This document shows positions 1-64,000 of a stretch of 64,000 bases of DNA, one piece after another. The translations under genes were made by a program, and so were the position numbers. Each line of letters starts with the position of its first letter. Within the stretch, counting starts at the first letter, position 1. Where the stretch lies: positions 1 to 64,000 of the forward strand of contig SVIH01000006.1 of the NCBI GenBank assembly GCA_015069575.1, written 5' to 3'. The notes beneath the pieces are model-generated. The model saw only the letters and a program-made list of their open reading frames with translations. It did not search any database and was not told where the DNA came from. Source of the DNA: Clostridiales bacterium. GTDB lineage: Bacteria > Bacillota > Clostridia > Christensenellales > QALW01.

Positions 1-81
1 ATGGTGTTCTCGCATATCCATTATAACAGATATCTTAAAATCTGCACTATATTTTTGTTGTATTGTTCCTTTTTTTGCCAT
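1..81 (-). CDS. IS3-family transposase OrfA, N-terminal fragment (runs off window)
   Basis: Twenty-seven codons are visible, starting at the ATG at 81-79 behind a GGAGGTG ribosome binding site at 91-97. The peptide begins MAKKGTIQQKYSADFKISVI and continues DMREHH. This Lys-rich start followed by a Y-S-x-D-F-K motif matches the first helix of the helix-turn-helix in IS3-family OrfA proteins. The catalytic DDE part would lie in the unseen portion. The family call rests on the N-terminus and on the IS-like palindrome just upstream. Confidence 0.65.
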   Translation of the reverse strand, partial: MAKKGTIQQKYSADFKISVIMDMREHH

Positions 82-122
82 AAAAATATGCACCTCCAAA
101 AGTGTCTAACTTTTGGGGTGCA
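1..122 (-). mobile_element. End of an IS3-type insertion sequence, cut by the window edge
   Basis: A partial transposase reading frame (1-81, minus strand) is preceded by a 34-base imperfect palindrome at 89-122 that would be the IS terminus. On the minus strand it begins TGCACCCCAAAAGTTAGACA, a form familiar from ends of IS3-family elements in gut Clostridia. The rest of the element, including its other end, lies outside the window, so target duplication cannot be checked. A very similar palindrome occurs alone at 50977-51009. Confidence 0.7.
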
Positions 123-148
123 TATCACTATCGCGTGGTTTTTGTATG

Positions 149-183
149 CAAAAAAATAACCCGATAAAAATCGGGTTATTTTA
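149..183. terminator. Bidirectional intrinsic terminator
   Basis: The stem AATAACCCGAT/ATCGGGTTATT with an AAAA loop is flanked by A-run and T-run, so it could work on either strand. It lies between the IS end and a minus-strand promoter-like site and would end a short minus-strand transcript. Confidence 0.75.
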
Positions 184-270
184 AGATTGAAACCTTTCAA
201 GAACTTTATAAAAATCTGCTTGCTTTTTAGATGTTACTATTCTTTTGCTGCTTCTTGTTTTCTTAATTTT
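151..270 (-). other. Possible small RNA or frame-broken small gene
   Basis: Between a minus-strand promoter at 271-300 and the terminator at 149-183 lies about 110 bases with no intact gene. One frame, starting upstream at about 290, reads MDKNVNIKLRKQEAAKE and stops. The neighbouring frame, after a one-base shift, continues RIVTSKKQADFYKVLERFQS and stops just before the terminator. Joined, the two would make a plausible helical protein of about 36 residues, so this may be a decayed small gene. Otherwise it may be a small RNA. No ribosome binding site is evident. Confidence 0.25.
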
Positions 271-300
271 ATATTAACATTTTTATCCATTGTTTGTCAA
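271..300 (-). promoter_or_regulatory. SigA-type promoter
   Basis: On the minus strand TTGACA (300-295), an 18-base spacer and TAATAT (276-271) form a near-consensus vegetative promoter pointing toward the terminator at 149-183. Confidence 0.5.
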
Positions 301-408
301 TGTTTATATATTATCGAAAAAGGTCTTATACACTAATAATTATATATTCAGCAAAGCATAGTCAACGTTATGTACCTAAATAGCATTTTAAAGCACCTAT
401 TTTGCGAT

Positions 409-441
409 ATAAAAACCGCGATGAAAAATCATCGCGGTTTT
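409..441 (-). terminator. Terminator of the spoIIA operon
   Basis: The stem AAAACCGCGATGA/TCATCGCGGTTTT directly follows the sigF stop codon at 444 on the minus strand. Confidence 0.85.
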
Positions 442-443
442 AT

Positions 444-1163
444 TTATCCTAACTTTCTTTTTAATTTATCTATAGCTCTGCTTTCAATTCTTGAAATCTG
501 CACTTGTGAAACACCCATAATATCGGCGGTTTTTGTTTGTGTTAAATCTTTAAAATACCTTAATAAAATTATCTTTTTTTCTCTTTCATCAAGCTGGTTA
601 ATGCACTGATATAAAGCAAGTTTATCTTCAATTCGCATCTTTGGTGGCTTATCTTCTATAACATCTTTATATGTTAAAGAAACCTCGTCGCCTACGGGCT
701 CATCAAGGCTTTTTAAACTTTGCATACTTTCTAAAGCAAAAAGCACATCTTCAACAGACGCATCTATTTCTTTTGCAATATCTATTGCGCCCGGCTCAGC
801 GTTTAACTGAAGTGAAAGTTTTTGCCTTGCATACCGTATTTTTTGTTGCATTTCTTTTAGTGAACGAGGCATTTTTACGCTGTTGTTATCGCGGATATAT
901 CTTTTAACTTCCCCGCTTATTAATGGAACTGCATATGTTGAAAAACGCACATCATAATCCGACGAAAACCCAAATATCGCCTTTATCAAACCAATATTTC
1001 CCACCTGAAAAAGATCTTCGTAATCACTGCCCCTGTTAAGATAATGTTTTATTATTGATTTTACAAGGGGCGCGTTTTCTTTTACAAGATAATCAAGCGC
1101 TTTAGTATCTTTTTGCTGTGCCTTTTTAATTAAAAGAAGAGTGTTTTCAGTTTCCCACTTCAC
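444..1163 (-). CDS. sigF: RNA polymerase sporulation sigma factor SigF (SpoIIAC)
   Basis: Forespore-specific sigma factor that opens the first compartment-specific transcription programme of sporulation. The 239-residue protein has the usual sigma-70 order: region 2 with EDLFQVGNIGLIKA and RFSTYAVPLISGEVKRYIRD, region 3 in the middle, and region 4 with a helix-turn-helix (TKTADIMGVSQVQISRIE) near the C-terminus. The GTG start at 1163 overlaps the spoIIAB stop (GTGA), which indicates translational coupling. The position as third gene after spoIIAA and spoIIAB matches the conserved operon and separates it from SigG. It is held inactive by SpoIIAB until SpoIIAA is dephosphorylated. The phosphatase spoIIE is not in the window. 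Confidence 0.95.
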   Translation of the reverse strand: MKWETENTLLLIKKAQQKDTKALDYLVKENAPLVKSIIKHYLNRGSDYEDLFQVGNIGLIKAIFGFSSDYDVRFSTYAVPLISGEVKRYIRDNNSVKMPRSLKEMQQKIRYARQKLSLQLNAEPGAIDIAKEIDASVEDVLFALESMQSLKSLDEPVGDEVSLTYKDVIEDKPPKMRIEDKLALYQCINQLDEREKKIILLRYFKDLTQTKTADIMGVSQVQISRIESRAIDKLKRKLG

Positions 1164-1585
1164 TTCTTGCCACCTAGTTTTTTAATTAAAACAACCCTTG
1201 TACCTTCTTCAACAGCAGAAACCACCTTCGTTTGATCCATAAAACTTTCCATTACAGTAAAACCCATTCCTGAACGCGTGCCGTCAGAACAAGTTGTATA
1301 AAAGGGCCTGCGTGCTTTTTCAACATCTTTAATGCCTACACCGTCATCCATAATTTCAATATTTATAGTTTTGTTTTCATATTTTAAGCGCATTTCTATC
1401 TGCCCTATTTTTTCAGGATACCCATGAACAATTGCATTTGTTACAGCTTCGCTTACTGCAGTTTTTATATCTGCAATTTCTTCTATTGTGGGATTAAGAG
1501 GGGCAATAAATGATGCTACGCACATCCTTGCAAAACTTTCGTTTTCAGAAAGTGATAAAAATTTTATGTTTGCACTGTTTTTCAT
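1160..1585 (-). CDS. spoIIAB: Anti-sigma F factor / serine kinase SpoIIAB
   Basis: Binds and inhibits SigF and phosphorylates SpoIIAA. The 141 residues form a GHKL-type ATPase: N-box EAVTNAIVHGYP, G1 box MDDGVGIKD, and the lid/G2 segment around RSGMGFTVMESFMD. Length equals the usual ~145 residues. It overlaps spoIIAA by 4 bases upstream and sigF by 4 bases downstream, so the three partners are probably made in balanced amounts. Confidence 0.95.
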   Translation of the reverse strand: MKNSANIKFLSLSENESFARMCVASFIAPLNPTIEEIADIKTAVSEAVTNAIVHGYPEKIGQIEMRLKYENKTINIEIMDDGVGIKDVEKARRPFYTTCSDGTRSGMGFTVMESFMDQTKVVSAVEEGTRVVLIKKLGGKK

Positions 1586-1869
1586 TTTTCAACATCTCCT
1601 TTGTACTTAGGCATCAATGAATAAACGCCTGACATTGTAAGCAGACGGTTTATGGTATCATTAGCCCCTGTTAAATATAAACTTTTTGTTGCAAACAGTT
1701 TGTATCTTCCCAAAAGCACCCCTATGCCGCTTGAATCCATAAAAGAAAGTTCAGAAAGATCAAAAACAACCGTTTGCGCACCGCTTGAAATTATTTCTTT
1801 ATCTAATTTTTTTCGCATTTTTTCAGCAGTGTGATGATCTAGTTCCCCTGTAAGTTTAAGTAATAGCAT
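1582..1869 (-). CDS. spoIIAA: Anti-sigma F factor antagonist SpoIIAA (STAS domain)
   Basis: STAS-domain antagonist that frees SigF by binding SpoIIAB when unphosphorylated. The phosphorylation motif DSSGIGVLLGRYK has the candidate serines at residues 46-47, and LTGELDHHTAEK is the family's N-terminal signature. At 95 residues it is shorter than the ~110-117 residues of Bacillus homologues: about 15 residues are missing before LTGELD, with a further loss at the C-terminus. The start is well fixed, because AAGGAG lies 9 bases upstream and an in-frame TAA directly precedes the ATG. I saw no convincing SigH promoter upstream. Confidence 0.93.
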   Translation of the reverse strand: MLLLKLTGELDHHTAEKMRKKLDKEIISSGAQTVVFDLSELSFMDSSGIGVLLGRYKLFATKSLYLTGANDTINRLLTMSGVYSLMPKYKGDVEK

Positions 1870-1966
1870 TTATATCAACTCCTTAAAAATATCATACCAA
1901 ACTTTTCAAAAAGTTGCCTTAACTAATAAAGGGGGATTATTTCTATTTTTGCCGAATAAAAAATCT

Positions 1967-1995
1967 TTGCCTTATTGGTGTTTTTATTATATAAT
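1967..1995 (+). promoter_or_regulatory. Promoter of the miaB-mutS-mutL operon
   Basis: TTGCCT (1967-1972), a 17-base spacer and TATAAT (1990-1995) precede miaB by 40 bases in the divergent region shared with spoIIAA. Confidence 0.55.
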
Positions 1996-2034
1996 ATACT
2001 ATATTAATATATAAATAATGGGAGGATTATACCC

Positions 2035-3438
2035 TTGCAAAACCAGAACATTCTTTCCTTTAACCAAATGGAAGAAAAACAGTATCTTTTAAAGGTAAAG
2101 GATTTTTTTAATAATAAGCCTCACACTTATTTTGTGGAAACATACGGTTGTCAAATGAATGTGCGCGATTCACAAACATTAAAAGGTATGTTTGAAGAAA
2201 TGGGTTACACCGAAAGTGCCGACCGCTTAAGCGCAGATGCCGTTATTTTTAACACTTGCTGTGTTCGTGAAGGCGCAGAAGACAGGCTTTTAGGCAATTT
2301 AGGCAAATTAAAAAGCGAAAAGAAAAAGCGTCCTGATATGCTTGTAATGATATGCGGGTGTATGATGCAGGAAAAAGGTTCCCTTGAAAACATCAAAAAG
2401 CGTTTTCCTTTTGTTGATGTAGTTCTTGGTACACATAACACACACCAGTTACCTCTTTTAATGTTTAACGCTCTTACAAAAAAAGAAAAACAATATTCCC
2501 TTTTTGAAAAAGAATCTTCTATTGTGGAAGATATGCCTGTTTTAAGGGAAAAAGATGTTTTTGCTTTTATAAACATTATGTATGGCTGTAACAACTTTTG
2601 TTCTTACTGTATCGTTCCTTATGTTCGTGGCAGGGAGCGTTCAAGAAAAAGTGAAGACATTATAAAAGAAGCCGAGCATCTTGCTTTAAGGGGTGTAAAA
2701 GAGATTACTCTTTTAGGGCAGAATGTAAATTCCTATGGCAAGAACACCTTGGATATAACATTCCCTGACCTTTTAAGAAAATTAAATCAGATAGACGGGT
2801 TAGAGCGTATCCGCTTTATGACAAGCCACCCTAAAGACCTTTCTGATGATTTAATTAAGGCTATGGCTGAATGTGAAAAAGTTTGCAAATATATTCACCT
2901 TCCCGTTCAATCAGGTTCAAACAGAATTTTGGAAAAAATGAATCGAAAATATTCAAGGGAAGACTATTTAAAAATCGTTGAAAAACTAAAAAAGGCAATG
3001 CCCGATATTGCTATTACCACTGATATTATTGTTGGATTCCCCGGCGAAACTGATGAGGATTTTCAGTTTACTTATGACCTTTACAAAGAGGTTTGCTTTA
3101 ATTCTGCCTTTACTTTTATTTATTCAAAGCGGATAGGCACCCCTGCTGCAAAAATGGACGGGCAGGTAGATAGTGAAAAAATAAAAGAACGCATGGCAAG
3201 GTTAATTGCTTTAAGCGAAGAATGTTCCTTAAAATCAAATGAAATTTACCTAAATAAAACATACCCCGTGCTCGTTGAAGGCACTGCAAAAAAAGATGAA
3301 ACTCTTCTTTGCGGTAAAACTGACCACGGAAGAACCGTTGTTTTTAACGGTTCGCTTGACAAAATCGGCAAAATCGTAAATGTAAAAATAACAAAAATCA
3401 AACTTAATGTTTTAGTGGGAGAACTGGAGGAAGAATAA
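2035..3438 (+). CDS. miaB: tRNA-2-methylthio-N6-dimethylallyladenosine synthase MiaB
   Basis: Radical SAM methylthiotransferase that adds the 2-methylthio group to i6A at position 37 of tRNAs reading UNN codons. The 467 residues show the N-terminal UPF0004 domain (FVETYGCQMNVRDSQ, NTCCVREGAED, CGCMMQ supplying the auxiliary cluster cysteines), the radical SAM motif C185-x3-C189-x2-C192 (YGCNNFCSYC), and a C-terminal TRAM domain. It uses a TTG start at 2035 with GGGAGG 9 bases upstream. The stop overlaps the mutS ATG by one base. The partner enzyme miaA, which makes the i6A substrate, is three genes downstream. Confidence 0.96.
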   Translation: MQNQNILSFNQMEEKQYLLKVKDFFNNKPHTYFVETYGCQMNVRDSQTLKGMFEEMGYTESADRLSADAVIFNTCCVREGAEDRLLGNLGKLKSEKKKRPDMLVMICGCMMQEKGSLENIKKRFPFVDVVLGTHNTHQLPLLMFNALTKKEKQYSLFEKESSIVEDMPVLREKDVFAFINIMYGCNNFCSYCIVPYVRGRERSRKSEDIIKEAEHLALRGVKEITLLGQNVNSYGKNTLDITFPDLLRKLNQIDGLERIRFMTSHPKDLSDDLIKAMAECEKVCKYIHLPVQSGSNRILEKMNRKYSREDYLKIVEKLKKAMPDIAITTDIIVGFPGETDEDFQFTYDLYKEVCFNSAFTFIYSKRIGTPAAKMDGQVDSEKIKERMARLIALSEECSLKSNEIYLNKTYPVLVEGTAKKDETLLCGKTDHGRTVVFNGSLDKIGKIVNVKITKIKLNVLVGELEEE

Positions 3439-6020
3439 TGGCCCTTTCACCAATGATGCAAAGATATGTTGAATTAAAAGAAAAATACAAGGACTGCCTT
3501 GTATTCTACCGTCTTGGTGACTTTTATGAAATGTTCTTTGATGATGCAAAAATCGCTTCAAAGGAACTGCAACTTGCCCTTACCGGCAGGGACTGCGGTT
3601 TATCTGAACGCGCGCCAATGTGCGGTGTTCCCCACCACAGCGTAAACACATATATAAACAAACTTCTTTTAAAGAATTACAAAGTGGCTATTGTTGAACA
3701 ACTTTCAGATCCCAAAGCATCAAAAGGCTTGGTTGAAAGGGATGTTGTGCGCGTTGTTACGCCCGGAACAATTATTGAAGACGATATGCTTCAGAACAAA
3801 ACCAACAACTTTCTTTTATCTATTGCTGTTGAAAAAAACAAGTGCGCTCTTTCCTGGGCAGACGTTTCAACAGGTGAATTTAACATTACATGGGTGCCCT
3901 GTGAGCCGGGCTTATCAAAAGTTACTGATCTTATTCTTGAAATTCAACCAAACGAAATTATTGTAAATGATGAGTTTTTTAACGCTTCAAAATCTATTCC
4001 GCAACACCTTATAAAACAATTCCGTCCCTTTAATTTGGCACAAGATGTTTTTTTAACGCCAGACATTATAAAAAATCTTTTTTCCCGTTTTAAATCTGCC
4101 GAAAAACTTTCAAAAAAAGTTCCCGTTGTTGCAGCGGCGGCTTTATGGGAATATCTGCTTTTAACACAAAAGAATCCCTTACAGCATATGAATGTTCTTA
4201 CATTTATTGATAACGATGAAGGGCTTATCCTTGATTCAGCAGCAGTTAAGAATCTTGAAATTTTTAAATCTTTAGGCGACCACGGTGTAAAAGGTTCTCT
4301 TTTATGGCTTTTAGATAAAACCTTGACGCCTATGGGCGCAAGAAGGCTTTATTCCTGGCTTGAAAGACCGTTAAGAAACAAAGCCGAAATAGAAAAACGC
4401 CTTGACGGTGTTGAAGAACTTTATAAAAATTACTCTCTTTGCCAGGACCTTATTTCTGAACTTGACGATGTTTGCGATATTGAACGAATTTGCACCCGTA
4501 TTGCCTATGGCACAGTTTCCCCCCGTGAAACTGTTTTTATGCGCCGTGCATTAAAAAACTTGCCTAATATAAAAGCGCTTTTAAAAGACATTAAAAGTCC
4601 TGTTTTAAAATATTCTTACGAAGATATTGATACATTAGATGACATTTATTCCTTACTTGAAAAAGCAATCAACGATACCCCGCCTGATTCTATCCGCGAT
4701 GGTAATGTTATTCGCAAAGGATTTAACGAAGAACTTGATAAATACCGCGATGCAGTTAAAAACGGGCAAAGTTGGATAGCGCAGATAGAAGCCCGTGAAA
4801 GAGAAGCAACAGGTATAAAGTCTTTAAGAATTAAATATAACAAAGTTTTTGGTTATTTTATTGAAGTTACAAACAGTTTTAAAGATAAAGTGCCATATAA
4901 CTATATCCGCAGGCAGACTCTTTCAGGCGCTGAACGCTATACCACTGAAGAATTAAAGCAAACCGAAGAACTTGTTTCAGGCAGTGAAGAAAAAGCCCTT
5001 AAACTTGAAACGCTTATTTTCACTGAAATAAGGCAAACGCTTCTTAATGCGCTTTTCAGAATGAAAACTACCGCAAGCGCTATTTCTGTTATTGATGCTA
5101 TTCTTTCTTTTGCTACCGTTTCTATGGAAAACAACTATGTGCGCCCATCAATAAACAATAATGGTGTTTTAAAAATAACAGGCGGAAGGCATCCTGTTGT
5201 TGAAGTTATGCAACCTTCTGTTCAGTTTGTGCCAAACGACACATTGCTTGACACTGACGAAAACCGTTTTATGCTTATTTCAGGGCCTAATATGGCAGGT
5301 AAAAGCACATATATGCGTCAAACTGCATTAATTACTTTAATGGCGCATTTAGGCTGTTTTGTTCCTTGCCTTGAAGCCGATATCTGTATCTGTGACCGCC
5401 TGTTCACCCGTGTTGGCGCTTCTGATGACCTTTCTGCAGGGCAAAGTACCTTTATGCTTGAAATGACAGAAGTTGCTTCAATTCTTAAAAATGCCACTAA
5501 AGACAGTTTGATTATTTTAGACGAAATTGGCAGGGGCACATCTACTTTTGACGGGCTTTCTATAGCCTGGGCAGTTACCGAATATATTGCAAACTCAAAC
5601 AACATAGGCGCAAAAACCCTGTTTGCCACCCACTATCACGAGTTAAGCGAACTTGAAAACACTCTTGAGGGTGTAAAAAACTACTGTATTACTGCAAAAG
5701 AATACGGTGACGATGTAATTTTCTTAAGAAAGATTGTGCGCGGAAGCGCAGATAAAAGTTTTGGTATTGCCGTTGCGCTTCTTGCAGGCGTACCAAAGCC
5801 TGTTCTTAAAAGAGCCAAGGAAATTTTAAAGGATTTGGAAACAGTAGATATTGCAAAACAGAATTCTCAACCTAACGGTATGCAAACTACACTTTTTACT
5901 TCCACCAATACTGAAAATATTCTTGAATCCTTACGGAATGTTGATATAAACACCCTTACCCCTATTGAAGCGATGAACATTTTATGTGAATTAAGAGAAA
6001 AGGCGAAGCGTGAATTATGA
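3438..6020 (+). CDS. mutS: DNA mismatch repair protein MutS
   Basis: Recognises mismatches and starts repair. The 860 residues contain the N-terminal mismatch-binding domain with the FYEMFFDDA motif (the Phe and Glu that probe the mismatch), connector and lever domains, and the C-terminal ABC ATPase with Walker A GPNMAGKS at 616-623, Walker B LIILDEIGRGTSTFDG and the TLFATHYHEL segment. This is the usual length for bacterial MutS1. It overlaps miaB by one base and mutL by 4 bases, in the miaB-mutS-mutL-miaA order common in Clostridia. Confidence 0.97.
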   Translation: MALSPMMQRYVELKEKYKDCLVFYRLGDFYEMFFDDAKIASKELQLALTGRDCGLSERAPMCGVPHHSVNTYINKLLLKNYKVAIVEQLSDPKASKGLVERDVVRVVTPGTIIEDDMLQNKTNNFLLSIAVEKNKCALSWADVSTGEFNITWVPCEPGLSKVTDLILEIQPNEIIVNDEFFNASKSIPQHLIKQFRPFNLAQDVFLTPDIIKNLFSRFKSAEKLSKKVPVVAAAALWEYLLLTQKNPLQHMNVLTFIDNDEGLILDSAAVKNLEIFKSLGDHGVKGSLLWLLDKTLTPMGARRLYSWLERPLRNKAEIEKRLDGVEELYKNYSLCQDLISELDDVCDIERICTRIAYGTVSPRETVFMRRALKNLPNIKALLKDIKSPVLKYSYEDIDTLDDIYSLLEKAINDTPPDSIRDGNVIRKGFNEELDKYRDAVKNGQSWIAQIEAREREATGIKSLRIKYNKVFGYFIEVTNSFKDKVPYNYIRRQTLSGAERYTTEELKQTEELVSGSEEKALKLETLIFTEIRQTLLNALFRMKTTASAISVIDAILSFATVSMENNYVRPSINNNGVLKITGGRHPVVEVMQPSVQFVPNDTLLDTDENRFMLISGPNMAGKSTYMRQTALITLMAHLGCFVPCLEADICICDRLFTRVGASDDLSAGQSTFMLEMTEVASILKNATKDSLIILDEIGRGTSTFDGLSIAWAVTEYIANSNNIGAKTLFATHYHELSELENTLEGVKNYCITAKEYGDDVIFLRKIVRGSADKSFGIAVALLAGVPKPVLKRAKEILKDLETVDIAKQNSQPNGMQTTLFTSTNTENILESLRNVDINTLTPIEAMNILCELREKAKREL

Positions 6021-7843
6021 AAATAAAACTTCTTGAAGCAAGCGTTGCAAACAAAATTGCCGCAGGCGAGGTTGTTGAAAGGCCTGCTTCCATTGTAAAA
6101 GAACTTGTTGAAAACAGCATAGATGCAGGTGCAACAAATGTTACTATCGAAATTAAACAAGGCGGTATTGATTTTATCCGCATTACCGATAACGGTTGTG
6201 GCATGGAAGAAGAAGATGTTAAAAACGCATTTTTGCGCCATGCAACAAGCAAGATACGTGTTGCCGAAGATCTTAACGACATTGCTACCCTTGGTTTTCG
6301 CGGCGAAGCCCTTGCCTCTATAAGCGCCGTTTCCCGCGTAAGCCTTTCAACACGAACAAAAGATGCTTCTGTTGGCACAAAAATAGAACTTACCGGTGGC
6401 GTTATTGATAGATTTTTCCCCTGTGGTTGCGCAGAGGGCACAACTATCTGTGTTGAAGATTTGTTTTTTAACACCCCCGCAAGACGCAAGTTTTTAAAAA
6501 AGCCTTCACAGGAAAGCTCATATATTCTTGAATCCGTAAATCGCCTTGCGCTTTCAAATCCGCAGATTTCCCTACGGTTTATTCAGGATGGCAAAACACT
6601 GTTACGCACACCGGGGGACAATAACCAACTTTCTGCTTTAAGGGCAGTATTTGGCTCTGATGTTTCTAAAAATATGATAAAGGTAAACCGCACTTTAAAC
6701 GATATTACATTAAGCGGATATATAGGCAACGCCCAGTTGCAAAGAAACAACCGTTCAAGGCAAATTCTTTTTGTAAATGGCAGAAGCGTTAAAAATGATC
6801 TTGTTTCTTCTGCTGTTCTTCAAGGATATCAGGGCAGGCTTAATATTGGTAAATTTCCGTTTTTTGTTCTTGAATTAACAGTTTCGGGGCCTCTTGTAGA
6901 TGTGAATGTACACCCTACAAAACAAGAAGTTCGTTTTGCAGAAAACTTGCCCGTTTACGATACTGTTGCTGAAATTATTGCCAAGGCACTTAAAGATAAT
7001 CAGGAAATCCCCACTCTTTTTGATGCGCCAAAGGAAAAAGAAACAGTAAAAATTATTGAAGTGGATTCTGTTAAGCCTGAACAGGTTGAGTATAAAAATG
7101 AATTTTCGCTTGTAGATAATTCCTTAACAAAGGAAATGGATGTTCCTGTTATTTTTAAGGATACTCCACCTGCAGTACAAGATACTATAACCCCTGTTTA
7201 CACAAATACGAATTTTAGCCAAGCAAAGATTCCGGAAGAAAAAGAAGCTGAACAACAAGAGATATTTTTAAAGTTTGATGAAGAATACAAAATTACAGGT
7301 ATTCTTTTTGACACATATATTATTGTCGAGCAAGGGCAGGACTGCTACATTATAGATCAGCACGCCGCCCACGAACGCATTTTGTTTGAACGCCTTAATT
7401 CTTCAATGTCCGGCAACAGCGTAAGCCAGGTATTGCTTTTTCCGCAGATGGTAAAACTTTCGCCAAAGGAAAGCGCTGTTGTTGAAGATATGATGCCTCA
7501 ACTTGAAGAAATGGGCTTCATTATTGACGATATGGGCTTTAATACTTTATCCATTAAGGCAGTTCCTGATGTTTTAAGCCACATAAATGCTGAAAAATTC
7601 TTGTCTTCATTAGAAGAAAATATAAAAAATGTGCGCACTGAACAGTTAAAAAGAAATAAACTTATGCAAATGGCTTGCAAAAGTGCCGTAAAGGGTGGCG
7701 ATAAATTAAGCCAACAGGATATTTCTCTTCTTTTAAAACTTATTAAAGAAGAAGGCGTTCCCCTTACCTGCCCCCACGGCAGACCTATTCTTATTCGTTT
7801 AACCAAGCACGAACTTGAAGTGCGTTTTAAGAGGATACAATGA
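6017..7843 (+). CDS. mutL: DNA mismatch repair endonuclease MutL
   Basis: Couples MutS recognition to strand incision. The N-terminal GHKL ATPase carries EVVERPASIVKELVENS, the DNGCGM box and GFRGEALASISAV; a poorly conserved linker spans roughly 330-420. The C-terminal half keeps the endonuclease metal motif DQHAAHER (D447 onward) and the CPHGRPI motif (C585), so this is the nicking type of MutL expected in organisms without MutH. Length 608 residues. It overlaps mutS and miaA by 4 bases each. Confidence 0.97.
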   Translation: MKIKLLEASVANKIAAGEVVERPASIVKELVENSIDAGATNVTIEIKQGGIDFIRITDNGCGMEEEDVKNAFLRHATSKIRVAEDLNDIATLGFRGEALASISAVSRVSLSTRTKDASVGTKIELTGGVIDRFFPCGCAEGTTICVEDLFFNTPARRKFLKKPSQESSYILESVNRLALSNPQISLRFIQDGKTLLRTPGDNNQLSALRAVFGSDVSKNMIKVNRTLNDITLSGYIGNAQLQRNNRSRQILFVNGRSVKNDLVSSAVLQGYQGRLNIGKFPFFVLELTVSGPLVDVNVHPTKQEVRFAENLPVYDTVAEIIAKALKDNQEIPTLFDAPKEKETVKIIEVDSVKPEQVEYKNEFSLVDNSLTKEMDVPVIFKDTPPAVQDTITPVYTNTNFSQAKIPEEKEAEQQEIFLKFDEEYKITGILFDTYIIVEQGQDCYIIDQHAAHERILFERLNSSMSGNSVSQVLLFPQMVKLSPKESAVVEDMMPQLEEMGFIIDDMGFNTLSIKAVPDVLSHINAEKFLSSLEENIKNVRTEQLKRNKLMQMACKSAVKGGDKLSQQDISLLLKLIKEEGVPLTCPHGRPILIRLTKHELEVRFKRIQ

Positions 7844-8718
7844 GTGTTGTTGTTATTGCAGGGCCTACCGCTTCGGGCAAAACCGCGTTAGGCGTAAATT
7901 TAGCAAAAAAATTAAATGGTGAAATTGTTTCCTGTGATTCCATGCAAATTTATAAAGATTTGCCCATTTGTTCGGCACAGCCAACAAAAATAGAAATGGA
8001 AGGTATCCCCCATCATTTAATGGGCTTTGCTGATTATGACATCCGTTTTACCGCCCATGATTACAGGATTCTTGCTTTAGAAAAAATCCGCGATATAATT
8101 GCGCGCGGTAAACAACCTATCATCGTTGGCGGCACAGGAATGTATTTTCATTGGCTGATTTATAATCCCGATTTCATGCCCGAAGATACTCTTTTGATAA
8201 GAAAAGAACTTGAAAAAGAGCAAACTGATGTTCTTTTTAATAAATTGTTGGCGTTAAACAAAGAAACGCGCATCGAAAAAAGCGACCGCAAAAGAATTAT
8301 TCGCGCATTGGAAGTGTTCGCTTTAACAGGCTCACTGCCTAAAGATACCATTAAACAAAAAGAAAAAAATACCGAGTTTGATTTCAGACTTTTTTGTATT
8401 TCCCCGCCAAGAGAAATTCTTTATGAAAGAATTAATAAGCGTGTTGATTTAATGCTTCAGCAAGGTATGCTTGAAGAGGTTAAAACTCTTTATTTAAAAG
8501 GAATAAAAGAAGAACATCAGCCTTATAAAGCGATAGGATGCAGGCAGTTAATAGATTATTTTAAAGGCTTATGCACTTTAAATGAGGCTGTTGAAAAAAT
8601 CAAACAGGAAAGCCGAAGATACGCAAAAAGGCAACTTACATGGATGAAAAGTGAAGATGCCATCTGGCTTAACGGAACACAGGAAGAAAATATTAATACC
8701 ATAATAGATAATTTATAA
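7840..8718 (+). CDS. miaA: tRNA dimethylallyltransferase MiaA
   Basis: Transfers the dimethylallyl group from DMAPP to A37 of tRNA, giving the substrate of MiaB. The P-loop GPTASGKT is at residues 8-15, followed by SCDSMQIYKDLP (the catalytic Asp region) and the GGTGMYFHWL motif. At 292 residues it is slightly short for the family (about 300-315). It overlaps mutL by 4 bases and ends 11 bases before the next gene. Confidence 0.95.
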   Translation: MSVVVIAGPTASGKTALGVNLAKKLNGEIVSCDSMQIYKDLPICSAQPTKIEMEGIPHHLMGFADYDIRFTAHDYRILALEKIRDIIARGKQPIIVGGTGMYFHWLIYNPDFMPEDTLLIRKELEKEQTDVLFNKLLALNKETRIEKSDRKRIIRALEVFALTGSLPKDTIKQKEKNTEFDFRLFCISPPREILYERINKRVDLMLQQGMLEEVKTLYLKGIKEEHQPYKAIGCRQLIDYFKGLCTLNEAVEKIKQESRRYAKRQLTWMKSEDAIWLNGTQEENINTIIDNL

Positions 8719-8729
8719 AGGATTTTTAA

Positions 8730-9989
8730 ATGAACATTTTAACAACCAATTACCATATCAGCCCTGAATTAGTAAAAAAGGCTGAAGAAATCGAAATTGC
8801 TTTAAAACCGCAATTTGAAAATATTGAAAAAATTCAAGAAAAAAATCAACTTTGGGTTCTTGATTGCTTCAGGGAAGAAAGAATACAACCTTCCCATTTT
8901 GCCTCTACCTATGGCTATGGTTATGATGACACAGGCAGAGACAAATTAAAAACACTTTTTGCCCGTATTTTTAAGGCAGAAGATGCTATTGTAAGACCGC
9001 AGATAGCATCAGGCACTCACGCCTTAGCCCTTGCGCTTCAGGGTTTAACAAGAAAAGGCACTCGTATTCTTTCTGCTTCAGGGGCGCCGTATGATACTTT
9101 AGAAGGTATAATCGGGCACAAAAAAGAAGTTGAAGGTTCTTTAATCGATATGGGTGCAACATATACCGAGTTACCTTTAAAAAACAAGCGTCTTGATTTT
9201 GAAGGCTTAAAAACTGAAGCAAAAAATGCTGATTTAATTATGCTTCAGCGCTCTCGTGGTTATCAGGACAGGCCAAGCCTTTTAGTTAGCGAAATTAAAC
9301 AGGCTTGTGATATTATCAAAAGCGCAAACGAAAACGCCATTATTTTTGTTGATAACTGCTATGGTGAATTTGTTGAAGAAATGGAGCCTATCGAAGCAGG
9401 CGCAGATATAATCGTAGGTTCTTTAATTAAAAATGCAGGCGGTGGTATTGCCCCAACAGGCGCATATATCGCAGGCAAAAAAGAGTTGATTCAAAAAATC
9501 GCTTACCGAATGACTGCTCCAGGAATCGGTGAAGAAGTTGGTTCTTATGCAGGGGGATATCTTCCTTTTTTCCAAGGTATTTTCCTTGCACCGCAAACTG
9601 TGGCACAAGCCCTTAAAGGCGCAATATTCGCTTCAAAAGTTTTAGAAGAATTCGGGTACACGCCCTCACCAAGATATAATGAAACAAGGGGCTGTATAAT
9701 TCAGTCAGTTTGCCTTTATAACAAAGAAAACCTTGTGGAATTTTGCAGGCAGATTCAGGCAGTCTCCCCTGTTGAAGCCTTTGTTACCCCTGAACCTTGG
9801 GCTATGCCCGGTTACACTGATGAAGTTATTATGGCAGCAGGCACTTTTATTCAGGGCGCAAGCATAGAATTAAGTGGTGATGCACCTATCCGCGAACCTT
9901 ATATGTTTTATATGCAAGGGGGCATCGTGTATCATCAAGTTAAAGCTGCCATTCTTTGTGCAGTACAAAAAATGAAGGGGGATAAATAA
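8730..9989 (+). CDS. PLP-dependent methionine gamma-lyase-like protein ('aluminium resistance' family)
   Basis: A fold-type I PLP enzyme of the family often annotated as aluminium resistance protein or methionine gamma-lyase-like (Pfam Met_gamma_lyase). Seen in the sequence: the family's N-terminal YGYDDTGRD motif, RPQIASGTHALALAL, and VDNCYGEF followed by GSLIKNAGGG, where the Lys in SLIKN is the likely PLP lysine. 419 residues, normal for the family. Function is not established; homology suggests an elimination or lyase reaction on a sulfur amino acid. Context with DUF1015, aspartate kinase and cysteine synthase fits amino-acid metabolism. AAGGA lies upstream of the ATG. Confidence 0.8.
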   Translation: MNILTTNYHISPELVKKAEEIEIALKPQFENIEKIQEKNQLWVLDCFREERIQPSHFASTYGYGYDDTGRDKLKTLFARIFKAEDAIVRPQIASGTHALALALQGLTRKGTRILSASGAPYDTLEGIIGHKKEVEGSLIDMGATYTELPLKNKRLDFEGLKTEAKNADLIMLQRSRGYQDRPSLLVSEIKQACDIIKSANENAIIFVDNCYGEFVEEMEPIEAGADIIVGSLIKNAGGGIAPTGAYIAGKKELIQKIAYRMTAPGIGEEVGSYAGGYLPFFQGIFLAPQTVAQALKGAIFASKVLEEFGYTPSPRYNETRGCIIQSVCLYNKENLVEFCRQIQAVSPVEAFVTPEPWAMPGYTDEVIMAAGTFIQGASIELSGDAPIREPYMFYMQGGIVYHQVKAAILCAVQKMKGDK

Positions 9990-11197
9990 TGACTACAATT
10001 AAATCCGCTAACATATTACTTCCTGATGAAAAAGCCGATTTATTTAAATATTCCTGTGTTGCTTGCGATCAGTTTACAGGCGATAAAGAATATTGGCAAC
10101 AAGTTGATAACCTTTCAAAAGATGCTTTTTCAACATACAATCTTACCTTTCCTGAAATATATTTAAGCAACGATAACAGCCAGAGAATTTCATTAATTAA
10201 CGAAACTATGACTGATTATCTTAACAAAAACTTGTTCCGCGAAATTAAGGATGCCATGATTTATATTGAGCGCACTCTTAATAATAAAAAAGTTCGCAAA
10301 GGTATTGTTTGCGCTTGCGATTTGGAAGAATACGAATATAAAAAAGGAACAAAATCCTTGATCCGCCCAACAGAAGGTACAATTGAAGACCGCCTTCCCC
10401 CAAGGGTAAAAATCAGGGAAAATGCACCTCTTGAACTTCCCCATATAATGTTGCTTGTTAACGACCCCGAAAAATTACTGATCGAGCAAATAAGTAAAGA
10501 TAGCCTTACCCCATTATATGAAACCGTCTTAATGCAAAACGGCGGAAGTTTAAAAGGTTGGCTGATTGATAAAAAAGAACAGGAAAGAATTTTTAACACT
10601 CTTTTAAAAACAGATTGTAAATCGGGGGAAAATGTTATCCGCCTTGCAGTTGGCGATGGAAACCATTCCCTTGCAACTGCAAAAAAATGTTGGGAAAACT
10701 TAAAACCTACTTTAACAGAAGAAGAAAAACTTAATCATCCTGCCCGCTATGCATTATGTGAAATAGTGAACCTTCACGATGATGCTTTGGATTTTGAACC
10801 CATTCACAGAGTTCTTTATAATGTAAATGTTGACGAATTTATAAAAACTCTGAACCGGAATTTTGATAAAAATGGTCAAAAAATCACCGTTATTACAAAA
10901 GATAATATAAAAGATTTTTATATTTCACCCACACATTACTTGACTGTAGGCTCAATACAGAATATAATAGATGCATACTTGAAAAAAAATACAGGTGTTG
11001 TGGATTATATTCATGAACCTGATCAGGTTGAAAAAAATGCAAAATCAGATAATGCTGTTGGCATTTTAATACCAAGCCTTGATAAAAAAGATTTGTTCCC
11101 TGCTGTACTTGAAAACGGCGCGTTGCCAAGAAAAACCTTTTCAATGGGCATGGGCATTGATAAAAGATACTATTTTGAAGCAAGAAAAATTAAGTAG
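9989..11197 (+). CDS. DUF1015 family protein
   Basis: 402-residue protein of the DUF1015 family, recognised by the N-terminal KYSCVACDQFTGDKEYW motif, AVGDGNHSLATAKKCWE in the centre (a DGNHR-like family signature) and the C-terminal SMGMGIDKRYYF. No biochemical role is established; relatives often sit beside serine or other amino-acid biosynthesis genes. It overlaps the preceding PLP enzyme by one base, and lysC follows after 11 bases, so it probably belongs to the same transcript. Confidence 0.8.
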   Translation: MTTIKSANILLPDEKADLFKYSCVACDQFTGDKEYWQQVDNLSKDAFSTYNLTFPEIYLSNDNSQRISLINETMTDYLNKNLFREIKDAMIYIERTLNNKKVRKGIVCACDLEEYEYKKGTKSLIRPTEGTIEDRLPPRVKIRENAPLELPHIMLLVNDPEKLLIEQISKDSLTPLYETVLMQNGGSLKGWLIDKKEQERIFNTLLKTDCKSGENVIRLAVGDGNHSLATAKKCWENLKPTLTEEEKLNHPARYALCEIVNLHDDALDFEPIHRVLYNVNVDEFIKTLNRNFDKNGQKITVITKDNIKDFYISPTHYLTVGSIQNIIDAYLKKNTGVVDYIHEPDQVEKNAKSDNAVGILIPSLDKKDLFPAVLENGALPRKTFSMGMGIDKRYYFEARKIK

Positions 11198-11208
11198 GAG
11201 ACATTAAT

Positions 11209-12528
11209 ATGATTAAAATTGCAAAATTTGGCGGAAGTTCTTTAGCAGATGCCAACCAATTTAAAAAAGTTAAAGAAATTATAAATGCTGATGAATCACG
11301 TAAGTTTGTTGTTCCTTCAGCACCTGGCAAAAGGGATAAAAACGATGAAAAAGTTACCGACCTTTTGTATAAATGCTACGCTTTAGCAAGCGCTGAACAG
11401 GATACAAGCGAAGTTTTTGATAAAATTTACGGTCGCTATGAAAGTATTCGCAAAGACCTTAATTTAAAAACTGATGTTAAAGCATTAATTAAAGAAATCA
11501 AAGAAAAAGTTGATAACGGTGCAACAATTGATTACACGGCTTCCCGCGGTGAATATCTTAACGGTATTTTGTTGGCTGAATACCTTGGTTTAAAGTTTAT
11601 AGACGCAGCGGAAGTTGTTTTCTTTACCGGTCACGGCGTTCTTGATGCAGAAAAAACAAACACCGTTATGGCTAAACGCCTTCAAAAGTACGGTAGCGCT
11701 GTTATCCCGGGCTTTTATGGTTCACGCCCTGATGGAAGCATTAAAACTTTTTCCCGTGGCGGAAGTGATATAACAGGCAGCCTTGTTGCAAGGGCAATTA
11801 ATGCTGATCTTTATGAAAACTGGACAGATGTTTCAGGCTTTATGGTTACTGACCCTCGAATTGTTCCTGAAACACAAGCCATCAAATATATTACATATAA
11901 AGAATTGCGCGAACTTTCATATATGGGCGCGGCTGTTTTGCATCAGGATGCAGTTTTCCCTGTTCAGCAAAGCGGTATTCCCATTAATATCCGCAACACC
12001 AATGCCCCTGAAGATAAGGGCACAATGATTGTTCATAAAATTGACCCTGAACATCAGGTTGATACCATGAAAATAACAGGTATTGCAGGCCACAAAGGTT
12101 ACTGCGCTATCACTATTGAAAAAAGTATGATGAACTCCGAACTTGGTATCGGCAGAAAGTTCCTTGAGATTTTTGAAAGAAACAACATTTTGTTTGAGCA
12201 TCTTCCTTCCGGCGTTGATACTATGACTGCTGTGCTTAATCAAAAAGCAATTCAGGGCAAACTTGACCATGTTTTACAGGCAATTCAGGATGAATTAAAA
12301 CCCGATTCAGTAGAATTTGTTCCCGATCTTGCACTTTTGGCAGTTGTTGGTCATCGCATGGCAAAAAGTGCCGGTATTGCAGGCAGAATTTTTACCGCAT
12401 TAGGCAAAGAACACATTAACATCCGCACTATTGACCAGGGTTCAAGTGAAATTAATATTATTATCGGCGTTGATGAATGTAATCTTGAAAAAGCCATTCG
12501 CGTTATTTATGACGCTGTTAAAAACTGA
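11209..12528 (+). CDS. lysC: Aspartate kinase
   Basis: Phosphorylates aspartate, the committed step toward lysine, threonine and methionine. The kinase domain starts with KFGGSSLADANQFKKV and includes FSRGGSDITGSLVARA. Two ACT domains follow in the last ~150 residues (for example HINIRTIDQGSSEINIIIGV). 439 residues, a monofunctional aspartokinase. A GGAG site precedes the ATG. I saw no lysine riboswitch upstream; the gene appears to be read from the upstream operon. The symbol lysC is by common usage; the controlling amino acid cannot be told from sequence. Confidence 0.92.
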   Translation: MIKIAKFGGSSLADANQFKKVKEIINADESRKFVVPSAPGKRDKNDEKVTDLLYKCYALASAEQDTSEVFDKIYGRYESIRKDLNLKTDVKALIKEIKEKVDNGATIDYTASRGEYLNGILLAEYLGLKFIDAAEVVFFTGHGVLDAEKTNTVMAKRLQKYGSAVIPGFYGSRPDGSIKTFSRGGSDITGSLVARAINADLYENWTDVSGFMVTDPRIVPETQAIKYITYKELRELSYMGAAVLHQDAVFPVQQSGIPINIRNTNAPEDKGTMIVHKIDPEHQVDTMKITGIAGHKGYCAITIEKSMMNSELGIGRKFLEIFERNNILFEHLPSGVDTMTAVLNQKAIQGKLDHVLQAIQDELKPDSVEFVPDLALLAVVGHRMAKSAGIAGRIFTALGKEHINIRTIDQGSSEINIIIGVDECNLEKAIRVIYDAVKN

Positions 12529-13364
12529 TGAAGAAAAGAATTTTTTCCATAATTGCCTTATCTGTTGCGTTTATTTTGGCTGTTTATGGTATTTTAAGCG
12601 TTGTTACTTTACATAATAACGCTTTCTTTTCACCTGATTATCCTGAAATAGATCTTACGAAAATTCTGTTAAAAGATGAGTTTGCTGATGAAGACTATAA
12701 AACGCTGTTTTATCAGACGGGGCTTGGCAAATATGCTATTGATTCAATTAAAAATGATGATGATTTTGTTGAAATAGTTAAATCTTTTCAATCAAACTTT
12801 TTTAAAAAGCATAATGTAGAATGCGTACGCGAAGCCATAACCACCTGTATGGAATATAACACAACCGAAAACGGCGCTTATACGCAAGGCTTTGAGATTT
12901 TTCAGGCAAAACCGGGCTATGTTTTAATTATGGAAGCAAGCCATTCGTTTGGTTGGCGTCATGGCCATACAGGGCTTGTTGTGGATAAAAATTCCGTATT
13001 GGAAGCCCCTATTATTTTTGAACCAACCAGCATTTATGGGATTTCTTCATGGACATACTATCCAAACTTTATAATGCTTCGCCTTAAAGATGCAACGGAT
13101 GAACAGTTAGCACTCATTGCAAAAGATGCAAAAGACGATTTATTAGGTATTACCTACTCGCCACTTGCAGGGGTGTTTAATAAAAAGCAAGGAAATGCGC
13201 CTAAAACTGTTCAATGCGCCTATTTAGTGTGGTATTCCTTTTATAAACAGGGTATCAATATAGATAAAAATGGCGATAGCATTGTTACTGTGCAAAATAT
13301 AAAAAATTCAGATATGTTCGAGGTTGTTCAGATTTACGGATATAATCCAAGCCTTTTTATGTAG
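12528..13364 (+). CDS. Membrane-anchored YiiX-like (NlpC/P60 superfamily) cysteine hydrolase
   Basis: 278 residues with an N-terminal hydrophobic signal-anchor (about 5-27) and an extracytoplasmic domain. The permuted papain-like signature is visible: RHGHTGLVV with H147 before TVQCAYLVWYSF with C230, i.e. His before Cys as in YiiX/YebB (DUF830) proteins. The substrate is unknown; candidates are peptidoglycan peptides or lipid amides. The start codon overlaps the lysC stop (TGATG), an unexpected place for an envelope enzyme. No lipobox was seen. Confidence 0.7.
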   Translation: MKKRIFSIIALSVAFILAVYGILSVVTLHNNAFFSPDYPEIDLTKILLKDEFADEDYKTLFYQTGLGKYAIDSIKNDDDFVEIVKSFQSNFFKKHNVECVREAITTCMEYNTTENGAYTQGFEIFQAKPGYVLIMEASHSFGWRHGHTGLVVDKNSVLEAPIIFEPTSIYGISSWTYYPNFIMLRLKDATDEQLALIAKDAKDDLLGITYSPLAGVFNKKQGNAPKTVQCAYLVWYSFYKQGINIDKNGDSIVTVQNIKNSDMFEVVQIYGYNPSLFM

Positions 13365-13394
13365 TATTAATTTATATAAATTTCAGAGGTTTTT

Positions 13395-14315
13395 ATGAAT
13401 GTTTTTTCTGCATCTTTAGATTTGGTTGGCAACACTCCTGTTGTTGAATTAAAAAATCTAAAAAAAGAATTAAAATTAAAATCAAATATCTTTGCAAAAA
13501 TTGAAGGCTATAATCCCGCAGGAAGCAGTAAGGATAGAATTGCAAAATTTATTATTGAAAAATATGAAGAGCAAGGTTTAGTTAATAAAAATACTGTTTT
13601 TGTTGAGGCAACTAGTGGTAATACAGGTATCGGAATTGCTTTTGTTTGCGCAGCAAAAGGCTATAAAGCCATAATTGTTATGCCTGATAATATGAGCGTT
13701 GAGCGTATTCAGGCAATAACCGCGTTTGGCGCAACAGTTGTTCTTACGCCCGCCTCTCTTGGTATGCAGGGCGCTGTTGAAAAAGCGGAAAAAATTAAAA
13801 AAACTGACCCAAATGCAATTATTTTCGGTCAGTTTAAAAATCCCCTTAATCCTCTTGCCCACTATTTTTCCACAGGTCCTGAAATAATGCGTCAAACAAA
13901 AAACAATATTGATGTTTTTGTTGCAGGCATTGGCACAGGCGGAACGATTTCCGGCACAGGCAAGTTTTTAAAGGAACAAAATAGAGATATTACTGTTGTA
14001 GGCGTTGAGCCTGAAAGTTCTCCCCTTTTAACAAAAGGTTATGCAGGTGCGCATAAAATTCAGGGAATCGGTGCAAACTTTGTGCCTGATATTCTAGACA
14101 GAATAGTAATAGATGATATTTTAACTGTTTCTGATGAAGATGCATACTATTACACAAATCTTTTAGCAAAAAAAGAAGGCATTTTAGCAGGAATAAGTTC
14201 AGGTTGCGCTTTAAAAGCCGCAATAGATATTGCAAAAAAAGAAGAAAACAAAAATATTGTTGTTCTTTTTGCTGATTCAGGCAATAAATATTTTTCAACA
14301 GGCATTTTTGAATAG
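13395..14315 (+). CDS. cysK: Cysteine synthase (O-acetylserine sulfhydrylase)
   Basis: Makes cysteine from O-acetylserine and sulfide using PLP. PLP lysine K46 sits in NPAGSSKDRIAKF, the substrate loop is EATSGNTGIGIAFV, and the phosphate-binding loop is AGIGTGGTISGTGKFL. 306 residues, the CysK/CysM length. The ATG follows CAGAGG. Only 30 bases separate it from the upstream gene, so it may be the last gene of the long operon; a terminator follows. Confidence 0.93.
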   Translation: MNVFSASLDLVGNTPVVELKNLKKELKLKSNIFAKIEGYNPAGSSKDRIAKFIIEKYEEQGLVNKNTVFVEATSGNTGIGIAFVCAAKGYKAIIVMPDNMSVERIQAITAFGATVVLTPASLGMQGAVEKAEKIKKTDPNAIIFGQFKNPLNPLAHYFSTGPEIMRQTKNNIDVFVAGIGTGGTISGTGKFLKEQNRDITVVGVEPESSPLLTKGYAGAHKIQGIGANFVPDILDRIVIDDILTVSDEDAYYYTNLLAKKEGILAGISSGCALKAAIDIAKKEENKNIVVLFADSGNKYFSTGIFE

Positions 14316-14318
14316 TAA

Positions 14319-14348
14319 GAAAGGGTGTTTTTACACCCTTTATTTTTT
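14319..14348 (+). terminator. Terminator after cysK
   Basis: The stem AAAGGGTG/ACACCCTTT with a T loop is followed by a T-rich tract, immediately after the cysK stop. Confidence 0.85.
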
Positions 14349-14381
14349 ATCTAAAATGATACTATTTTTTATTTTTTGATA

Positions 14382-14410
14382 TTGATTTATTTTCCCATTA
14401 TTAGTATAAT
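14382..14410 (+). promoter_or_regulatory. Promoter of the AraC-type regulator
   Basis: TTGATT (14382-14387), 17-base spacer, TATAAT (14405-14410), 26 bases before the TTG start. Confidence 0.55.
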
Positions 14411-14435
14411 ATACATATAATAAGGTGGTGTTTTT

Positions 14436-15212
14436 TTGAAAAATTATTTATTTGATATGATAATACATAATGTTCTTGCGGCAAACCGCATTTCTTTGAA
14501 AAAGGGCTCAAGTTCTAAAAAAAGCAACAGGGGAAGTACAGGCATTTTAATTAAAACCCAAGGCGCAACCGCTTTTAAACAAAACGGTAAGGAATTCATC
14601 TCAGACCGCAACCATATCGTTATTTTGCCAAAAGAAAGTTCTTATGAATACACCTGTTTGGAAGAAGGCTCCTGTTACATTGTTGAATTTGATACGCCTT
14701 TTTTAGAAGAAAAGGGGATTCTTTCCGTTTCTATAACAAACATTGAAGAATTTACAAGCCTTTTTACAAGGATAGAACACTCACTCAACTACAAGGAAGA
14801 CGGTCAGAACGCTTTTTTGATGGCAGATGCTTACCGCCTTTTAACGAAACTTATCGACCAGATAACAAAGAATTATCTGCCAACACAAAGTGCGCTACTT
14901 TTAATGCCTGCATTAACTTATATTGAAGAAAATCTTTCTTCCCCGCCACCTACAAATGAGTTTTTATCGTCCCTTTGTAGCATAAGTTGCGTATATTTCA
15001 GAAAACTTTTTGTTAAAAAGTTTAATATGCCCCCATCTAAATATATAACCATGCTTAAAATTCAAAAGGCAAAAGGCTTAATAATCAGTGATTTTCTTTC
15101 ATTTAATGAAATTGCTGAGGCTTGCGGTTTTACAAGCATATACCATTTTTCAAAGGTTTTTAAAAATGGGACGGGATTAACGCCAACAGAATATAAGAAA
15201 ACTGTACATTAA
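14436..15212 (+). CDS. AraC family transcriptional regulator
   Basis: 258 residues. The N-terminal ~130 residues look like a cupin-type sensing domain (GATAFKQNGKEFIS, ILPKESSYEYTC). The C-terminal ~100 residues carry the two helix-turn-helix motifs of the AraC/XylS family, ending FNEIAEACGFTSIYHFSKVF and the signature G-L-T-P-T-E-Y-K-K. It starts with TTG at 14436 behind AAGGTGGTG. It stands alone between two terminators, so neither its target nor its ligand can be deduced; related regulators often respond to sugars. Confidence 0.88.
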   Translation: MKNYLFDMIIHNVLAANRISLKKGSSSKKSNRGSTGILIKTQGATAFKQNGKEFISDRNHIVILPKESSYEYTCLEEGSCYIVEFDTPFLEEKGILSVSITNIEEFTSLFTRIEHSLNYKEDGQNAFLMADAYRLLTKLIDQITKNYLPTQSALLLMPALTYIEENLSSPPPTNEFLSSLCSISCVYFRKLFVKKFNMPPSKYITMLKIQKAKGLIISDFLSFNEIAEACGFTSIYHFSKVFKNGTGLTPTEYKKTVH

Positions 15213-15243
15213 AAAACAGCGTTGAATATTTCAACGCTGTTTT
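15213..15243. terminator. Bidirectional terminator between araC-type gene and oadG-like gene
   Basis: Stem AAAACAGCGTTGAA / TTCAACGCTGTTTT with a three-base loop; it ends the plus-strand regulator and the minus-strand dnaN...oadG unit. Confidence 0.9.
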
Positions 15244-15245
15244 AT

Positions 15246-15449
15246 TTATGCATTTAATAATGATAGTGCAATTACAAGCACTGCAAGTGCGCTAACAAAA
15301 ATTATCTTGCGTGATTTTTTGATTTTATCGCTTGTAAACAGATTTAAAAGTAAAACTGATAAAATGATAACACCGATTACGATAATAATACTTGCCATAC
15401 CAATGCCCATAAATGAAAGGCTGTCAATAAAGTTTTTTACATTTTCCAT
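15246..15449 (-). CDS. OadG-like small membrane subunit of a Na+-translocating decarboxylase
   Basis: 67-residue protein beginning MENVKNFIDSLSFMGIGM, with one transmembrane helix (about 14-38), a short basic segment (DKIKKSRK) and a second hydrophobic stretch at the C-terminus. Size, topology and position immediately after oadB match the gamma/delta subunits that anchor the decarboxylase complex. I chose the ATG at 15449 with GGAGG 11 bases upstream rather than a TTG six codons earlier that lies inside oadB. The usual Pro-rich gamma C-terminus is absent. Confidence 0.6.
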   Translation of the reverse strand: MENVKNFIDSLSFMGIGMASIIIVIGVIILSVLLLNLFTSDKIKKSRKIIFVSALAVLVIALSLLNA

Positions 15450-15456
15450 ACTAAAA

Positions 15457-16578
15457 TCAACCTCCAAACATGCTTAAAATAATGCCACCGGCAATAACTG
15501 AAGCAACCTGACCTGAAACATTTACGCCGATTGCCTGCATTAAAATAAAGTTGTTGGGGTCTTCCTTTAACGCCAACTTATGTACAACACGGCCAGACAT
15601 TGGAAAAGCAGAAATACCTGCCGCACCAATCATTGGGTTAATTTTCTTTTTAACGAAAAGGTTTAAGAACTTTGCAAAAAGCACGCCGCCTGCGGTATCA
15701 AACACGAAAGCAACTAAACCTAATCCAAGAATTAAAAGTGTATCCCATCTTAAGAAATCAATACCCTGCATTCTTGTTGCAATAGTGATACCAAGGAAAA
15801 TGGTAACAAGGTTTGCTAAAACCTTTTGCGCGGTTTCACCTAAAGAATCAAGCACACCGCATTCTCTTATTAAGTTACCGAACATCAAAAATCCAACCAA
15901 AGAAACGCTTGATGGTGCTACAAGGCCGGCAATTACAGTAACGATTATTGGGAAAAGGATTCTTGTGGTTTTTGAAACATCAGCCTGTTTATAGGGCATC
16001 TGAATCATTCGTTCTTTTTTAGTTGTTAAAAGCTTAATTACAGGGGGCTGAATAATTGGTACAAGTGCCATATATGAATATGCCGCAACCATTATAGCCG
16101 CAAGGTAATTACTTTTAAGTGTATTTGCAACAACGATTGATGTAGGACCATCAGCCGCACCGATAATAGCGATTGAAGCCGCATCGTTAATTTCAAATCC
16201 GAACAGCCTTGCCATTGAGAAGGTAAAGAAAATACCAAACTGTGCAGCGGCGCCGAAAATCATTAACTTGGGGTTTGATAAAACGGGGCCAAAGTCAATC
16301 ATTGCACCGATACCGATAAAAAGGATTAAGGGGAACATTTCAGCAAACTCGTGGTCAATACCGATTCTGAAAAGCACATCTAAAATACCGTGTGAATCAC
16401 CTTGTGTAATTGCGCCTGAAAGGGGTAAGTTTACTAAAATTGCGCCAAAGCCCATTGGTAACAAAAGGGTTGGCTCCATTTCTTTTTTGATTGCAAGGAA
16501 AATCAGCACACCGCCGATTATCCACATTACAACCTGTTGCCATTGTAATAGCTGAATACTTTCAATTAAAAACTCCAT
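15457..16578 (-). CDS. oadB: Na+-translocating decarboxylase beta subunit (OadB/MmdB/GcdB type)
   Basis: Integral membrane subunit that couples decarboxylation of carboxybiotin to Na+ export. 373 residues, polytopic, with GAMIDFGPVLSNP, the ion-site motif GAADGPTSIVVAN (Asp143) and the C-terminal MSGRVVHKLALKEDP followed by the NVSGQVASVIAGG segment. Decarboxylase subunits of this type act with a biotin carrier and a carboxyltransferase alpha subunit; neither is near this gene. The substrate (oxaloacetate, methylmalonyl-CoA or glutaconyl-CoA) therefore cannot be assigned. gltX ends 12 bases upstream, so it is probably co-transcribed. Confidence 0.9.
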   Translation of the reverse strand: MEFLIESIQLLQWQQVVMWIIGGVLIFLAIKKEMEPTLLLPMGFGAILVNLPLSGAITQGDSHGILDVLFRIGIDHEFAEMFPLILFIGIGAMIDFGPVLSNPKLMIFGAAAQFGIFFTFSMARLFGFEINDAASIAIIGAADGPTSIVVANTLKSNYLAAIMVAAYSYMALVPIIQPPVIKLLTTKKERMIQMPYKQADVSKTTRILFPIIVTVIAGLVAPSSVSLVGFLMFGNLIRECGVLDSLGETAQKVLANLVTIFLGITIATRMQGIDFLRWDTLLILGLGLVAFVFDTAGGVLFAKFLNLFVKKKINPMIGAAGISAFPMSGRVVHKLALKEDPNNFILMQAIGVNVSGQVASVIAGGIILSMFGG

Positions 16579-16590
16579 TTGTCCTTTCCT

Positions 16591-18036
16591 TTAATTAAAC
16601 ATTTTTATTGCATTTTCAATTCTTTTTATTGTTTCTTCCTTGCCAATAATATCAGCGAGTTCAACTGCACCGCCGGGGGTTGAATCCAAACCACAAAGCG
16701 CAACGCGGGCAGGCCACATTATCATGCCGTTTTTCTTACCTGTTTCTTGTGCTAAGGAAATTAAAGCATCATGAATAGTTGTTTCATTCCAATTATCGAT
16801 TGCTTTATATTTATCTAAAACCTGAATTAAACTTTCTTTTGCGCCATCAACATCTAACTTAAACTTTTTGTGGCAGTACATTTCAGTTGTATGTTCTTTA
16901 ACTGAAGGTAAAAACTTCAATTTTTCAGGAATTTCTGATAAAATTTCAGTTCTTGACTGTATTAATTTTAATAATTTTCTGCTATCGTATTGTTTAAGAA
17001 TTTCTTCTTTTTCAAGCCAGGGCAAAGCCATTTCATAGAATTTATCAAAATCCAATGCTTTAATGTATTCGCTGTTCATCCAACGAAGTTTGTTTATATC
17101 AAAAATTGATGGTGATTTGCTGATGCCTTCAAGAGAGAATGCTTCAATAAGTTCTTCCCTTGTGTAGATTTCTTTGTTTGTTCCGTCATTCCAACCTAAA
17201 AGGGCAATATAATTTACAACTGCATCAGTTAAGAAACCGTCATCTAATAAATCGTGGAATGATTTATCCCCGTGCCTTTTTGAAAGTTTATGTTGCGCAT
17301 CACGCATAATTAATGGTAAATGCACATAAATTGGGGGTTCCCAACCAAAAGCCTCATATAAAAGATTATATTTTGGTGTTGAAGAAAGGTATTCGCAACC
17401 CCTTAAAACATGGGTTATGCCCATTAAATGATCGTCAACAACATTGGCGAAGTTATATGTTGGCAACCCATCGCTTTTTAAAAGAATCATATCATCTAAA
17501 TCGTTTGAATTTACCGTTACATGACCAAATATTGCATCATCAAAAGAAACTTCTTTATCACTTGGGGTGTTTTGGCGGATAACAAACTTTTCACCTCTTG
17601 CAATACGCTTTTCGATTTCTTCCTTACTTAAATTAAGGCATGTTTTAGGATATTTATATGTTTCGCCCTTTGTTTCAGCGCTTGCCCTATCCTGTTCAAG
17701 CTGCTCGTCAGTACAGAAGCAGTAATATGCCGCGCCTTTTTCAATTAATTTTTTAGCGTATTCCATATAAAGAGGTCTTCTTTCAGACTGAAAATACGGG
17801 CCGCAATCTCCTTCTTTGCCGGGGCCTTCATCGTAATCAAGACCTGTTTGCTCTAAAGTTTTAAAAATAATTTCTGTAGCTGATTCCTGTAAACGCACCT
17901 GATCAGTATCTTCGATTCTTACTACAAAATCGCCACCTGTTTTTTTAGCAAAAAGATAACCGTATAGCGCAGTGCGCAGGTTACCAATATGCATATTTCC
18001 TGTGGGGCTTGGTGCAAATCTTGTTCTTACTTTCAT
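16591..18036 (-). CDS. gltX: Glutamyl-tRNA synthetase
   Basis: Class I aminoacyl-tRNA synthetase charging tRNA-Glu (and, if the organism uses the amidotransferase route, also tRNA-Gln). The HIGH-type motif is PSPTGNMHIGN at residues 9-19, and the KMSKS-type motif KLSKR starts at K250. 481 residues, typical. An AAGGAGAACAC site precedes the ATG. It lies 10 bases after the aldo/keto reductase stop in the dnaN-recF unit. Confidence 0.96.
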   Translation of the reverse strand: MKVRTRFAPSPTGNMHIGNLRTALYGYLFAKKTGGDFVVRIEDTDQVRLQESATEIIFKTLEQTGLDYDEGPGKEGDCGPYFQSERRPLYMEYAKKLIEKGAAYYCFCTDEQLEQDRASAETKGETYKYPKTCLNLSKEEIEKRIARGEKFVIRQNTPSDKEVSFDDAIFGHVTVNSNDLDDMILLKSDGLPTYNFANVVDDHLMGITHVLRGCEYLSSTPKYNLLYEAFGWEPPIYVHLPLIMRDAQHKLSKRHGDKSFHDLLDDGFLTDAVVNYIALLGWNDGTNKEIYTREELIEAFSLEGISKSPSIFDINKLRWMNSEYIKALDFDKFYEMALPWLEKEEILKQYDSRKLLKLIQSRTEILSEIPEKLKFLPSVKEHTTEMYCHKKFKLDVDGAKESLIQVLDKYKAIDNWNETTIHDALISLAQETGKKNGMIMWPARVALCGLDSTPGGAVELADIIGKEETIKRIENAIKMFN

Positions 18037-18046
18037 TGTGTTCTCC

Positions 18047-18988
18047 TTAAATCCCTGTTTCTAAAAAATGAATTTCTTTTTCTGATAATCTTATGTTTAT
18101 TCCTTTTTCTGCTTCCATTAATTGTTCTTCTTTTGAAAAACCGCCGATAACTGAAGCATTTAAGCCTTTTGAAAGCACATATGCTAATAAAAGCGCAGGA
18201 ATACTTTCATTTTTTTCTTTTGATAATTGATTAATTCTATCAAATCGCCTGAAATTTTCTTTTATTGGCAGATATGATTTTTGCCCTGATGGTTTCAGCG
18301 TTTCGCCTGTTATTAGTTTAGTAAAAAATCCTTTTGCCTGTACTGAATAAGCAATAATAGGAAATTGTGTTTCTTTATACCACAAATATTCAATATCGTT
18401 CATTGTAATATGGGTTAAATCACCTGTTAATGCAGGTGTTGTTAAAGCATATGAATAATTTATCTGGCTTACGCTAAATGGTTTTAAGCCGTTTTTTACT
18501 GCATATTCGTTTGCTTGTTGAATTCTGCCCGCTGTCCAGTTAGAAGCGCCAATTTCCTTTGTTTTACCTTGTTTAATAAATAAATTTGCGGTTTCAATAA
18601 GTTCTTCGGGTTTTTTTGTTATATCATCTCTGTGTAAAAAATAGATGTCTGTATAATCTGTTTTTAAGGCTTTTAAAGAAGTATCTAAATCTTTTTGTAA
18701 TTCGTTTTTACTTAATCTTGGAAGATACATTTTAGTTTTATCTTCAGGAAAACCGCCTTTTGAAATCAGAATATATTCATGTCTGTTTCTATTTTTAAGA
18801 TATTCACCTAAAAATTCTTCAGCCTGTCCGTTTTCATAACTGCGAGCAACATCCAAAGTATTATAGCATAAATCAAAATATCTGTCTAAATTTTTAAAAC
18901 AGTCTTTTTTATATTTTATATCCCCAAGCCTGCCTGCGCCAAGAATAAAATTATTAATTTTTACGCTGCCAACAGTTATTCTTTCCAT
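18047..18988 (-). CDS. Aldo/keto reductase
   Basis: NAD(P)H-dependent reductase with the (beta/alpha)8 fold. The catalytic tetrad can be placed at D46, Y51 (TLDVARSYENG), K77 (LISKGGF) and H119 (YFLHRDD). 313 residues; the C-terminal VIGGFSKEEQL segment is the usual cofactor-binding region. The substrate is unknown. The ATG at 18988 lies inside the recF 3' end (13-base overlap), so it is translated from the recF transcript, which is an unusual neighbour for this family. Confidence 0.9.
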   Translation of the reverse strand: MERITVGSVKINNFILGAGRLGDIKYKKDCFKNLDRYFDLCYNTLDVARSYENGQAEEFLGEYLKNRNRHEYILISKGGFPEDKTKMYLPRLSKNELQKDLDTSLKALKTDYTDIYFLHRDDITKKPEELIETANLFIKQGKTKEIGASNWTAGRIQQANEYAVKNGLKPFSVSQINYSYALTTPALTGDLTHITMNDIEYLWYKETQFPIIAYSVQAKGFFTKLITGETLKPSGQKSYLPIKENFRRFDRINQLSKEKNESIPALLLAYVLSKGLNASVIGGFSKEEQLMEAEKGINIRLSEKEIHFLETGI

Positions 18989-20055
18989 ACCTTGCCTTTT
19001 TCTACCCTAAAATAATTAACATTCATATTTTTAAAATATTCAACGGGTTGTGCAACTGTTATAATGGTTTGAACATCCTTAATTTTATTTAAAAGAAGTT
19101 TTTGCCTTGTTGGATCAAGTTCAGAAAGCACATCATCGAGTAAAAGCACGGGATATTCGCCTAAATCTTCTTTCATCATTTCAAGTTCAGTAAGTTTTAA
19201 TGCCAGTGTGGCTGTTCTTTGCTGCCCTTGTGAACCATAATATCTTAAATCAGTTTCACCTAATTTAATAATAATATCGTCTTTATGCGGGCCAACTGTA
19301 GTAAATCCCCGTTTAAGATCGGTTTCGTGATTTTTTTCTAAAATTTCCATTATTGCATTTTCGATATCTTCCCGATCATTTATTGAATCTTTATATTCGC
19401 AATAAAGGTCTTCTTTATTAGAAGAAAGATATTTATGCATCTGATTTACTTTAGGTTGTAATCGTTTACAAAAATCCCTGCGCGCTTTTATTATAGGTAC
19501 AGCCCTTTGTGCTAATAATGTATCCCAAACAAAAAGGTCGCTTTCCTTATTTGTTTCTTTTAATAATGAATTGCGTTGTTCAAGAACTTTATTATATTCA
19601 TTTAACGCGTAAAAATAATTTTTTGATACTTGTGAAAGTTCAATATCCATAAATCTACGGCGTTTTTGTGGACCTTCTTTTATTAAATCAAGATCTTCAG
19701 GTGAAAAAATTACACCGCTTAATTGCCCTAATATTTCACTTATTCTTGAAATAGCAAGTCCATTAACAAGAATTCTCTTTTTCTGACCGCGCGCAAGAAC
19801 CATATCAACTGTATGTTTTCCATCTCTTTGATAATTTTCAATTCTGACCCTTGCCCAAGGTTTATCAAAATGAATCATATCAAATTCGCGATTTGTCCTA
19901 TGGCTTTTTCCTGTACATAAAAGATAAATGGCTTCAACAATATTAGTTTTTCCCTGACCATTATCGCCATATAAAATTGTTATTCCTTTAGGAAAATTCA
20001 GCTCCAGATTTTCATAGGACCGAAAATTCCAGAGCTGTAATTTATTTAAATACAT
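18976..20055 (-). CDS. recF: DNA replication and repair protein RecF
   Basis: SMC-like ATPase that loads RecA at gaps with RecO and RecR. Walker A is GDNGQGKT at residues 30-37, the signature region is YGSQGQQRTATLALKL, and Walker B is VLLLDDVLSELD. 359 residues. It follows dnaN by one base. The small S4-domain gene (yaaA) often found between dnaN and recF is missing here. Confidence 0.96.
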   Translation of the reverse strand: MYLNKLQLWNFRSYENLELNFPKGITILYGDNGQGKTNIVEAIYLLCTGKSHRTNREFDMIHFDKPWARVRIENYQRDGKHTVDMVLARGQKKRILVNGLAISRISEILGQLSGVIFSPEDLDLIKEGPQKRRRFMDIELSQVSKNYFYALNEYNKVLEQRNSLLKETNKESDLFVWDTLLAQRAVPIIKARRDFCKRLQPKVNQMHKYLSSNKEDLYCEYKDSINDREDIENAIMEILEKNHETDLKRGFTTVGPHKDDIIIKLGETDLRYYGSQGQQRTATLALKLTELEMMKEDLGEYPVLLLDDVLSELDPTRQKLLLNKIKDVQTIITVAQPVEYFKNMNVNYFRVEKGKVWKE

Positions 20056-20056
20056 A

Positions 20057-21166
20057 TTATAATCTTACCGGTAAAATTAAATATAAATATTTTTCACCAT
20101 CAACAGGTGTAGTTACTGTTGGGCTTGTAGGTGTTGTATATGAAAACTTAATAAATTCATCTTCAATATTTTTAAGACATTCTACAAAATATCTTGGATT
20201 AACACCTATTTCAATAGGAGATGCTGTACCTTGAATATTAACTTCTTCATAAGCATTGCCTGTATCTGAACGGGAAGTAATAATAAGTTTATCTTCATTA
20301 AACTTAAATAATATATAATTATTACGGACATTTTCCCTTACAATAAGCCATGCGCGGTCAATTGCTTCTAAAAGTTCAATACGGTTTACTATAACGGAAT
20401 TTGTCATATTTGTAGGAATAATAGGCCTGTATTTTACAAACTCACCTTCTATTAAACGAGTCATAATTTTAGTTTCCTCAATTTCTACCATACAGAAACT
20501 TTTTTGAATATAAATTCTTGCTAAATCATCGCTATCGCTTATTATTTTTATAATTTCAGAAAGAGCCCTTGCAGGAATTATTGCTTTTATTGGTTCTGTA
20601 ATATCCTGTAAATATGAATTTCTTAATGATAATCTACAACCATCAAGAGCAACAACTGTAATATTTTCTTTATCAATATCAAATAAACATCCTGTTAAAA
20701 TCGGTCTTGATTCATCAGTTGCAGTTGCAAAAATAGTCTGATTAATCATCTTTTTAAGATCACCCTGACCGATAGTTATAAAATTATCTCTATCAATAAC
20801 AGGTAATGCAGGATATTCGCTTGGATCAAGAGCAGAAATATTAATTTTAGAAAAATTACCTGAAACTTCAATACCGTTAGTAAAATCACCTTTTATTTTA
20901 ATCATACCATCAGGCATTTTACGAATAACTTCAGAGAAGAATTTACCGTTAATAACAACCTGACCTTCTTCTTCAATATCAGCAGCAATTTTTGTTTGAA
21001 TTGTTAAAGAAGAATCTGTTGTTGTTAAAATAATATCACTGTTTCTGGCATTAAATAAAATACCTTCATAAATAGGATTTATACTTTTTGATGGTAATGC
21101 CTTTGAAGCAATATTAATACCGTTTAATAATGTGGCTTTATCGCAAGAAAAAATCATAAATTTCAA
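20057..21166 (-). CDS. dnaN: DNA polymerase III beta subunit (sliding clamp)
   Basis: Ring-shaped processivity clamp for the replicative polymerase. 369 residues with three clamp domains; typical segments are ATDESRPILTGCLFD in the middle domain and the C-terminal YLILPVRL. The ATG at 21166 follows AAGGCGGGG. dnaN is the first gene of the minus-strand unit. Directly upstream is an AT-rich stretch with DnaA boxes, the nearest 65 bases from the start, so the gene may be under DnaA control. dnaA itself is not upstream. Confidence 0.96.
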   Translation of the reverse strand: MKFMIFSCDKATLLNGINIASKALPSKSINPIYEGILFNARNSDIILTTTDSSLTIQTKIAADIEEEGQVVINGKFFSEVIRKMPDGMIKIKGDFTNGIEVSGNFSKINISALDPSEYPALPVIDRDNFITIGQGDLKKMINQTIFATATDESRPILTGCLFDIDKENITVVALDGCRLSLRNSYLQDITEPIKAIIPARALSEIIKIISDSDDLARIYIQKSFCMVEIEETKIMTRLIEGEFVKYRPIIPTNMTNSVIVNRIELLEAIDRAWLIVRENVRNNYILFKFNEDKLIITSRSDTGNAYEEVNIQGTASPIEIGVNPRYFVECLKNIEDEFIKFSYTTPTSPTVTTPVDGEKYLYLILPVRL

Positions 21167-21180
21167 CCCCGCCTTAATAT

Positions 21181-21600
21181 AATAATAAATGAATATAAAT
21201 AATCATATTCATAATATACTGTGTTTATAATGTGGATAACTTTTAAAAACCTTTTTATTACTTATATTTATGTTTTTTTGTGTGGTGGAAAGACTGTTTA
21301 TTAAGTGTTAACAAAAGTTAATAACTTTTTTAAAACTTAATAAATTAAGTAAATTTTACTAGTTATATTATACCATTTTTAAGTATTTTTTGCAATAGTT
21401 ATATAAAAAAATATACTAATTTATAAATAATAAAAAAACGCTGTGAATAACTTAATGTTTTTAAAAATTTTTTAAGAATATAGTTAATAAAGTTAATAAT
21501 TATTATAGTGGATAAGTTGATAAGTTTATAAAATTGAGATATATAAGTAAAAAATAAAAAAAGTTATCAACATTTGTATGTTTATATTATGTGAATTAAA
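21181..21600. other. Probable replication origin region (oriC) with DnaA boxes
   Basis: This gene-free, very AT-rich stretch upstream of dnaN holds a perfect DnaA box TGTGGATAA at 21231-21239. One-mismatch sites are TGTGAATAA at 21442-21450, AGTGGATAA at 21507-21515 and TTATCAACA at 21564-21572; a weaker TGTGAATTA is at 21590-21598. Long A/T runs between them (for example around 21301-21360 and 21460-21500) could unwind. dnaN-recF next door, two parS sites 4-6 kb away and a change in base skew support an origin. No dnaA follows, which is the main reason for caution. Confidence 0.6.
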
Positions 21601-21628
21601 AAAACTGCTGAAAAAATTCAGCAGTTTT
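21601..21628 (-). terminator. Terminator of the GH99-like gene pair
   Basis: Stem AAAACTGCTGAA / TTCAGCAGTTTT with A4 loop, just after the minus-strand stop at 21631. Confidence 0.85.
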
Positions 21629-21630
21629 TT

Positions 21631-22665
21631 TTATTTTATAATTTCTTTTATTACATTTAATCTACTTGTATCAATAAGTTTTTCACCGTTTTTATCATAA
21701 AGTTGATTACCATCTTTATCAACTTTTAATGTGGGGCAGATCCATCCGCCTTCATCGTGCTCATTCCAAGCATAAATAATACAAGTATTTGATTTTGTAA
21801 TATCAAAATTATTTTTATCTGATAAATATTCTTTTGCTAATTTATACTGTTCTTTAATTTCTTCTAAAGAAGCATAACCAACAGAATTGTTTTCTTCAAC
21901 TTTCATCCAGGTAACAGGCGTATCAAATCTTGGACGCGGATGCCAGCCTGCTGAAAGTGGTAAAATATTATCAATACCTTCTTCCCTGCCTTCTTTACCA
22001 TGGCGTTCCCAGACAGTGTATACATCGGTATCTAAAAACTCTCTGAAGGTTTTATCAGAGCCACCAATAGAGTATCTTGAAATAGCATCGCCGCCTATTT
22101 CTTTAATAGTTTTAGGTCCGATACCGCAAACAACAAAGAAAGGTGTAGAAATATTTTCGTTTTTACAGGCTTCTTTATAAAAAGCAATATCTTCTTTAAT
22201 TTTATCAACTGTGTGATGCCAGGCATAATAATAAACAAGAGGCCTATCATTGATTTTTTGATAATAATCTTCTTTAAAAAGTTCAATTAATTCTTTATGA
22301 GCATAATCCTTTAAAATTGCGTTATTATCTAAAAAAGCACAAAGTTTTACCTGATTTCTATATTTACTTTTTGTGTGAAAATCACGTGCCATTCTTAATC
22401 CTGAATGTGAATACCAAACATAAGAAAAATAGTCAATACCGGCATCTTTTGCATATTTCATTTCCTTATCAAAAATTTCTTGGGTATATTCAGGAATATA
22501 AACATTGCCTTCTTTATTTATTTCAGCGAAGAAAGGTGCGCGAAAATGATATTCAGGTCTGCTTAAAGCCTTTAAACATTGGGCACTTGTATCTGTTGCT
22601 TCCCTTGCAGGATACCAGGCATCCCAGCGGACTGCACCAAAAGTTGTTTTGTTAACCCTGTTCAT
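21631..22665 (-). CDS. GH99/GH71-like TIM-barrel protein without signal peptide
   Basis: 344 residues that align by eye along their whole length with the catalytic half of the gene just upstream: TFGAVRWDAWYP, YHFRAPFFAEI, QEIFDKEMKYAKDAGIDYF and, near the end, IIYAWNEHDEGGWICPTL. These motifs resemble uncharacterised bacterial proteins grouped with GH99/GH71-like or WbsX-like domains; I cannot name the enzyme activity. There is no signal peptide, carbohydrate-binding domain or membrane anchor, so it is predicted to be cytoplasmic. The ATG overlaps the upstream stop by 14 bases and has GAGG upstream; the pair is a tandem duplication. Confidence 0.6.
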   Translation of the reverse strand: MNRVNKTTFGAVRWDAWYPAREATDTSAQCLKALSRPEYHFRAPFFAEINKEGNVYIPEYTQEIFDKEMKYAKDAGIDYFSYVWYSHSGLRMARDFHTKSKYRNQVKLCAFLDNNAILKDYAHKELIELFKEDYYQKINDRPLVYYYAWHHTVDKIKEDIAFYKEACKNENISTPFFVVCGIGPKTIKEIGGDAISRYSIGGSDKTFREFLDTDVYTVWERHGKEGREEGIDNILPLSAGWHPRPRFDTPVTWMKVEENNSVGYASLEEIKEQYKLAKEYLSDKNNFDITKSNTCIIYAWNEHDEGGWICPTLKVDKDGNQLYDKNGEKLIDTSRLNVIKEIIK

Positions 22666-25105
22666 TTTCAGTTTCCTCTTTTTTGTTTTTCTTTTTAATA
22701 ATTAAAATTGTAGCAAACACACCGCCGGCAACAACAACTGCGCCTGCACCGATACCAACAAGTAATATAACAGGAAGTTTATTATTTGAATTAGTATTAT
22801 CAGGAGAATTAGTTGCAGAAGGAGCAGGAGTTTTTTTAGTTGTAAGGTTTGAAACACCGTTAATAATAACTTCACTGCGTTTTCCGTTATTAAAATCCTC
22901 TGTTGCTTTTTTAAGAATTTTTATACGGCTATCGTTAATTTTTTTAGTGCCGTCTTCATTATAGAGTTGATTGCCTTGTTCATCAACTGCAAGAGTAGGA
23001 CAAAGCCAAGAACCTTCATCATGTTCGTTCCATGCATAGAAAATAACTGTGTTTATTTTTGTAAGCAACTGAACGCTTGGATGATCCATATATGAAAGAG
23101 AATAAGAAATATGATTATAAATTTCTTCATCTGTTGGATATGGAACCCATGAATTTTCATCAGCTTTCATCCAGGAAACAGGATTTTTATATCTTGGTTC
23201 AGCGTGCCAGCCGAAAGTAAGGTTAGGCACATATTGAACTGTTGATTTATTAAAACCTTCCCAGTTTTTCTGTACGCCTGTAATAAACTGATCAAATGTT
23301 TTATCGCTTGTACCACCAACGGAATATCTTGAAACAGCATCACCAAACATTTTTGTTGTTTCAGGACCGCTTATGTTCATTATTACAGTATAGGGTGCAG
23401 GAATACCAAGTTCTTCACACTTTGCGCGATAGTACTTGATTTCATTTTGTGCAGCTAATATATTTGAATTTTTATTGCCTGTGTTTATGTAATAATACAT
23501 TAATGGTCTGCCATTTAAAACTTTAAAATAGAAAGACTGATTTAAGTAACCTAATATTTCGTTACGGGCGGAGGATTTACCAATACTGTTACCATCAAGC
23601 ATCATTACCATTTTAACATCGTCTTTATACTGGCTTGTGGGATGCAATTTTCGTGCGGCAGACATTTCACCATCATACCAAAGGTAAGCAAAATAACTGA
23701 TACCTGCTTCTTTAGCATAAAGCATTTCCTGATCAAAAATTTCCTGCGAAGGTCGTGGTAATTTTATGTTACCTTCTTCTGTGATATCAGCAAAGAAAGG
23801 TGCGCGGAAATGATATTCTTTAGGAGAAAGAGTTTTTTCAACCTGTACAACATTACCTGCGGAAACGCCTGTATTATACCAGCAGTCCCAACGGATAGCA
23901 CCAAATGTGGTTTTTTCTTCCCTTTGTTCAGAAAGCACATTAATTTGCTTCATTTCATAATCGGGGAAATCATCTTTTTGAACTTTGCTTGGGTCAACGC
24001 CTGAAACTTCAGAGGTCTTTTTAAGTGAAAAATCATCTAAAATAAGATCGGGAGTTCCGCTTGTGTAGAAATATATTACTGCTTCTTCAAAGCCTGCGCC
24101 TGCTTCAAATTCCATTTCTGCATTTAAAGCAAACTGTTGCCATTGAGTTGTAAGTTTCTTTTTCGCACTTGTTTTGTATTGTGTGCTTGTACCGTCTTTT
24201 CTTCTGAAAACAATTCGTAATTGACCGGTACATTCTTTGCTTGATTCTTCAGGCATTTTAGCCCAAACATATGCTTTGTATGAACCGGGACCATAAAGTG
24301 TAAGACAGTCCTCAAGATTTTGTGAATGGGATTGATCGTTTGTTCTGTTTTTAATTAACAAGCCATAATTTCCTGAATATGCATAGTCTTTTGAAATTTC
24401 AACATCTCCTGCACCGTGCGCATCCCAATCAGTTTCATCACCGTCTTCAAAACCGGGATTTGAAAGCATTTCTGTGCCTTTTTTTATTTCACCTGTATCC
24501 TGTGATGCACCGCCTTCAACCTGATCTAAAGGAACACCGTTTACTTCGTCAATTTTAACTAAAGATATATCATCAACCAAAACATTAGGCGCAACACCAC
24601 CTGCACCAAAACTTTGCTGATAGATACGGGCTTCTTCAAAACCTTTTACTGCTTCAAAATTAAGTTTAACTTCAACAGAAAACTTCTGCCACTCGGTTGT
24701 TAAAACTTTTTGACCGCTGCTGAAGTATGATGCCTTTTCGGCTCCATTAGCAAACATAAGAATGGTAAGTTGTCCGTTAATTTCGGTTTCGCTTTCTTCC
24801 TGAAGCCTTACCCATACAGATGCCCTGTATTTACCGGGACCGTTCAAGGTAAGAATATTTGCTATGTTTTGAGAAACTGTTCCGTATTGGCTTGTTCTGT
24901 CTTTAATTAAAAGACCTTTTTCACCTGTACGGGCAAAACCTTCTCCAATTTCGTAATCACACTGACCATATCTGTCAAATGCAACATTACCCTCTTCAAA
25001 TCCGGGGTTTTTCAGAAGTTCTTCTGTTTCAGCAAATATACATATTCCTGGCAATGCAGAAACAAATATTGCAATCATTAGTAAAACTGAAAAGACTTTT
25101 TTCAT
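22652..25105 (-). CDS. Surface protein: two CenC-type carbohydrate-binding domains plus GH99/GH71-like domain
   Basis: 817 residues. Order: signal peptide MKKVFSVLLMIAIFVSALPG; first CBM4/9-like jelly roll from about residue 31 (LLKNPGFEEG); second from about 210 (MLSNPGFEDGDETDW); the GH99/GH71-like catalytic domain from about 395 (TFGAIRWDCWYN ... VIFYAWNEHDEGSWLCPTL); a Ser/Thr/Pro linker; and a C-terminal transmembrane helix followed by KKKNKKEE. It is therefore held on the outer face of the membrane. I moved the start to the ATG at 25105, which has GGAGG six bases upstream and opens a proper signal peptide. The substrate is unknown, presumably a host or microbial glycan. Confidence 0.65.
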   Translation of the reverse strand: MKKVFSVLLMIAIFVSALPGICIFAETEELLKNPGFEEGNVAFDRYGQCDYEIGEGFARTGEKGLLIKDRTSQYGTVSQNIANILTLNGPGKYRASVWVRLQEESETEINGQLTILMFANGAEKASYFSSGQKVLTTEWQKFSVEVKLNFEAVKGFEEARIYQQSFGAGGVAPNVLVDDISLVKIDEVNGVPLDQVEGGASQDTGEIKKGTEMLSNPGFEDGDETDWDAHGAGDVEISKDYAYSGNYGLLIKNRTNDQSHSQNLEDCLTLYGPGSYKAYVWAKMPEESSKECTGQLRIVFRRKDGTSTQYKTSAKKKLTTQWQQFALNAEMEFEAGAGFEEAVIYFYTSGTPDLILDDFSLKKTSEVSGVDPSKVQKDDFPDYEMKQINVLSEQREEKTTFGAIRWDCWYNTGVSAGNVVQVEKTLSPKEYHFRAPFFADITEEGNIKLPRPSQEIFDQEMLYAKEAGISYFAYLWYDGEMSAARKLHPTSQYKDDVKMVMMLDGNSIGKSSARNEILGYLNQSFYFKVLNGRPLMYYYINTGNKNSNILAAQNEIKYYRAKCEELGIPAPYTVIMNISGPETTKMFGDAVSRYSVGGTSDKTFDQFITGVQKNWEGFNKSTVQYVPNLTFGWHAEPRYKNPVSWMKADENSWVPYPTDEEIYNHISYSLSYMDHPSVQLLTKINTVIFYAWNEHDEGSWLCPTLAVDEQGNQLYNEDGTKKINDSRIKILKKATEDFNNGKRSEVIINGVSNLTTKKTPAPSATNSPDNTNSNNKLPVILLVGIGAGAVVVAGGVFATILIIKKKNKKEETENEQG

Positions 25106-25140
25106 GCGGGTCCTCCATAATAATATATTTATATATATCA

Positions 25141-25169
25141 AGTATATCATTTGCAAAGTTAAAAATCAA
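25141..25169 (-). promoter_or_regulatory. Promoter of the GH99-like gene pair
   Basis: On the minus strand TTGATT (25169-25164), 17 bases, TATACT (25146-25141) with a TGn extension, 36 bases before the chosen start. Confidence 0.55.
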
Positions 25170-25240
25170 TGTTTAACATAAACTATATAAAAAGTTTTTT
25201 ACACAATATTTCAAGATTTTACTGTAATTTTATGTAAAAA

Positions 25241-25264
25241 ATGACGGAAAATGCGTTCCGTCAT
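25241..25264 (-). terminator. Terminator after the YgjP-type peptidase
   Basis: Stem ATGACGGAA/TTCCGTCAT followed on the minus strand by a T-run. Confidence 0.85.
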
Positions 25265-25271
25265 CAAGTTA

Positions 25272-25829
25272 TTAAGCTCTTTTTATATTTTCTTTTAAAT
25301 TATTATAAGAAGCAAATTGAGGCTGTAAAAGTTTTTCAAAGTTATCGGCATCAGGCAAAACATCAAGAGTAAAGGAATAAAAAGCGCGGGAATGGTTTTT
25401 ATGTTTAATGTGAGCAAGTTCATGTACAACAACATATTTAATTGCATCATAAGGCTGAAGCATAAGATAAAATGAAAAACACAGGTTGTTGTTAAAAGCG
25501 CAACTGCCAAATCTCTTTTTTGCAGAAGTAATTTTAATATCGGTATATTTTACATTCATTAAAGGCGCATATTCGTTTGCAATGCGTTTGCAAATAGTTT
25601 TTAAACTGTTTTTTGCAAGAATAATGTCACTTTTTGTTAATTGATTAATCGCGTCGCTTTTGTTTTTTATTTGAGGCAACTTTTTTTCTATCCAGTTTTT
25701 GCTGTTATTTATAACTTTTCTGGCTTGTTGCTCTGTAAAATAAAGTGGCGCCCTGACAATTAAAGTTGAATCAGGTGCAATTTCAATAGCAACGGTTTTT
25801 CGTTTAGATTTTTTTAAAACAAAGTCCAT
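25272..25829 (-). CDS. YgjP-type zinc metallopeptidase (DUF45, M48-like)
   Basis: 185 residues with the zinc motif HELAHIKH (H136, E137, H140) and a downstream H146 in NHSRAF as likely third ligand, which is the YgjP/WSS1-like pattern. The upstream RFGSCAFNNNLCFSFYLML segment is also typical of the family. No signal peptide, so cytoplasmic. The natural substrate is unknown. The ATG follows AAAGGATT; the parS site at 25841-25856 lies between this gene and the GH13 gene. Confidence 0.85.
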   Translation of the reverse strand: MDFVLKKSKRKTVAIEIAPDSTLIVRAPLYFTEQQARKVINNSKNWIEKKLPQIKNKSDAINQLTKSDIILAKNSLKTICKRIANEYAPLMNVKYTDIKITSAKKRFGSCAFNNNLCFSFYLMLQPYDAIKYVVVHELAHIKHKNHSRAFYSFTLDVLPDADNFEKLLQPQFASYNNLKENIKRA

Positions 25830-25840
25830 TTTAATCCTTT

Positions 25841-25856
25841 TGTTTCACGTGAAACA
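25841..25856. promoter_or_regulatory. parS: parS centromere site (ParB/Spo0J binding)
   Basis: The 16-base perfect palindrome TGTTTCACGTGAAACA equals the parS consensus bound by ParB/Spo0J in Firmicutes and many other bacteria. It fills the short gap between the GH13 gene and the YgjP gene. parS sites cluster near oriC, in line with the DnaA-box region 4.3 kb away. Confidence 0.9.
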
Positions 25857-27770
25857 TTATTTAAATACTGCTGCGCTGCGCGGGGGCAAAAGCAAATAAT
25901 ATCCGTTTTCTCTTAAAGAAAATTGAACGCCACAACCTGTATCACATAATAATTCGGGCGCGTTTCTGAAATAAGAGATGTCAAGCAAAGTTTCAACGGT
26001 GGTATCTGTAGGGTTAATTAACGCGTATCGCCATTTTCCCTTTAAAGAACGACGAATTGATAAAAGGCTTCCTGCAGTATCGATGTATAATTTGCCTTCT
26101 TTTAAAATTTCATTTCTTAAATTGCTTACAGTTTTATACCAATCCATAAGTTCATTATCTTCTTTTCCCCAAGGAAAAGTTTTGCGGTTAAAAGGGTCTT
26201 TTAATCCTGTAAGGCCGGCTTCATCGCCATAATAAATACAGGGCATACCGGGAAGCATAAAAACAATCAACGCCGCAAGTTTGCTTAATGCTTTTGCCTT
26301 TATAAAAGTATCTTCGTCAGGAACATATACCGCCTGTTCTTCCCTTAACATATTCTCTGCCGATGTGCAAAGACGGGTTAAAATGCGTTCACTATCATGG
26401 GTTGAAAGGAAATTCATAAGGCAATAAAAGGTGCTTTCGGGATAGTTTTCCCTTAACGAAAGAACTCTTAATTTAAAATCGTTTGCAGAAATTTTTTCTG
26501 TTAAAAAATCAACAATGGCATTTTTAAGGGGGTAGTTCATTACAGTATCAAGTTCTTCGCCCCATAAAAATTTTCGCAATTCGTTGTAACTTACCTTGTT
26601 GCTTGCATCCTCCCATACTTCTCCAAGAATCAGCGCGTCAGCATCGGCTTCTTTTACACATTTTCTTAATTCAACAAGAAATTCATCGGGAAGTTCATCT
26701 GCCACATCAAGACGCCAACCGGAAAGACCTGCTTTTATCCATCTTTTTATAATACTGTTCTTGTTTTTTAAAATATAATCCATATAAGCGGGGGTAAGTT
26801 CTTTAACACATGGCAAGGACCAAACACCCCACCAACTATCATACTTGTTGGGGAATTCTTCAAAATCATACCAGTCATAATACGGAGAATCCTTTGATTG
26901 ATATGCGCCTAAGGTGTTATAATTTCCGTTGCGATTAAAATATTTACTATCGGAACCTGTGTGTGAAAAAACACCGTCTAAAATAATGCGTATCCCCTTT
27001 TTCTTTGCGGATTTTAAAAGATGAATAAAATCTTCGTTTGTGCCTAAAAGCGAGTCGACAGTCTCATAATCACCTGTATCGTAGCGGTGGTTTGAAAACG
27101 CTTCAAAAACGGGGTTCAAGTATACAACATCAACATTAAGACTTTTTAAATAATCAAGTTTTTCTTCAATGCCCTTAAAATTACCGCCAAAGAAATCGTT
27201 GGCAGGATAATATCCAAGGGCCTGGTCAATTTTATAATCGGGCTCATCAAACCAATTTTCGTGAAGATTTTCGTGTTTTTTAGATAAAAAACCACCTTTT
27301 TTATAAAATCTATCAGGAAAAATCTGATACATTGTGGCGCCTTTTGCCCACAAAGGTGTTGTAAAATCGTTTTTATAAACTGTTATTTGAAAACTGCGGT
27401 TATAGTCAATTGATTCACAAACATCGCCTTTTCCGCCAAGCAAAGACGGATTATTAAGGCAATAAAGAGGTTTTACAGGCGTGTTTACTATAAAACAGTA
27501 CCACATTAATCCCAATGTTTCACATGAAACATTTATGGAATATTCCTCTAAAAAATCACCGTAAGGGGTGTGATCAAAAGAGTTTGTGCGAATCATGTTG
27601 TATAAAAATTCCTGATCGTCTTTCCAGAGCCTTAAAGTAACCCCGTAAGGAGAAAGGGCGCGGGAAACAAATATCCGCAAAACAAGGCTATCCCCTTGGG
27701 CAATGGCACCTTGGGGACAGCGGAACTGTTCATCGTGTGAATCAAATATTATACTTTGGAAAGTTTCCAT
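25857..27770 (-). CDS. GH13 alpha-glycosidase (neopullulanase/cyclomaltodextrinase-like)
   Basis: 637 residues: an N-terminal immunoglobulin-like domain (about 1-130), the catalytic barrel with DGVFSHTGSDSKYF, nucleophile D355 (GWRLDVADE), acid/base E384 (ILGEVWED) and transition-state D459 (LSTHDSE), then a C-terminal beta domain. The N-terminal domain and lack of a signal peptide point to a cytoplasmic maltodextrin- or cyclodextrin-degrading enzyme. It overlaps glgP by 22 bases, so it probably supplies linear chains to the phosphorylase. A parS-like site lies inside the coding region (27516-27531). Confidence 0.9.
   Translation of the reverse strand: METFQSIIFDSHDEQFRCPQGAIAQGDSLVLRIFVSRALSPYGVTLRLWKDDQEFLYNMIRTNSFDHTPYGDFLEEYSINVSCETLGLMWYCFIVNTPVKPLYCLNNPSLLGGKGDVCESIDYNRSFQITVYKNDFTTPLWAKGATMYQIFPDRFYKKGGFLSKKHENLHENWFDEPDYKIDQALGYYPANDFFGGNFKGIEEKLDYLKSLNVDVVYLNPVFEAFSNHRYDTGDYETVDSLLGTNEDFIHLLKSAKKKGIRIILDGVFSHTGSDSKYFNRNGNYNTLGAYQSKDSPYYDWYDFEEFPNKYDSWWGVWSLPCVKELTPAYMDYILKNKNSIIKRWIKAGLSGWRLDVADELPDEFLVELRKCVKEADADALILGEVWEDASNKVSYNELRKFLWGEELDTVMNYPLKNAIVDFLTEKISANDFKLRVLSLRENYPESTFYCLMNFLSTHDSERILTRLCTSAENMLREEQAVYVPDEDTFIKAKALSKLAALIVFMLPGMPCIYYGDEAGLTGLKDPFNRKTFPWGKEDNELMDWYKTVSNLRNEILKEGKLYIDTAGSLLSIRRSLKGKWRYALINPTDTTVETLLDISYFRNAPELLCDTGCGVQFSLRENGYYLLLPPRSAAVFK
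27516..27531. promoter_or_regulatory. Second parS-like site inside the GH13 gene
   Basis: TGTTTCACATGAAACA differs from the perfect parS at 25841 in a single central base (CACATG for CACGTG). Finding two so similar 16-mers within 1.7 kb by chance is very unlikely, and parS sites inside genes are common. Confidence 0.7.
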
Positions 27771-30166
27771 ATAAGTTTGTTATACTCCTCTATACTGCGG
27801 TCGCTTGAGAAGAAGTGTGACCGCGCTGTATTTATTACGGCTTTTTCGCTCCAAAGGGGTTTGTTGTTGTAAAGCGATTCCATTTTTTCATATGTTTCAA
27901 TATATGAAGCAAAATCGGCAAGGCAAAGGTAAGGGTCAGCACAACCGCCATCACCATCTAAAAGATAGTTTTTGATGCTTGCAACATCGCCCCTTAAAGT
28001 ACCGTCTGCCAATGAATCAACAACGCGTTTAAGCATTGCATTCTGGTTATAATAATCTACAGGCTTGTAGGCGCCTGGCATTGAAAGAGCCTCTGTTTCG
28101 TTAGCGCGAAGACCAAAGATAAAGATGTTGTCATCACCTAAAATACCGTGCATTTCAACATTAGCGCCGTCTAATGTGCCTAAAGTAAGGGCGCCGTTCA
28201 TCATAAATTTCATATTGCCGGTACCGGAAGCCTCTTTTCCTGCCATTGAAATCTGCTCTGAAATATCAGCTGCAGGCATTAAAAGTTGCGCGTTTGATAC
28301 GGAATAGTTTTCAATAAACACAACCTTAATTGTTTTACTAACAACGGGATCATTATTTACAAGATCGGCAACGGAATTTATAAGCGTAATTATTTGTTTT
28401 GCACGAACATATCCAGGCGAAGCCTTTGCACCGAAAATAAATGTTACAGGCGTATGAGTATTGTGATTTTCTTTAATATCAAAGTAAAGATATAAAATCT
28501 TTAATACATTAAGCATCTGGCGTTTGTATTCGTGAAGGCGCTTAACCTGAATATCAAAGATTGAATCGGGGTCAACATCAATTCCGCTATGTTCTTTAAT
28601 ATATTTTGCAAGGCGTACTTTGTTTTGCTTTTTAATATCCATAAATTTTTCTAAAAAAGCAGGGTCTTTTGAAAAATCTTCAAGTTTGGCAATCAATGAA
28701 AGATTTGTGGGCCAATCTTCTGTTTTCAAGGTTTTTGAAATCAAACGGCTTAATAATGGATTCGCCTGTTTTAACCAACGCCTTGGGGTTACGCCGTTAG
28801 TAATATTTATAAGTTGTTCCGGATTAAGAGGCTGATGATTTTTAAATAATGAAGCCCTTAAAATATCGGTATGCAATCCTGCAACACCGTTTACTTTATG
28901 GCAACAGGATAAACAAAGGTTTGCCATGTTTATCTGTTGATATGCTAAAGGAGCAATAGAATTTACCTTATCATCATCCCAAGGATAGATTTTGTATGCT
29001 TTTTCCTTAAAGCGCCTGTCAATTTCGCAAATTATCTGATAAATGCGGGGTAAAAGATTTTCCATCAAATAAGCAGGCCACTTTTCAAGAGCTTCCCACA
29101 TAATAGTGTGGTTGGTGTAAGAAAATACTTTTGTGCAGATATCCCATGCTTCATCCCAACCAAAACCTTCGTTATCAACTAAAAGGCGCATAAGTTCAGC
29201 AATTGCAATAGCAGGGTGCGTATCATTAATCTGAATAGCAACATAATCAAAAAGTTTTTCAACAGGAAGATTAAGGCGTTTATGCCGTGCAAGCATATAT
29301 TGTAAAGTGGCAGAAGTAAAGAAATACTGCTGTTTTAACCTTAAACTTTTACCGTTATTATGTGAATCGTTAGGATAAAGCACACGAGAAATAGTTTCAG
29401 CAAGTTCTTTTTCTTGAGAAGCGCGAATATAATCGCCTTGACCGAAATATGACATATCGAAGTATTTTGGAGAACGGGCAGACCAAATGCGCAAAGTATT
29501 CACGATGCCGTTTTCACCGCCACAAACGGGAATATCGTAGGGAACAGCCAAAACTTTCGTACAATCTTCAGTTTTGTGGCACATTTTACCAAATTCGTCA
29601 AAATATTCCACAACATAACCGTTAAAGCAAATTTCGTACTGTTCTTCGTTGTGGGGAATTTCCCATGCGCAACCGTCAGAAAGCCAGTTATCAGGCATTT
29701 CGATCTGCATTCCGTCAACGATTTTTTGGCGGAAAAGACCGTAATCATAACGGATACCGCAGCCAACAGCCGGCAAGGAAAGGGCGGCAAGAGAATCTAA
29801 ATAACATGCAGCAAGGCGACCTAAACCGCCGTTACCAAGCCCTGCATCTTGTTCAACCTCTTCAAGTTCTTCAAGGCTAACATTTATTTTATTTAGGGCA
29901 GATTTAAATTTATCGTATGCATCTAAAGCGATAAGGTTGGCGCCTAAAAACTTGCCCATTAAAAACTCAAGAGAAAGATAGTAAACAACCTTCTTTTTGT
30001 TTTTTTCTATTTTTTTATTGGAATCAATCCATTTTTCCATAATTTCGTCTCTTGCAAGCATAGAAACGGCTTTATATAATTGCAATTTTGAAGCATTTTC
30101 CACGCTTACACCAAAGTTGGATTTTAGTTTACGGGAAACGCCTTCAATAATTTGTTTTTCGTTCAT
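27749..30166 (-). CDS. glgP: Glycogen/maltodextrin phosphorylase
   Basis: GT35 phosphorylase releasing glucose 1-phosphate from alpha-1,4-glucans. 805 residues, with LSLEFLMGKFLG near the N-terminus, GNGGLGRLAACYLDS, and the PLP site EASGTGNMKFMMNGAL (PLP lysine K653). AGGAGG lies seven bases before the ATG. It is the first gene of a glgP-GH13-ygjP unit. The N-terminal regulatory phosphorylation site of eukaryotic enzymes is not expected and was not looked for. Confidence 0.96.
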   Translation of the reverse strand: MNEKQIIEGVSRKLKSNFGVSVENASKLQLYKAVSMLARDEIMEKWIDSNKKIEKNKKKVVYYLSLEFLMGKFLGANLIALDAYDKFKSALNKINVSLEELEEVEQDAGLGNGGLGRLAACYLDSLAALSLPAVGCGIRYDYGLFRQKIVDGMQIEMPDNWLSDGCAWEIPHNEEQYEICFNGYVVEYFDEFGKMCHKTEDCTKVLAVPYDIPVCGGENGIVNTLRIWSARSPKYFDMSYFGQGDYIRASQEKELAETISRVLYPNDSHNNGKSLRLKQQYFFTSATLQYMLARHKRLNLPVEKLFDYVAIQINDTHPAIAIAELMRLLVDNEGFGWDEAWDICTKVFSYTNHTIMWEALEKWPAYLMENLLPRIYQIICEIDRRFKEKAYKIYPWDDDKVNSIAPLAYQQINMANLCLSCCHKVNGVAGLHTDILRASLFKNHQPLNPEQLINITNGVTPRRWLKQANPLLSRLISKTLKTEDWPTNLSLIAKLEDFSKDPAFLEKFMDIKKQNKVRLAKYIKEHSGIDVDPDSIFDIQVKRLHEYKRQMLNVLKILYLYFDIKENHNTHTPVTFIFGAKASPGYVRAKQIITLINSVADLVNNDPVVSKTIKVVFIENYSVSNAQLLMPAADISEQISMAGKEASGTGNMKFMMNGALTLGTLDGANVEMHGILGDDNIFIFGLRANETEALSMPGAYKPVDYYNQNAMLKRVVDSLADGTLRGDVASIKNYLLDGDGGCADPYLCLADFASYIETYEKMESLYNNKPLWSEKAVINTARSHFFSSDRSIEEYNKLIWKLSKV

Positions 30167-30282
30167 AAAAGACCTCCTGAAATAAACAAATAATCATTAT
30201 TATATTACCACAAAAAATGAAAAAAGTAAAGCAAAGCAAGAATTAACTTTTAAATTTACAAATTATATGATATAATAAACAT

Positions 30283-30390
30283 ATAAATTCTTGCACAGGC
30301 AAGAATTTACACTTCGTGTACACTGTGCCTTGCACAGCAGTTTATTGAATCAAGGCGTAAAAATGCCCTTGCAAGCAAGCATTTTTACTT
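30283..30390 (+). ncRNA. Candidate structured small RNA or leader
   Basis: An extended -10 element (TGATATAAT, 30268-30276) would start a transcript whose first bases form the hairpin AAATTCTTGC/GCAAGAATTT (30285-30308). A second hairpin, GTAAAAATGC/GCATTTTTAC with a 12-base loop (30357-30388), ends just before another promoter. No reading frame with a ribosome binding site is visible in it. No known family was recognised. Confidence 0.25.
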
Positions 30391-30391
30391 A

Positions 30392-30400
30392 TGGTATAAT
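30392..30400 (+). promoter_or_regulatory. Extended -10 promoter of the NAGPA-like gene
   Basis: TGGTATAAT, 28 bases before the ATG, with no clear -35 box. Confidence 0.5.
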
Positions 30401-30427
30401 AGCTAAAATAATACATTAATATAATCT

Positions 30428-31537
30428 ATGGAAGTGCATATGTTGACAAAAAGGCGCAAAAAACTAAAAATTTTAGAAGCATTAATAGCGTTTGTTACCA
30501 CCCTTTGTGTAATATGTGTTATGTATATGGGTGTTGTATGGATAAATATTCCCGGTGTTGCTGTTTTAAGGGATCTTTGGATAGAAACTGCAATGACAAC
30601 GGAAGAACATCAGTGGCTTGCAACAAGTTTCTTTCCCAAATGGCTTGTAGATGATGTTATGTCCATGCAGGTTCGGCCTGGCAGAATTGAGGTGGATTTA
30701 CCAACAATAACTCCGCCAAACACTTCAAAACCAACGCCGTCCCCTACTCCTATTCCTGATATTTTAGGGCAAAAAAATCTTACTGTTGGCAAAAAAGATT
30801 CTCATGGCAACAAAGTACTTATAAATGATATTAATGAAGGCATTGTAATTTTAGAAGTTAAAGGTAATTCTTATTCGGGATTTCTTGCTTTAATTGATGA
30901 TCCCTCAAGGGTTTTTGTTGGCACAACAAACCGGAAAGATGTCTGGGGGCAAGTTATCTGCGATATGATGAAAAGCCACGATAACGCTGTTCTTGGAATA
31001 AATGCAAGCGGATTTCAGGATCCGGAAGGTCACGGCAAAGGCGGAAACATAAACGGGCTTTGTTTTTATGGTGGAAAAAGTTGGGGTACATATATGCCAA
31101 ATTATTCATCCATCTGTTTAACATATGATAACAAGTTGCTTGTTGGTGATTTTTCTTCATGGGAAAAGTATAATGTCCGCGATGGCGCACAGTTTTATCC
31201 ATGCCTTATTTCAAAAGGCAAGGTTGTTTTGGGCAGAGGTTACGGATTACAGCCACGCACCATAATTGCGCAGGCGGAAAACGGAGTAATGATGTTCCTT
31301 GTTGTTGATGGCCGTGCATTACATTCTGCAGGGGCAACATATAAGCAGTGTGCAGATATTTTGCTTGAATACGGCGCAGTAACAGCGGCTGCTTGTGATG
31401 GCGGATCTTCAAGCGTTATGGGATACAAAGGAAAAGTTTTAAACATACCTTCAACACCAATGAAAGATACGGGAAGATATCTTCCTAATGCATTTTTAGT
31501 GCGTTCAAAGGCGGTGCAAAATGTTAGCGAAAATTAA
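30428..31537 (+). CDS. Membrane-anchored phosphodiester glycosidase family protein (NAGPA/DUF2233 domain)
   Basis: 369 residues: a basic N-terminus, a transmembrane helix (about 15-38), a Pro/Thr-rich linker (about 95-110) and an extracytoplasmic domain of the phosphodiester alpha-GlcNAcase family. The domain shows LGINASGFQDPEG, QPRTIIAQ and the conserved AACDGGSSSVMGYKG. Family members remove sugar phosphodiesters; in Firmicutes a role in cell-wall glycopolymer or exopolysaccharide turnover is likely but unproven. The start is uncertain between ATGs at 30428 and 30440. The 3' end overlaps the comM-like gene by 17 bases. Confidence 0.8.
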   Translation: MEVHMLTKRRKKLKILEALIAFVTTLCVICVMYMGVVWINIPGVAVLRDLWIETAMTTEEHQWLATSFFPKWLVDDVMSMQVRPGRIEVDLPTITPPNTSKPTPSPTPIPDILGQKNLTVGKKDSHGNKVLINDINEGIVILEVKGNSYSGFLALIDDPSRVFVGTTNRKDVWGQVICDMMKSHDNAVLGINASGFQDPEGHGKGGNINGLCFYGGKSWGTYMPNYSSICLTYDNKLLVGDFSSWEKYNVRDGAQFYPCLISKGKVVLGRGYGLQPRTIIAQAENGVMMFLVVDGRALHSAGATYKQCADILLEYGAVTAAACDGGSSSVMGYKGKVLNIPSTPMKDTGRYLPNAFLVRSKAVQNVSEN

Positions 31538-33047
31538 AAGTCTGGGAATAACGGGGATTGACGGATTTCCCGTAACAGTGGAATGTGATGTTGCCCCGGG
31601 ATTGCCCTCTTTTGAAATAGTGGGATTACCTGATACTGCGGTAAAAGAATCAAAAGAGCGAGTGCGTTCGGCAATAAAAAATTCAGGGTTTCAATTTCCG
31701 TTAGGCAGAATCACAATTAATCTTGCACCGGCAGATGTAAAAAAAGAAGGTCCTGTTTACGATCTTCCTATTGCCGTTGGAATTTTAACTGCAACAGGTC
31801 AACTTGATGGGGAAACTACACAAAAAGGCGCATATTTAGGTGAACTTTCTTTAAGTGGCGAAATCAAAGGTGTTCGCGGAGTAACGCCTATGCTTATTTG
31901 CGCGCTTAATGAAAAAATTGATACATGCTATATTTCTGCCGAAAATGTTAAAGAAGCAAGTTTTATTACGGGGATAACGGCATATGTTCCTAAAAATTTA
32001 CAGGAACTTGCCTTGTTTTTTAAACAGGAAACTATGCTGAATGTTGCAGAACACAAAAATTTTGACGATATTTTAAAAGAAAGTGCATTAGGTACAGATT
32101 TTAAGTATATAAAGGGTCAAAAAACTGCCCGCCTTGCTGCCGAAATCAGCGCTGCGGGGGGGCATAACTTAATTTTAGTGGGACCGCCAGGGGCAGGCAA
32201 AACTATGATAGCAAGGGCAATTCCGTCAATATTGCCATCAATTTCTTTTGAAGAAGCCCTTGAAAGCACAAAAATTCATTCAGTATCGGGTGTTCTTGAA
32301 AACGGAATATTAACACAAAGGCCATTCCGCGCACCGCATCACACAGCGTCGATGGCGGCGCTTTCGGGCGGTGGTAATAAAGCAAAACCGGGTGAAGTTT
32401 CTCTTGCCCACAACGGCGTTTTGTTTCTTGATGAATTACCTGAATATAACCGTAACGCGTTAGAAGCATTAAGACAACCGTTAGAAGATGGCGTGATAAC
32501 TGTTTCCCGTGTGCAGCAAAGCGCAAAATATCCTGCAAACTTTATGTTGGTTGCATCAATGAACCCTTGCCCTTGCGGTAATTACGGTTCAAAAACCAAT
32601 AAATGTACATGCTCTCAAAGTGCCATTCAAAAGTATCTTTCAAAAATTTCAGGCCCGTTGTTAGATAGAATTGACCTTCAGGTTGAAGTTGATGCGGTTT
32701 CTTATGAAGAATTAACAGAAAAAGAGTTGCAGGAAGATTCTGCCACCATTCGCCAACGGGTTGAGAAAGCAAGAAAAATTCAAAAACAAAGATTTGTTGG
32801 CACAAAAATTTATTGTAATGCGCAAATGAACGAAGAAATGATTAAAAAATTCTGCGCACTTGATAAAAACGCGCAAATGCTGTTGGAATCGGCATTTAAA
32901 ACGCTTAATATGTCTGCAAGGGGATATAATCGTGTTTTAAAAGTTGCCCGTACGATTGCCGATTTAAATAACGAAGAAAATATCAGCACAAAACATATTA
33001 CCCTGGCAATAAGTTTTAGAAATTTAGATAGAAAATATTGGCAGTAA
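31521..33047 (+). CDS. comM: YifB/ComM-type Mg-chelatase-like AAA+ ATPase
   Basis: 508 residues: an N-terminal Lon-substrate-binding-like domain (VEVD-type start, VGLPDTAVKESKERV, AGKTINLAPAD-like region), then a Mg-chelatase AAA+ module with Walker A GPPGAGKT, Walker B GVLFLDELPEYNR and the zinc-like cluster NPCPCGNYGS...CTCS, and a C-terminal helical domain (RGYNRVLKVARTIADL). ComM orthologues promote branch migration during natural transformation in Gram-negatives; the Clostridia role is unknown. Overlap with the preceding gene suggests co-transcription. Confidence 0.9.
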   Translation: MLAKIKSLGITGIDGFPVTVECDVAPGLPSFEIVGLPDTAVKESKERVRSAIKNSGFQFPLGRITINLAPADVKKEGPVYDLPIAVGILTATGQLDGETTQKGAYLGELSLSGEIKGVRGVTPMLICALNEKIDTCYISAENVKEASFITGITAYVPKNLQELALFFKQETMLNVAEHKNFDDILKESALGTDFKYIKGQKTARLAAEISAAGGHNLILVGPPGAGKTMIARAIPSILPSISFEEALESTKIHSVSGVLENGILTQRPFRAPHHTASMAALSGGGNKAKPGEVSLAHNGVLFLDELPEYNRNALEALRQPLEDGVITVSRVQQSAKYPANFMLVASMNPCPCGNYGSKTNKCTCSQSAIQKYLSKISGPLLDRIDLQVEVDAVSYEELTEKELQEDSATIRQRVEKARKIQKQRFVGTKIYCNAQMNEEMIKKFCALDKNAQMLLESAFKTLNMSARGYNRVLKVARTIADLNNEENISTKHITLAISFRNLDRKYWQ

Positions 33048-33049
33048 AA

Positions 33050-33076
33050 GAAGCACCCTACGGGGTGCTTTTTTAG
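33050..33076 (+). terminator. Terminator after comM-like gene
   Basis: Stem AAGCACCC/GGGGTGCTT followed by T6. Confidence 0.85.
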
Positions 33077-33096
33077 GTAATAAGTAATAATTGTAG

Positions 33097-33115
33097 GGGC
33101 AGGTATTGTCTGTCC
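33097..33115. repeat. REP-like short hairpin
   Basis: The segment GGGCAG...CTGTCC, preceded by TTGTAG, resembles short dispersed hairpin repeats seen between genes in gut Firmicutes. Only one copy was found in this window. Confidence 0.25.
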
Positions 33116-33129
33116 GTTTTTAACAAAAA

Positions 33130-33152
33130 AGGAGATGCTTAGTGCATCTCCT
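33130..33152 (-). terminator. Terminator of the SH3-domain surface protein gene
   Basis: Stem GGAGATGC/GCATCTCC followed on the minus strand by TTTTTT. Confidence 0.85.
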
Positions 33153-33161
33153 AAATTTTAT

Positions 33162-34196
33162 TTAGTTGTTTGTAGGTTGTTGTGTTTGAATATCAACCCA
33201 AGTAGGTGCAGAAGATGTGCCTTTAAAGACAATATAGAAGTCTGCGCTGCCATCAGTTGTACCAATTTTATAGTAGCTGATGTAGTTAGCGTTTGAACCA
33301 TCTTCGTTACCAAGGTTCATACCTTTGATACCAGAAGCTTTTTTAAGATAATCAGTGTTACCATCAACTGCTAATGCAACTTTTTCAGGAACACCAATTT
33401 CTGTAAAGGAAGATTTTGCATGTGTATTTGTTGGCGCAGGTGTTGTTCCTGCTGAAGGCTTAAGTGTAAGTGTTGGAGCATTTGTTGCGCTTGTTGGTGC
33501 TTTATCTGAAAGGTATTTTGAAGAAATATAACCGTACTTGTTTGTACCATATTGGATATATGTCCAGTCGCCAACTTTTGCATAAGCAGTAACTTCTTTG
33601 CCTTTTACAAGATTTGCAACTTTATCAGAAGATGTTGAATTGCTCTTACGAACATTAACGCCATCGCCTGTTACATACATTTTTGTACCCTTTGAAGTAT
33701 CAGGGGTTGCGCTTGGTGAAGCAGAAGGCTCGTCAGTAACCTTGGGGTCTTCGGTTGATAAGTATTTATCTGAAATATAACCTTTTTTACCGTCAGAAAG
33801 TTTTACTTCATAAAAACCGTTTGAAACTTCATAAGCGGTAACAGAAGTACCCTTTGTAAGAGAAGTAATTTTATCTGAATCAGTACTTGCTTCAGCGCGC
33901 ACATTAACGGTTGAACCTGTAACATACATAATGGTGCCTGCGCTTAAATCAGGGGTAGGTGTTGCAAGATCGTTGCTTCCATCAGGTGTAGAAAGATCAA
34001 AAGTTGGTGAAGCCGGCGGTAATGTGGGGAAAAAATTGTTAATTGTAGGTGTGGGAGTAGGTGTGTTTGTTTTTCCGCCTTTATTTGCAAGGGAAGAAAC
34101 AATTACAACGATAATGATAATAAAAACAAGAGCCATTACAATTGCTGCAAGAACAGCGTTTCTTCTTCTGCGTGCGTATTTATTAGATACTGCCAT
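33162..34196 (-). CDS. Membrane-anchored protein with two bacterial SH3 domains
   Basis: 344 residues: basic N-terminus (KYARRRRN), a transmembrane helix (about 13-36), a Thr/Pro linker, two SH3b domains (about 89-147 with VNVRAEASTDSDKI and GYISDKYL; about 171-230 with VNVRKSNSTSSDKV and YGYISSKYL), a second linker, then an unrecognised C-terminal domain (about 263-344). SH3b domains usually bind cell-wall peptides; no hydrolase domain is present. A good promoter and GGAGG site precede the ATG. Probably a monocistronic wall-associated protein. Confidence 0.8.
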   Translation of the reverse strand: MAVSNKYARRRRNAVLAAIVMALVFIIIIVVIVSSLANKGGKTNTPTPTPTINNFFPTLPPASPTFDLSTPDGSNDLATPTPDLSAGTIMYVTGSTVNVRAEASTDSDKITSLTKGTSVTAYEVSNGFYEVKLSDGKKGYISDKYLSTEDPKVTDEPSASPSATPDTSKGTKMYVTGDGVNVRKSNSTSSDKVANLVKGKEVTAYAKVGDWTYIQYGTNKYGYISSKYLSDKAPTSATNAPTLTLKPSAGTTPAPTNTHAKSSFTEIGVPEKVALAVDGNTDYLKKASGIKGMNLGNEDGSNANYISYYKIGTTDGSADFYIVFKGTSSAPTWVDIQTQQPTNN

Positions 34197-34239
34197 AATA
34201 TAAAACCTCCGAAAAAGTTATTTAAAATTATACACATAC

Positions 34240-34268
34240 ATAATAACATATATGAATTAAAATATCAA
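34240..34268 (-). promoter_or_regulatory. Promoter of the SH3-domain protein gene
   Basis: TTGATA (34268-34263), 17 bases, TATTAT (34245-34240) on the minus strand. The rest of the gap 34269-34443 shows no gene or clear signal. Confidence 0.5.
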
Positions 34269-34443
34269 GTATTATTAGAAAAATTTATTGAATTTTGTTG
34301 AAAAAATTTTAACTTTTATGGAAAAATTTACACTACATATTGAGTGCAAGGCGCTTTTTAGCACGATATTTTGAAAAAGTAAAAACTTTATTGAAAAGGA
34401 GAGCAGAGGTTTAATTAAGTGAAAACAAACTAAATAATTATAA

Positions 34444-34470
34444 AAAACGAGAACATTTTGTTCTCGTTTT
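34444..34470 (-). terminator. Terminator of the uvrB-uvrA-phosphatase operon
   Basis: Stem AAAACGAGAACA/TGTTCTCGTTTT with TTT loop; touches the stop codon at 34470. Confidence 0.85.
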
Positions 34471-35126
34471 TAATCTTCTGCTTTTGATTTTAATTCAGTT
34501 TTTAAGCCTACTTTTTCAAGGTGGGCATCGTAACCGTATTCAAGCAAATTAAACTCACCGTTTTCGTAATCAACATATGTAACAGAGGCGTTTGAAACCC
34601 ATAAAAGATCTGTTTGCATTTTTTCTAAAGGCAGATTCAGAACTTTTAATATAAACGCCCTTAAAGCCATTCCGTGCGTACCGATTAAAACGGTTTTGCC
34701 CTTGTGTTTCTCTGCAAGAACTTTTGTTGCATTATATACGCGGTTCATAACATCTTCAACACTTTCACCGCCATCACAATGGGCAATTCCGATATTTGTA
34801 ACCCAGTTGTTGTAATTTTGCGGATAAGTTTCTTTGATCTGAGGATAAGTAAGATCTTCCCAATACCCGCCGTTTATTTCTTTTAAATCGTCAATTTTAT
34901 TAACAGGCTTGTTGTGGAATTCGGCACAATAGCAAGCGGTATCATAAGCCCGTGAAAGAGTGCTTGAATAAAAGAAATCTATTTTTTTGTTTTTAAGATA
35001 TTCTCCTGTGCATTTTCCTTGTTTTATACCTGTTTCAGTTAATTTAACATCTATTTGCCCTGCAAAACGCTTGGACAAATTGCCTGTGCTTTGCCCGTGA
35101 CGGACAAATATAAATCTTGTTTTCAT
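34470..35126 (-). CDS. Histidine phosphatase family protein (phosphoglycerate mutase-like)
   Basis: 218 residues with the phosphohistidine motif [10 protein letters not shown] (R9, H10) and the second catalytic His in [25 protein letters not shown] is typical of the co-factor dependent PGM/alpha-ribazole phosphatase branch. The substrate cannot be told: cobalamin genes are absent, and a house-cleaning phosphatase role is equally likely. It overlaps uvrA by 4 bases, so it is the third gene of the uvrB-uvrA transcript. Confidence 0.85.
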
Positions 35127-37948
35127 TTTTCAAGCACCTTCTTAATAAATTTACCTGTATAACTTTTTGAATTTTTTGCAATTTCTTCAGGCGTACCTTT
35201 TGCAATAACCGTTCCGCCCATGTCTCCGCCTTCAGGACCCATATCAATAATATAATCGGCAACCTTAATAACATCAAGATTATGCTCGATTACAATAACG
35301 GAATTACCGCCTTTGGTTAAGCGATCCAAAATACCAATAAGCTGTTTAACATCGTGGGTATGAAGCCCTGTTGTAGGCTCATCTAAAATATAAACTGTTT
35401 TGCCTGTTGGCCGTTTTGAAAGTTCCGTTGCAAGTTTAACCCTTTGCGCTTCACCGCCTGAGAGCATTGTGGAAGGCTGACCTAATTTAATATATCCTAA
35501 GCCAACATCATATAAAAGTTGAATTTTTCGCTGAATCTGCGGTAAATTTTCAAAAAATTGCAAGGCTTCTTCAACTGTCATATTTAAAACATCATAAATG
35601 TTTTTACCTTTATAGCGAACTTCTAAAGTTTCCTTGGAATATCTTTGACCGTTGCAAACTTCGCAAGGAACATAAATATCGGGCATAAAATGCATGGCAA
35701 TTTTAATAATACCATCACCCTGACAGGATTCACATCTTCCGCCCTTTACATTAAAAGAAAATCTTCCGCTGTTATAACCGCGCATTTTTGCATCCTGAGT
35801 TTGCGCAAAAAGATTGCGGATATGGTCAAACACGCCTGTATAAGTGGCAGGGTTTGAACGGGGTGTTCTTCCAATGGGGCTTTGGTCAATAACAATTACT
35901 TTATCAAGTTGCTCTAACCCCAGAACATCATCGCATTTTGCATCGGGAAAATGCGCGCGGTTAAGTTTTTTTGCTAAAGTGGTGTACAAAACTTCATTAA
36001 CCAACGAACTTTTACCTGAACCTGAAACTCCCGTTACAGCGCAAAGTACGCCTAAAGGAAAATCAACGGTAACATTTTTTAAGTTGTTGGCGCGGGCATT
36101 TTTAACTGTAATAAATCCGCTTGGGGTTCTTCTGATAGTTGGAATATCTATTTTTTCTTTGCCTGATAAATACGCGCCGGTAATAGAATCAGGGCAAGCC
36201 ATAATTTGTTCAGGGGTGCCTGTGCAAACTATATTTCCGCCTTTTTCACCTGCATATTTTCCAATATCAACAACAAAATCTGCTTGGTGGATAGTATCTT
36301 CATCGTGCTCAACAACAATTAATGTGTTGCCAAGATCCCTTAATCCTTTCAAGGAATTAAGGAGTTTTTCGTTATCTCTTTGGTGTAAGCCAATGCTTGG
36401 CTCATCTAAAATATACAAAACACCCATAAGCCCTGCGCCAATTTGCGTTGCAAGGCGGATTCGTTGTGCTTCACCGCCTGAAAGGGTGGAAGCGCTACGG
36501 GAAAGGGTAAGATAATCAAGCCCAACATTTTCTAAAAAGGCAAGGCGCGTATTGATTTCCTTTAAAATGCGCAAAGCAATAAGTTCGTCCTTTTTGCTTA
36601 AAATAAGTGTTTGTAAAAATACGCGTGCATCTTTAATGGAAAGTTCAGATAATTCGTGAATATTTTTGCCGTTTACAGTAACAGCCAAGGCTTCGGGGCG
36701 GTAACGCTTGCCAGAACAGGCAACACACAGGCTTTGGGTCATATATTGGGCAAGGTCACGCTTAACGCCTTCGCTTTGCGTATCGCGAAAACGCCTTTCT
36801 ATCTGCGGAATAATGCCTTCAAAGGCTTGCTTGAAACGCCTTGAATGACGGCTTGTGGTGATGTTAAATTCTACTTCTTCCCCATTTGTTCCGTAAAGAA
36901 TAATATCCTGATATTTTTTATCTAAATCTTTAAAGGGAATGTCTAAAGAAAATCCGTAATGATTTGAAAGACCTTCATAATACATATGATTCATGGTATC
37001 CGTGCCGGTAATAAACCAGCCAGAAACCTTTATTGCGCCTTGGTTTATTGAAAGATTTTCATCCTGAATAATTAAATGAGGTGCAACACGCATAGTTGCC
37101 CCAAGCCCTGTACATTCAGGACAAGCGCCAAATGGCGAGTTAAAGGAGAACAGCCTTGGTTCTAATGCTTCAATGTTAATATTACAATCAGGGCAAGCAT
37201 AGTTTTCGCTAAAAAGGGTTTCTTCGTTTAAATCCAGGCGGTCAATTATCATTAATCCGTTTGCAAGCTTTAATGCGCTTTCGATGGAATCAGTAAGCCG
37301 TGAACGGATATCTTCACGGACAATCAAGCGGTCAACCACAACTGAAATATTGTGTTTAATATTTTTTTCCAAACGGATATCTTCGCCTAACTCTATAATT
37401 TCGCCATCAACTTTTGCACGGATATATCCATTTTTAAGGGCGTCTTCAAAAATTTTAACATGTTCGCCTTTTTTACCGCGGATAACAGGGGCAAGCACTA
37501 AAATCTTTGTGCCTTCGGGCATTTTAAAAACAGCTTCAACCATCTGGTCAACAGACTGCTTGTTAATTTCCTTATGACATTTAGGGCAGTGCGCTACGCC
37601 GATGCGCGCGTACAACAGACGGAGATAATCGTGAATTTCGGTAACTGTACCAACGGTAGAACGGGGATTATTGTTGGTGGTTTTCTGATCAATACTTATT
37701 GCAGGGGAAAGCCCTTCAATAGATTCAACATCAGGCTTTTCCATTTGCCCTAAAAACTGACGGGCATAGGAAGAAAGGCTTTCAACATATCTGCGCTGAC
37801 CTTCAGCGTAAAGCGTATCAAAAGCCAATGAACTTTTGCCTGAGCCTGAAAGCCCTGTAAAAACAACAAGTTTGTTGCGTGGAATTTCAAGGCTTACATT
37901 TTTTAAATTGTGGGTTTTTGCGCCTTTAATTATAATTTTATCGTTCAT
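35123..37948 (-). CDS. uvrA: Excinuclease ABC subunit A
   Basis: DNA-damage sensor of nucleotide excision repair. 941 residues with two ABC ATPase halves: Walker [10 protein letters not shown] near residue 32 and [10 protein letters not shown] in the second half; signatures [14 protein letters not shown] and [15 protein letters not shown]; zinc modules around CPDCN/CPECTG and CESCQGDG...CEVCNG. It overlaps uvrB by 4 bases upstream and the phosphatase by 4 bases downstream. uvrC is not in the window. Confidence 0.97.
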
Positions 37949-39897
37949 TCATTTTCTCCGTAAAGAACTTTTAGTGTATCTCTTATTTTTGCTGCTTTTT
38001 CAAACTCAAGGTTTTTAGCAAGGCGAAGCATTTCTTCTTCCAAAAAGCGAATCTGCTCTTTTATATCGCCTTGTGCTTTAATTTCTTCTTTAGTTTTGCC
38101 TGTAATTTCAATTAAATCCGCAATAGGTTTAATAATTGTTTTAGGAATAATGCCATGCTTTTTGTTGTATTCATCTTGAATTTTTCTTCTGCGCCTTGTT
38201 TCCTCTATTGCCGCTTTCATTGAATCAGTCATATTATCGGCATACATAATTACTCTGCCTTCAGCGTTTCGCGCGCCTCTGCCGATGGTCTGTATTAAAG
38301 AACGCTGTGAACGCAAAAAACCTTCCTTATCAGCATCTAAAATGGCTATTAAGGCAACTTCGGGCAGGTCAAGACCTTCGCGCAGCAGGTTTATGCCAAC
38401 AAGTACATCAAACTTGTTAAGGCGAAGATTTCGTAAAATCTCAACGCGGTCAAGGGTGTGGATTTCAGAATGCATATATTCAACCTTTAACCCTGCATCC
38501 TTTAGGTAAGAAGTAAGCATCTCTGCCATGCGTTTTGTTAAAGTGGTAACAAGTGTGCGATAACCTTTTTTAGTGGTTTTTTCAATTTCTTCAATCAAAT
38601 CATCTATCTGATGTTTTGTGGGTTTAACCTGAATTTCAGGGTCTAAAAGCCCTGTTGGGCGAATAATCTGTTCGGCAATTTGCCCACCGGCAAGTTCAAG
38701 TTCAAAATCGGCGGGGGTAGCGGAAACAAAAATTTTTTGCCCTAAAAGATTCTGGGTTTCTTCAAATTTTAACGGGCGGTTATCAAAAGCCGCAGGCAAG
38801 CGGAACCCAAAGTTTACAAGCATTTCTTTTCTTGAACGGTCCCCTGCATACATAGCGCGAAGCTGCGGAATAGTAACATGTGATTCATCAATTATAGTTA
38901 AAAAATCATCAGGAAAATAATCTAAAAGCGTGTAGGGGCGTTGACCTTCTTTACGCCCATCAAGATATCGGGAATAGTTTTCAATGCCTGAACAATAGCC
39001 GATTTCCTGAAGCATCTCAATATCGTAGCGTGTTCGCTGTTCAAGGCGCTCCTTTTCTAATGGCTTGTTCATTTTATCAAACTCAACAAGGCGCTTTTCA
39101 AGGTCAATTTCTATCTGCTTTATGGCGTTTATAATCTGTTGATTATCTGCGGCATAGTGGGTGTTAGGAAATATTGCCGCGTGCTTTAAAGAAGCAAGAG
39201 TTCTGCCTGTAACAACCTCGATTTCAGAAATTTTATCAATTTCATCACCGAAAAATTCAACACGAACAGCCTTGTCTGAACGCTGGGCGGTGATAATTTC
39301 AACAACGTCGCCACGAACCCTAAAAGTACCGCGGGCAAAATCTGTGTCGTTCCGTTCATATTGAAGGGCAACAAGGCATTTTAAAAGCTCATTTCTTTCA
39401 ATCTGCATATTAGGGCGCAAAGAAACTGCCATTTCGCTATACGCCTTAGGATCGCCTAACCCGTAAATTGATGAAACGGACGCAACAACAATAACATCGC
39501 GCCTTTCCTGCAAAGAACAGGTAGCACTGTGGCGCAGTTTTTCAATTTCTTCGTTTATGGAAGAATCCTTTTCAATATAAGTGTCGGTTTGGGGAATATA
39601 AGCCTCAGGCTGATAGTAGTCGTAAAAGGAAACAAAATACTCAACGGCGTTTTCAGGAAAAAACTCTTTGAATTCAGAGTAAAGCTGAGCCGCAAGAGTT
39701 TTGTTGTGGGCTAAAACAAGGGTGGGGCGGTTTACTTTAGCGATAATGTTTGCCATTGTAAAGGTTTTACCTGAACCTGTTACACCTAAAAGCACCTGTG
39801 AATCAAGACCGTCGTTTAAGCCTTCAACAAGAGTGTTTATGGCCTTGGGCTGATCGCCTGTTGGCTTGAATTTTGATACTAAATTAAACTTATCCAT
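37945..39897 (-). CDS. uvrB: Excinuclease ABC subunit B
   Basis: Helicase-like damage-verification subunit that receives DNA from UvrA and recruits UvrC. 650 residues from the ATG at 39897, chosen because AAGGA stands seven bases upstream and [17 protein letters not shown] is the family N-terminus; an upstream extension of 30 codons would be unusual. Walker [10 protein letters not shown], beta-hairpin region [14 protein letters not shown], helicase motif [14 protein letters not shown], and the C-terminal UVR motif ([11 protein letters not shown]) are all present. Confidence 0.97.
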
Positions 39898-39975
39898 TTG
39901 GCAATCCTTCCCCATTTTATTTAATAAATATATTTTACCACAATATTTAATATTATGCCACAATAAAAATAAAAA

Positions 39976-40001
39976 AAGCAGATACAAAAAAGTATCTGCT
40001 T
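39976..40001 (-). terminator. Terminator after the BspA-like gene
   Basis: Stem AAGCAGATAC/GTATCTGCTT with A6 loop and T-run on the minus strand. Confidence 0.85.
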
Positions 40002-40007
40002 AAAAAA

Positions 40008-41975
40008 TTAAAATTTCTTCTTTTTTACAATAACTGCGGTCAGAATACCTGCAACAGCAAGAACTGTTGTAACAACGCCAACAATTATTATTGCTGAATC
40101 TGTGGTTTCCTTTTTAGGAAGTTGTGTTGTTGGTGTCGTTTGCGGGGTTGTGGTTGGTGTTTGGGTAGATTGTGGTGCATCTATTGTGTTTGTTGCGCTG
40201 TTTGTTGTATCAAGGTCAGGCGTAAAAGTGTTATCGGGCGCGTCTGTTGTGTTTAATGGTGGTGTGTTTGTTGTAGCGGTTGGTGTACTGCCTAAAACAG
40301 CAACAGGTTCAGTTTTCTTTGCCTTGCAAGCGGTGCAGGTAAATGTTTTTTCGCCTTGTGCCTTGCTGGTAGGATTTTTAGTTATAACTCCGTTATCCCA
40401 AGTATGTGCTTCAACGAGGGTATAAGGGCAAACTGTGCAATAACCAAAGTGTTCCGTATTGTCCATCATCACATAACTATCAAAAGTGTGATTGTTGTTG
40501 CAAATATTGTAGTGCCATTTTTTATTAAAAAGCGAACGGTTTCCTCCGTCATCATCAATATTATCCCTGTCGGTTTTATTGCCCGTATAATAAACGTTTT
40601 CTATTTTATCGCATTTTAAAAAAGCGTATTCACCTATTTTTGTTGTGGCTCTATCTAAAGTTACGGCAGTAATTGAAGAACAATTATAAAATGCTTCGCG
40701 TGCAATAGTTTTTACGCTTTTTGGAATTGTTAAGCTTGTTAATTTGGTACAGTCATAAAAAGCGCATATGTCTATTTTTGTTACCGTTGAAGGTATTTTT
40801 ACGCTTGTAAAATTCCCGCCGGCAAAAGCATACGGTGAAATTGAAGTTACGCCTTCAGGAATTTCAAGCGCAGTTATCTTTTTACCGTTAACATACAAGT
40901 TATGCACATAATACAGCGGATTACATCCTTCATCGTGATATGATATTTTACAAAGCTGTTCAATACTGTATGCATTTATTCGCTTAAGTTCAGGACAATC
41001 ATAACAGGATCCAAGATCGATTTGTGTTACACCTCTGCCTATTGTTAAACTTTCCAAAATATCGCAGGATCTAAAAGCACTTGCGCCAACAGCCGTTACC
41101 GTGTCAGGAATAACGAAATCCTTAAGAGAATCGCAATTTTCAAAGCAATAAGTACTTATGATTTTTAGATTTGCAGGAAGTTTTATATCTTTAAGCTGGT
41201 CACAACCTTTAAAAGTAGCGTAGTCTAATACGGTTATTCCGTCGGGCAAATGAATACTTTTAAGGTTAATACAAGAAGAAAAAGCACCTTCGCCTATTTC
41301 TTTAACGCTTTCGGGTATTGTTATGTTTGCAAAACGACAGTTTGAAAAGGCGTAATCGCCAATCTTTGTAATATTTGCGCCGAATTCTATCGTATTTAAC
41401 TTAGTGCACGAGGAAAATGTGCTGTCAGGGATTTCAGTAACACCCTTTCCAAAGGTTACGCTTCGCAGGCTTTCACAATTTGAAAAAATCCCTGTGCCTA
41501 AATTTTTTGTAGAATCGGGAATCACAATGGAAGAAATATTAGTGTGTGCAAAAGCATTTCTCTCAATAGTTGTAACGTTAGGTGGAATGTTAATATATTG
41601 CAGTCCTGAATCCCAAAAGGCTGCCGCACCAATTTCTTTAAGTGAATCAGGCAATGTTACACTCCGTAAATGAGTTCCTTGAAAAGCTTGGGGATCAAGT
41701 TTTAAAATTCCTTCAGATAAAATTATTATTGATGCGTGGCTTTGCCGAAAAGCAGATTCGCCAATGGTTGTTACAGGGTATCCGCCAAGGGTTGCGGGAA
41801 TTGTAAGAGGGCTGGTGGCAGAAGAAGCAACTTCCGTAAGGGTAGCTTTACCGTCAGCAACGGTATAGGTGAAAAGGCCTTCCGTTAAAGCCTTTGCTTT
41901 TATATCAAAAACCACACCTGTAAACACGCTGCAAAAAATTGATAATATTATCAGTGTTGCAAAAAACTTTTTCAT
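40008..41975 (-). CDS. BspA-like leucine-rich repeat surface protein
   Basis: 655 residues: signal peptide (about 1-29), a run of about fifteen LRR_5 repeats from roughly residue 50 to 450 (pattern ...TTIGESAFRQS..., ...KEIGAAAFWDSGLQYINIPPN...), a Cys-paired segment around CTVCPYTL...TFTCTACKAKKTEPV, a long Thr/Pro linker, a C-terminal transmembrane helix and KKKKF tail. BspA-type repeats mediate adhesion in oral and gut bacteria and are found in many secreted Clostridia proteins. The membrane tail resembles that of the GH99-like surface protein. GGGAG precedes the ATG. Confidence 0.9.
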   Translation of the reverse strand: MKKFFATLIILSIFCSVFTGVVFDIKAKALTEGLFTYTVADGKATLTEVASSATSPLTIPATLGGYPVTTIGESAFRQSHASIIILSEGILKLDPQAFQGTHLRSVTLPDSLKEIGAAAFWDSGLQYINIPPNVTTIERNAFAHTNISSIVIPDSTKNLGTGIFSNCESLRSVTFGKGVTEIPDSTFSSCTKLNTIEFGANITKIGDYAFSNCRFANITIPESVKEIGEGAFSSCINLKSIHLPDGITVLDYATFKGCDQLKDIKLPANLKIISTYCFENCDSLKDFVIPDTVTAVGASAFRSCDILESLTIGRGVTQIDLGSCYDCPELKRINAYSIEQLCKISYHDEGCNPLYYVHNLYVNGKKITALEIPEGVTSISPYAFAGGNFTSVKIPSTVTKIDICAFYDCTKLTSLTIPKSVKTIAREAFYNCSSITAVTLDRATTKIGEYAFLKCDKIENVYYTGNKTDRDNIDDDGGNRSLFNKKWHYNICNNNHTFDSYVMMDNTEHFGYCTVCPYTLVEAHTWDNGVITKNPTSKAQGEKTFTCTACKAKKTEPVAVLGSTPTATTNTPPLNTTDAPDNTFTPDLDTTNSATNTIDAPQSTQTPTTTPQTTPTTQLPKKETTDSAIIIVGVVTTVLAVAGILTAVIVKKKKF

Positions 41976-42010
41976 AAATTTCTCCCTCGCAGCCTAAATT
42001 CTGTTAATTC

Positions 42011-42039
42011 ATTCTAACACATTAGACCTTTCGTGTCAA
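42011..42039 (-). promoter_or_regulatory. Promoter of the BspA-like gene
   Basis: TTGACA (42039-42034), 17 bases, TAGAAT (42016-42011) on the minus strand, 36 bases before the ATG. Confidence 0.65.
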
Positions 42040-42056
42040 CACGTTTTTTGTAGCAA

Positions 42057-42082
42057 AAAATCCGCCTGTTCAGGCGGATTTT
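42057..42082 (-). terminator. Terminator of the small membrane protein gene
   Basis: Stem AAAATCCGCCTG/CAGGCGGATTTT; overlaps the stop codon at 42082. Confidence 0.85.
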
Positions 42083-42276
42083 CAAGCGCTTTTTCTTAGG
42101 TAAGGTGAGGCAGAATCCTCAATATCGCTAAAAAGGTCAAAATCATAATTGCGACCAACAGGTGCAACAACCTGTTTTTTGCAAGAGGTTTTTTTAGAAC
42201 GGGGTTTTTCCCCACCTAAAAGTTCTATTGCGATATTTATACCAAGCCAAAGCATAATAACGATTAATGCGCCCAT
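42082..42276 (-). CDS. Small single-pass membrane protein of unknown function
   Basis: 64 residues starting MGALIVIMLWLGINIAIELLGG (read in two parts: a transmembrane helix at about 2-20, then a basic segment PRSKKTSCKK and an acidic tail). The start at 42276 has a near-perfect AGGAGGTG six bases upstream; an ATG three codons earlier lacks such spacing. Own terminator. No family recognised. The strong ribosome binding site argues that it is truly expressed. Confidence 0.6.
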   Translation of the reverse strand: MGALIVIMLWLGINIAIELLGGEKPRSKKTSCKKQVVAPVGRNYDFDLFSDIEDSASPYLRKSA

Positions 42277-42365
42277 AAAAAGCACCTCCTTTTGTTTTTA
42301 CAAGTAAATTGTACAACAAACAAAGTACTATTTTACGGACTTTAAATAAGTTTTGCAAAAATTAT

Positions 42366-43340
42366 TTATGAATTTGAATTAATAACTTTTTCTGCTAAAT
42401 TTATAAGGTCCTTTTTAACGCTTTCGGGGCTTAAAACGGTTATTTTATCGCCAAATTGCATAAGCCATGATAAAAATACGGGGCTTATGGCAGCTTCAAC
42501 TATAATTTCAAAGCTATCTTCCAAAGGTGTGATTATTGAATTTAGACCAAAGCGGTCAATAAATACGCCTGCAAGGGAATTATTACATCTCAATTTTACT
42601 TTTTTTGTAACACCGCCATACATACCAAACATTTTTTTCGAGTATTCGGCAGTATCAAATCGGACGGTGGTATCAATGGAACGCTTTTGTTCAAGAATAA
42701 ATAACGCTGTCATTTTATCAACGCGGAAATGCTTAAGGATTTTTGCATCTTCATCAAAGGCAAGAAGGTAATAGTTTTCGTCGTCCCAAGTTAAAGCCTG
42801 TGGACTTACAACATAACTTTTCCCGTCTTTTTTATAAACTTTATTTTTACGAACATCCCAGTCAAAATACTTAAAACTTAACTTTTTGTTTTTGCCCATT
42901 GCAAGCTGAATTTTATCAACAGTTAAAAACACGCTTTCGTTCATAGTTTTGATTCGTTCGCGCATAATTACTGAATGTTGAAGTTCACTTGCATTATTTT
43001 TGCTTGTTAAACTTTCAAGTTTTTTAATAAGTTCGTTGCTCTTTTTTTCTGTAATAAATTTTGAAGCCTGGACCGCATCAACAAGAAGTTTAAGTTCGCT
43101 TGTTTCAAAAGTGCGTGAAACTAAATGATAGCCTTTGTTTCTTACAAGTTCAATATCTAAACCAAACTCTTTAAGGGCAGAAATATCTTCATAAATGCTT
43201 TTGCGTTCTGCAAAAATATTATGTTTTTCAAGCAAAGCAAGAATCTGCTCCATTGTAATAAAGGTATCTTTATCGGTATGTTTTTTAAAAATATCAAGCA
43301 AATATAAAAGTTTAAGTTTTTGCCCTGAACAGCGCGCCAT
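42366..43340 (-). CDS. WYL-domain transcriptional regulator
   Basis: 324 residues with an N-terminal winged helix (about 1-60, ITMEQILALLEKHNIFAERKSI) and a WYL domain from about 140 (YVVSPQALTWDDENYYLLAFDE), then a WCX-like C-terminal extension. WYL domains sense nucleic acid or nucleotide ligands and regulate, among others, DNA-damage and defence genes. No defence genes are nearby. AAGGATGTG precedes the ATG. The gene lies 14 bases after the beta-propeller-like gene, so it may be the last of the pncB unit. Confidence 0.88.
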   Translation of the reverse strand: MARCSGQKLKLLYLLDIFKKHTDKDTFITMEQILALLEKHNIFAERKSIYEDISALKEFGLDIELVRNKGYHLVSRTFETSELKLLVDAVQASKFITEKKSNELIKKLESLTSKNNASELQHSVIMRERIKTMNESVFLTVDKIQLAMGKNKKLSFKYFDWDVRKNKVYKKDGKSYVVSPQALTWDDENYYLLAFDEDAKILKHFRVDKMTALFILEQKRSIDTTVRFDTAEYSKKMFGMYGGVTKKVKLRCNNSLAGVFIDRFGLNSIITPLEDSFEIIVEAAISPVFLSWLMQFGDKITVLSPESVKKDLINLAEKVINSNS

Positions 43341-43354
43341 AAAATCACATCCTT

Positions 43355-45001
43355 TTAGTTAAGCTGAACAATACCTTGTACATCGGTATCTATTAATGTT
43401 GTGTCGGTGCCGTTAAACATGAAAAGATCCATTTTATCTTCAGATTTTTTCAAATAATATATGGCAGAAAAGCTCGCATCAGTAATGGGAGCCTCCATAT
43501 AACCTGAAGAAACATTCTCGTCAATTTTATTTTCATTAACAAAAAGCGTTCCGCTTGTATCAACAGTTGTTTTGCCTGTTTTGATATTCCTGAAAAACAT
43601 AAAATCACGGGTGTTTTTTGATAAAACGGAGGAACTGCTATGTGTTTGGCTTGTACTTGAATACGTTACGCCGCAAAGGTCGGTTAACAAACGGATATTG
43701 CCCGAAAAGTCAGTAAAATACAACTCTGCAACACCTTCAGAAGCGTTTTTGATGTATGTTATACTGTGGCTTTCTTCATAGTAAATAAGGCTGTCCACAT
43801 TGCCCGAATCGATGCGATTGGTTATAAGGCCGTTTTTATCCCATTTGATACTATAAATTCCGCCATTAATCTTTGTTGCGCCTAAAGAAAGCACATAACC
43901 TTCCATTTTATTGCTGTTAATTGCAACATTATAAAGGCTATCTTCTGTAGTGTTATGTATTAAACGGGTGCTTTTGCCTGCGATGCTTCCGTAATAAATT
44001 GAATAGTACTGATTTTCTTCGTCAGTCAACACACTGTAAAGCACGCCTTTTGATGCGTCAGTTACTGCAGAAACATTAAAGAAACTTACATTTTTTGCAA
44101 TTTCTTTAGTTTTTAAGGTGTAAAGGTCAACTGCGGCCAAAGTTCCTTTGCGAAGGTCATAATCATAGTCGTATAACATATACAGGATACTTTTATCATC
44201 GGTTACTTCTGAAAAATATACATTGTCAAAGGACTTTTGCTTTTTGAGGTTTTTTGAGAAAACACGATACGAATAAAGCCCATCATCGATATTTTCCCCT
44301 GTTACAATTTGTGTTCCGTCATCATTAACCCACATTAACGGGTATGAACTGCCATGCACAAGGTCTTTTGTTCCTGATAAATCAAACCTATAAAGTTGGG
44401 TACGAATTTTAGGATATTGATTTTCTTTTTCATAAAAAAGACAGTTACCGCTTTGTGAAAATTTCACTGTTGCGTTGGTTACGCCTGTATCAACCGCGCT
44501 TACAGTTCCGTTTAAATATAAAAACAAAACGCCTTTATCTTTGCTGTTGTGCCACGGCGTAGTAAAGGAAATCACATTCAATCCCTGTGCTGTGCGCCAG
44601 GAAGTGACATTTTCTGCAATTTTTATAGTGTTATTACCGTCAAACAAGTAAAGAACACCGTTTTTTGTGTAAAGCATCTTTCCTGAATCTTTATCTATTG
44701 CGTAGTCTGCAGTAAAAACAGGGTCGTCGGCTAAAGAATCATAGACGTCTTCGGCAATTAAAGAACTATTTCCGTTACAATAATAGTACATATTGCCATC
44801 TTTTAAATACGGCAGAATCTCTATTTCCTCATGTAATTTGTTGGCAAGAGGATGTTCACCGGTGCTTCTGAATCCTACCCGAGTGAAATGTTGAAAAATC
44901 AAAACGCCTAAAACAACAAAAATTACAGTAAGAATTCCTGCAACAGTAGAAATAAATGCTTTAGTTCTGTGCATCAGTATTGGTTTGGGATTCTTCATCA
45001 C
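43355..45001 (-). CDS. Membrane-anchored beta-propeller-like protein, unknown function
   Basis: 548 residues: short cytoplasmic N-terminus, a transmembrane helix (about 14-37), then a long beta-rich region of repeated short strands with motifs such as DGNMYYYCNGNSSLIAEDV, LYLFDGNNTIKIAENV and AVDLYTLKTKEIAKNVSF. These look like propeller blades of the kind found in DUF5050/WD40-like repeats. I do not recognise a defined family. Its start overlaps the DivIVA-like gene by 41 bases; another possible start, M10 (44974), still overlaps. The tight coupling suggests a joint envelope or division role. Confidence 0.5.
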   Translation of the reverse strand: MMKNPKPILMHRTKAFISTVAGILTVIFVVLGVLIFQHFTRVGFRSTGEHPLANKLHEEIEILPYLKDGNMYYYCNGNSSLIAEDVYDSLADDPVFTADYAIDKDSGKMLYTKNGVLYLFDGNNTIKIAENVTSWRTAQGLNVISFTTPWHNSKDKGVLFLYLNGTVSAVDTGVTNATVKFSQSGNCLFYEKENQYPKIRTQLYRFDLSGTKDLVHGSSYPLMWVNDDGTQIVTGENIDDGLYSYRVFSKNLKKQKSFDNVYFSEVTDDKSILYMLYDYDYDLRKGTLAAVDLYTLKTKEIAKNVSFFNVSAVTDASKGVLYSVLTDEENQYYSIYYGSIAGKSTRLIHNTTEDSLYNVAINSNKMEGYVLSLGATKINGGIYSIKWDKNGLITNRIDSGNVDSLIYYEESHSITYIKNASEGVAELYFTDFSGNIRLLTDLCGVTYSSTSQTHSSSSVLSKNTRDFMFFRNIKTGKTTVDTSGTLFVNENKIDENVSSGYMEAPITDASFSAIYYLKKSEDKMDLFMFNGTDTTLIDTDVQGIVQLN

Positions 45002-45527
45002 TTAAGCCCATTTCTTTGCAAATTTCACCTAAATCAGTATCTGCGCCCTTTAAAATCTGGGATTCAATACTTTCTTCTTCTTTTGCAGAAGGCAAAGATG
45101 CGTTTTTAAGGGAATCAAGACGACCGTCAGCCCATGAACAAAGTGATGAAAACTGACCGTCAATATTTTCCAGAATACTTTTTGCTTCTTCCCTTAATTT
45201 CTGAAGATTTGCGGTTGCTGATTGCATGCCCATAACCCATTCATCGTGTAATCTTTGGCAAGCGGCATCAGATTCATCAGCGCGCCTGCGGTAATCTTCT
45301 TCAATTTCCTGCGCCTTTTTTGTGGCATCAAGCATTACTTGTGAAATAACGCTTTCATTTTTCTTATGGTTTTCGTTTTCTTCTTTTAAAGCAGCGTTTT
45401 CTTCCTTAAGGGAATTTATTGCCTGTTGTAAAGAAGCGATTTCATCCTGATGGCGTGCAGTTATTTCGTCAATAAATGCGTCAACATCCCTTTTTTTGTA
45501 TTTACCCATAAATGCTTTTAAACTCAT
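44961..45527 (-). CDS. DivIVA-like coiled-coil protein
   Basis: 188 residues. The N-terminus MSLKAFMGKYKKRDVDAFID resembles the DivIVA/GpsB membrane-targeting motif (F-x-x-x-Y-x-x-x-D-V-D-x-F-l). A long coiled coil follows (about 28-125: NSLKEENAALKEENENHKK and onward), then a polar acidic tail. DivIVA-type proteins mark curved membranes and organise division or sporulation. The ATG overlaps the pncB stop by 4 bases. Weak similarity only; a general coiled-coil protein is the alternative. Confidence 0.5.
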   Translation of the reverse strand: MSLKAFMGKYKKRDVDAFIDEITARHQDEIASLQQAINSLKEENAALKEENENHKKNESVISQVMLDATKKAQEIEEDYRRRADESDAACQRLHDEWVMGMQSATANLQKLREEAKSILENIDGQFSSLCSWADGRLDSLKNASLPSAKEEESIESQILKGADTDLGEICKEMGLSDEESQTNTDAQN

Positions 45528-46966
45528 TTTATATCTCCTTTTGATGCGTTTTCAAGAAGTGTGCGTTTTAAATCATACAATTTTTGTGAAAGGTCAACCT
45601 TATAAACATGGGGTCTTGTTAAGCGCTTGTATTCATCCCATAAAATATCCATTTGTGCAAAGTAATTTTTTTGAATATCTTTAATGCTTGGGGATTCATA
45701 AACTTTTTTACCGTCAATAAAAATTGGTTTTAAAAGTGGAACAGCATAAAAGTTTTCTATGGTCATCTTTTTCCATGTGTCAACAGGGTCAAAGATGGTT
45801 AAAGGTTGTGTTTGGTCAATAACTTCCTCATCTAAAGTAATTAAATCGGCATAAGCCTTATTATCTTCTTTTGAAATTAAGCGATAAACCTGCTTATAGC
45901 CTGGGTTTGTAACTTTAATTGGGTTCTCACTTACCTTAATTTTAGGAATCATTTCCCCATTTACGATTTCGGCAGCAAGTTTGTAAACACCGCCTAAAGC
46001 GGGCATATCGTCACTTGTAATTAACTTTGTACCAACGCCGTAAACATCAAGTTTTGCACCTTGCATTTTAAGATCCCAGATAACTTTTTCATCTAAATCG
46101 CCTGAAGCGAATATTTTTGCGTTTTCAAAACCTGCTTCATCAAGCATTTTTCTTGCTTTTTTTGAAAGGTATGCAAGGTCACCTGAATCAAGGCGAATAC
46201 CAACAGGCTCGTAACCTTTTTCCCTTAATTCCTTAAACACTGTAATGGCATTCGGAACACCGCTTTTTAAGGTGTTGTAAGTATCAACAAGCAACAGACA
46301 GCCGCTTGGGTACATATCGGCATATGCTCTGAAGGCAGATAATTCGTCAGGGAATGACATAACCCATGAGTGTGCATGAGTTCCACCTACAGAAACATCA
46401 AAAAGCTGGCCCGTAAGCACATTGCTTGTGCCATCGCAACCGCCAACCATAGCAGCGCGAGCACCGTAAATGCCGGCATCGGGGCCTTGTGCGCGCCTTA
46501 AACCAAACTCTAAAACACGCTTGCCTTCTGCGGCAGTAACAACTTTAGAAGCCTTTGTTGCGATTAAAGTTTGGTGGTTAATAATATTTAAAAGTGCAGT
46601 TTCCATTAATTGAGCCTGCATAATAGGAGCTTTAACGCGAATTAACGGCTCACGCGGAAAAACAGGAGTACCTTCTTCAACCGCATAAATTTCCCCTGTG
46701 AATTTAAAATCCTTTAAATACTCAAGAAAATCTTCACCAAAAATGTTTAGCGAACGAAGATAATCAATATCTTCTTCAGAAAAATGCAAGTTTTCAACAT
46801 ATTCGATGGCTTGCTCCAAACCTGCCATAATAGCGTAAACGCTGTGATTCATAAGCGGGCGGAAAAACAAATCAAAAACTGCGATATTATCTTTCATACC
46901 GTGTTTAAAGTAGCCATTCATCATTGTAAGTTGATAAAGGTCAGTCATCATTGTTAAGTTACGCAT
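45524..46966 (-). CDS. pncB: Nicotinate phosphoribosyltransferase
   Basis: First step of nicotinate salvage to NAD. 480 residues with MTDLYQLTMMNGYF at the N-terminus, EFGLRRAQGPDAG, GTSNVLTGQLF and VGIRLDSGDLAYLSKKAR, which form the active site of this type-II PRTase. AGGAGG lies nine bases before the ATG. It heads the unit with the DivIVA-like, propeller-like and WYL genes. NadE, the last NAD step, is at 59.2 kb. Confidence 0.94.
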   Translation of the reverse strand: MRNLTMMTDLYQLTMMNGYFKHGMKDNIAVFDLFFRPLMNHSVYAIMAGLEQAIEYVENLHFSEEDIDYLRSLNIFGEDFLEYLKDFKFTGEIYAVEEGTPVFPREPLIRVKAPIMQAQLMETALLNIINHQTLIATKASKVVTAAEGKRVLEFGLRRAQGPDAGIYGARAAMVGGCDGTSNVLTGQLFDVSVGGTHAHSWVMSFPDELSAFRAYADMYPSGCLLLVDTYNTLKSGVPNAITVFKELREKGYEPVGIRLDSGDLAYLSKKARKMLDEAGFENAKIFASGDLDEKVIWDLKMQGAKLDVYGVGTKLITSDDMPALGGVYKLAAEIVNGEMIPKIKVSENPIKVTNPGYKQVYRLISKEDNKAYADLITLDEEVIDQTQPLTIFDPVDTWKKMTIENFYAVPLLKPIFIDGKKVYESPSIKDIQKNYFAQMDILWDEYKRLTRPHVYKVDLSQKLYDLKRTLLENASKGDIK

Positions 46967-47047
46967 TTATTTTTTCCTCCTTTAAACCGTCTTTATAATG
47001 ATTGTTGTTTGTCGAAACAGCAATGTTATATGCAGTTTTAATATTCT

Positions 47048-47887
47048 TTAATCATTATAAAAGGGTATTTCTTGTTTGTATTTTTTTATTGCTAAAATTA
47101 ATAAAGTTATGGTTGCTGAAATGCAAAGTACAATCGAAAGTATTGCTGAAACCGGCACGCTTCCGATGGTTAGCTGATCAGTTCTCAGCCATTCAACTAT
47201 GCCCCGTTCAAAACCGTAAAGGGCAAGATATGTTAAGGTAATCTGCCCATAATATTTTTGTTTAAAGAAAAGTAAACATAAAACTGCAAAGATTAAAAAG
47301 CACCACAAAGATTCATAAAAGAAGGTTGCCTGATACCAGCCTGCAGGCTCTGTTCCCTTTGGCGAATCAAGATAAACTGCATAAGGAAAAAATTGCAACG
47401 AAGTGTTTTCAACTAATGCCCCGTGGGCTTCCTGATTAAAAAAGTTGCCCCATCTGCCGATTGCCTGGCCTAACGCAAGGGAACCTGCACAAACATCTAA
47501 AAGCGAAAACCAATTGTATTTTTTGCGCCAGGCGTAAAAAGAAAGCCCGATAACACAGCCGATTATACCACCGTAAATAGCAAGCCCGCCTTGACGAATG
47601 TCAATGATTTTACCTATAGTTGCAATAATATCACCGGGAACAAAATAACTCTTCCACTGAAAAATAACATAATAGGTTCTTGCGCCAACAATAGCGCCGA
47701 TTATACAGATAATAAGCATATCCACGGTTAAATCGCTTGGGTATCCGCGTTTTTTGCATAAAAACGAAGTGTTTATAAAAGCAAGCAAAAACCCAAAGGC
47801 AATTAAAACACCGTACCAATAAATATCAAAACCGGAAATACCTAAAAAGTTTTCAAACAAAACGCCTGTTTTTGCTAAAAATGACAT
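47048..47887 (-). CDS. lgt: Prolipoprotein diacylglyceryl transferase
   Basis: Attaches diacylglycerol to lipobox cysteines of pre-lipoproteins. 279 residues, polytopic, with the essential signature GRWGNFFNQEAHG, RQGGLAIYGG before it and FERGIVEWLRTD near the end. The ATG overlaps the ispE stop by one base. Substrates in this window include the ABC binding protein (53.5 kb) and the lipoprotein-glycosyltransferase (63 kb). Confidence 0.95.
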   Translation of the reverse strand: MSFLAKTGVLFENFLGISGFDIYWYGVLIAFGFLLAFINTSFLCKKRGYPSDLTVDMLIICIIGAIVGARTYYVIFQWKSYFVPGDIIATIGKIIDIRQGGLAIYGGIIGCVIGLSFYAWRKKYNWFSLLDVCAGSLALGQAIGRWGNFFNQEAHGALVENTSLQFFPYAVYLDSPKGTEPAGWYQATFFYESLWCFLIFAVLCLLFFKQKYYGQITLTYLALYGFERGIVEWLRTDQLTIGSVPVSAILSIVLCISATITLLILAIKKYKQEIPFYND

Positions 47888-48765
47888 TATACTTCCTCCT
47901 TAAAACGAATGCCCGAGGGTGTTGTCTGACAAATACAACTCCAGCAATCGTTAAAGTTTTTTCGCTGTTCCATTGCCTGTTCAATAGATTTAAAAACACC
48001 AAAAACAACGCTTCCCGAACCTGTCATAGAAACAAATTCTGCGCCTGCATCCTGCAATCTCTTAATATTATCGTCTATGCTAGGCGCAACGGTGTTTGCG
48101 CTTTCGGTTAAAACATTACCGCCAAACAACCGCATATTTTCGTAGTTTAAATTATAAAGCGCATCAAGAAATTTATCCGTTTCAGGTTTTTGTTTGCTGC
48201 CGATTTCATCATAGGTAGTATAAACTTTTTTTGTTGAAGCAGTCTGGCGCTTAGGCATAATCAAAAGTAATGGAATTTGCTTTGGGGCGCGCAATTTTGT
48301 TAATTTTTCACCTATTCCCTGCGCCCTATAAAGCCCGCCTTTTAACATAAAAGGAACATCGGCGCCAATTTTTAAGGCTAAATCAGAAAGTTCCATATCG
48401 CTTAAAGGGTAGTCATAAAGGGAATTCAAACCCTTTAAAACAGCGGCGGCATCAGCGCTTCCGCCTGCCAACCCTGCGCCTGAGGGAATAACTTTTTTTA
48501 TAAAAATTTCACAACCTTTATCTATGCCCGTGGCTTCATAAAAGAGTTTTGCGCTTAAAAAGGCGGTGTTTCGTTCGTCAACAGGCAACCACTTAAGGTT
48601 TGTTTTAAGATTAATGCCTTCCCCACCCGTTTTTATTTTTATAGTATCGTAAAGAGTGATGCGTTGCATAAGCATATCAAGTAAATGGTAACCCCGTTCA
48701 TCTACAGATAAAATATCAAGGGTCCAGTTGATTTTTGCAGGGGCAAGAATATTAACACTGTCCAT
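47887..48765 (-). CDS. ispE: 4-diphosphocytidyl-2-C-methyl-D-erythritol kinase
   Basis: GHMP-family kinase of the MEP isoprenoid pathway, which supplies DMAPP (also used by MiaA). 292 residues beginning MDSVNILAPAKINWTL; the GHMP motif PSGAGLAGGSADAAAVL is complete and the C-terminal MTGSGSVVFGVF motif is present. I prefer the ATG at 48765 (GGAG 11 bases upstream) to a TTG three codons earlier, which would sit almost on the ribosome binding site. Confidence 0.94.
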   Translation of the reverse strand: MDSVNILAPAKINWTLDILSVDERGYHLLDMLMQRITLYDTIKIKTGGEGINLKTNLKWLPVDERNTAFLSAKLFYEATGIDKGCEIFIKKVIPSGAGLAGGSADAAAVLKGLNSLYDYPLSDMELSDLALKIGADVPFMLKGGLYRAQGIGEKLTKLRAPKQIPLLLIMPKRQTASTKKVYTTYDEIGSKQKPETDKFLDALYNLNYENMRLFGGNVLTESANTVAPSIDDNIKRLQDAGAEFVSMTGSGSVVFGVFKSIEQAMEQRKNFNDCWSCICQTTPSGIRFKEEV

Positions 48766-48797
48766 AAGTAACAATTCTCCAATTTAATATTACAAAT

Positions 48798-48826
48798 AGT
48801 ATATCACTTTTAAAAAAGAAATGCAA
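48798..48826 (-). promoter_or_regulatory. Promoter of ispE-lgt
   Basis: TTGCAT (48826-48821), 17 bases, TATACT (48803-48798) with TGn extension on the minus strand. Confidence 0.55.
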
Positions 48827-48866
48827 ATATATTAGATATAAATATATTAAATATATTAAAAAAGGG

Positions 48867-48895
48867 TTTACAAAAATCGCAGGATAAATTATACT
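48867..48895 (+). promoter_or_regulatory. Promoter of the D,D-carboxypeptidase gene
   Basis: TTTACA (48867-48872), 17 bases, TATACT (48890-48895). It does not have the spacing of a SigF promoter, so the gene is probably vegetative. Confidence 0.55.
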
Positions 48896-48925
48896 TTATT
48901 GTGAATAATTTTGTGGAGCAAGGAT

Positions 48926-50356
48926 ATGTTTAATAAATTCTTCAAAAATTTCATATGCCTGATGTTAGCGTTGTTTGTTCTTACAATGCCCGTCTATGCA
49001 TATAATGATTTATCAACAGGACAATCCCTCAACATTACAGCAAAAGGAGCAATCCTGGTAGATATTAACACAGATATAATTTTGTATAAAAGATATATGG
49101 ATGTGGCTATCCGCCCTGCAAGTATGACGAAAATGATGACGCTGCTTGTTGCCTGGGAGCAAACAAAGGACAGGCAGAATGAAATCGTTTCTTTAACAAA
49201 AGAAATGATAGAAGTGCCCGATGGTTCATCAAGCGCTAATCTGAACGTCGGGGATAAAGTAAGCATACACGACCTTTTTTACGGTATGATGCTTCCATCA
49301 GGTAACGATGCCGCAAAAGCACTTGCATATATTGTTTCAGGTAATGAAAAGAATTTTGCCCTTTTAATGAATGATAAGGCAAAGGAACTTGGTATGAACA
49401 AGTCTTCCTTTAAAAATGCTCACGGTTTTGATGAAGATGGTCACTACACCACACCCTACGATCTTGCGCTTTTATGCCAAGTGCTTTGTGAAAACGAAGA
49501 ACTTATAAAAATATTTTCAAGTGTTAAATATACGATGACCGTTTATCCAAAGGGTGATATGAACGCGCCTACAAAACAAACTGTTTATAACACGAACAAT
49601 ATGATCAATAAAAACAGCGCCGAATATTTTGAAGGATTTAAAGGGATAAAAACGGGCTTTACTAAACTTGCAGGCAACTGTCTTGCGGGATATTATGAAA
49701 AAGATGGCAGAAAAATGGTGGCTGTTGTTGCTAACTGTGACCCTACTATGCGCGATAGCGATATGCGTGCGCTATTAAATTATGGAATTAAAACTTTTGA
49801 TACATTAAATCTTAACGAGATATTTGCTACTAAAAAAATAGTGGTTGATCTTGAAAATGCTTCATTAGGTGATGAATCCAACGGTCAGTTAGAGTTGTAT
49901 CTTCAGCACCATGAAGAATCAAAATATATAACTCTTTCAAAAAGTGAAGGCACAAAAATACGCACCTTTGATGAAAACACAGTTTCCATCCGTTATCCCG
50001 TTGTAAGCGCGCCTGTGAAGTCAGGACAACAGGTGGGCACAGTTGAATTTGTTTATGATAACGAAGTAATATATTCTGCCCCTGCCCTTGCTTCCCGCAT
50101 GGTTGATGCGGAAATTGAAAGCCCTAAAGATCTTGTTTCACTGGGAATAAAGGGTAAAATAAGGGTATCATTTGGATTTTTAACAAGCAGATATTTTTTG
50201 ATTCCCCTGTTTTCTTTTGTGGCTCTGGCGGGTTTTGTTTATGGTTTTTTGCTTTTGAGAAAAAGACAAGTGATGCGTGTGCGTGCAAGGCAAAAGAACG
50301 GAATGGCGCGGCGCAGAAGAAGTTCTGCAACACGACAAAATAACAGAATGCTTTAA
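48926..50356 (+). CDS. D-alanyl-D-alanine carboxypeptidase (S11 family, PBP5/DacF type)
   Basis: Trims the terminal D-Ala from peptidoglycan stem peptides. 476 residues from the ATG at 48926, chosen for its GGAG site seven bases upstream; a TTG five codons earlier lies before that site. Signal peptide ends near MPVYA. Active-site motifs: S66-M-T-K69, SGND and KTGFTKLAG. A C-terminal beta domain is followed by a transmembrane helix (LIPLFSFVALAGFVYGFLLL) and a basic tail. mntP follows after 13 bases. Confidence 0.93.
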   Translation: MFNKFFKNFICLMLALFVLTMPVYAYNDLSTGQSLNITAKGAILVDINTDIILYKRYMDVAIRPASMTKMMTLLVAWEQTKDRQNEIVSLTKEMIEVPDGSSSANLNVGDKVSIHDLFYGMMLPSGNDAAKALAYIVSGNEKNFALLMNDKAKELGMNKSSFKNAHGFDEDGHYTTPYDLALLCQVLCENEELIKIFSSVKYTMTVYPKGDMNAPTKQTVYNTNNMINKNSAEYFEGFKGIKTGFTKLAGNCLAGYYEKDGRKMVAVVANCDPTMRDSDMRALLNYGIKTFDTLNLNEIFATKKIVVDLENASLGDESNGQLELYLQHHEESKYITLSKSEGTKIRTFDENTVSIRYPVVSAPVKSGQQVGTVEFVYDNEVIYSAPALASRMVDAEIESPKDLVSLGIKGKIRVSFGFLTSRYFLIPLFSFVALAGFVYGFLLLRKRQVMRVRARQKNGMARRRRSSATRQNNRML

Positions 50357-50369
50357 AGGATAAAATTTT

Positions 50370-50954
50370 ATGATGAATTTAGCGTTTTATATTACCGCAA
50401 TTATGCTTGGCGCAGGCTTGGCGGCAGATGCATTTTCTGTTTCACTTGCCAACGGCTTAAACGAGAGCAAAATGAAAACAAGTAAAATGTGCCTTGTTGC
50501 CGGTCTTTTTGCTGTGTTTCAAGGCTTTATGCCAATGCTTGGTTGGCTTTTTGTGCACACTTTAGTTGAATATTTTAAGGTGTTTGAAAAGTTTATTCCA
50601 TGGATTGCATTGATTCTTTTAGTGTTTATCGGTGGCAAAATGCTTATAGAAGCCTTTGATAAAAAATGCTCTGAAGAAGAGGTTAAACCTCTTGGAATCG
50701 GCTTGTTGCTTATACAGGCACTTGCAACAAGTATTGATGCGCTTTCTGTTGGTTTTACCATTGCAACGCATACCATTATTCCTGCGCTTGCAACTGCTTT
50801 AATAATCGCATTAATTACTTTTGTGGTTTGCTTTATGGGTATAATTATCGGCAAAAAATTTGGCACAAAATTAAAAAATAAAGCGTCACTTTTAGGTGGC
50901 TTAATTTTAATAATTATTGGTATAGAAATTTTTATTACAGGAATGATAGGATAG
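50370..50954 (+). CDS. mntP: Manganese efflux pump MntP
   Basis: Six-helix membrane exporter (formerly YebN/DUF204). 194 residues with the duplicated family motif: GAGLAADAFSVSLANGL in the first half and ALATSIDALSVGFTIA in the second, which carry the conserved Asp residues. AAAGGAT precedes the ATG pair. Expression may join the carboxypeptidase transcript. Its neighbour across the terminator is the perR-rubrerythrin oxidative stress pair, where Mn(II) balance matters. Confidence 0.92.
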   Translation: MMNLAFYITAIMLGAGLAADAFSVSLANGLNESKMKTSKMCLVAGLFAVFQGFMPMLGWLFVHTLVEYFKVFEKFIPWIALILLVFIGGKMLIEAFDKKCSEEEVKPLGIGLLLIQALATSIDALSVGFTIATHTIIPALATALIIALITFVVCFMGIIIGKKFGTKLKNKASLLGGLILIIIGIEIFITGMIG

Positions 50955-51028
50955 AAAAAAGCACCGCAAAATGAAGTGAACCCCAAAAGTGTCTAACTTT
51001 TGGGGTTCATATCATTTGGGTGCTTTTT
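50955..51028. terminator. Long bidirectional terminator containing an IS-end-like palindrome
   Basis: The outer arms AAAAAAGCACC (50955-50965) and GGGTGCTTTTT (51018-51028) form a terminator for mntP (+) and rubrerythrin (-). Between them is a 33-base palindrome at 50977-51009 (TGAACCCCAAAAGT...ACTTTTGGGGTTCA) that shares the 24-base run 95-119 with the IS end at the left edge. The whole can fold as one hairpin with arms of over 30 bases. Confidence 0.8.
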
Positions 51029-51035
51029 GCTAATT

Positions 51036-51572
51036 TTAGTAATTTTCTTTTCTGATTTCAAAGTAGCTCTGGGGATGAACGCAAACGGGGCAAACCTTAG
51101 GAGCTTTTTTGCCGATTACAAGGTGACCGCAGTTACGGCATTCCCACATTGTTTCTTCAGCCTTTTCAAATACCTGTTGCATTTCAACGTTGTTTAAAAG
51201 CTTAAGATATCTTTCTTCGTGGGTCTTTTCAATAGCTGCAACCATTCTGAATTTTGCTGCGATAGCGGTAAAGCCTTCTTCTTCAGCTTCCTTTGCAAAT
51301 GTTGCGTACATATCTGTCCATTCATAGTTTTCGCCTTCTGCGGCTGCTTTAAGGTTTGCGGCTGTATCACCAAGAGCGCCTAATTCCTTAAACCACATTT
51401 TTGCGTGTTCTTTTTCATTATCAGCTGTAGCTTGGAAAATTGCTGCGATTTGCTCAAAACCTTCCTTTTTAGCTACGCTTGCAAAGTATGTGTATTTGTT
51501 GCGAGCCTGTGATTCACCTGCAAATGCTGCGTGAAGATTAGCTTCAGTTCTTGTTCCTTTTAATTCTGCCAT
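51036..51572 (-). CDS. rbr: Rubrerythrin
   Basis: Non-haem di-iron peroxidase that protects anaerobes from hydrogen peroxide. 178 residues from the ATG at 51572 (AGGAGG nine bases upstream; an 11-codon extension is rejected). The ferritin-like domain has the Glu ligands in [22 protein letters not shown] and EKTHEERY; the C-terminal rubredoxin-like domain has CRNCG and CPVC. It lies 58 bases downstream of perR in the same direction. Confidence 0.95.
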
Positions 51573-51630
51573 TTTTAAAATCCTCCTAAAATTTATAATA
51601 ATCATTTTTTATCAGGTTTATACCTGTTTT

Positions 51631-51993
51631 TTAAATTTCTTTTGCACAGTGTGGGCAAACACAGTGTAAGTTTATTGAAAACGATGTTATTTTTATGCCA
51701 TAATTTTTTTGTAAATCTTCTTTGATTCCGTGAACTTCAACATCAAAAACCTTACCGCATCTGTCACATATAGCATGCTGATGTTCAAAAATATTGCCGT
51801 CAAAACGGTCAGGCTCGCCTGCAATGGCAACGCGCATTATATATCCGTTTTCAGATAAATAATTCAAACTGTTGTATACTGTTGCAAGTGAGATGCTATG
51901 CTCTTGCCTTACTATATCGTATACTTCAGTGGCGTTAGGGTGGCAATAGCAATTTTTAACTGTATCTAATATTATCTGCCTTTGCGTTGTCAT
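51631..51993 (-). CDS. perR: Fur-family peroxide regulator (PerR-like)
   Basis: 120 residues: a winged helix (SLATVYNSLNYLSENGYI) then the dimerisation domain with a His-rich metal site (EHQHAICDRCG) and two CxxC pairs (CDRC and CPHC) for structural zinc. Neighbouring rubrerythrin and a 7-1-7 inverted repeat identical in form to a Per box over its own start site support PerR rather than Fur or Zur. The N-terminus is about 10-20 residues shorter than B. subtilis PerR. Confidence 0.85.
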   Translation of the reverse strand: MTTQRQIILDTVKNCYCHPNATEVYDIVRQEHSISLATVYNSLNYLSENGYIMRVAIAGEPDRFDGNIFEHQHAICDRCGKVFDVEVHGIKEDLQKNYGIKITSFSINLHCVCPHCAKEI

Positions 51994-52014
51994 TAACCCA
52001 CCTCACTTTTAGAT

Positions 52015-52029
52015 TTAGAATTATTCTAA
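52015..52029. promoter_or_regulatory. PerR operator (Per box)
   Basis: TTAGAATTATTCTAA is a perfect 7-1-7 inverted repeat and matches the Per box TTATAATNATTATAA at 13 of 15 positions. It lies just downstream of the perR -10 box, where binding would block transcription. Confidence 0.8.
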
Positions 52030-52039
52030 TTACAAATTT

Positions 52040-52068
52040 ATTATAGCAAAGTGAAATTTGTTTGTCAA
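52040..52068 (-). promoter_or_regulatory. Promoter of perR(-rbr)
   Basis: Consensus TTGACA (52068-52063), 17 bases, TATAAT (52045-52040) on the minus strand. Confidence 0.8.
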
Positions 52069-52098
52069 TACTTTTTTTAAAAAAATTTTAAAAAAATA

Positions 52099-52122
52099 AA
52101 TGCCGGCACAAAACCGACATTA
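52099..52122 (-). terminator. Terminator of the ABC transporter operon
   Basis: On the minus strand AATGTCGG pairs with CCGGCATT (one G-U pair), followed by a T-run. Confidence 0.7.
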
Positions 52123-52125
52123 TTT

Positions 52126-52875
52126 TTAAAGTGAATTTGATAAAAACGCCTTTAAACGCTCTGATTTAGGATTATCAAAAATTTCTTCAGGGGTGCCAAC
52201 TTCTTCAATAATCCCGTTAGCCATAAAGATAACGCGGTCAGAAACTTCGCGGGCAAACTGCATTTCGTGGGTAACAACCACCATTGTTGAGTCATTATCT
52301 TTAAGTGAACGGATAACCTTTAAAACCTCCCCTGTTAATTCGGGGTCCAGTGCACTTGTAGGTTCATCAAAGCAAAGAATATCAGGGTCTAACGCTAACG
52401 CGCGGGCAATAGCAACGCGCTGTTGCTGTCCACCTGAAAGGGTGCAAGGGTAAGCGTCTTTTTTATCGTTTAAACCAACCTCTGCAATAATTTTTTCCGC
52501 CTTTTTTGTAATTTCTTCAATCTTGCCACGCTTTAAAAGTGTTGGGGCAAGGGCAACATTTTTTAAAACGGTGTATTGGGGGAACAAATTAAACTGCTGA
52601 AAAACAAGCCCGAAATGCAAGCGGTTTTCACGAAGCTTGCTATCGGAAAGCTCTTTTTTCTTTTCACCGTCAAAAATAACCTTATCACCTATTTTAATAA
52701 CGCCCTTATCTGCAAGCTCTAAAAAATTAAGACAACGCAAAAGGGTGGTTTTACCTGAACCGGATGAACCGATAATGGTAAGAACCTCGCCTTTATTAAG
52801 GGAAAAATTTATATCTTTCAAAACCTGATTTTTAGAAAAGGATTTTGAAAGATTTTCAACCTTTAAAATCTCCAT
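52126..52875 (-). CDS. Polar amino-acid ABC transporter, ATP-binding protein
   Basis: 249-residue ATPase of the GlnQ/HisP type. Walker [14 protein letters not shown]-loop [13 protein letters not shown], signature [16 protein letters not shown], Walker [13 protein letters not shown] and the H-loop VVVTHEM are intact. It is the last gene of an SBP-permease-ATPase operon and starts three bases after the permease stop. The transported amino acid is not evident. Confidence 0.93.
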
Positions 52876-52878
52876 AAA

Positions 52879-53523
52879 TTAACCTTTAAAATAATTTAAC
52901 TTTTTTTCAAGATAGCCGAATAACAGGGTTAAAACACCGTTAAACAGCAAGAAGAACACGCCTGTGTAGAACAGGGGCCATATAAGACCTTTACCTGTAA
53001 AGCGTTCAGCCGCCATAAGAATTTCAGCAACTGCGATAACGCGGGCAAGGGATGTATCTTTTACAAGAGTAATAATCTCGTTTGACATTGGCGGAACGAT
53101 ACGTTTAACCACCTGTAAAAGAATAACTTTAAAAAATATCTGCGGTCTTGTTAAACCTAAAACCTTACCTGCTTCCCATTGACCCTGGGAAATGCTTTCA
53201 ATACCGCCGCGATAGATTTCTGAAAAATAGCAGGCATAATTTATTGTAAAGGCTATAATTGCCGCAAGCATACGGTTGCGCATAGGCGTATCAAACACAA
53301 GACCCGGCACGTAAAAAACAACAAAAAGCTGGAGCATCAAGGGAGTACCCCTGATGATCCAGACAAATGTTTTTACAAGGTATTTTAAGGGTTTGAATTT
53401 TGACATTGACCCCAAAGTTATTATTAAACCTAAGGGGATAGAAAACAGCAATGTTTTTATAAATAGTTCGCAATTTTCTAAAAAGCCTGCAAGCAACTCA
53501 ATTGTTACTTGTTGAAAATTCAT
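52879..53523 (-). CDS. Polar amino-acid ABC transporter, permease
   Basis: 214-residue membrane protein of the HisM/GlnP type with five predicted helices. IIRGTPLMLQLFVVFY and YFSEIYRGGIESISQGQWEA (the EAA-type coupling loop) identify the family. It lies 13 bases after the binding protein gene. Only one permease gene is present, so it probably forms a homodimer. Confidence 0.92.
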   Translation of the reverse strand: MNFQQVTIELLAGFLENCELFIKTLLFSIPLGLIITLGSMSKFKPLKYLVKTFVWIIRGTPLMLQLFVVFYVPGLVFDTPMRNRMLAAIIAFTINYACYFSEIYRGGIESISQGQWEAGKVLGLTRPQIFFKVILLQVVKRIVPPMSNEIITLVKDTSLARVIAVAEILMAAERFTGKGLIWPLFYTGVFFLLFNGVLTLLFGYLEKKLNYFKG

Positions 53524-53536
53524 TTTAATCTCCTAA

Positions 53537-54334
53537 TTAGTTAGCTTTAATTACCTTAACCTGTTTGTTCTGCATATAAGGAATAGAAATGCTCATAGCT
53601 TCAGCTCTTTCATCGGTAATTGTCATGCCGTTCCAGATGCAGTCGATGTTCTTTGCATTAAGTTCTGTTTCTTTTGCAGCCCAGCTGATTTCTTGGAATT
53701 TAGCGTTAATACCAAGTTCTGCGCAAACAGCCTTTGCAAATTCTGTTTCAAAACCGATAAGTTCACCGTTATCGTCTTTGTAGTTCATGGGTGCAAAGTA
53801 TGTGATGCCGATAATAAGTTCGCCCTTATTTTTGATGTATTCCCAGTCAGAATCAGTTTCGCTTTGCTTAAATGCATCAAAAGTTGAATCAGCAGTAATG
53901 ATTTCGCCAAGCTTATATTTATCAGCGATTTGTTTAAGTTTGCCGTTATCTTTTAAAGTTTTGATAGCTTCGTTTACTTTTGCAGTAACGTCAGAACCTT
54001 TTCTGAAAGCAATACCGTAGTTTTCTTCGTTAAAACCTGTGCCTTCAACTTTAAGGTTTTCGTAATCTGTGCCTTCACCGATTGAACCGATTGACATAAC
54101 ATAGTCAATAACAGCAGCATCTGCGGTGCCGGATGAAACTTCCATCAATGCTTTTGCCTGTGTGTCAACTGCGGTGTAGGAGTATTCCTTAAATTCATCA
54201 GCGGTCATTGCAACTGTTTCACCTGCTGATTCCTTTTCAGCAACGATAACAAGCGCTTCTTCTTCCTGGTTGCAGCCTGCAAAGCCGCAGATAGCTAAAA
54301 CAACTGCAAGTGCTAAAATAAGTATCTTTTTCAT
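53537..54334 (-). CDS. Amino-acid ABC transporter substrate-binding lipoprotein, apparently circularly permuted
   Basis: 265 residues. A lipoprotein signal ends at C21 (GFAGC). In ordinary family-3 binding proteins the IGITYFAPMNYKDDNG...GFETEFAKAVC...WNGMTITDERAE part forms the first half and the AEKESAGE...VDTQAKALMEV...YGIAFRKGSD part the second. Here the order is reversed: residues 28-145 are the usual second half, 163-265 the usual first half, joined by a linker near 146-162. The protein ends at KQVKVIKAN, where the normal hinge strand would continue. It is one uninterrupted reading frame with its own promoter, an AAGGAG site and downstream permease and ATPase genes, so it looks functional. 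Confidence 0.85.
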   Translation of the reverse strand: MKKILILALAVVLAICGFAGCNQEEEALVIVAEKESAGETVAMTADEFKEYSYTAVDTQAKALMEVSSGTADAAVIDYVMSIGSIGEGTDYENLKVEGTGFNEENYGIAFRKGSDVTAKVNEAIKTLKDNGKLKQIADKYKLGEIITADSTFDAFKQSETDSDWEYIKNKGELIIGITYFAPMNYKDDNGELIGFETEFAKAVCAELGINAKFQEISWAAKETELNAKNIDCIWNGMTITDERAEAMSISIPYMQNKQVKVIKAN

Positions 54335-54391
54335 AATAAAATCTCCTTTTGTTTTACCGCTTTATTATGCTAAAGCGATGTTGATGTGCTT

Positions 54392-54420
54392 ATAATACCG
54401 CATTTTATTAAGTATGTCAA
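54392..54420 (-). promoter_or_regulatory. Promoter of the amino-acid ABC transporter operon
   Basis: TTGACA (54420-54415), 17 bases, TATTAT (54397-54392) on the minus strand. Confidence 0.75.
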
Positions 54421-54461
54421 CTGTTTTTTTGAACTTTTTTATTTTCAAAAAAAACGGTTTG

Positions 54462-54470
54462 TGGTATAAT
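54462..54470 (+). promoter_or_regulatory. Extended -10 promoter of the U32 operon
   Basis: TGGTATAAT with no clear -35. Its predicted start site near 54477 means that the longer open frame beginning at 54414 cannot be the true start of the gene. Confidence 0.5.
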
Positions 54471-54503
54471 GTTATCGATTATGATGTTAACGGGGGGCAT
54501 AAA

Positions 54504-56522
54504 TTGAATATGTGTGAAATTCTTGCCCCAAGTGGCGCTTTTGAACAGTTGCAGGCAGCAGTAAATGCAGGCGCTGATGCGGTTTATCTTGGATACGGCG
54601 ATTTTAACGCAAGAAGAAACGCTAAAAACTTTACATTCGATGAATTGAAAAAAGCGGTTGATTATGCTCATGAAAACGGAGTTAAAGTGCATGCAACGGT
54701 AAACACTTTAATTAAAGATACTGAAATCGAAAAAATTTATTCGGTATTAACGGATCTTGCAAAAGTCAATATTGATGCAGTAATTGTACAGGATCTTGGC
54801 GTTGCAAGAATAATTAAGGAAAGTTTTCCTGATTTAATTATGCACGCTTCAACACAACTTACGGTGCATAATGTTGCCGGTGCAAAAATATTAAAAAGTC
54901 TTGGGTTTTCTCGCGTTGTACTTTCCCGCGAATTAAGCGAGAAAGAAATTGAAAAAATCTGCAAAGAAACTGATATAGAAATTGAAGTATTTATCCACGG
55001 CGCGTTATGTATGTCAATTTCAGGCGGTTGCTATCTTTCTTCAATCTTAGGGCAAAGAAGCGGTAACCGTGGTTTGTGCGCACAACCTTGCCGTCTTGAT
55101 TTTACCCTTAATAACCGCGACCACGCACTTTCTTTAAAGGATATGTGCCATATACCTTATATTAAAAGACTTAAGGAAATAGGTGTAACCAGTTTTAAAA
55201 TTGAAGGCAGAATGAAGCGCCCTGAATACGTTTACGCTTCTGTTAAAGCATGCAAACAAGCGTTAAATGGTGAAAAACCCGATCTTGAAACATTAAAAAA
55301 TGTGTTTTCCCGTTCAGGTTTTACCGATGGCTATATTTTAGGTAATCGCGATAGTGATATGTTTGGCTATCGCAAAAAGGAAGATGTTGAAAACACAGAA
55401 AAAGTTTTAAAAAGTCTTTCCGTTTATAAAAATCCTCAACAAAGAGTGCCTGTAACATTAAAAGCAATTATAAAAGATGGGGAAGAAGCCACCGTTACAT
55501 ATAATGATGGAATAAACGCGGTTGCTGTTACAGGGCAAAAACCTGTAAAAGCAATTAACAGGGAAACAGGAAAAGAAGATGTTTTAAAACAACTTTCAAA
55601 AACAGGTGGAACACCTTATTATATAAACGAAAATGAAGTTTTTGTTGAAAAAGGGCTTTCTTATCCCTTATCAGAACTTAATGCTTTAAGGCGAGAAGCA
55701 TTGGAAAAACTTTCAAAAGCAAGAATATACAGAAAAGAACATACAGTTTTACCCTTAAAAGAAGAACATTTTAAAACAAAAAGAGAGCAAAAAACAGTTA
55801 TCAGGGTTGCAAACAAAGAACAACTTAAATTTATTCAAAATGATACACCCATAATTATACCTATTGAGCACATTACACAGGAAATTTTATCAAAATACAA
55901 TAATGTAATTGGTGAAATACCATCTTTAATATTTCCATTTGATGAAGAAAAGGTTCACGAAAAACTAGCCATATTAAAGGGATTTGGGTTAAAAACCGTT
56001 TCTGTAGATAACATAAGCGGAATATATTATGCAAAAGAGCATGGTTTTAATATAATTTGTTCCTGGGGAATGAATGTATTAAACTCTTTGTCGGTTTTTG
56101 CCTTAAATGATATAGGTGTTAAGGGGATAATTGCCACCTTTGAAAGCAGCAAAAAGGGTATTTTGGAACTTTCTAACCCTGTTCCTGTTGGGCATATAAC
56201 TTACGGTTACCTTCCGTTAATGCGGATGCGCGCTTGCCCCAACAAAACACAAAAAAATTGTAAAAATTGTAACGGAATTTCTTTAATTAAAGATAGAATG
56301 AACATAGAGTTTGCACTTTTATGTAACGATAAAAAGTACACAACCCTTTTAAATTCCGTTCCTCTTTGCGTGTTTGATGAAGATATAAAAAGCGATTTTA
56401 ACCTTTTATATTTTACTTTGGAATCACCACAGATGGTTAAGGAAATTTACGAACTTTCACAACAAAATTCTGCCCCTGACTTTATAAGAACCAAAGGGCT
56501 GTACTTTAAGAACCTTAAATAG
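54504..56522 (+). CDS. U32 family protein with DUF3656-like C-terminal part (RlhA-type)
   Basis: About 672 residues from a TTG at 54504 (GGGGGG six bases upstream); the ATG at 54510 is the alternative. The U32 core starts CEILAPSGAFEQLQAAVNAGADAVYLG and carries HASTQLTVHN, VFIHGALCMSISGGCYLSS and RSGNRGLCAQPCRLDF, where the Cys residues bind an iron-sulfur cluster in characterised relatives. The longer C-terminal half fits the branch that includes RlhA, a 23S rRNA C2501 hydroxylase; the older label is collagenase-like protease. A GTTCPxxC-like cluster CPNKTQKNCKNC is near the end. Confidence 0.8.
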   Translation: MNMCEILAPSGAFEQLQAAVNAGADAVYLGYGDFNARRNAKNFTFDELKKAVDYAHENGVKVHATVNTLIKDTEIEKIYSVLTDLAKVNIDAVIVQDLGVARIIKESFPDLIMHASTQLTVHNVAGAKILKSLGFSRVVLSRELSEKEIEKICKETDIEIEVFIHGALCMSISGGCYLSSILGQRSGNRGLCAQPCRLDFTLNNRDHALSLKDMCHIPYIKRLKEIGVTSFKIEGRMKRPEYVYASVKACKQALNGEKPDLETLKNVFSRSGFTDGYILGNRDSDMFGYRKKEDVENTEKVLKSLSVYKNPQQRVPVTLKAIIKDGEEATVTYNDGINAVAVTGQKPVKAINRETGKEDVLKQLSKTGGTPYYINENEVFVEKGLSYPLSELNALRREALEKLSKARIYRKEHTVLPLKEEHFKTKREQKTVIRVANKEQLKFIQNDTPIIIPIEHITQEILSKYNNVIGEIPSLIFPFDEEKVHEKLAILKGFGLKTVSVDNISGIYYAKEHGFNIICSWGMNVLNSLSVFALNDIGVKGIIATFESSKKGILELSNPVPVGHITYGYLPLMRMRACPNKTQKNCKNCNGISLIKDRMNIEFALLCNDKKYTTLLNSVPLCVFDEDIKSDFNLLYFTLESPQMVKEIYELSQQNSAPDFIRTKGLYFKNLK

Positions 56523-56531
56523 GAGATAAAA

Positions 56532-57722
56532 ATGAAAAAATTAGAATTACTTGCACCTGCAGGTGATATGGAATGTTTAAAAACTGCATTTAAGTTTGGC
56601 GCTGATGCCGTTTATATTGGCGGACCATTTATGCAGTTAAGGTCAAAAGTAACGGGTTTTACAATAGAAGATATTGCTGAAGCAGTAAAATACGCCCATT
56701 CTTTAAACAAAAAACTGTATGTTACGGTAAATTCTTTTGCAAAGGATCAGGAATTTAAAGAAATTGTTGAATATGGCAGAAAATTAAAAGACATTAATGT
56801 TGATGCTGTTATAGTTTCTGACCTTGGTGTTATCAGCGTTTTAAGGAGTCAGGTACCTGATTTAGAAATTCATGTATCCACCCAGGCAAACTGCCAGAAT
56901 GCCTTTGCGGCAAAGGTTTATTATGATTTGGGCGTTAAAAGAATCGTGATTGCAAGGGAAATGAATTTGGAAGAAATCAAGAATTTTTCTAAAATAATTC
57001 CTGCAGATTTGGAAATCGAAGCATTTGTTCACGGCGCTATGTGTATGGCTTATTCAGGCAGATGTTTTATAAGCACTTACTTAACAAACAGAAGCGGAAA
57101 CAGGGGCGAATGTACTCAGCCTTGCCGCTGGCGTTATCACCTTGTTGAGCAAACAAGACCAAACGAGTTTTTTCCTATAGAAGAAGGAGAAAAAGGAACA
57201 ACGCTTTTGTCTTCCCGAGATATGAAATGCATCGATTTTCTTGATGAATTAATAGATGCAGGGGTAACTTCCTTTAAAATTGAAGGCAGAATGAAATCGC
57301 CTTACTATGTTGCAACGGTAGTAAATGCATACCGTCACGCGATTGATAAAACAGCGCCAACAGAACTTTTAAGTAAAGAACTTGATGCAGTAAGCCACCG
57401 CCCGTATTCAAGCGGATTTTACTTTGGCGAATTAGAAAGATATATGCCTGATGATGATATGGCGTATAAACAGGACAAAGTTTTTGCAGGAATAGTAAAA
57501 AAATGTGAAAACGGTAAATTAACAATAGAACAACGCAATTATTTTAAAGAAGGCGATGTTTTTGAAGTTATTTCGACTAAAAGTATCGGTTTAAATTTTG
57601 AAGTAAAAAATTTATATAACAGCAACAACGAAAAAGTGGATACGGCGCCGCACCCACAGGAATTAGTTACTATGGATTGTCCCTTTAATTTAGAAGAAGG
57701 GGATATTTTAAGAAAGAGGTAA
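56532..57722 (+). CDS. U32 family protein, TrhP/YegQ-like
   Basis: 396 residues with LLAPAGDMECLKTAFKFGADAVYIGG, HVSTQANCQNAFAAK, AFVHGAMCMAYSGRC and RSGNRGECTQPCRWRY, and a C-terminal beta domain. This is the branch of TrhP (YegQ), which with prephenate-derived substrate hydroxylates U34 of tRNA. It lies nine bases after the other U32 gene. The next gene, aroC, makes chorismate, the precursor of the prephenate needed by TrhP in E. coli, though this may be coincidence. Confidence 0.85.
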   Translation: MKKLELLAPAGDMECLKTAFKFGADAVYIGGPFMQLRSKVTGFTIEDIAEAVKYAHSLNKKLYVTVNSFAKDQEFKEIVEYGRKLKDINVDAVIVSDLGVISVLRSQVPDLEIHVSTQANCQNAFAAKVYYDLGVKRIVIAREMNLEEIKNFSKIIPADLEIEAFVHGAMCMAYSGRCFISTYLTNRSGNRGECTQPCRWRYHLVEQTRPNEFFPIEEGEKGTTLLSSRDMKCIDFLDELIDAGVTSFKIEGRMKSPYYVATVVNAYRHAIDKTAPTELLSKELDAVSHRPYSSGFYFGELERYMPDDDMAYKQDKVFAGIVKKCENGKLTIEQRNYFKEGDVFEVISTKSIGLNFEVKNLYNSNNEKVDTAPHPQELVTMDCPFNLEEGDILRKR

Positions 57723-57725
57723 AAT

Positions 57726-58781
57726 ATGTCTACCTTTGGCAAAAATATAAAAGTCGATATATTTGGTGAATCACACGGTGATTTTATAGGCGTAACCATT
57801 GAAAACTTAAAAAAAGGTCATAAAATCGACCTTAATAAATTACAACAGTTTGTTGATTTAAGAAAACCCGGAAATAATGAAATTTCAACTGCACGAAAAG
57901 AAGAAGATAAGGTAATAGTTCTTTCAGGGCTTGATAAAGATTTTATTACGGACGGTTCAATTTTTAAAGCAGTTATCTATAACACCAATACTCGTTCTTC
58001 AGATTACGAAAAAACCGTTCCACGCCCAAGCCATGCAGATTATCCGTCTTTTGTAAAATACGGCAAAATTTTTTCTGGTGGCGGAAAATATTCAGGTAGA
58101 TTAACAGCGGCTCTTTGCATTGCAGGAGGCGTGTTTTTGCAGATGCTAGAAAACAAAGGCATAAATTTTGACGGGCATATTTTGTCAATTCATGGCGTAA
58201 ATGACGATGATTTTGACAGTCTTAATCAAAAAAGTGAAGAAATATACAAAAAAACATTCCCCGTTATAAACGATAAACAAGGGGAGCAAATGCAAAAAGA
58301 GATACTTTTGGCAAAGGAAAAAGGCGATTCTGTTGGCGGAAAAATAGAGTGTAAAATCACAGGCTTGCCCGTTGGCATCGGGGATGGTATTTTTGATGGT
58401 ATTGATGGGCATATCGCAAACGCGGTGTTTGGAATCCCCGGCGTTAAAGGTGTTGAATTTGGCATAGGATTTAATGTTTGCGAATTGCTTGGAAGCCAGA
58501 ATAATGATGAATTTTATTTTGATAAAACAGTAAAAACATATACTAATAATTCAGGCGGAGTTACAGGCGGAATGACCAATGGTATGCCACTTGTGTTTAC
58601 CGTTGCCTTGAAGCCTACACCGTCTATTTATAAAGAGCAACGGTCGGTTGATCTTAAAACTAACGAAAATGTAACGCTAAAAATTAAGGGCAGGCACGAT
58701 CCTTGTATTGTGCAAAGGGCGGTAGCGCCTGTAATTTCTGCGTGCGCCATCGCTGTTTATGATTTAATGGAGGAATTATGA
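57726..58781 (+). CDS. aroC: Chorismate synthase
   Basis: Last step of the shikimate pathway (EPSP to chorismate, reduced flavin required). 351 residues with the N-terminal FGESHGDFIGVTIENL signature, PRPSHADYPSFVKYG, GGGKYSGRLTAALCIAG and the C-terminal KGRHDPCIVQRAVAPV. Starts three bases after the U32 gene stop and overlaps aroQ by 4 bases. Confidence 0.94.
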   Translation: MSTFGKNIKVDIFGESHGDFIGVTIENLKKGHKIDLNKLQQFVDLRKPGNNEISTARKEEDKVIVLSGLDKDFITDGSIFKAVIYNTNTRSSDYEKTVPRPSHADYPSFVKYGKIFSGGGKYSGRLTAALCIAGGVFLQMLENKGINFDGHILSIHGVNDDDFDSLNQKSEEIYKKTFPVINDKQGEQMQKEILLAKEKGDSVGGKIECKITGLPVGIGDGIFDGIDGHIANAVFGIPGVKGVEFGIGFNVCELLGSQNNDEFYFDKTVKTYTNNSGGVTGGMTNGMPLVFTVALKPTPSIYKEQRSVDLKTNENVTLKIKGRHDPCIVQRAVAPVISACAIAVYDLMEEL

Positions 58782-59206
58782 AAATATTAGTTTTAAACGG
58801 ACCAAACCTTAATCTTTTAGGTGTTCGCGAGCCTGACCATTACGGTAATTCTACCTATAATGACCTTGTAAAATTAATAAAAAACCATTGTAAAATAAAA
58901 AAAATTGGTGTTGCAATAAAGCAAACCAATTATGAAGGCAAACTTGTTGAAATGATACAAAACGCCCGAGGTAAGTTTGATGGCATTGTTATTAATCCCG
59001 CTGCATATACCCACACAAGCGTTGCTATATTAGATGCGGTAAAAGCAGTAAACATTCCCTGTGTTGAAGTTCATATTTCAAATGTGGAAGAAAGGGAAGA
59101 TTTCAGGCAGGTTTCATATATCCGTTCAGCATGCAAAAAAACTATTACAGGAAAAGGTTTTGATGGGTATTTAGAAGCAATTGATTATTTAATTGAAAAC
59201 AGGTGA
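58778..59206 (+). CDS. aroQ: 3-dehydroquinate dehydratase, type II
   Basis: Third step of the shikimate pathway. 142 residues with NGPNLNLLGVREPDHYG (catalytic Tyr22, Arg17), NPAAYTHTSVAILDA and the EVHISN motif with the catalytic His. Overlaps aroC by 4 bases. Confidence 0.94.
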   Translation: MKILVLNGPNLNLLGVREPDHYGNSTYNDLVKLIKNHCKIKKIGVAIKQTNYEGKLVEMIQNARGKFDGIVINPAAYTHTSVAILDAVKAVNIPCVEVHISNVEEREDFRQVSYIRSACKKTITGKGFDGYLEAIDYLIENR

Positions 59207-59211
59207 AAAAT

Positions 59212-59937
59212 ATGTTTGATGCAAAAAAAGTAACAAACGATTGCGTAAATTGGATAAAAGAATTTTTTGAAGAAAACGGCAAAGGCTGTAATGCTGTTAT
59301 TGGTATTTCAGGGGGTAAAGATTCTTCTGTTGCCGCTGCCCTTTGTGTTAAGGCATTAGGTAAAGAAAGAGTTATCGGCGTTTTAATGCCTTGCGGAGAA
59401 CAGCACGATATTGATATGGCTCAATTGTTGGTTAATCATCTTGGAATTAAATATTATGTTATTAATGTTTTTGATGCAGTAGAAGGCGTAAAAAAAGCGT
59501 TACCTTTTGATGCAACAGAACAAACTTTAACTAATATTGCGCCAAGGGTAAGAATGACCACCCTTTACGCAGTTGCCCAAAGCCATAACGGCAGAGTGGT
59601 AAACACTTGTAATCTTTCTGAAGATTGGGTTGGATATTCTACAAGATACGGCGATGCGGCAGGGGATTTTTCGCCAATGTGCAATTTGACGGTACAAGAA
59701 GTAAAAGCCATTGGCAGAGAGCTTAATTTACCTGATGTTTTAGTTGATAAAGTGCCTATTGACGGGCTTTGCGGCAAAACCGACGAAGATAATCTTGGTT
59801 TTACTTATTTAGTGCTGGATAGATATATACGAACAGGTGAAATTGACGACCCTGAAACTAAAGAAATTATCGACAGAAAGCATAAAATGAACTTATTTAA
59901 ACTTCAACTTATGCCTTCTTTTAAACCTGAAATTTAA
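59212..59937 (+). CDS. nadE: NAD(+) synthetase, ammonia-dependent type
   Basis: Converts deamido-NAD to NAD. 241 residues with the PP-loop SGGKDS at 33-38, RMTTLYAVAQ, NTCNLSEDWVGYSTRYGD and GLCGKTDEDNLGFTY. No glutaminase domain, so ammonia is used directly. I prefer the ATG at 59212 (AGGTG six bases upstream) to the overlapping GTG at 59203. It is last in the U32-aroCQ operon. Together with pncB it gives two nicotinate salvage steps in the window. Confidence 0.93.
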   Translation: MFDAKKVTNDCVNWIKEFFEENGKGCNAVIGISGGKDSSVAAALCVKALGKERVIGVLMPCGEQHDIDMAQLLVNHLGIKYYVINVFDAVEGVKKALPFDATEQTLTNIAPRVRMTTLYAVAQSHNGRVVNTCNLSEDWVGYSTRYGDAAGDFSPMCNLTVQEVKAIGRELNLPDVLVDKVPIDGLCGKTDEDNLGFTYLVLDRYIRTGEIDDPETKEIIDRKHKMNLFKLQLMPSFKPEI

Positions 59938-59941
59938 AAAT

Positions 59942-59972
59942 AAAAGCAACTTCTATGTGAAGTTGCTTTTTT
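59942..59972. terminator. Bidirectional terminator between nadE and the NahK-like gene
   Basis: Stem AAAAGCAACTTC / GAAGTTGCTTTT with five-base loop and T-runs on both sides. Confidence 0.9.
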
Positions 59973-59974
59973 AT

Positions 59975-61036
59975 TTACTGTTCTTTAATAAAAGAAATCA
60001 TTTTATCTAAACATTGTTCCATTTCGCTTACAAGTTTAAATTGGGTACGGCATCTATCAAGGTTATGATGTTCACGATGAATTTTAAAGTATGTATCACC
60101 GTTTAAATAGTCAGTTAAAAAACGCATACCGCATTCAAATGTCATTAAAAGGCAACCGTAGGGGAATGAAAGTTTTTCTTCTTTCGTTAAACCGTTGCCA
60201 CAACCTTTTATAAAACCTTCGGCAAATGCTTTATAAAGTTCAAAATCAAAATGAACTTTTGATAAATCGGTTTCATCTTCTGCAGCGGTTGATGCGCCAA
60301 AGCGGATAGCATCACCAAAATCGTTGGCGGCATAGCCTGGCATAACTGTATCAAGATCAATTACGCAAAGGGGTTCACGAGTTTTAATATCAAAAAGAAC
60401 ATTGTTGAGTTTTGTATCGTTATGGGTAACGCGAAGCGGTAATTTTGAATAAATATCAGTAATATTTTTAATCATTTCATAATGATTAATAGCAAAATCA
60501 ATTTCTTCTTTGCAATCGCAGGCTCTATTTTTAACATCCTTATTTAGAGCATCTTTAAAGGCTTCATAACGCTTAAGAGTATCGTGGAAATGGGGGATAG
60601 TTTCAACTAATTGTGAAGCATCAAACCCTGATAATTTTTGCTGAAAATCGCCAAAGCCAAAGCCGCATGAATAAAGATCTTGTTTTGTTTCAACTTTATC
60701 AAGGCTTAAAGAATCCTGAATAAAAATATAAGTTCTGTAAACCAAGCCGTCAGCACATTTATAGTAACTTTTGCCGTCAATAGCAGGAATAACGCTGATG
60801 GCCTCTCTTAAAACATCACCGCCGTTATTAAAAAGCATCTTTTGCAAAAAGGCTGTAACAAGGCAAATGTTATTCATAAGTGCCTCGTAATCTTTAAAAA
60901 CATCAGTGTTTATTCTTTGTAAAATAAACTTATCTTCAACGCGGAAAGTGTCATTAATGTGGCCGTTGCCCCAGGGAATGCATTTTGCGTCAGGCTCAAA
61001 ACCAAAATTCACAAGAATTTCTTTTAAATTACTCAT
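59975..61036 (-). CDS. N-acetylhexosamine 1-kinase-like phosphotransferase (NahK-like, APH fold)
   Basis: 353 residues of the APH kinase fold with the catalytic loop RVTHNDTKLNNVLFD, the DFG-like IDLDTVMPG and FGDAIRFGASTAAEDE. Stretches such as GFDASQLVETI, PHFHDTLKRYEAFK and the RFGAS...LSKVHF region resemble bifidobacterial NahK, which phosphorylates GlcNAc/GalNAc for the lacto-N-biose pathway. That pathway's phosphorylase is not next to it. A good promoter and a GGAG site precede the ATG; the gene stands alone between a terminator and a divergent promoter. Confidence 0.75.
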   Translation of the reverse strand: MSNLKEILVNFGFEPDAKCIPWGNGHINDTFRVEDKFILQRINTDVFKDYEALMNNICLVTAFLQKMLFNNGGDVLREAISVIPAIDGKSYYKCADGLVYRTYIFIQDSLSLDKVETKQDLYSCGFGFGDFQQKLSGFDASQLVETIPHFHDTLKRYEAFKDALNKDVKNRACDCKEEIDFAINHYEMIKNITDIYSKLPLRVTHNDTKLNNVLFDIKTREPLCVIDLDTVMPGYAANDFGDAIRFGASTAAEDETDLSKVHFDFELYKAFAEGFIKGCGNGLTKEEKLSFPYGCLLMTFECGMRFLTDYLNGDTYFKIHREHHNLDRCRTQFKLVSEMEQCLDKMISFIKEQ

Positions 61037-61068
61037 AATCGCTCCTAAAAAACAAATGTGTGTAGGAT

Positions 61069-61097
61069 ATTATAACAGAGTTTTTTACATAATTCAA
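61069..61097 (-). promoter_or_regulatory. Promoter of the NahK-like gene
   Basis: TTGAAT (61097-61092), 17 bases, TATAAT (61074-61069) with TGn extension on the minus strand. Confidence 0.65.
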
Positions 61098-61163
61098 TAG
61101 CAAAGCGAGATTTTTATAAAAATTTGTTTACAAAAAAATATTCTTTTATTTTCCTTTTATATA

Positions 61164-61172
61164 TGGTATAAT
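61164..61172 (+). promoter_or_regulatory. Extended -10 promoter of rbgA
   Basis: TGGTATAAT, 31 bases before the rbgA ATG, with no clear -35. Confidence 0.5.
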
Positions 61173-61203
61173 AAATAATATTATATCTATAATGGAGATT
61201 TTT

Positions 61204-62040
61204 ATGCATATCAACTGGTATCCAGGGCATATGACTGCCGCTAAAAGAATGATGGAAGAAAACCTTAAACTCATTGATGTTATTATTGAGTTAAGAGATG
61301 CGCGCATTCCGTTTTCAAGCGCAAACCCTGATATAGAAAAATTTAACAAACCCCGCCTTGTGATTTTAAACAAAGCCGATCTTGCAGACCCTAAAAAAAC
61401 AAAACAATGGATAAAATGGTTTGATGATAAAAACATTCCTGCTTTGGCTGTTTGCGCAAGAAGCAAACAAAACGAAGTTGTTTCATTTGTAAATAAAATC
61501 TGCAAAGAAAAGGCTGAATATTTTAAACAAAAGGGCGTTCAGCGAAATATGCGCGCTCTTGTAGCAGGCATTCCAAATGCAGGCAAATCAACTTTAATAA
61601 ACTCCTTAACCGGCGCGCAAAAGGCAAAAACGGGGGATAAGCCCGGTGTAACAAGGGGCAAACAGTGGGTAAAAACAGGGGCAGTTGATTTATTAGATTC
61701 GCCCGGACTTTTATGGCCAAGGTTTGATGATCAAAAGTGTGCCCGATATCTTGCATTTACAGGGGCAATAAACGATGAAATTCTTGATAGAGACGAACTT
61801 GCGTTAGAACTTATTAAAACTTTACGCGATCTTTATCCTGAAAATCTTAAAGAGCGATATAAAATTGAATTAGGCGAAGAAGCCATTATGGATTATGAAT
61901 CCATTTGTGAAAAACGCGGGTTTTTGCTTAAAAACAGGGAATACGATTATTCACGCTGTGCAAGAATTCTTTTAGATGAGTTCCGTGCAGGCACAATAGG
62001 CAGAATTACTTTGGAGGTTCCTGATGACATTAGAGTTTGA
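61204..62040 (+). CDS. rbgA: Ribosome biogenesis GTPase RbgA (YlqF)
   Basis: Late 50S assembly factor. 278 residues; a circularly permuted GTPase with G4 NKAD (56-59) before G1 GIPNAGKST (122-130) and G3 DSPG (165-168), and the C-terminal RNA-binding domain. The start MHINWYPGHM at 61204 is the family N-terminus and has GGAG upstream; the ATG four codons earlier overlaps that site. It overlaps rnhB by 17 bases. Confidence 0.95.
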   Translation: MHINWYPGHMTAAKRMMEENLKLIDVIIELRDARIPFSSANPDIEKFNKPRLVILNKADLADPKKTKQWIKWFDDKNIPALAVCARSKQNEVVSFVNKICKEKAEYFKQKGVQRNMRALVAGIPNAGKSTLINSLTGAQKAKTGDKPGVTRGKQWVKTGAVDLLDSPGLLWPRFDDQKCARYLAFTGAINDEILDRDELALELIKTLRDLYPENLKERYKIELGEEAIMDYESICEKRGFLLKNREYDYSRCARILLDEFRAGTIGRITLEVPDDIRV

Positions 62041-62614
62041 AAACGAACTTTTTTCAAAAGGTTTCAAAAGCGTTTGCGGTATTGATGAGGCAGGCAGAGG
62101 TCCACTTGCAGGGCCTGTATGCGCAGCAGCAGTTATACTTAACACAAATGATATTCCTGAAGGAATTAACGACTCAAAAAAACTAACAGAGAAAAAACGG
62201 GAAGCACTTTATGATAAAATCATGGAAAGCGCTATAGTTTCTTACAGTTTGGTTGATGCAAAAATAATTGATGAAATTAACATTCGTCAGGCAACGATTC
62301 TTGCAATGCAAAATGCGGCAAAAGGAATGGCAGTAAAGCCTGATTTCTTGCTTATTGACGGAAATTTCACTATTGGATTAAGTAAAAACGAAAAATTCGT
62401 AATTGGTGGCGACGCAAAATCGTTAAGTATCGGCGCAGCAAGTATTATTGCAAAAGTAACAAGGGACAGGCTTATGCTTGAAATAGATAAGGAATATCCA
62501 ATGTATAATTTTAAAAAGCACAAAGGATACGGAACAAAAGAACATATTGAAGCGATTAAAAAATACGGTCCATGCCCATATCACAGGCAAAGTTTCTTAA
62601 CAAAAATACTATGA
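62024..62614 (+). CDS. rnhB: Ribonuclease HII
   Basis: Removes RNA from RNA-DNA hybrids and single ribonucleotides. 196 residues with GIDEAGRGPLAGPV (catalytic D21, E22), LIDGN with the third Asp and ASIIAKVTRDRLM. The rbgA-rnhB-yraN order is conserved in Firmicutes. Confidence 0.95.
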   Translation: MTLEFENELFSKGFKSVCGIDEAGRGPLAGPVCAAAVILNTNDIPEGINDSKKLTEKKREALYDKIMESAIVSYSLVDAKIIDEINIRQATILAMQNAAKGMAVKPDFLLIDGNFTIGLSKNEKFVIGGDAKSLSIGAASIIAKVTRDRLMLEIDKEYPMYNFKKHKGYGTKEHIEAIKKYGPCPYHRQSFLTKIL

Positions 62615-62964
62615 ACAAAAGGGAAAAGGGATTTTTGGGTGAAAGTATTGCCCAGAAATATTTAAAAAAACAAGGTTACAAGATAGTAGAAACAAACTAT
62701 CATGCGTCTAAATTTGCCGAAATTGATATTATTGCAAAGCACAAAGATTATCTTGTGTTTATTGAGGTTAAAATGCGTTTTAGCACTGTAAAAGGCTATG
62801 GCAGGGAAGCGGTAACCGTAAAAAAACAGCAAAATATAAGGTTTGCGGCACAACATTATTTAATTTATAAAATAAAACAGGATGTTCCGGTAAGGTTTGA
62901 TGTTCTTGAAATCACTAGCCTTGGGGATGTTCCTGAAATTCAATTAATACAAAATGCATTTTAG
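62611..62964 (+). CDS. yraN: YraN/UPF0102 family nuclease-like protein
   Basis: 117 residues starting MNKREKGFLGESIAQKYL; the ATG at 62611 overlaps the rnhB stop (ATGA). The PD-(D/E)xK-type core AEIDIIAKHKDYLVFIEVK keeps the Asp and the E-x-K residues of Holliday-junction-resolvase-like nucleases. Function in cells is not established. Confidence 0.92.
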   Translation: MNKREKGFLGESIAQKYLKKQGYKIVETNYHASKFAEIDIIAKHKDYLVFIEVKMRFSTVKGYGREAVTVKKQQNIRFAAQHYLIYKIKQDVPVRFDVLEITSLGDVPEIQLIQNAF

Positions 62965-62976
62965 AAGGAGAAAACA

Positions 62977-64000
62977 ATGAAAAAAAGACTTTTAGCAGTT
63001 ATATTAATAATAATTTCATTGCTTGTTCTTTGCTCATGCCAAAAAAATTCTAATCAGGAATACGGGCAGAATTTACTTTCAAACAACGGCTTTGAAGAAC
63101 AGACGGGGGAAAGTGTAACAGATTGGGCGTTAGAGAGATACGATACTTCTGCCCCATCAAGTTATTATAGGGTTGAAGCAGTTTCCCATGCGCCTGAAGG
63201 CGAAAATGTTCTGGTTATTGAAAACCCTGAATTTAACGATGCCCGTTTTATTCAGAAAATCTCCGTTGAGCCTGATTCATATTACAAGTTAAGTGCATTT
63301 GTAAAAACAGAACAAATTCAACAGGATTCCAGTGAAACAGGCGCAAACATTTGTTTTTTGCAAACTTATTGCAAAAGCGATTTTGTAAAAGCGAATTCTG
63401 ATTGGCAGGAAGTTGTTCTTTATGGCAAAACAGATAGTAAAACAAAAGAGGTAACTGTTGCGTTAAGGCTTGGTTATTATAGCGCAGATGCTTCAGGTAA
63501 AGCCTATTTTGATAATGTATCACTTACAAAAATAAAAGATGTGCCGCAAGGTGTTTTGGCTTCATCGATGAAGTCTTTTGAGTTTGCATCTTCTTCTGAA
63601 GAAAACAACGATACTAATACAACAAATAATGCTGATAAAACACAGGCAAATGTTGTAATGACGGGCGTTGCCTTATTCCTTGTGCTTGTTCTTTTCTTGC
63701 TTTGGGCTAAAGGCGGTCTTGATTTCAAGATAAAAGACGCGTATGTAATTATTCTTCTTGCCCTTTTAATAAGGCTTATTGCTTCAGGACTTTATACGGG
63801 CTTTAAAGTGGATATAAATTGCTTTGCCGCCTGGGGCGAAAGAATGGCAGAATTAGGATTAACAAAATTCTATTCAGAAGATTATTTCTGCGATTATCCG
63901 CCATTATATATGATAGTTTTAGGCATAATATCATTTATAACAAAGCCCTTTGAAATTAATTTACAGGAAGGCTTTGGGCTTGTTCTGTTAAAATTACCTG
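62977..64000 (+). CDS. Lipoprotein-like CBM domain fused to a GT-C type membrane glycosyltransferase (3' end outside window)
   Basis: 341 codons are visible, open at the right edge. The ATG follows AGAAGGAG. Order: signal sequence with lipobox VLCSC (C21); a CBM4/9-like jelly roll at about 33-186 (NLLSNNGFEEQTGESVTDW ... KAYFDNVSLTKI); a polar linker; a transmembrane helix (about 228-247); then further helices. The loop after the second helix, INCFAAWGERM...DYPPLYMIVLG, has the Asp and D-Y-P-P motif of PMT-like/GT87-like GT-C glycosyltransferases. The fusion of an extracytoplasmic sugar-binding module to a glycosyltransferase is unusual. Acceptor and donor are unknown. Confidence 0.7.
   Translation, partial: MKKRLLAVILIIISLLVLCSCQKNSNQEYGQNLLSNNGFEEQTGESVTDWALERYDTSAPSSYYRVEAVSHAPEGENVLVIENPEFNDARFIQKISVEPDSYYKLSAFVKTEQIQQDSSETGANICFLQTYCKSDFVKANSDWQEVVLYGKTDSKTKEVTVALRLGYYSADASGKAYFDNVSLTKIKDVPQGVLASSMKSFEFASSSEENNDTNTTNNADKTQANVVMTGVALFLVLVLFLLWAKGGLDFKIKDAYVIILLALLIRLIASGLYTGFKVDINCFAAWGERMAELGLTKFYSEDYFCDYPPLYMIVLGIISFITKPFEINLQEGFGLVLLKLP

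Follow-up and report, generated by a model that had tools for sequence, protein, structure and literature searches.

Few gene orders in bacteria are as conserved as the dnaA-oriC-dnaN block, and the locus described here raises the question of where a chromosome initiates replication when dnaN stands without dnaA beside it. The window, a 64,000-bp stretch comprising positions 1-64000 of contig C15, belongs to a 1.59-Mb draft genome in 22 unordered contigs, and GC skew was read contig by contig. Of named relatives, the closest that we found is a metagenome bin from sheep colon, 'Clostridia bacterium isolate RGIG5434' (G001 below), whose DnaN is 76% identical. A preliminary description of the window had offered two readings: either dnaA has moved away and the origin was left at dnaN, or the region is a leftover DnaA-regulated promoter only.

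A profile search of the genome returned one protein that passed the DnaA cut-off, encoded at C21:22905-24191 (485 bits). As had been proposed, dnaA is absent from its usual place; it is not in the window and sits on C21, with dnaN on C15. Because both genes lie at least 20 kb inside their own contigs (102,842 bp for C15 and 77,531 bp for C21), the distance between them is at least about 43 kb (20.06 + 22.9 kb). Beside dnaA are rpmH, rnpA and yidD (small genes named by eye) and, beyond yidD, YidC- and Jag-family genes, and these dnaA neighbours run the opposite way. The gap between dnaA and rpmH contains two DnaA boxes, one perfect and the other with a single mismatch. C21 thus has the clostridial arrangement of rpmH-rnpA beside dnaA with DnaA boxes between, and a dnaA flanked by two box-bearing halves and adjoining dnaN is not found in this genome. 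In G001, too, the matching dnaA neighbourhood (contig C16) is apart from dnaN (contig C2), and the DnaA proteins of the two genomes are 78% identical. A 709-aa protein of unknown family is encoded just downstream of dnaA (L004:750-2879, minus strand) and is kept beside dnaA in G001 with 64% identity. When the window's genome was taken together with 80 relatives, dnaA was matched in 80 of the 81 genomes and dnaN in 79. The two genes were called separated when their contigs differed or when over 5 kb lay between them, which applied to 31 genomes including all five members of the window's family; G055 was left out, its dnaN being fragmentary and at the edge of a contig.

In the window, dnaN (20057..21157 or 21166, minus strand; TIGR00663, 279 bits) and recF (18976..20055, minus strand; TIGR00611) are preceded by the predicted dnaN-side half of oriC, a gene-free A+T-rich gap with a DnaA-box cluster (21167..21630, no strand assigned) that is marked out by its boxes, its composition and a strand-corrected skew step. 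Translation of dnaN probably begins with the ATG at 21157, which is preceded by AAGGCGGGG; the encoded MIFSCDKATL is the N-terminal start of DnaN in G001 too. An aldo/keto reductase gene lies between recF and gltX at 18047-18988, and G001 has no counterpart at that place. The gap had been described as a gene-free AT-rich stretch of about 430 bases and proved to span 464 bp (473 counted from the dnaN ATG) at 82.9% A+T, a composition as high as which was found in 3 of 1271 window stretches of equal length.

The gap was scanned with a string that we take to be the DnaA box. The same box also appears in published work (PMC8287927, PMC7561715). The scan returned four boxes with at most one mismatch against 0.13 expected, and at least four were seen in none of 5000 dinucleotide shuffles of the gap. 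They agree with the one perfect box and at least three one-mismatch boxes of which the preliminary description had spoken: the perfect box TTATCCACA (21231..21239, minus strand), about 80 bp before the dnaN ATG and matched in position in family relatives, and the one-mismatch boxes TTATTCACA (21442..21450, minus strand), TTATCCACT (21507..21515, minus strand) and TTATCAACA (21564..21572, plus strand). Over the whole window boxes were not enriched (23 seen, 19 expected), so the signal at dnaN is one of clustering. Among 33 gaps of at least 150 bp on C15 and C21, the dnaN gap ranked first in box count and the gap on the rpmH-dnaA side on C21 second with two boxes; every other such gap on C15 had at most one box with at most one mismatch, and a density of three or more such boxes per 500 bp was reached across the two contigs by the dnaN gap only. 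The looser box TTWTNCACA was less favourable to an origin: six were counted upstream of dnaN against 2.8 expected (P 0.02) and five upstream of dnaA against 2.6 (P 0.11). The dnaN gap is a DnaA-box cluster in an A+T-rich intergenic stretch, as is looked for in an origin.

The perfect box is the first of a tandem pair whose second member, the weaker box TTATAAACA with two mismatches (21222..21230, minus strand), abuts it. When all five family members were aligned, each had two abutting DnaA-box-like 9-mers about 65-84 bp before dnaN, followed by a few bases and then an A+T tract rich in T-centred triplets. In the window this tract (21170..21221, minus strand), with the tandem boxes on one side and the dnaN ribosome site on the other, is a candidate unwinding region with degenerate DnaA-trio-like triplets. 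Its triplet phase is broken and its score no better than that of shuffles (P 0.59), so the unwinding site of this genome is inferred from position; clear trios stand at the same place in G001 and G004, and the G004 tract CTACTATTATTATTAATAATA resembles the C. difficile oriC2 trio given in the available portion of PMC7561715. Trio elements were given a weighted score, with TTWTNCACA as the box. Of 30 separated genomes, 9 reached a score of at least 6 upstream of dnaN (G001, G004, G007, G012, G017, G029, G044, G060 and G065), as did 11 of 47 others, and none of 23 separated genomes reached it upstream of dnaA; for several relatives the gene starts are HMM edges, which may shift these upstream regions by some tens of bases.

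Raw GC skew on C15 proved ambiguous. The cumulative minimum was at 48.5 kb, away from dnaN, and the difference between 20-kb flanks was smaller across dnaN (+0.011) than across dnaA (+0.022). Relative to G001, the window's dnaN-recF-gltX-oadB block is inverted with respect to the YgjP-GlgX-GlgP cluster, and the two genes adjoining the predicted origin are without counterpart in those stretches of G001 that were compared; a rearrangement of the region since its divergence from G001 plausibly disturbed the raw skew and made a correction necessary. Third-codon-position skew corrected for gene strand was adopted once the raw result had been seen. Plus-strand genes changed by this measure from -0.203 left of dnaN to +0.093 on its right (21.6-52 kb), and minus-strand genes from +0.011 to +0.230 over the same intervals. 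A change-point fit to the 83 ORFs of C15 gave its best upward step, of size 0.218 with F 43.3, in the interval from 21166 to 21631; this was equalled in 0 of 400 permutations, an optimistic value since neighbouring genes are not independent, and the step stayed in the dnaN gap at ORF cut-offs of 80, 100, 150 and 200 aa. A switch in strand asymmetry is thus present at the dnaN gap by corrected skew and is invisible in the raw cumulative skew alone. The preliminary description had looked to a skew minimum at a distant dnaA, with none at dnaN, as evidence against an origin here; the opposite was found, and the strand-corrected third-position skew of C21 had no step (P 0.84; -0.008 at dnaA itself).

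The exact gap of the step is somewhat measure-dependent, within a robust zone of about 12.5-25 kb of C15. It moved to 15.2 kb with four-fold sites and to 25.2 kb with all positions, codon positions 1 and 2 gave no significant step on C15, and the second-best gaps of the third-position fit had F values nearly equal to the best. These results would suit an origin close by and not in the dnaN gap, for example elsewhere within that zone. We consider this very unlikely, since every other C15 gap of at least 150 bp has a single box of at most one mismatch or none, and the family-wide tandem boxes sit before dnaN.

Segregation sites also point to dnaN. Genomes were scanned with TGTTNCACGTGNAACA, which we take to be the parS motif. 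The window's genome has two sites with at most one mismatch, a perfect TGTTTCACGTGAAACA (25841..25856, no strand assigned) between the YgjP-like and GlgX-like genes and a one-mismatch TGTTTCACATGAAACA (27516..27531, no strand assigned) inside the GlgX-like (glycogen-debranching-like) coding sequence; they lie 4.7 and 6.4 kb from dnaN, the first in the same gap and the second at the matching place in G001. A reversed-pattern control gave no site in the five family genomes. Proximity of parS is usual for an origin, if not universal, and is seen here; parB is on a third contig, C9. Among 25 genomes with dnaA and dnaN on different contigs, parS was on the dnaN contig in 17, four of which rest on one-mismatch sites alone (G032, G035, G057, where parS is 73 kb from dnaN, and G064), on the dnaA contig in two and on neither in six (G002, G007, G030, G033, G042 and G053); the dnaN of one genome, G003, is itself split over two contigs. 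The two with parS on the dnaA contig, G021 and G048 (L116-L123), are of one genus. Both still have a rise of skew at dnaN, and the predicted origin may have become separated from the segregation site in this genus. Six genomes have the two genes separated on a single contig: parS is closer to dnaN in G012, G022 and G038, G009 has it between both genes, and G010 and G077 have it on other contigs.

The relatives yielded a similar picture in raw skew, measured over flanks of up to 20 kb with at least 5 kb required on each side (G032, with a short right flank, was left out of the dnaN count). Skew rose across dnaN in 18 of 20 separated relatives, 15 of them flipping from negative to positive, and across dnaA in 5 of 15 with no flips; in paired comparison the rise at dnaN exceeded that at dnaA in 12 of 14 (P 0.0009). 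The cleanest case is G038, where, over the initial 100 kb of its 3.97-Mb contig, the skew minimum is at 63.0 kb, with dnaN at 63.6-64.7 kb and dnaA at 16.0-17.3 kb, 46 kb from the minimum. In the 80 kb examined of G012, the minimum is at 15.0 kb, the dnaN start at 14.96 kb and dnaA at 52.7-54.0 kb. The whole 115.6-kb dnaN contig of the same-genus G001 has its raw cumulative minimum at 75 kb, about 5 kb from dnaN at 80.3 kb, and the raw cumulative skew climbs throughout across dnaA on its separate contig. Strand-corrected skew was less exact in these genomes: its best step was about 20 kb from dnaN in G001 (at 100.7 kb, the step at dnaN also being significant) and in G009, and about 11 kb away in G012, where a step at dnaA was also nominally significant. 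The two genomes with no rise at dnaN were G057 and G060. In G057 and G077 (L084-L087, L092-L095) skew is positive on either side of both dnaN and dnaA, and their origin may be at neither gene.

We then weighed the second reading, in which the region is only a DnaA-regulated dnaN promoter, its boxes kept to couple the supply of clamp to DnaA activity, and replication starts at another site. A good sigma-A-like promoter of dnaN-recF does lie among the boxes (TTGCAA-17-TATAAT with TG before the second hexamer; 21367..21395, minus strand), with counterparts in G001 and G002, and the accessible part of PMC6669920 describes repression of the dnaA-dnaN operon by DnaA overexpression in B. subtilis. 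A promoter alone, however, leaves unexplained the corrected skew step in the gap, the nearby parS sites and the skew rises in 18 of 20 separated relatives, and we regard this reading as very unlikely; promoter and origin roles may well coexist in the region. On its far side, a terminator-like hairpin (21598..21631, no strand assigned) separates the predicted origin from the next gene (21631-22665, minus strand). The earlier naming of that gene as a GH99-like glycosidase is plausible, its basis being a weak Pfam Glyco_tran_WbsX match (28.3 bits, cut-off 25.1). An Rfam search of the window and the dnaA locus gave no match. That dnaA and dnaN are truly adjacent and were parted by assembly is barely credible even for an unfinished draft of 22 contigs, given the depth of both loci inside their contigs, the same division between contigs in G001, and DnaN and DnaA identities to G001 so close that both contigs fit one lineage.

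The evidence from strand-corrected skew, parS placement and relatives supports the reading in which dnaA moved away and the origin was left at dnaN. We consider it very likely, from sequence comparison, that the dnaN gap is oriC, derived from the dnaN-side half (oriC2/incC) of a bipartite clostridial origin, with dnaA and the rpmH side, carrying its own few boxes, elsewhere at a distance of at least about 43 kb. Under this model DnaA made from the distant gene would bind the box cluster in the dnaN gap and be loaded from the tandem boxes onto the adjoining A+T-rich tract, where the duplex would open and the origin fire. Forks would depart both ways from the gap, ParB on the nearby parS sites would segregate the new origins, and dnaN-recF would be transcribed from their own promoter within the predicted origin.

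The layout resembles the bipartite oriC of clostridia and Bacillus (oriC1 at rpmH-dnaA, oriC2/incC at dnaA-dnaN) in having a box cluster and A+T tract directly before dnaN-recF, and differs from it in the distance, at least 43 kb, to dnaA and the rpmH-side boxes. Tandem boxes here, and DnaA-trios in relatives, recall C. difficile oriC2 and the B. subtilis BUS as presented in the parts available of PMC7561715 and PMC8287927. An origin at dnaN with a distant dnaA, as predicted here, is the usual cyanobacterial arrangement in the available text of PMC6323995 and PMC7198777, which also place the origin and skew shift of Synechococcus elongatus PCC 7942 at dnaN with dnaA encoded elsewhere. Cyanobacteria, however, are a different phylum with a different box (TTTTCCACA, compared with TTATCCACA as the best box here). 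For Clostridia, we found no account in the literature of separated dnaA and dnaN, a weak negative owing in part to narrow phrasing of the search.

Separation appears to have a history of its own in these bacteria. A quick DnaN tree covering 76 genomes, in which 28 of 73 inner branches have weak support and three rows are unlabelled, requires at least 12 changes to account for 33 broken arrangements (28 separated, five locally rearranged) and 40 standard ones, and because of this number dnaA-dnaN linkage was probably lost several times. In G037, G079, G059, G049 and G075 (L129-L134, L156, L019) the block is rearranged locally, with dnaN and dnaA convergent, in dnaN-dnaA order or divergent; in G059 skew drops, and does not rise, across dnaA and dnaN. 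Both origin halves are reported to be essential in vivo in B. subtilis and H. pylori (PMC6669920, available text), and in C. difficile both are needed for unwinding in vitro (PMC7561715, available text). We are evenly divided on the wider proposal that the bipartite origin was split many times within one order of Clostridia, with the dnaN half alone self-sufficient, dnaA and the rpmH half free to travel, and co-location and pairing dispensable.

In genomes of this kind, origin finders will misplace the origin, as will genome records rotated to dnaA. Repeated departure of dnaA with the origin kept at dnaN would be a natural experiment on why the linkage exists, whether for initiator dosage or looping of the halves, and on what a minimal origin comprises. 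The textbook dnaA-origin-dnaN block is apparently not obligatory in this uncultured Clostridia lineage.

Follow-up and report, generated by a model that had tools for sequence, protein, structure and literature searches.

Does the gene at 53537-54334 of the window, by which we mean the whole 64,000-nucleotide stretch of clostridial DNA that was analysed, encode a binding protein whose two halves have exchanged places, and if so, is this an accident of one genome or an instance of something that happens repeatedly? A sequence-only reading of the window had described the product as a naturally circularly permuted substrate-binding protein of an ABC transporter and had treated it as a single oddity. 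Profile, PDB and doubled-profile tests bear out the natural circular permutation. The protein is no single oddity, however, and belongs to a large and recurrent set.

Results

The Pfam profile SBP_bac_3 recognizes the window protein well above its threshold (E 2.7e-31, 108.5 bits, cut-off 26.4) and does so in two separate matches, the better of which places residues 174-263 on profile positions 2-91. In PDB 3hv1, residues 163-263 fall on chain positions 13-114 and residues 56-149 on the later positions 161-254. These crossed positions imply that both halves of the window protein are homologous and that their order is reversed; the protein departs from the canonical order of family-3 binding proteins, N-half and then C-half. 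In our permutation test each protein is scored on a profile of normal-order homologues and again on two copies of that profile joined end to end. The doubling adds nothing to the score of a normal protein, whereas a permuted one aligns in one piece over the junction. For the window protein the score goes up from 157 bits to 242. Among 200 related ORFs, the test separates 122 permuted from 78 normal-order ones without any overlap in score gain: the normal-order ORFs gain at most 3.2 bits and the permuted ones at least 5.7 (at least 44.6 in class A and at least 38 in classes A and B both, the classes being those described below). Chance is excluded as the source of the reversed order. The earlier reading had said that halves matching homologues in the same order would overturn its claim; both 3hv1 and the doubled profile give the reversed order.

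The reading frame lies exactly where it had been placed, and its strand is minus (Table 1). The layout runs from the signal peptide through the canonical C-half and a linker to the canonical N-half. In the class A relatives listed, too, the lipobox lies a short way ahead of the C-half. The gene is the first in a three-gene importer operon, with permease and ATPase directly downstream, and the permease scores 70.3 bits against HEQRo_perm_3TM (cut-off 42.2). Lipobox, permease and ATPase are all intact, as had been claimed. An Rfam scan of window positions 50000-58000 for a riboswitch or T-box upstream of the binding-protein gene gave no match. Judged by eye, the neighbourhood also holds an ordinary oxidative-stress pair, a rubrerythrin-like gene adjoining a Fur/PerR-like regulator gene (51036-51605 and 51631-51993, minus strand), and two neighbouring U32 peptidase-like genes (54414-57722, plus strand) that are divergent from the importer operon.

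Table 1. Features of the permuted gene and its operon in the window, and permeases with fused binding domains from the window's order
Feature	Position	Strand	Residues or length	Remarks
Permuted family-3 substrate-binding lipoprotein gene	53537..54334	-	265 aa	profile, PDB and doubled-profile matches
Signal peptide with lipobox	54272..54334	-	1-21	FAGC at residues 18-21; read from sequence
Canonical C-terminal half, first in chain	53900..54253	-	28-145	contains D77
Second hinge segment NEENY	54017..54031	-	102-106	alignment; long strand 94-111 in model
Linker between canonical C- and N-termini	53855..53899	-	146-160	low-confidence, flexible in AF2 model
Canonical N-terminal half, last in chain	53540..53854	-	161-265	contains R243
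First hinge segment YMQNK	53564..53578	-	253-257	followed by lobe-2 strand QVKVIKAN (258-265)
Polar amino-acid ABC permease	52879..53523	-		HEQRo_perm_3TM family; 13 nt downstream of binding-protein gene
Polar amino-acid ABC ATPase	52126..52875	-		best models TcyN, GlnQ
Fused permease L233	815-4609	+	1265 aa	four binding domains, C-N-C-N-C-N-C-N
Fused permeases L232, L239				three binding domains each
Fused permeases L030, L240				two binding domains each
Fused permeases L213, L236-L238, L241, L242				one binding domain each

Where in the fold does the chain open? AlphaFold2 (AF2), run with 32 permuted relatives, gives a model (pLDDT 91.3, pTM 0.83) with a predicted two-lobed fold and two hinge strands, the long strands 94-111 and 254-263 standing at the hinge positions. 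Our residue and hinge mapping combines this model with alignment to the E. coli protein GlnBP, whose hinge segments we take to be 85-89 and 181-185. By that alignment the first segment corresponds to window residues 253-257 (YMQNK) and the second to residues 102-106 (NEENY), and both are present. After YMQNK, the chain continues through QVKVIKAN (GlnBP 90-97) into lobe 2. The break had been assigned to the first hinge strand; it lies instead in the next loop, in lobe 2 (GlnBP about 98-109), and both hinge strands survive. Nor does only one crossover remain, as had been supposed, since the hinge mapping to GlnBP keeps both. As to the suggestion that each lobe becomes continuous, this is right for lobe 1, while lobe 2 stays in two pieces. 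The main physical change predicted from sequence and model is the move of the lipid anchor from lobe 1 to lobe 2, and the consequence to look for is this anchor on lobe 2, not an altered hinge.

Sequential structure alignment gives the outcome expected of a permutant. Superposed on normal binding proteins, the N-half of the window protein fits to 1.1-1.4 Å across some 80-100 residues, of which 33-41% are identical. A sequential alignment of the full length pairs the wrong lobes (with GlnBP 8eyz, 167 residues at 2.8 Å and 7% identity), and such a pairing works at all because the two lobes are alike. Class A in effect swaps the roles of the lobes, which may explain why the permutation is tolerated.

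The permuted ORFs show four break points, which we number on 235 reference columns. Class A, that of the window protein, opens at about 103/115 (72 ORFs), class B at about 132/136 (22 ORFs), class C at 165-175 (25 ORFs) and class D at about 26/31 (2 ORFs). By alignment to GlnBP, breaks A, B and C fall in lobe 2 and break D in lobe 1. The two class D proteins are among the weakest calls of the doubled-profile test, yet inspection by eye makes them plain: the L204 chain has YYGLDMEIAQGLAQELG at its start and QLVVLTNVPFSPFEYLA at its end, and in the model of L025 the relocated terminal strand folds into place with pLDDT >90. This model aligns to the same normal proteins over ~200 residues at 1.7-2.2 Å (Z about 21-22), and the alignment leaves out the targets' N-terminal twenty residues, the strand that class D carries at its C-terminus. 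Both class D genes (L025:961-1803 and L204:1345-2196, minus strand in each) carry the break inside the first lobe-1 hairpin; they come from two separate lineages and form the rarest class. Of 61 genomes sampled as relatives of the window genome (which is itself counted), at least 13, in 11 family codes, carry one or more permuted proteins, a count that is a lower bound because sequences were taken only where they matched the window protein.

The window protein exemplifies a rearrangement that recurs in Clostridia at four loop positions and has several origins. We built a maximum-likelihood tree of 102 sequences, all rotated to canonical order, in which normal and permuted proteins interleave. 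It requires 23 changes among five states, with bootstrap not fully settled, and its well-supported branches force at least 12 changes between normal and permuted order (class A 9, class C 10, classes B and D 2 each). Two cases are nested: the class A protein L078 lies beside normal-order L142, and the class C proteins L206 and L062 lie among class B. A quick tree built before this one from 127 rows agrees in kind, and the poorly resolved trees from each half alone require 28 and 25 changes. When all permuted proteins are forced into one clade, the cost is 900 log-likelihood units (AU p 1.3e-30). The tree lacks the power to separate gain from loss, so a part of the counted changes could be returns to normal order. 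Three normal-order proteins, L171, L186 and L188, are nested among class C in the clade around L033-L036; here both reversions and unpermuted ancestors are possible.

Discussion

Could the swapped order nevertheless come from somewhere other than repeated permutation of single genes? An artefact of assembling or binning a single metagenome-assembled genome has practically no chance of being the answer. It is true that the window genome is a draft of 22 contigs and that most of its relatives are metagenome-assembled too, but the swapped order occurs in dozens of independent assemblies, isolates included, and the lipobox is joined in frame to the C-half across the class A list. Class A homologues from independent assemblies (L069-L078, L041, L042), which are 56-76% identical to the window protein, keep both the swapped order and the fused lipobox, and more distant class A proteins are found in isolates (Roseburia porci L112, Bacterium 0.1xD8-71 L100 and Bacterium 1xD42-87 L116). 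Since independent genomes share the order, we reject an assembly error at 53.5-54.3 kb, the other finding that would have undone the earlier claim. Moreover, the window gene is under purifying selection (dN 0.19 against dS 1.49 relative to its nearest relative, L069, with dS near saturation). The gene might instead be a chimera, made by joining half-genes of two paralogues and not by permuting a single gene. This draws some support from the somewhat different rates of the halves, whose identity to the nearest normal-order sequences is 0.74-0.78 for the N-half and 0.65-0.66 for the C-half. The two halves, however, largely share their closest normal-order loci, and the half-trees, though poorly resolved, have similar change counts. 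As a source of the window gene, such a chimera is unsupported, and we hold it to be highly improbable.

A single ancient permutation, spread afterwards by descent and horizontal transfer, is a very unlikely account of the whole set. In its favour, class A is widespread, and the window's closest relatives in the order-level sample, L041 and L042, belong to another family code, f31. But transfer cannot place normal-order genes within permuted clades of the gene tree, there are four distinct break points, and both the AU test on rotated sequences and the changes forced by well-supported branches contradict one permuted clade. What do the permuted proteins do? Very probably the window protein is the substrate-binding lipoprotein of a GlnH/TcyA-type polar amino-acid ABC importer, circularly permuted in its gene. 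By alignment, R243 and D77 hold the positions of GlnBP R75 and D157, which bind the α-carboxylate and the α-amino group of the ligand, respectively. Because both hinge strands and this conserved Arg/Asp pair are kept, the permuted protein would probably close on an α-amino acid as an ordinary Venus flytrap. Amino-acid uptake is the best reading, where we infer both the ligand class and the transport activity. One might argue that the protein has left transport and now acts as a sensor or decoy, since relocation of the anchor could alter docking on the permease and since the permuted Treponema protein TpMglB-2 has been discussed as a chemoreceptor too (PMC4990184). We give this little credence: the window gene still heads an importer operon, a permease-like hydrophobic ORF comes next in 115 of the 122 permuted ORFs, and permuted domains are even fused to permeases. 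The protein is probably used, as had been proposed.

How does this set compare with known systems? Both halves of the window protein are homologous to GlnH (GlnBP), TcyA and ArtJ (family-3 / type II, cluster F). It resembles the GlnH type in its predicted bilobed fold, two hinge strands, ligand Arg and Asp, and standing as the lipoprotein of a permease-ATPase operon, and differs in its reversed halves and in having chain termini and lipid anchor in lobe 2. The one natural permuted substrate-binding protein that we found described in the open-access literature is of another fold class. This is TpMglB-2 (Tp0684) of Treponema pallidum, a lipid-anchored type I protein proposed as 'Type Ic / Cluster Bc', which binds glucose in vitro and undergoes a conformational change when it does so; its relatives occur in treponemes and Gram-positive gut bacteria, and its authors suggest that the topology is perhaps an adaptation to anchoring (PMC4990184). 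The window protein shares with it the natural permutation of a lipid-anchored binding protein. However, TpMglB-2 has the type I sugar-binding fold and a single permutation that adds a fourth crossover, whereas the family-3 set keeps two crossovers and shows four recurring break points. The matches listed for the window protein are to family-3 amino-acid binding proteins and their relatives, with no type I sugar-binding families among them; it works like TpMglB-2-type permutants but is not a member of that group. A parallel in the variety of break points is offered by PDZ domains, a small beta domain for which a structure search found four natural circularly permuted forms (CIRPIN preprint, PMC12667903); for these we met with no tree showing that close homologues were permuted repeatedly. 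A search of the open-access literature for natural permutation in family-3 binding proteins brought up no account of it, which does not prove that there is none. An engineered permutant of a glutamate-binding protein was likewise sought among published work and not found.

As a rule, circular permutations turn up as solitary events of old date, while here there are many in one well-studied and easily assayed fold. The permuted binding proteins of gut Clostridia thus form a natural series on the effects of circular permutation in a working protein, and since normal-order proteins at ~70% identity exist beside permuted ones, the cost, benefit and path of the change can be tested with natural pairs. 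The pattern bears on how a tether and two lobes engage a permease, and also on the design of biosensors, in which binding proteins are cut and rejoined. In practice, aligners that follow chain order match up the wrong lobes, so that permuted proteins are poorly served by structure searches and annotation. A bolder proposal has two parts, which we can put forward together only tentatively, as a combination that is possible but unlikely: gut Clostridia may be a permutation hotspot, with four loops re-cut more than ten times and break points shifting between close relatives, and selection may favour a shift of the lipid tether onto lobe 2 and away from lobe 1 (as in three of the four break points), with fused tandem arrays as the route.

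How may the permuted order have come about? We infer tandem duplication with in-frame fusion, followed by loss of the outer half-domains. Terminal overlaps that might be relics of duplication were considered in L051, L033 and L035 (10-35 doubly covered profile columns) and rejected, being short or running into the signal peptide. No 1.5-domain or tandem lipoprotein intermediates were found for the free permuted proteins, and the window gene retains no terminal repeat, its two short repeat pairs being uninformative. A search with the 801-aa fused protein L030 as query found eleven permeases in the window's order that carry one to four N-terminal fused binding domains (Table 1), and all eleven start with a C-half and finish with an N-half. 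Arrays of this kind show that the domain does occur in fused repeats. They offer a simple path to permutation because trimming at the two ends can remove half-domains and still leave complete domains between them. In the tree, the array domains stand far from the free lipoproteins, so that this path is a suggestion rather than a demonstration. The model for binding domains fused to a permease is GlnPQ, with SBD1 at residues 29-251 and SBD2 from 255, both in normal order (PMC8025302). The arrays resemble it in domain family, tandem domains, short linker and permease fusion, and differ in beginning with a C-half and ending with an N-half. One genome (G122) holds several fused permease genes that differ in domain number.
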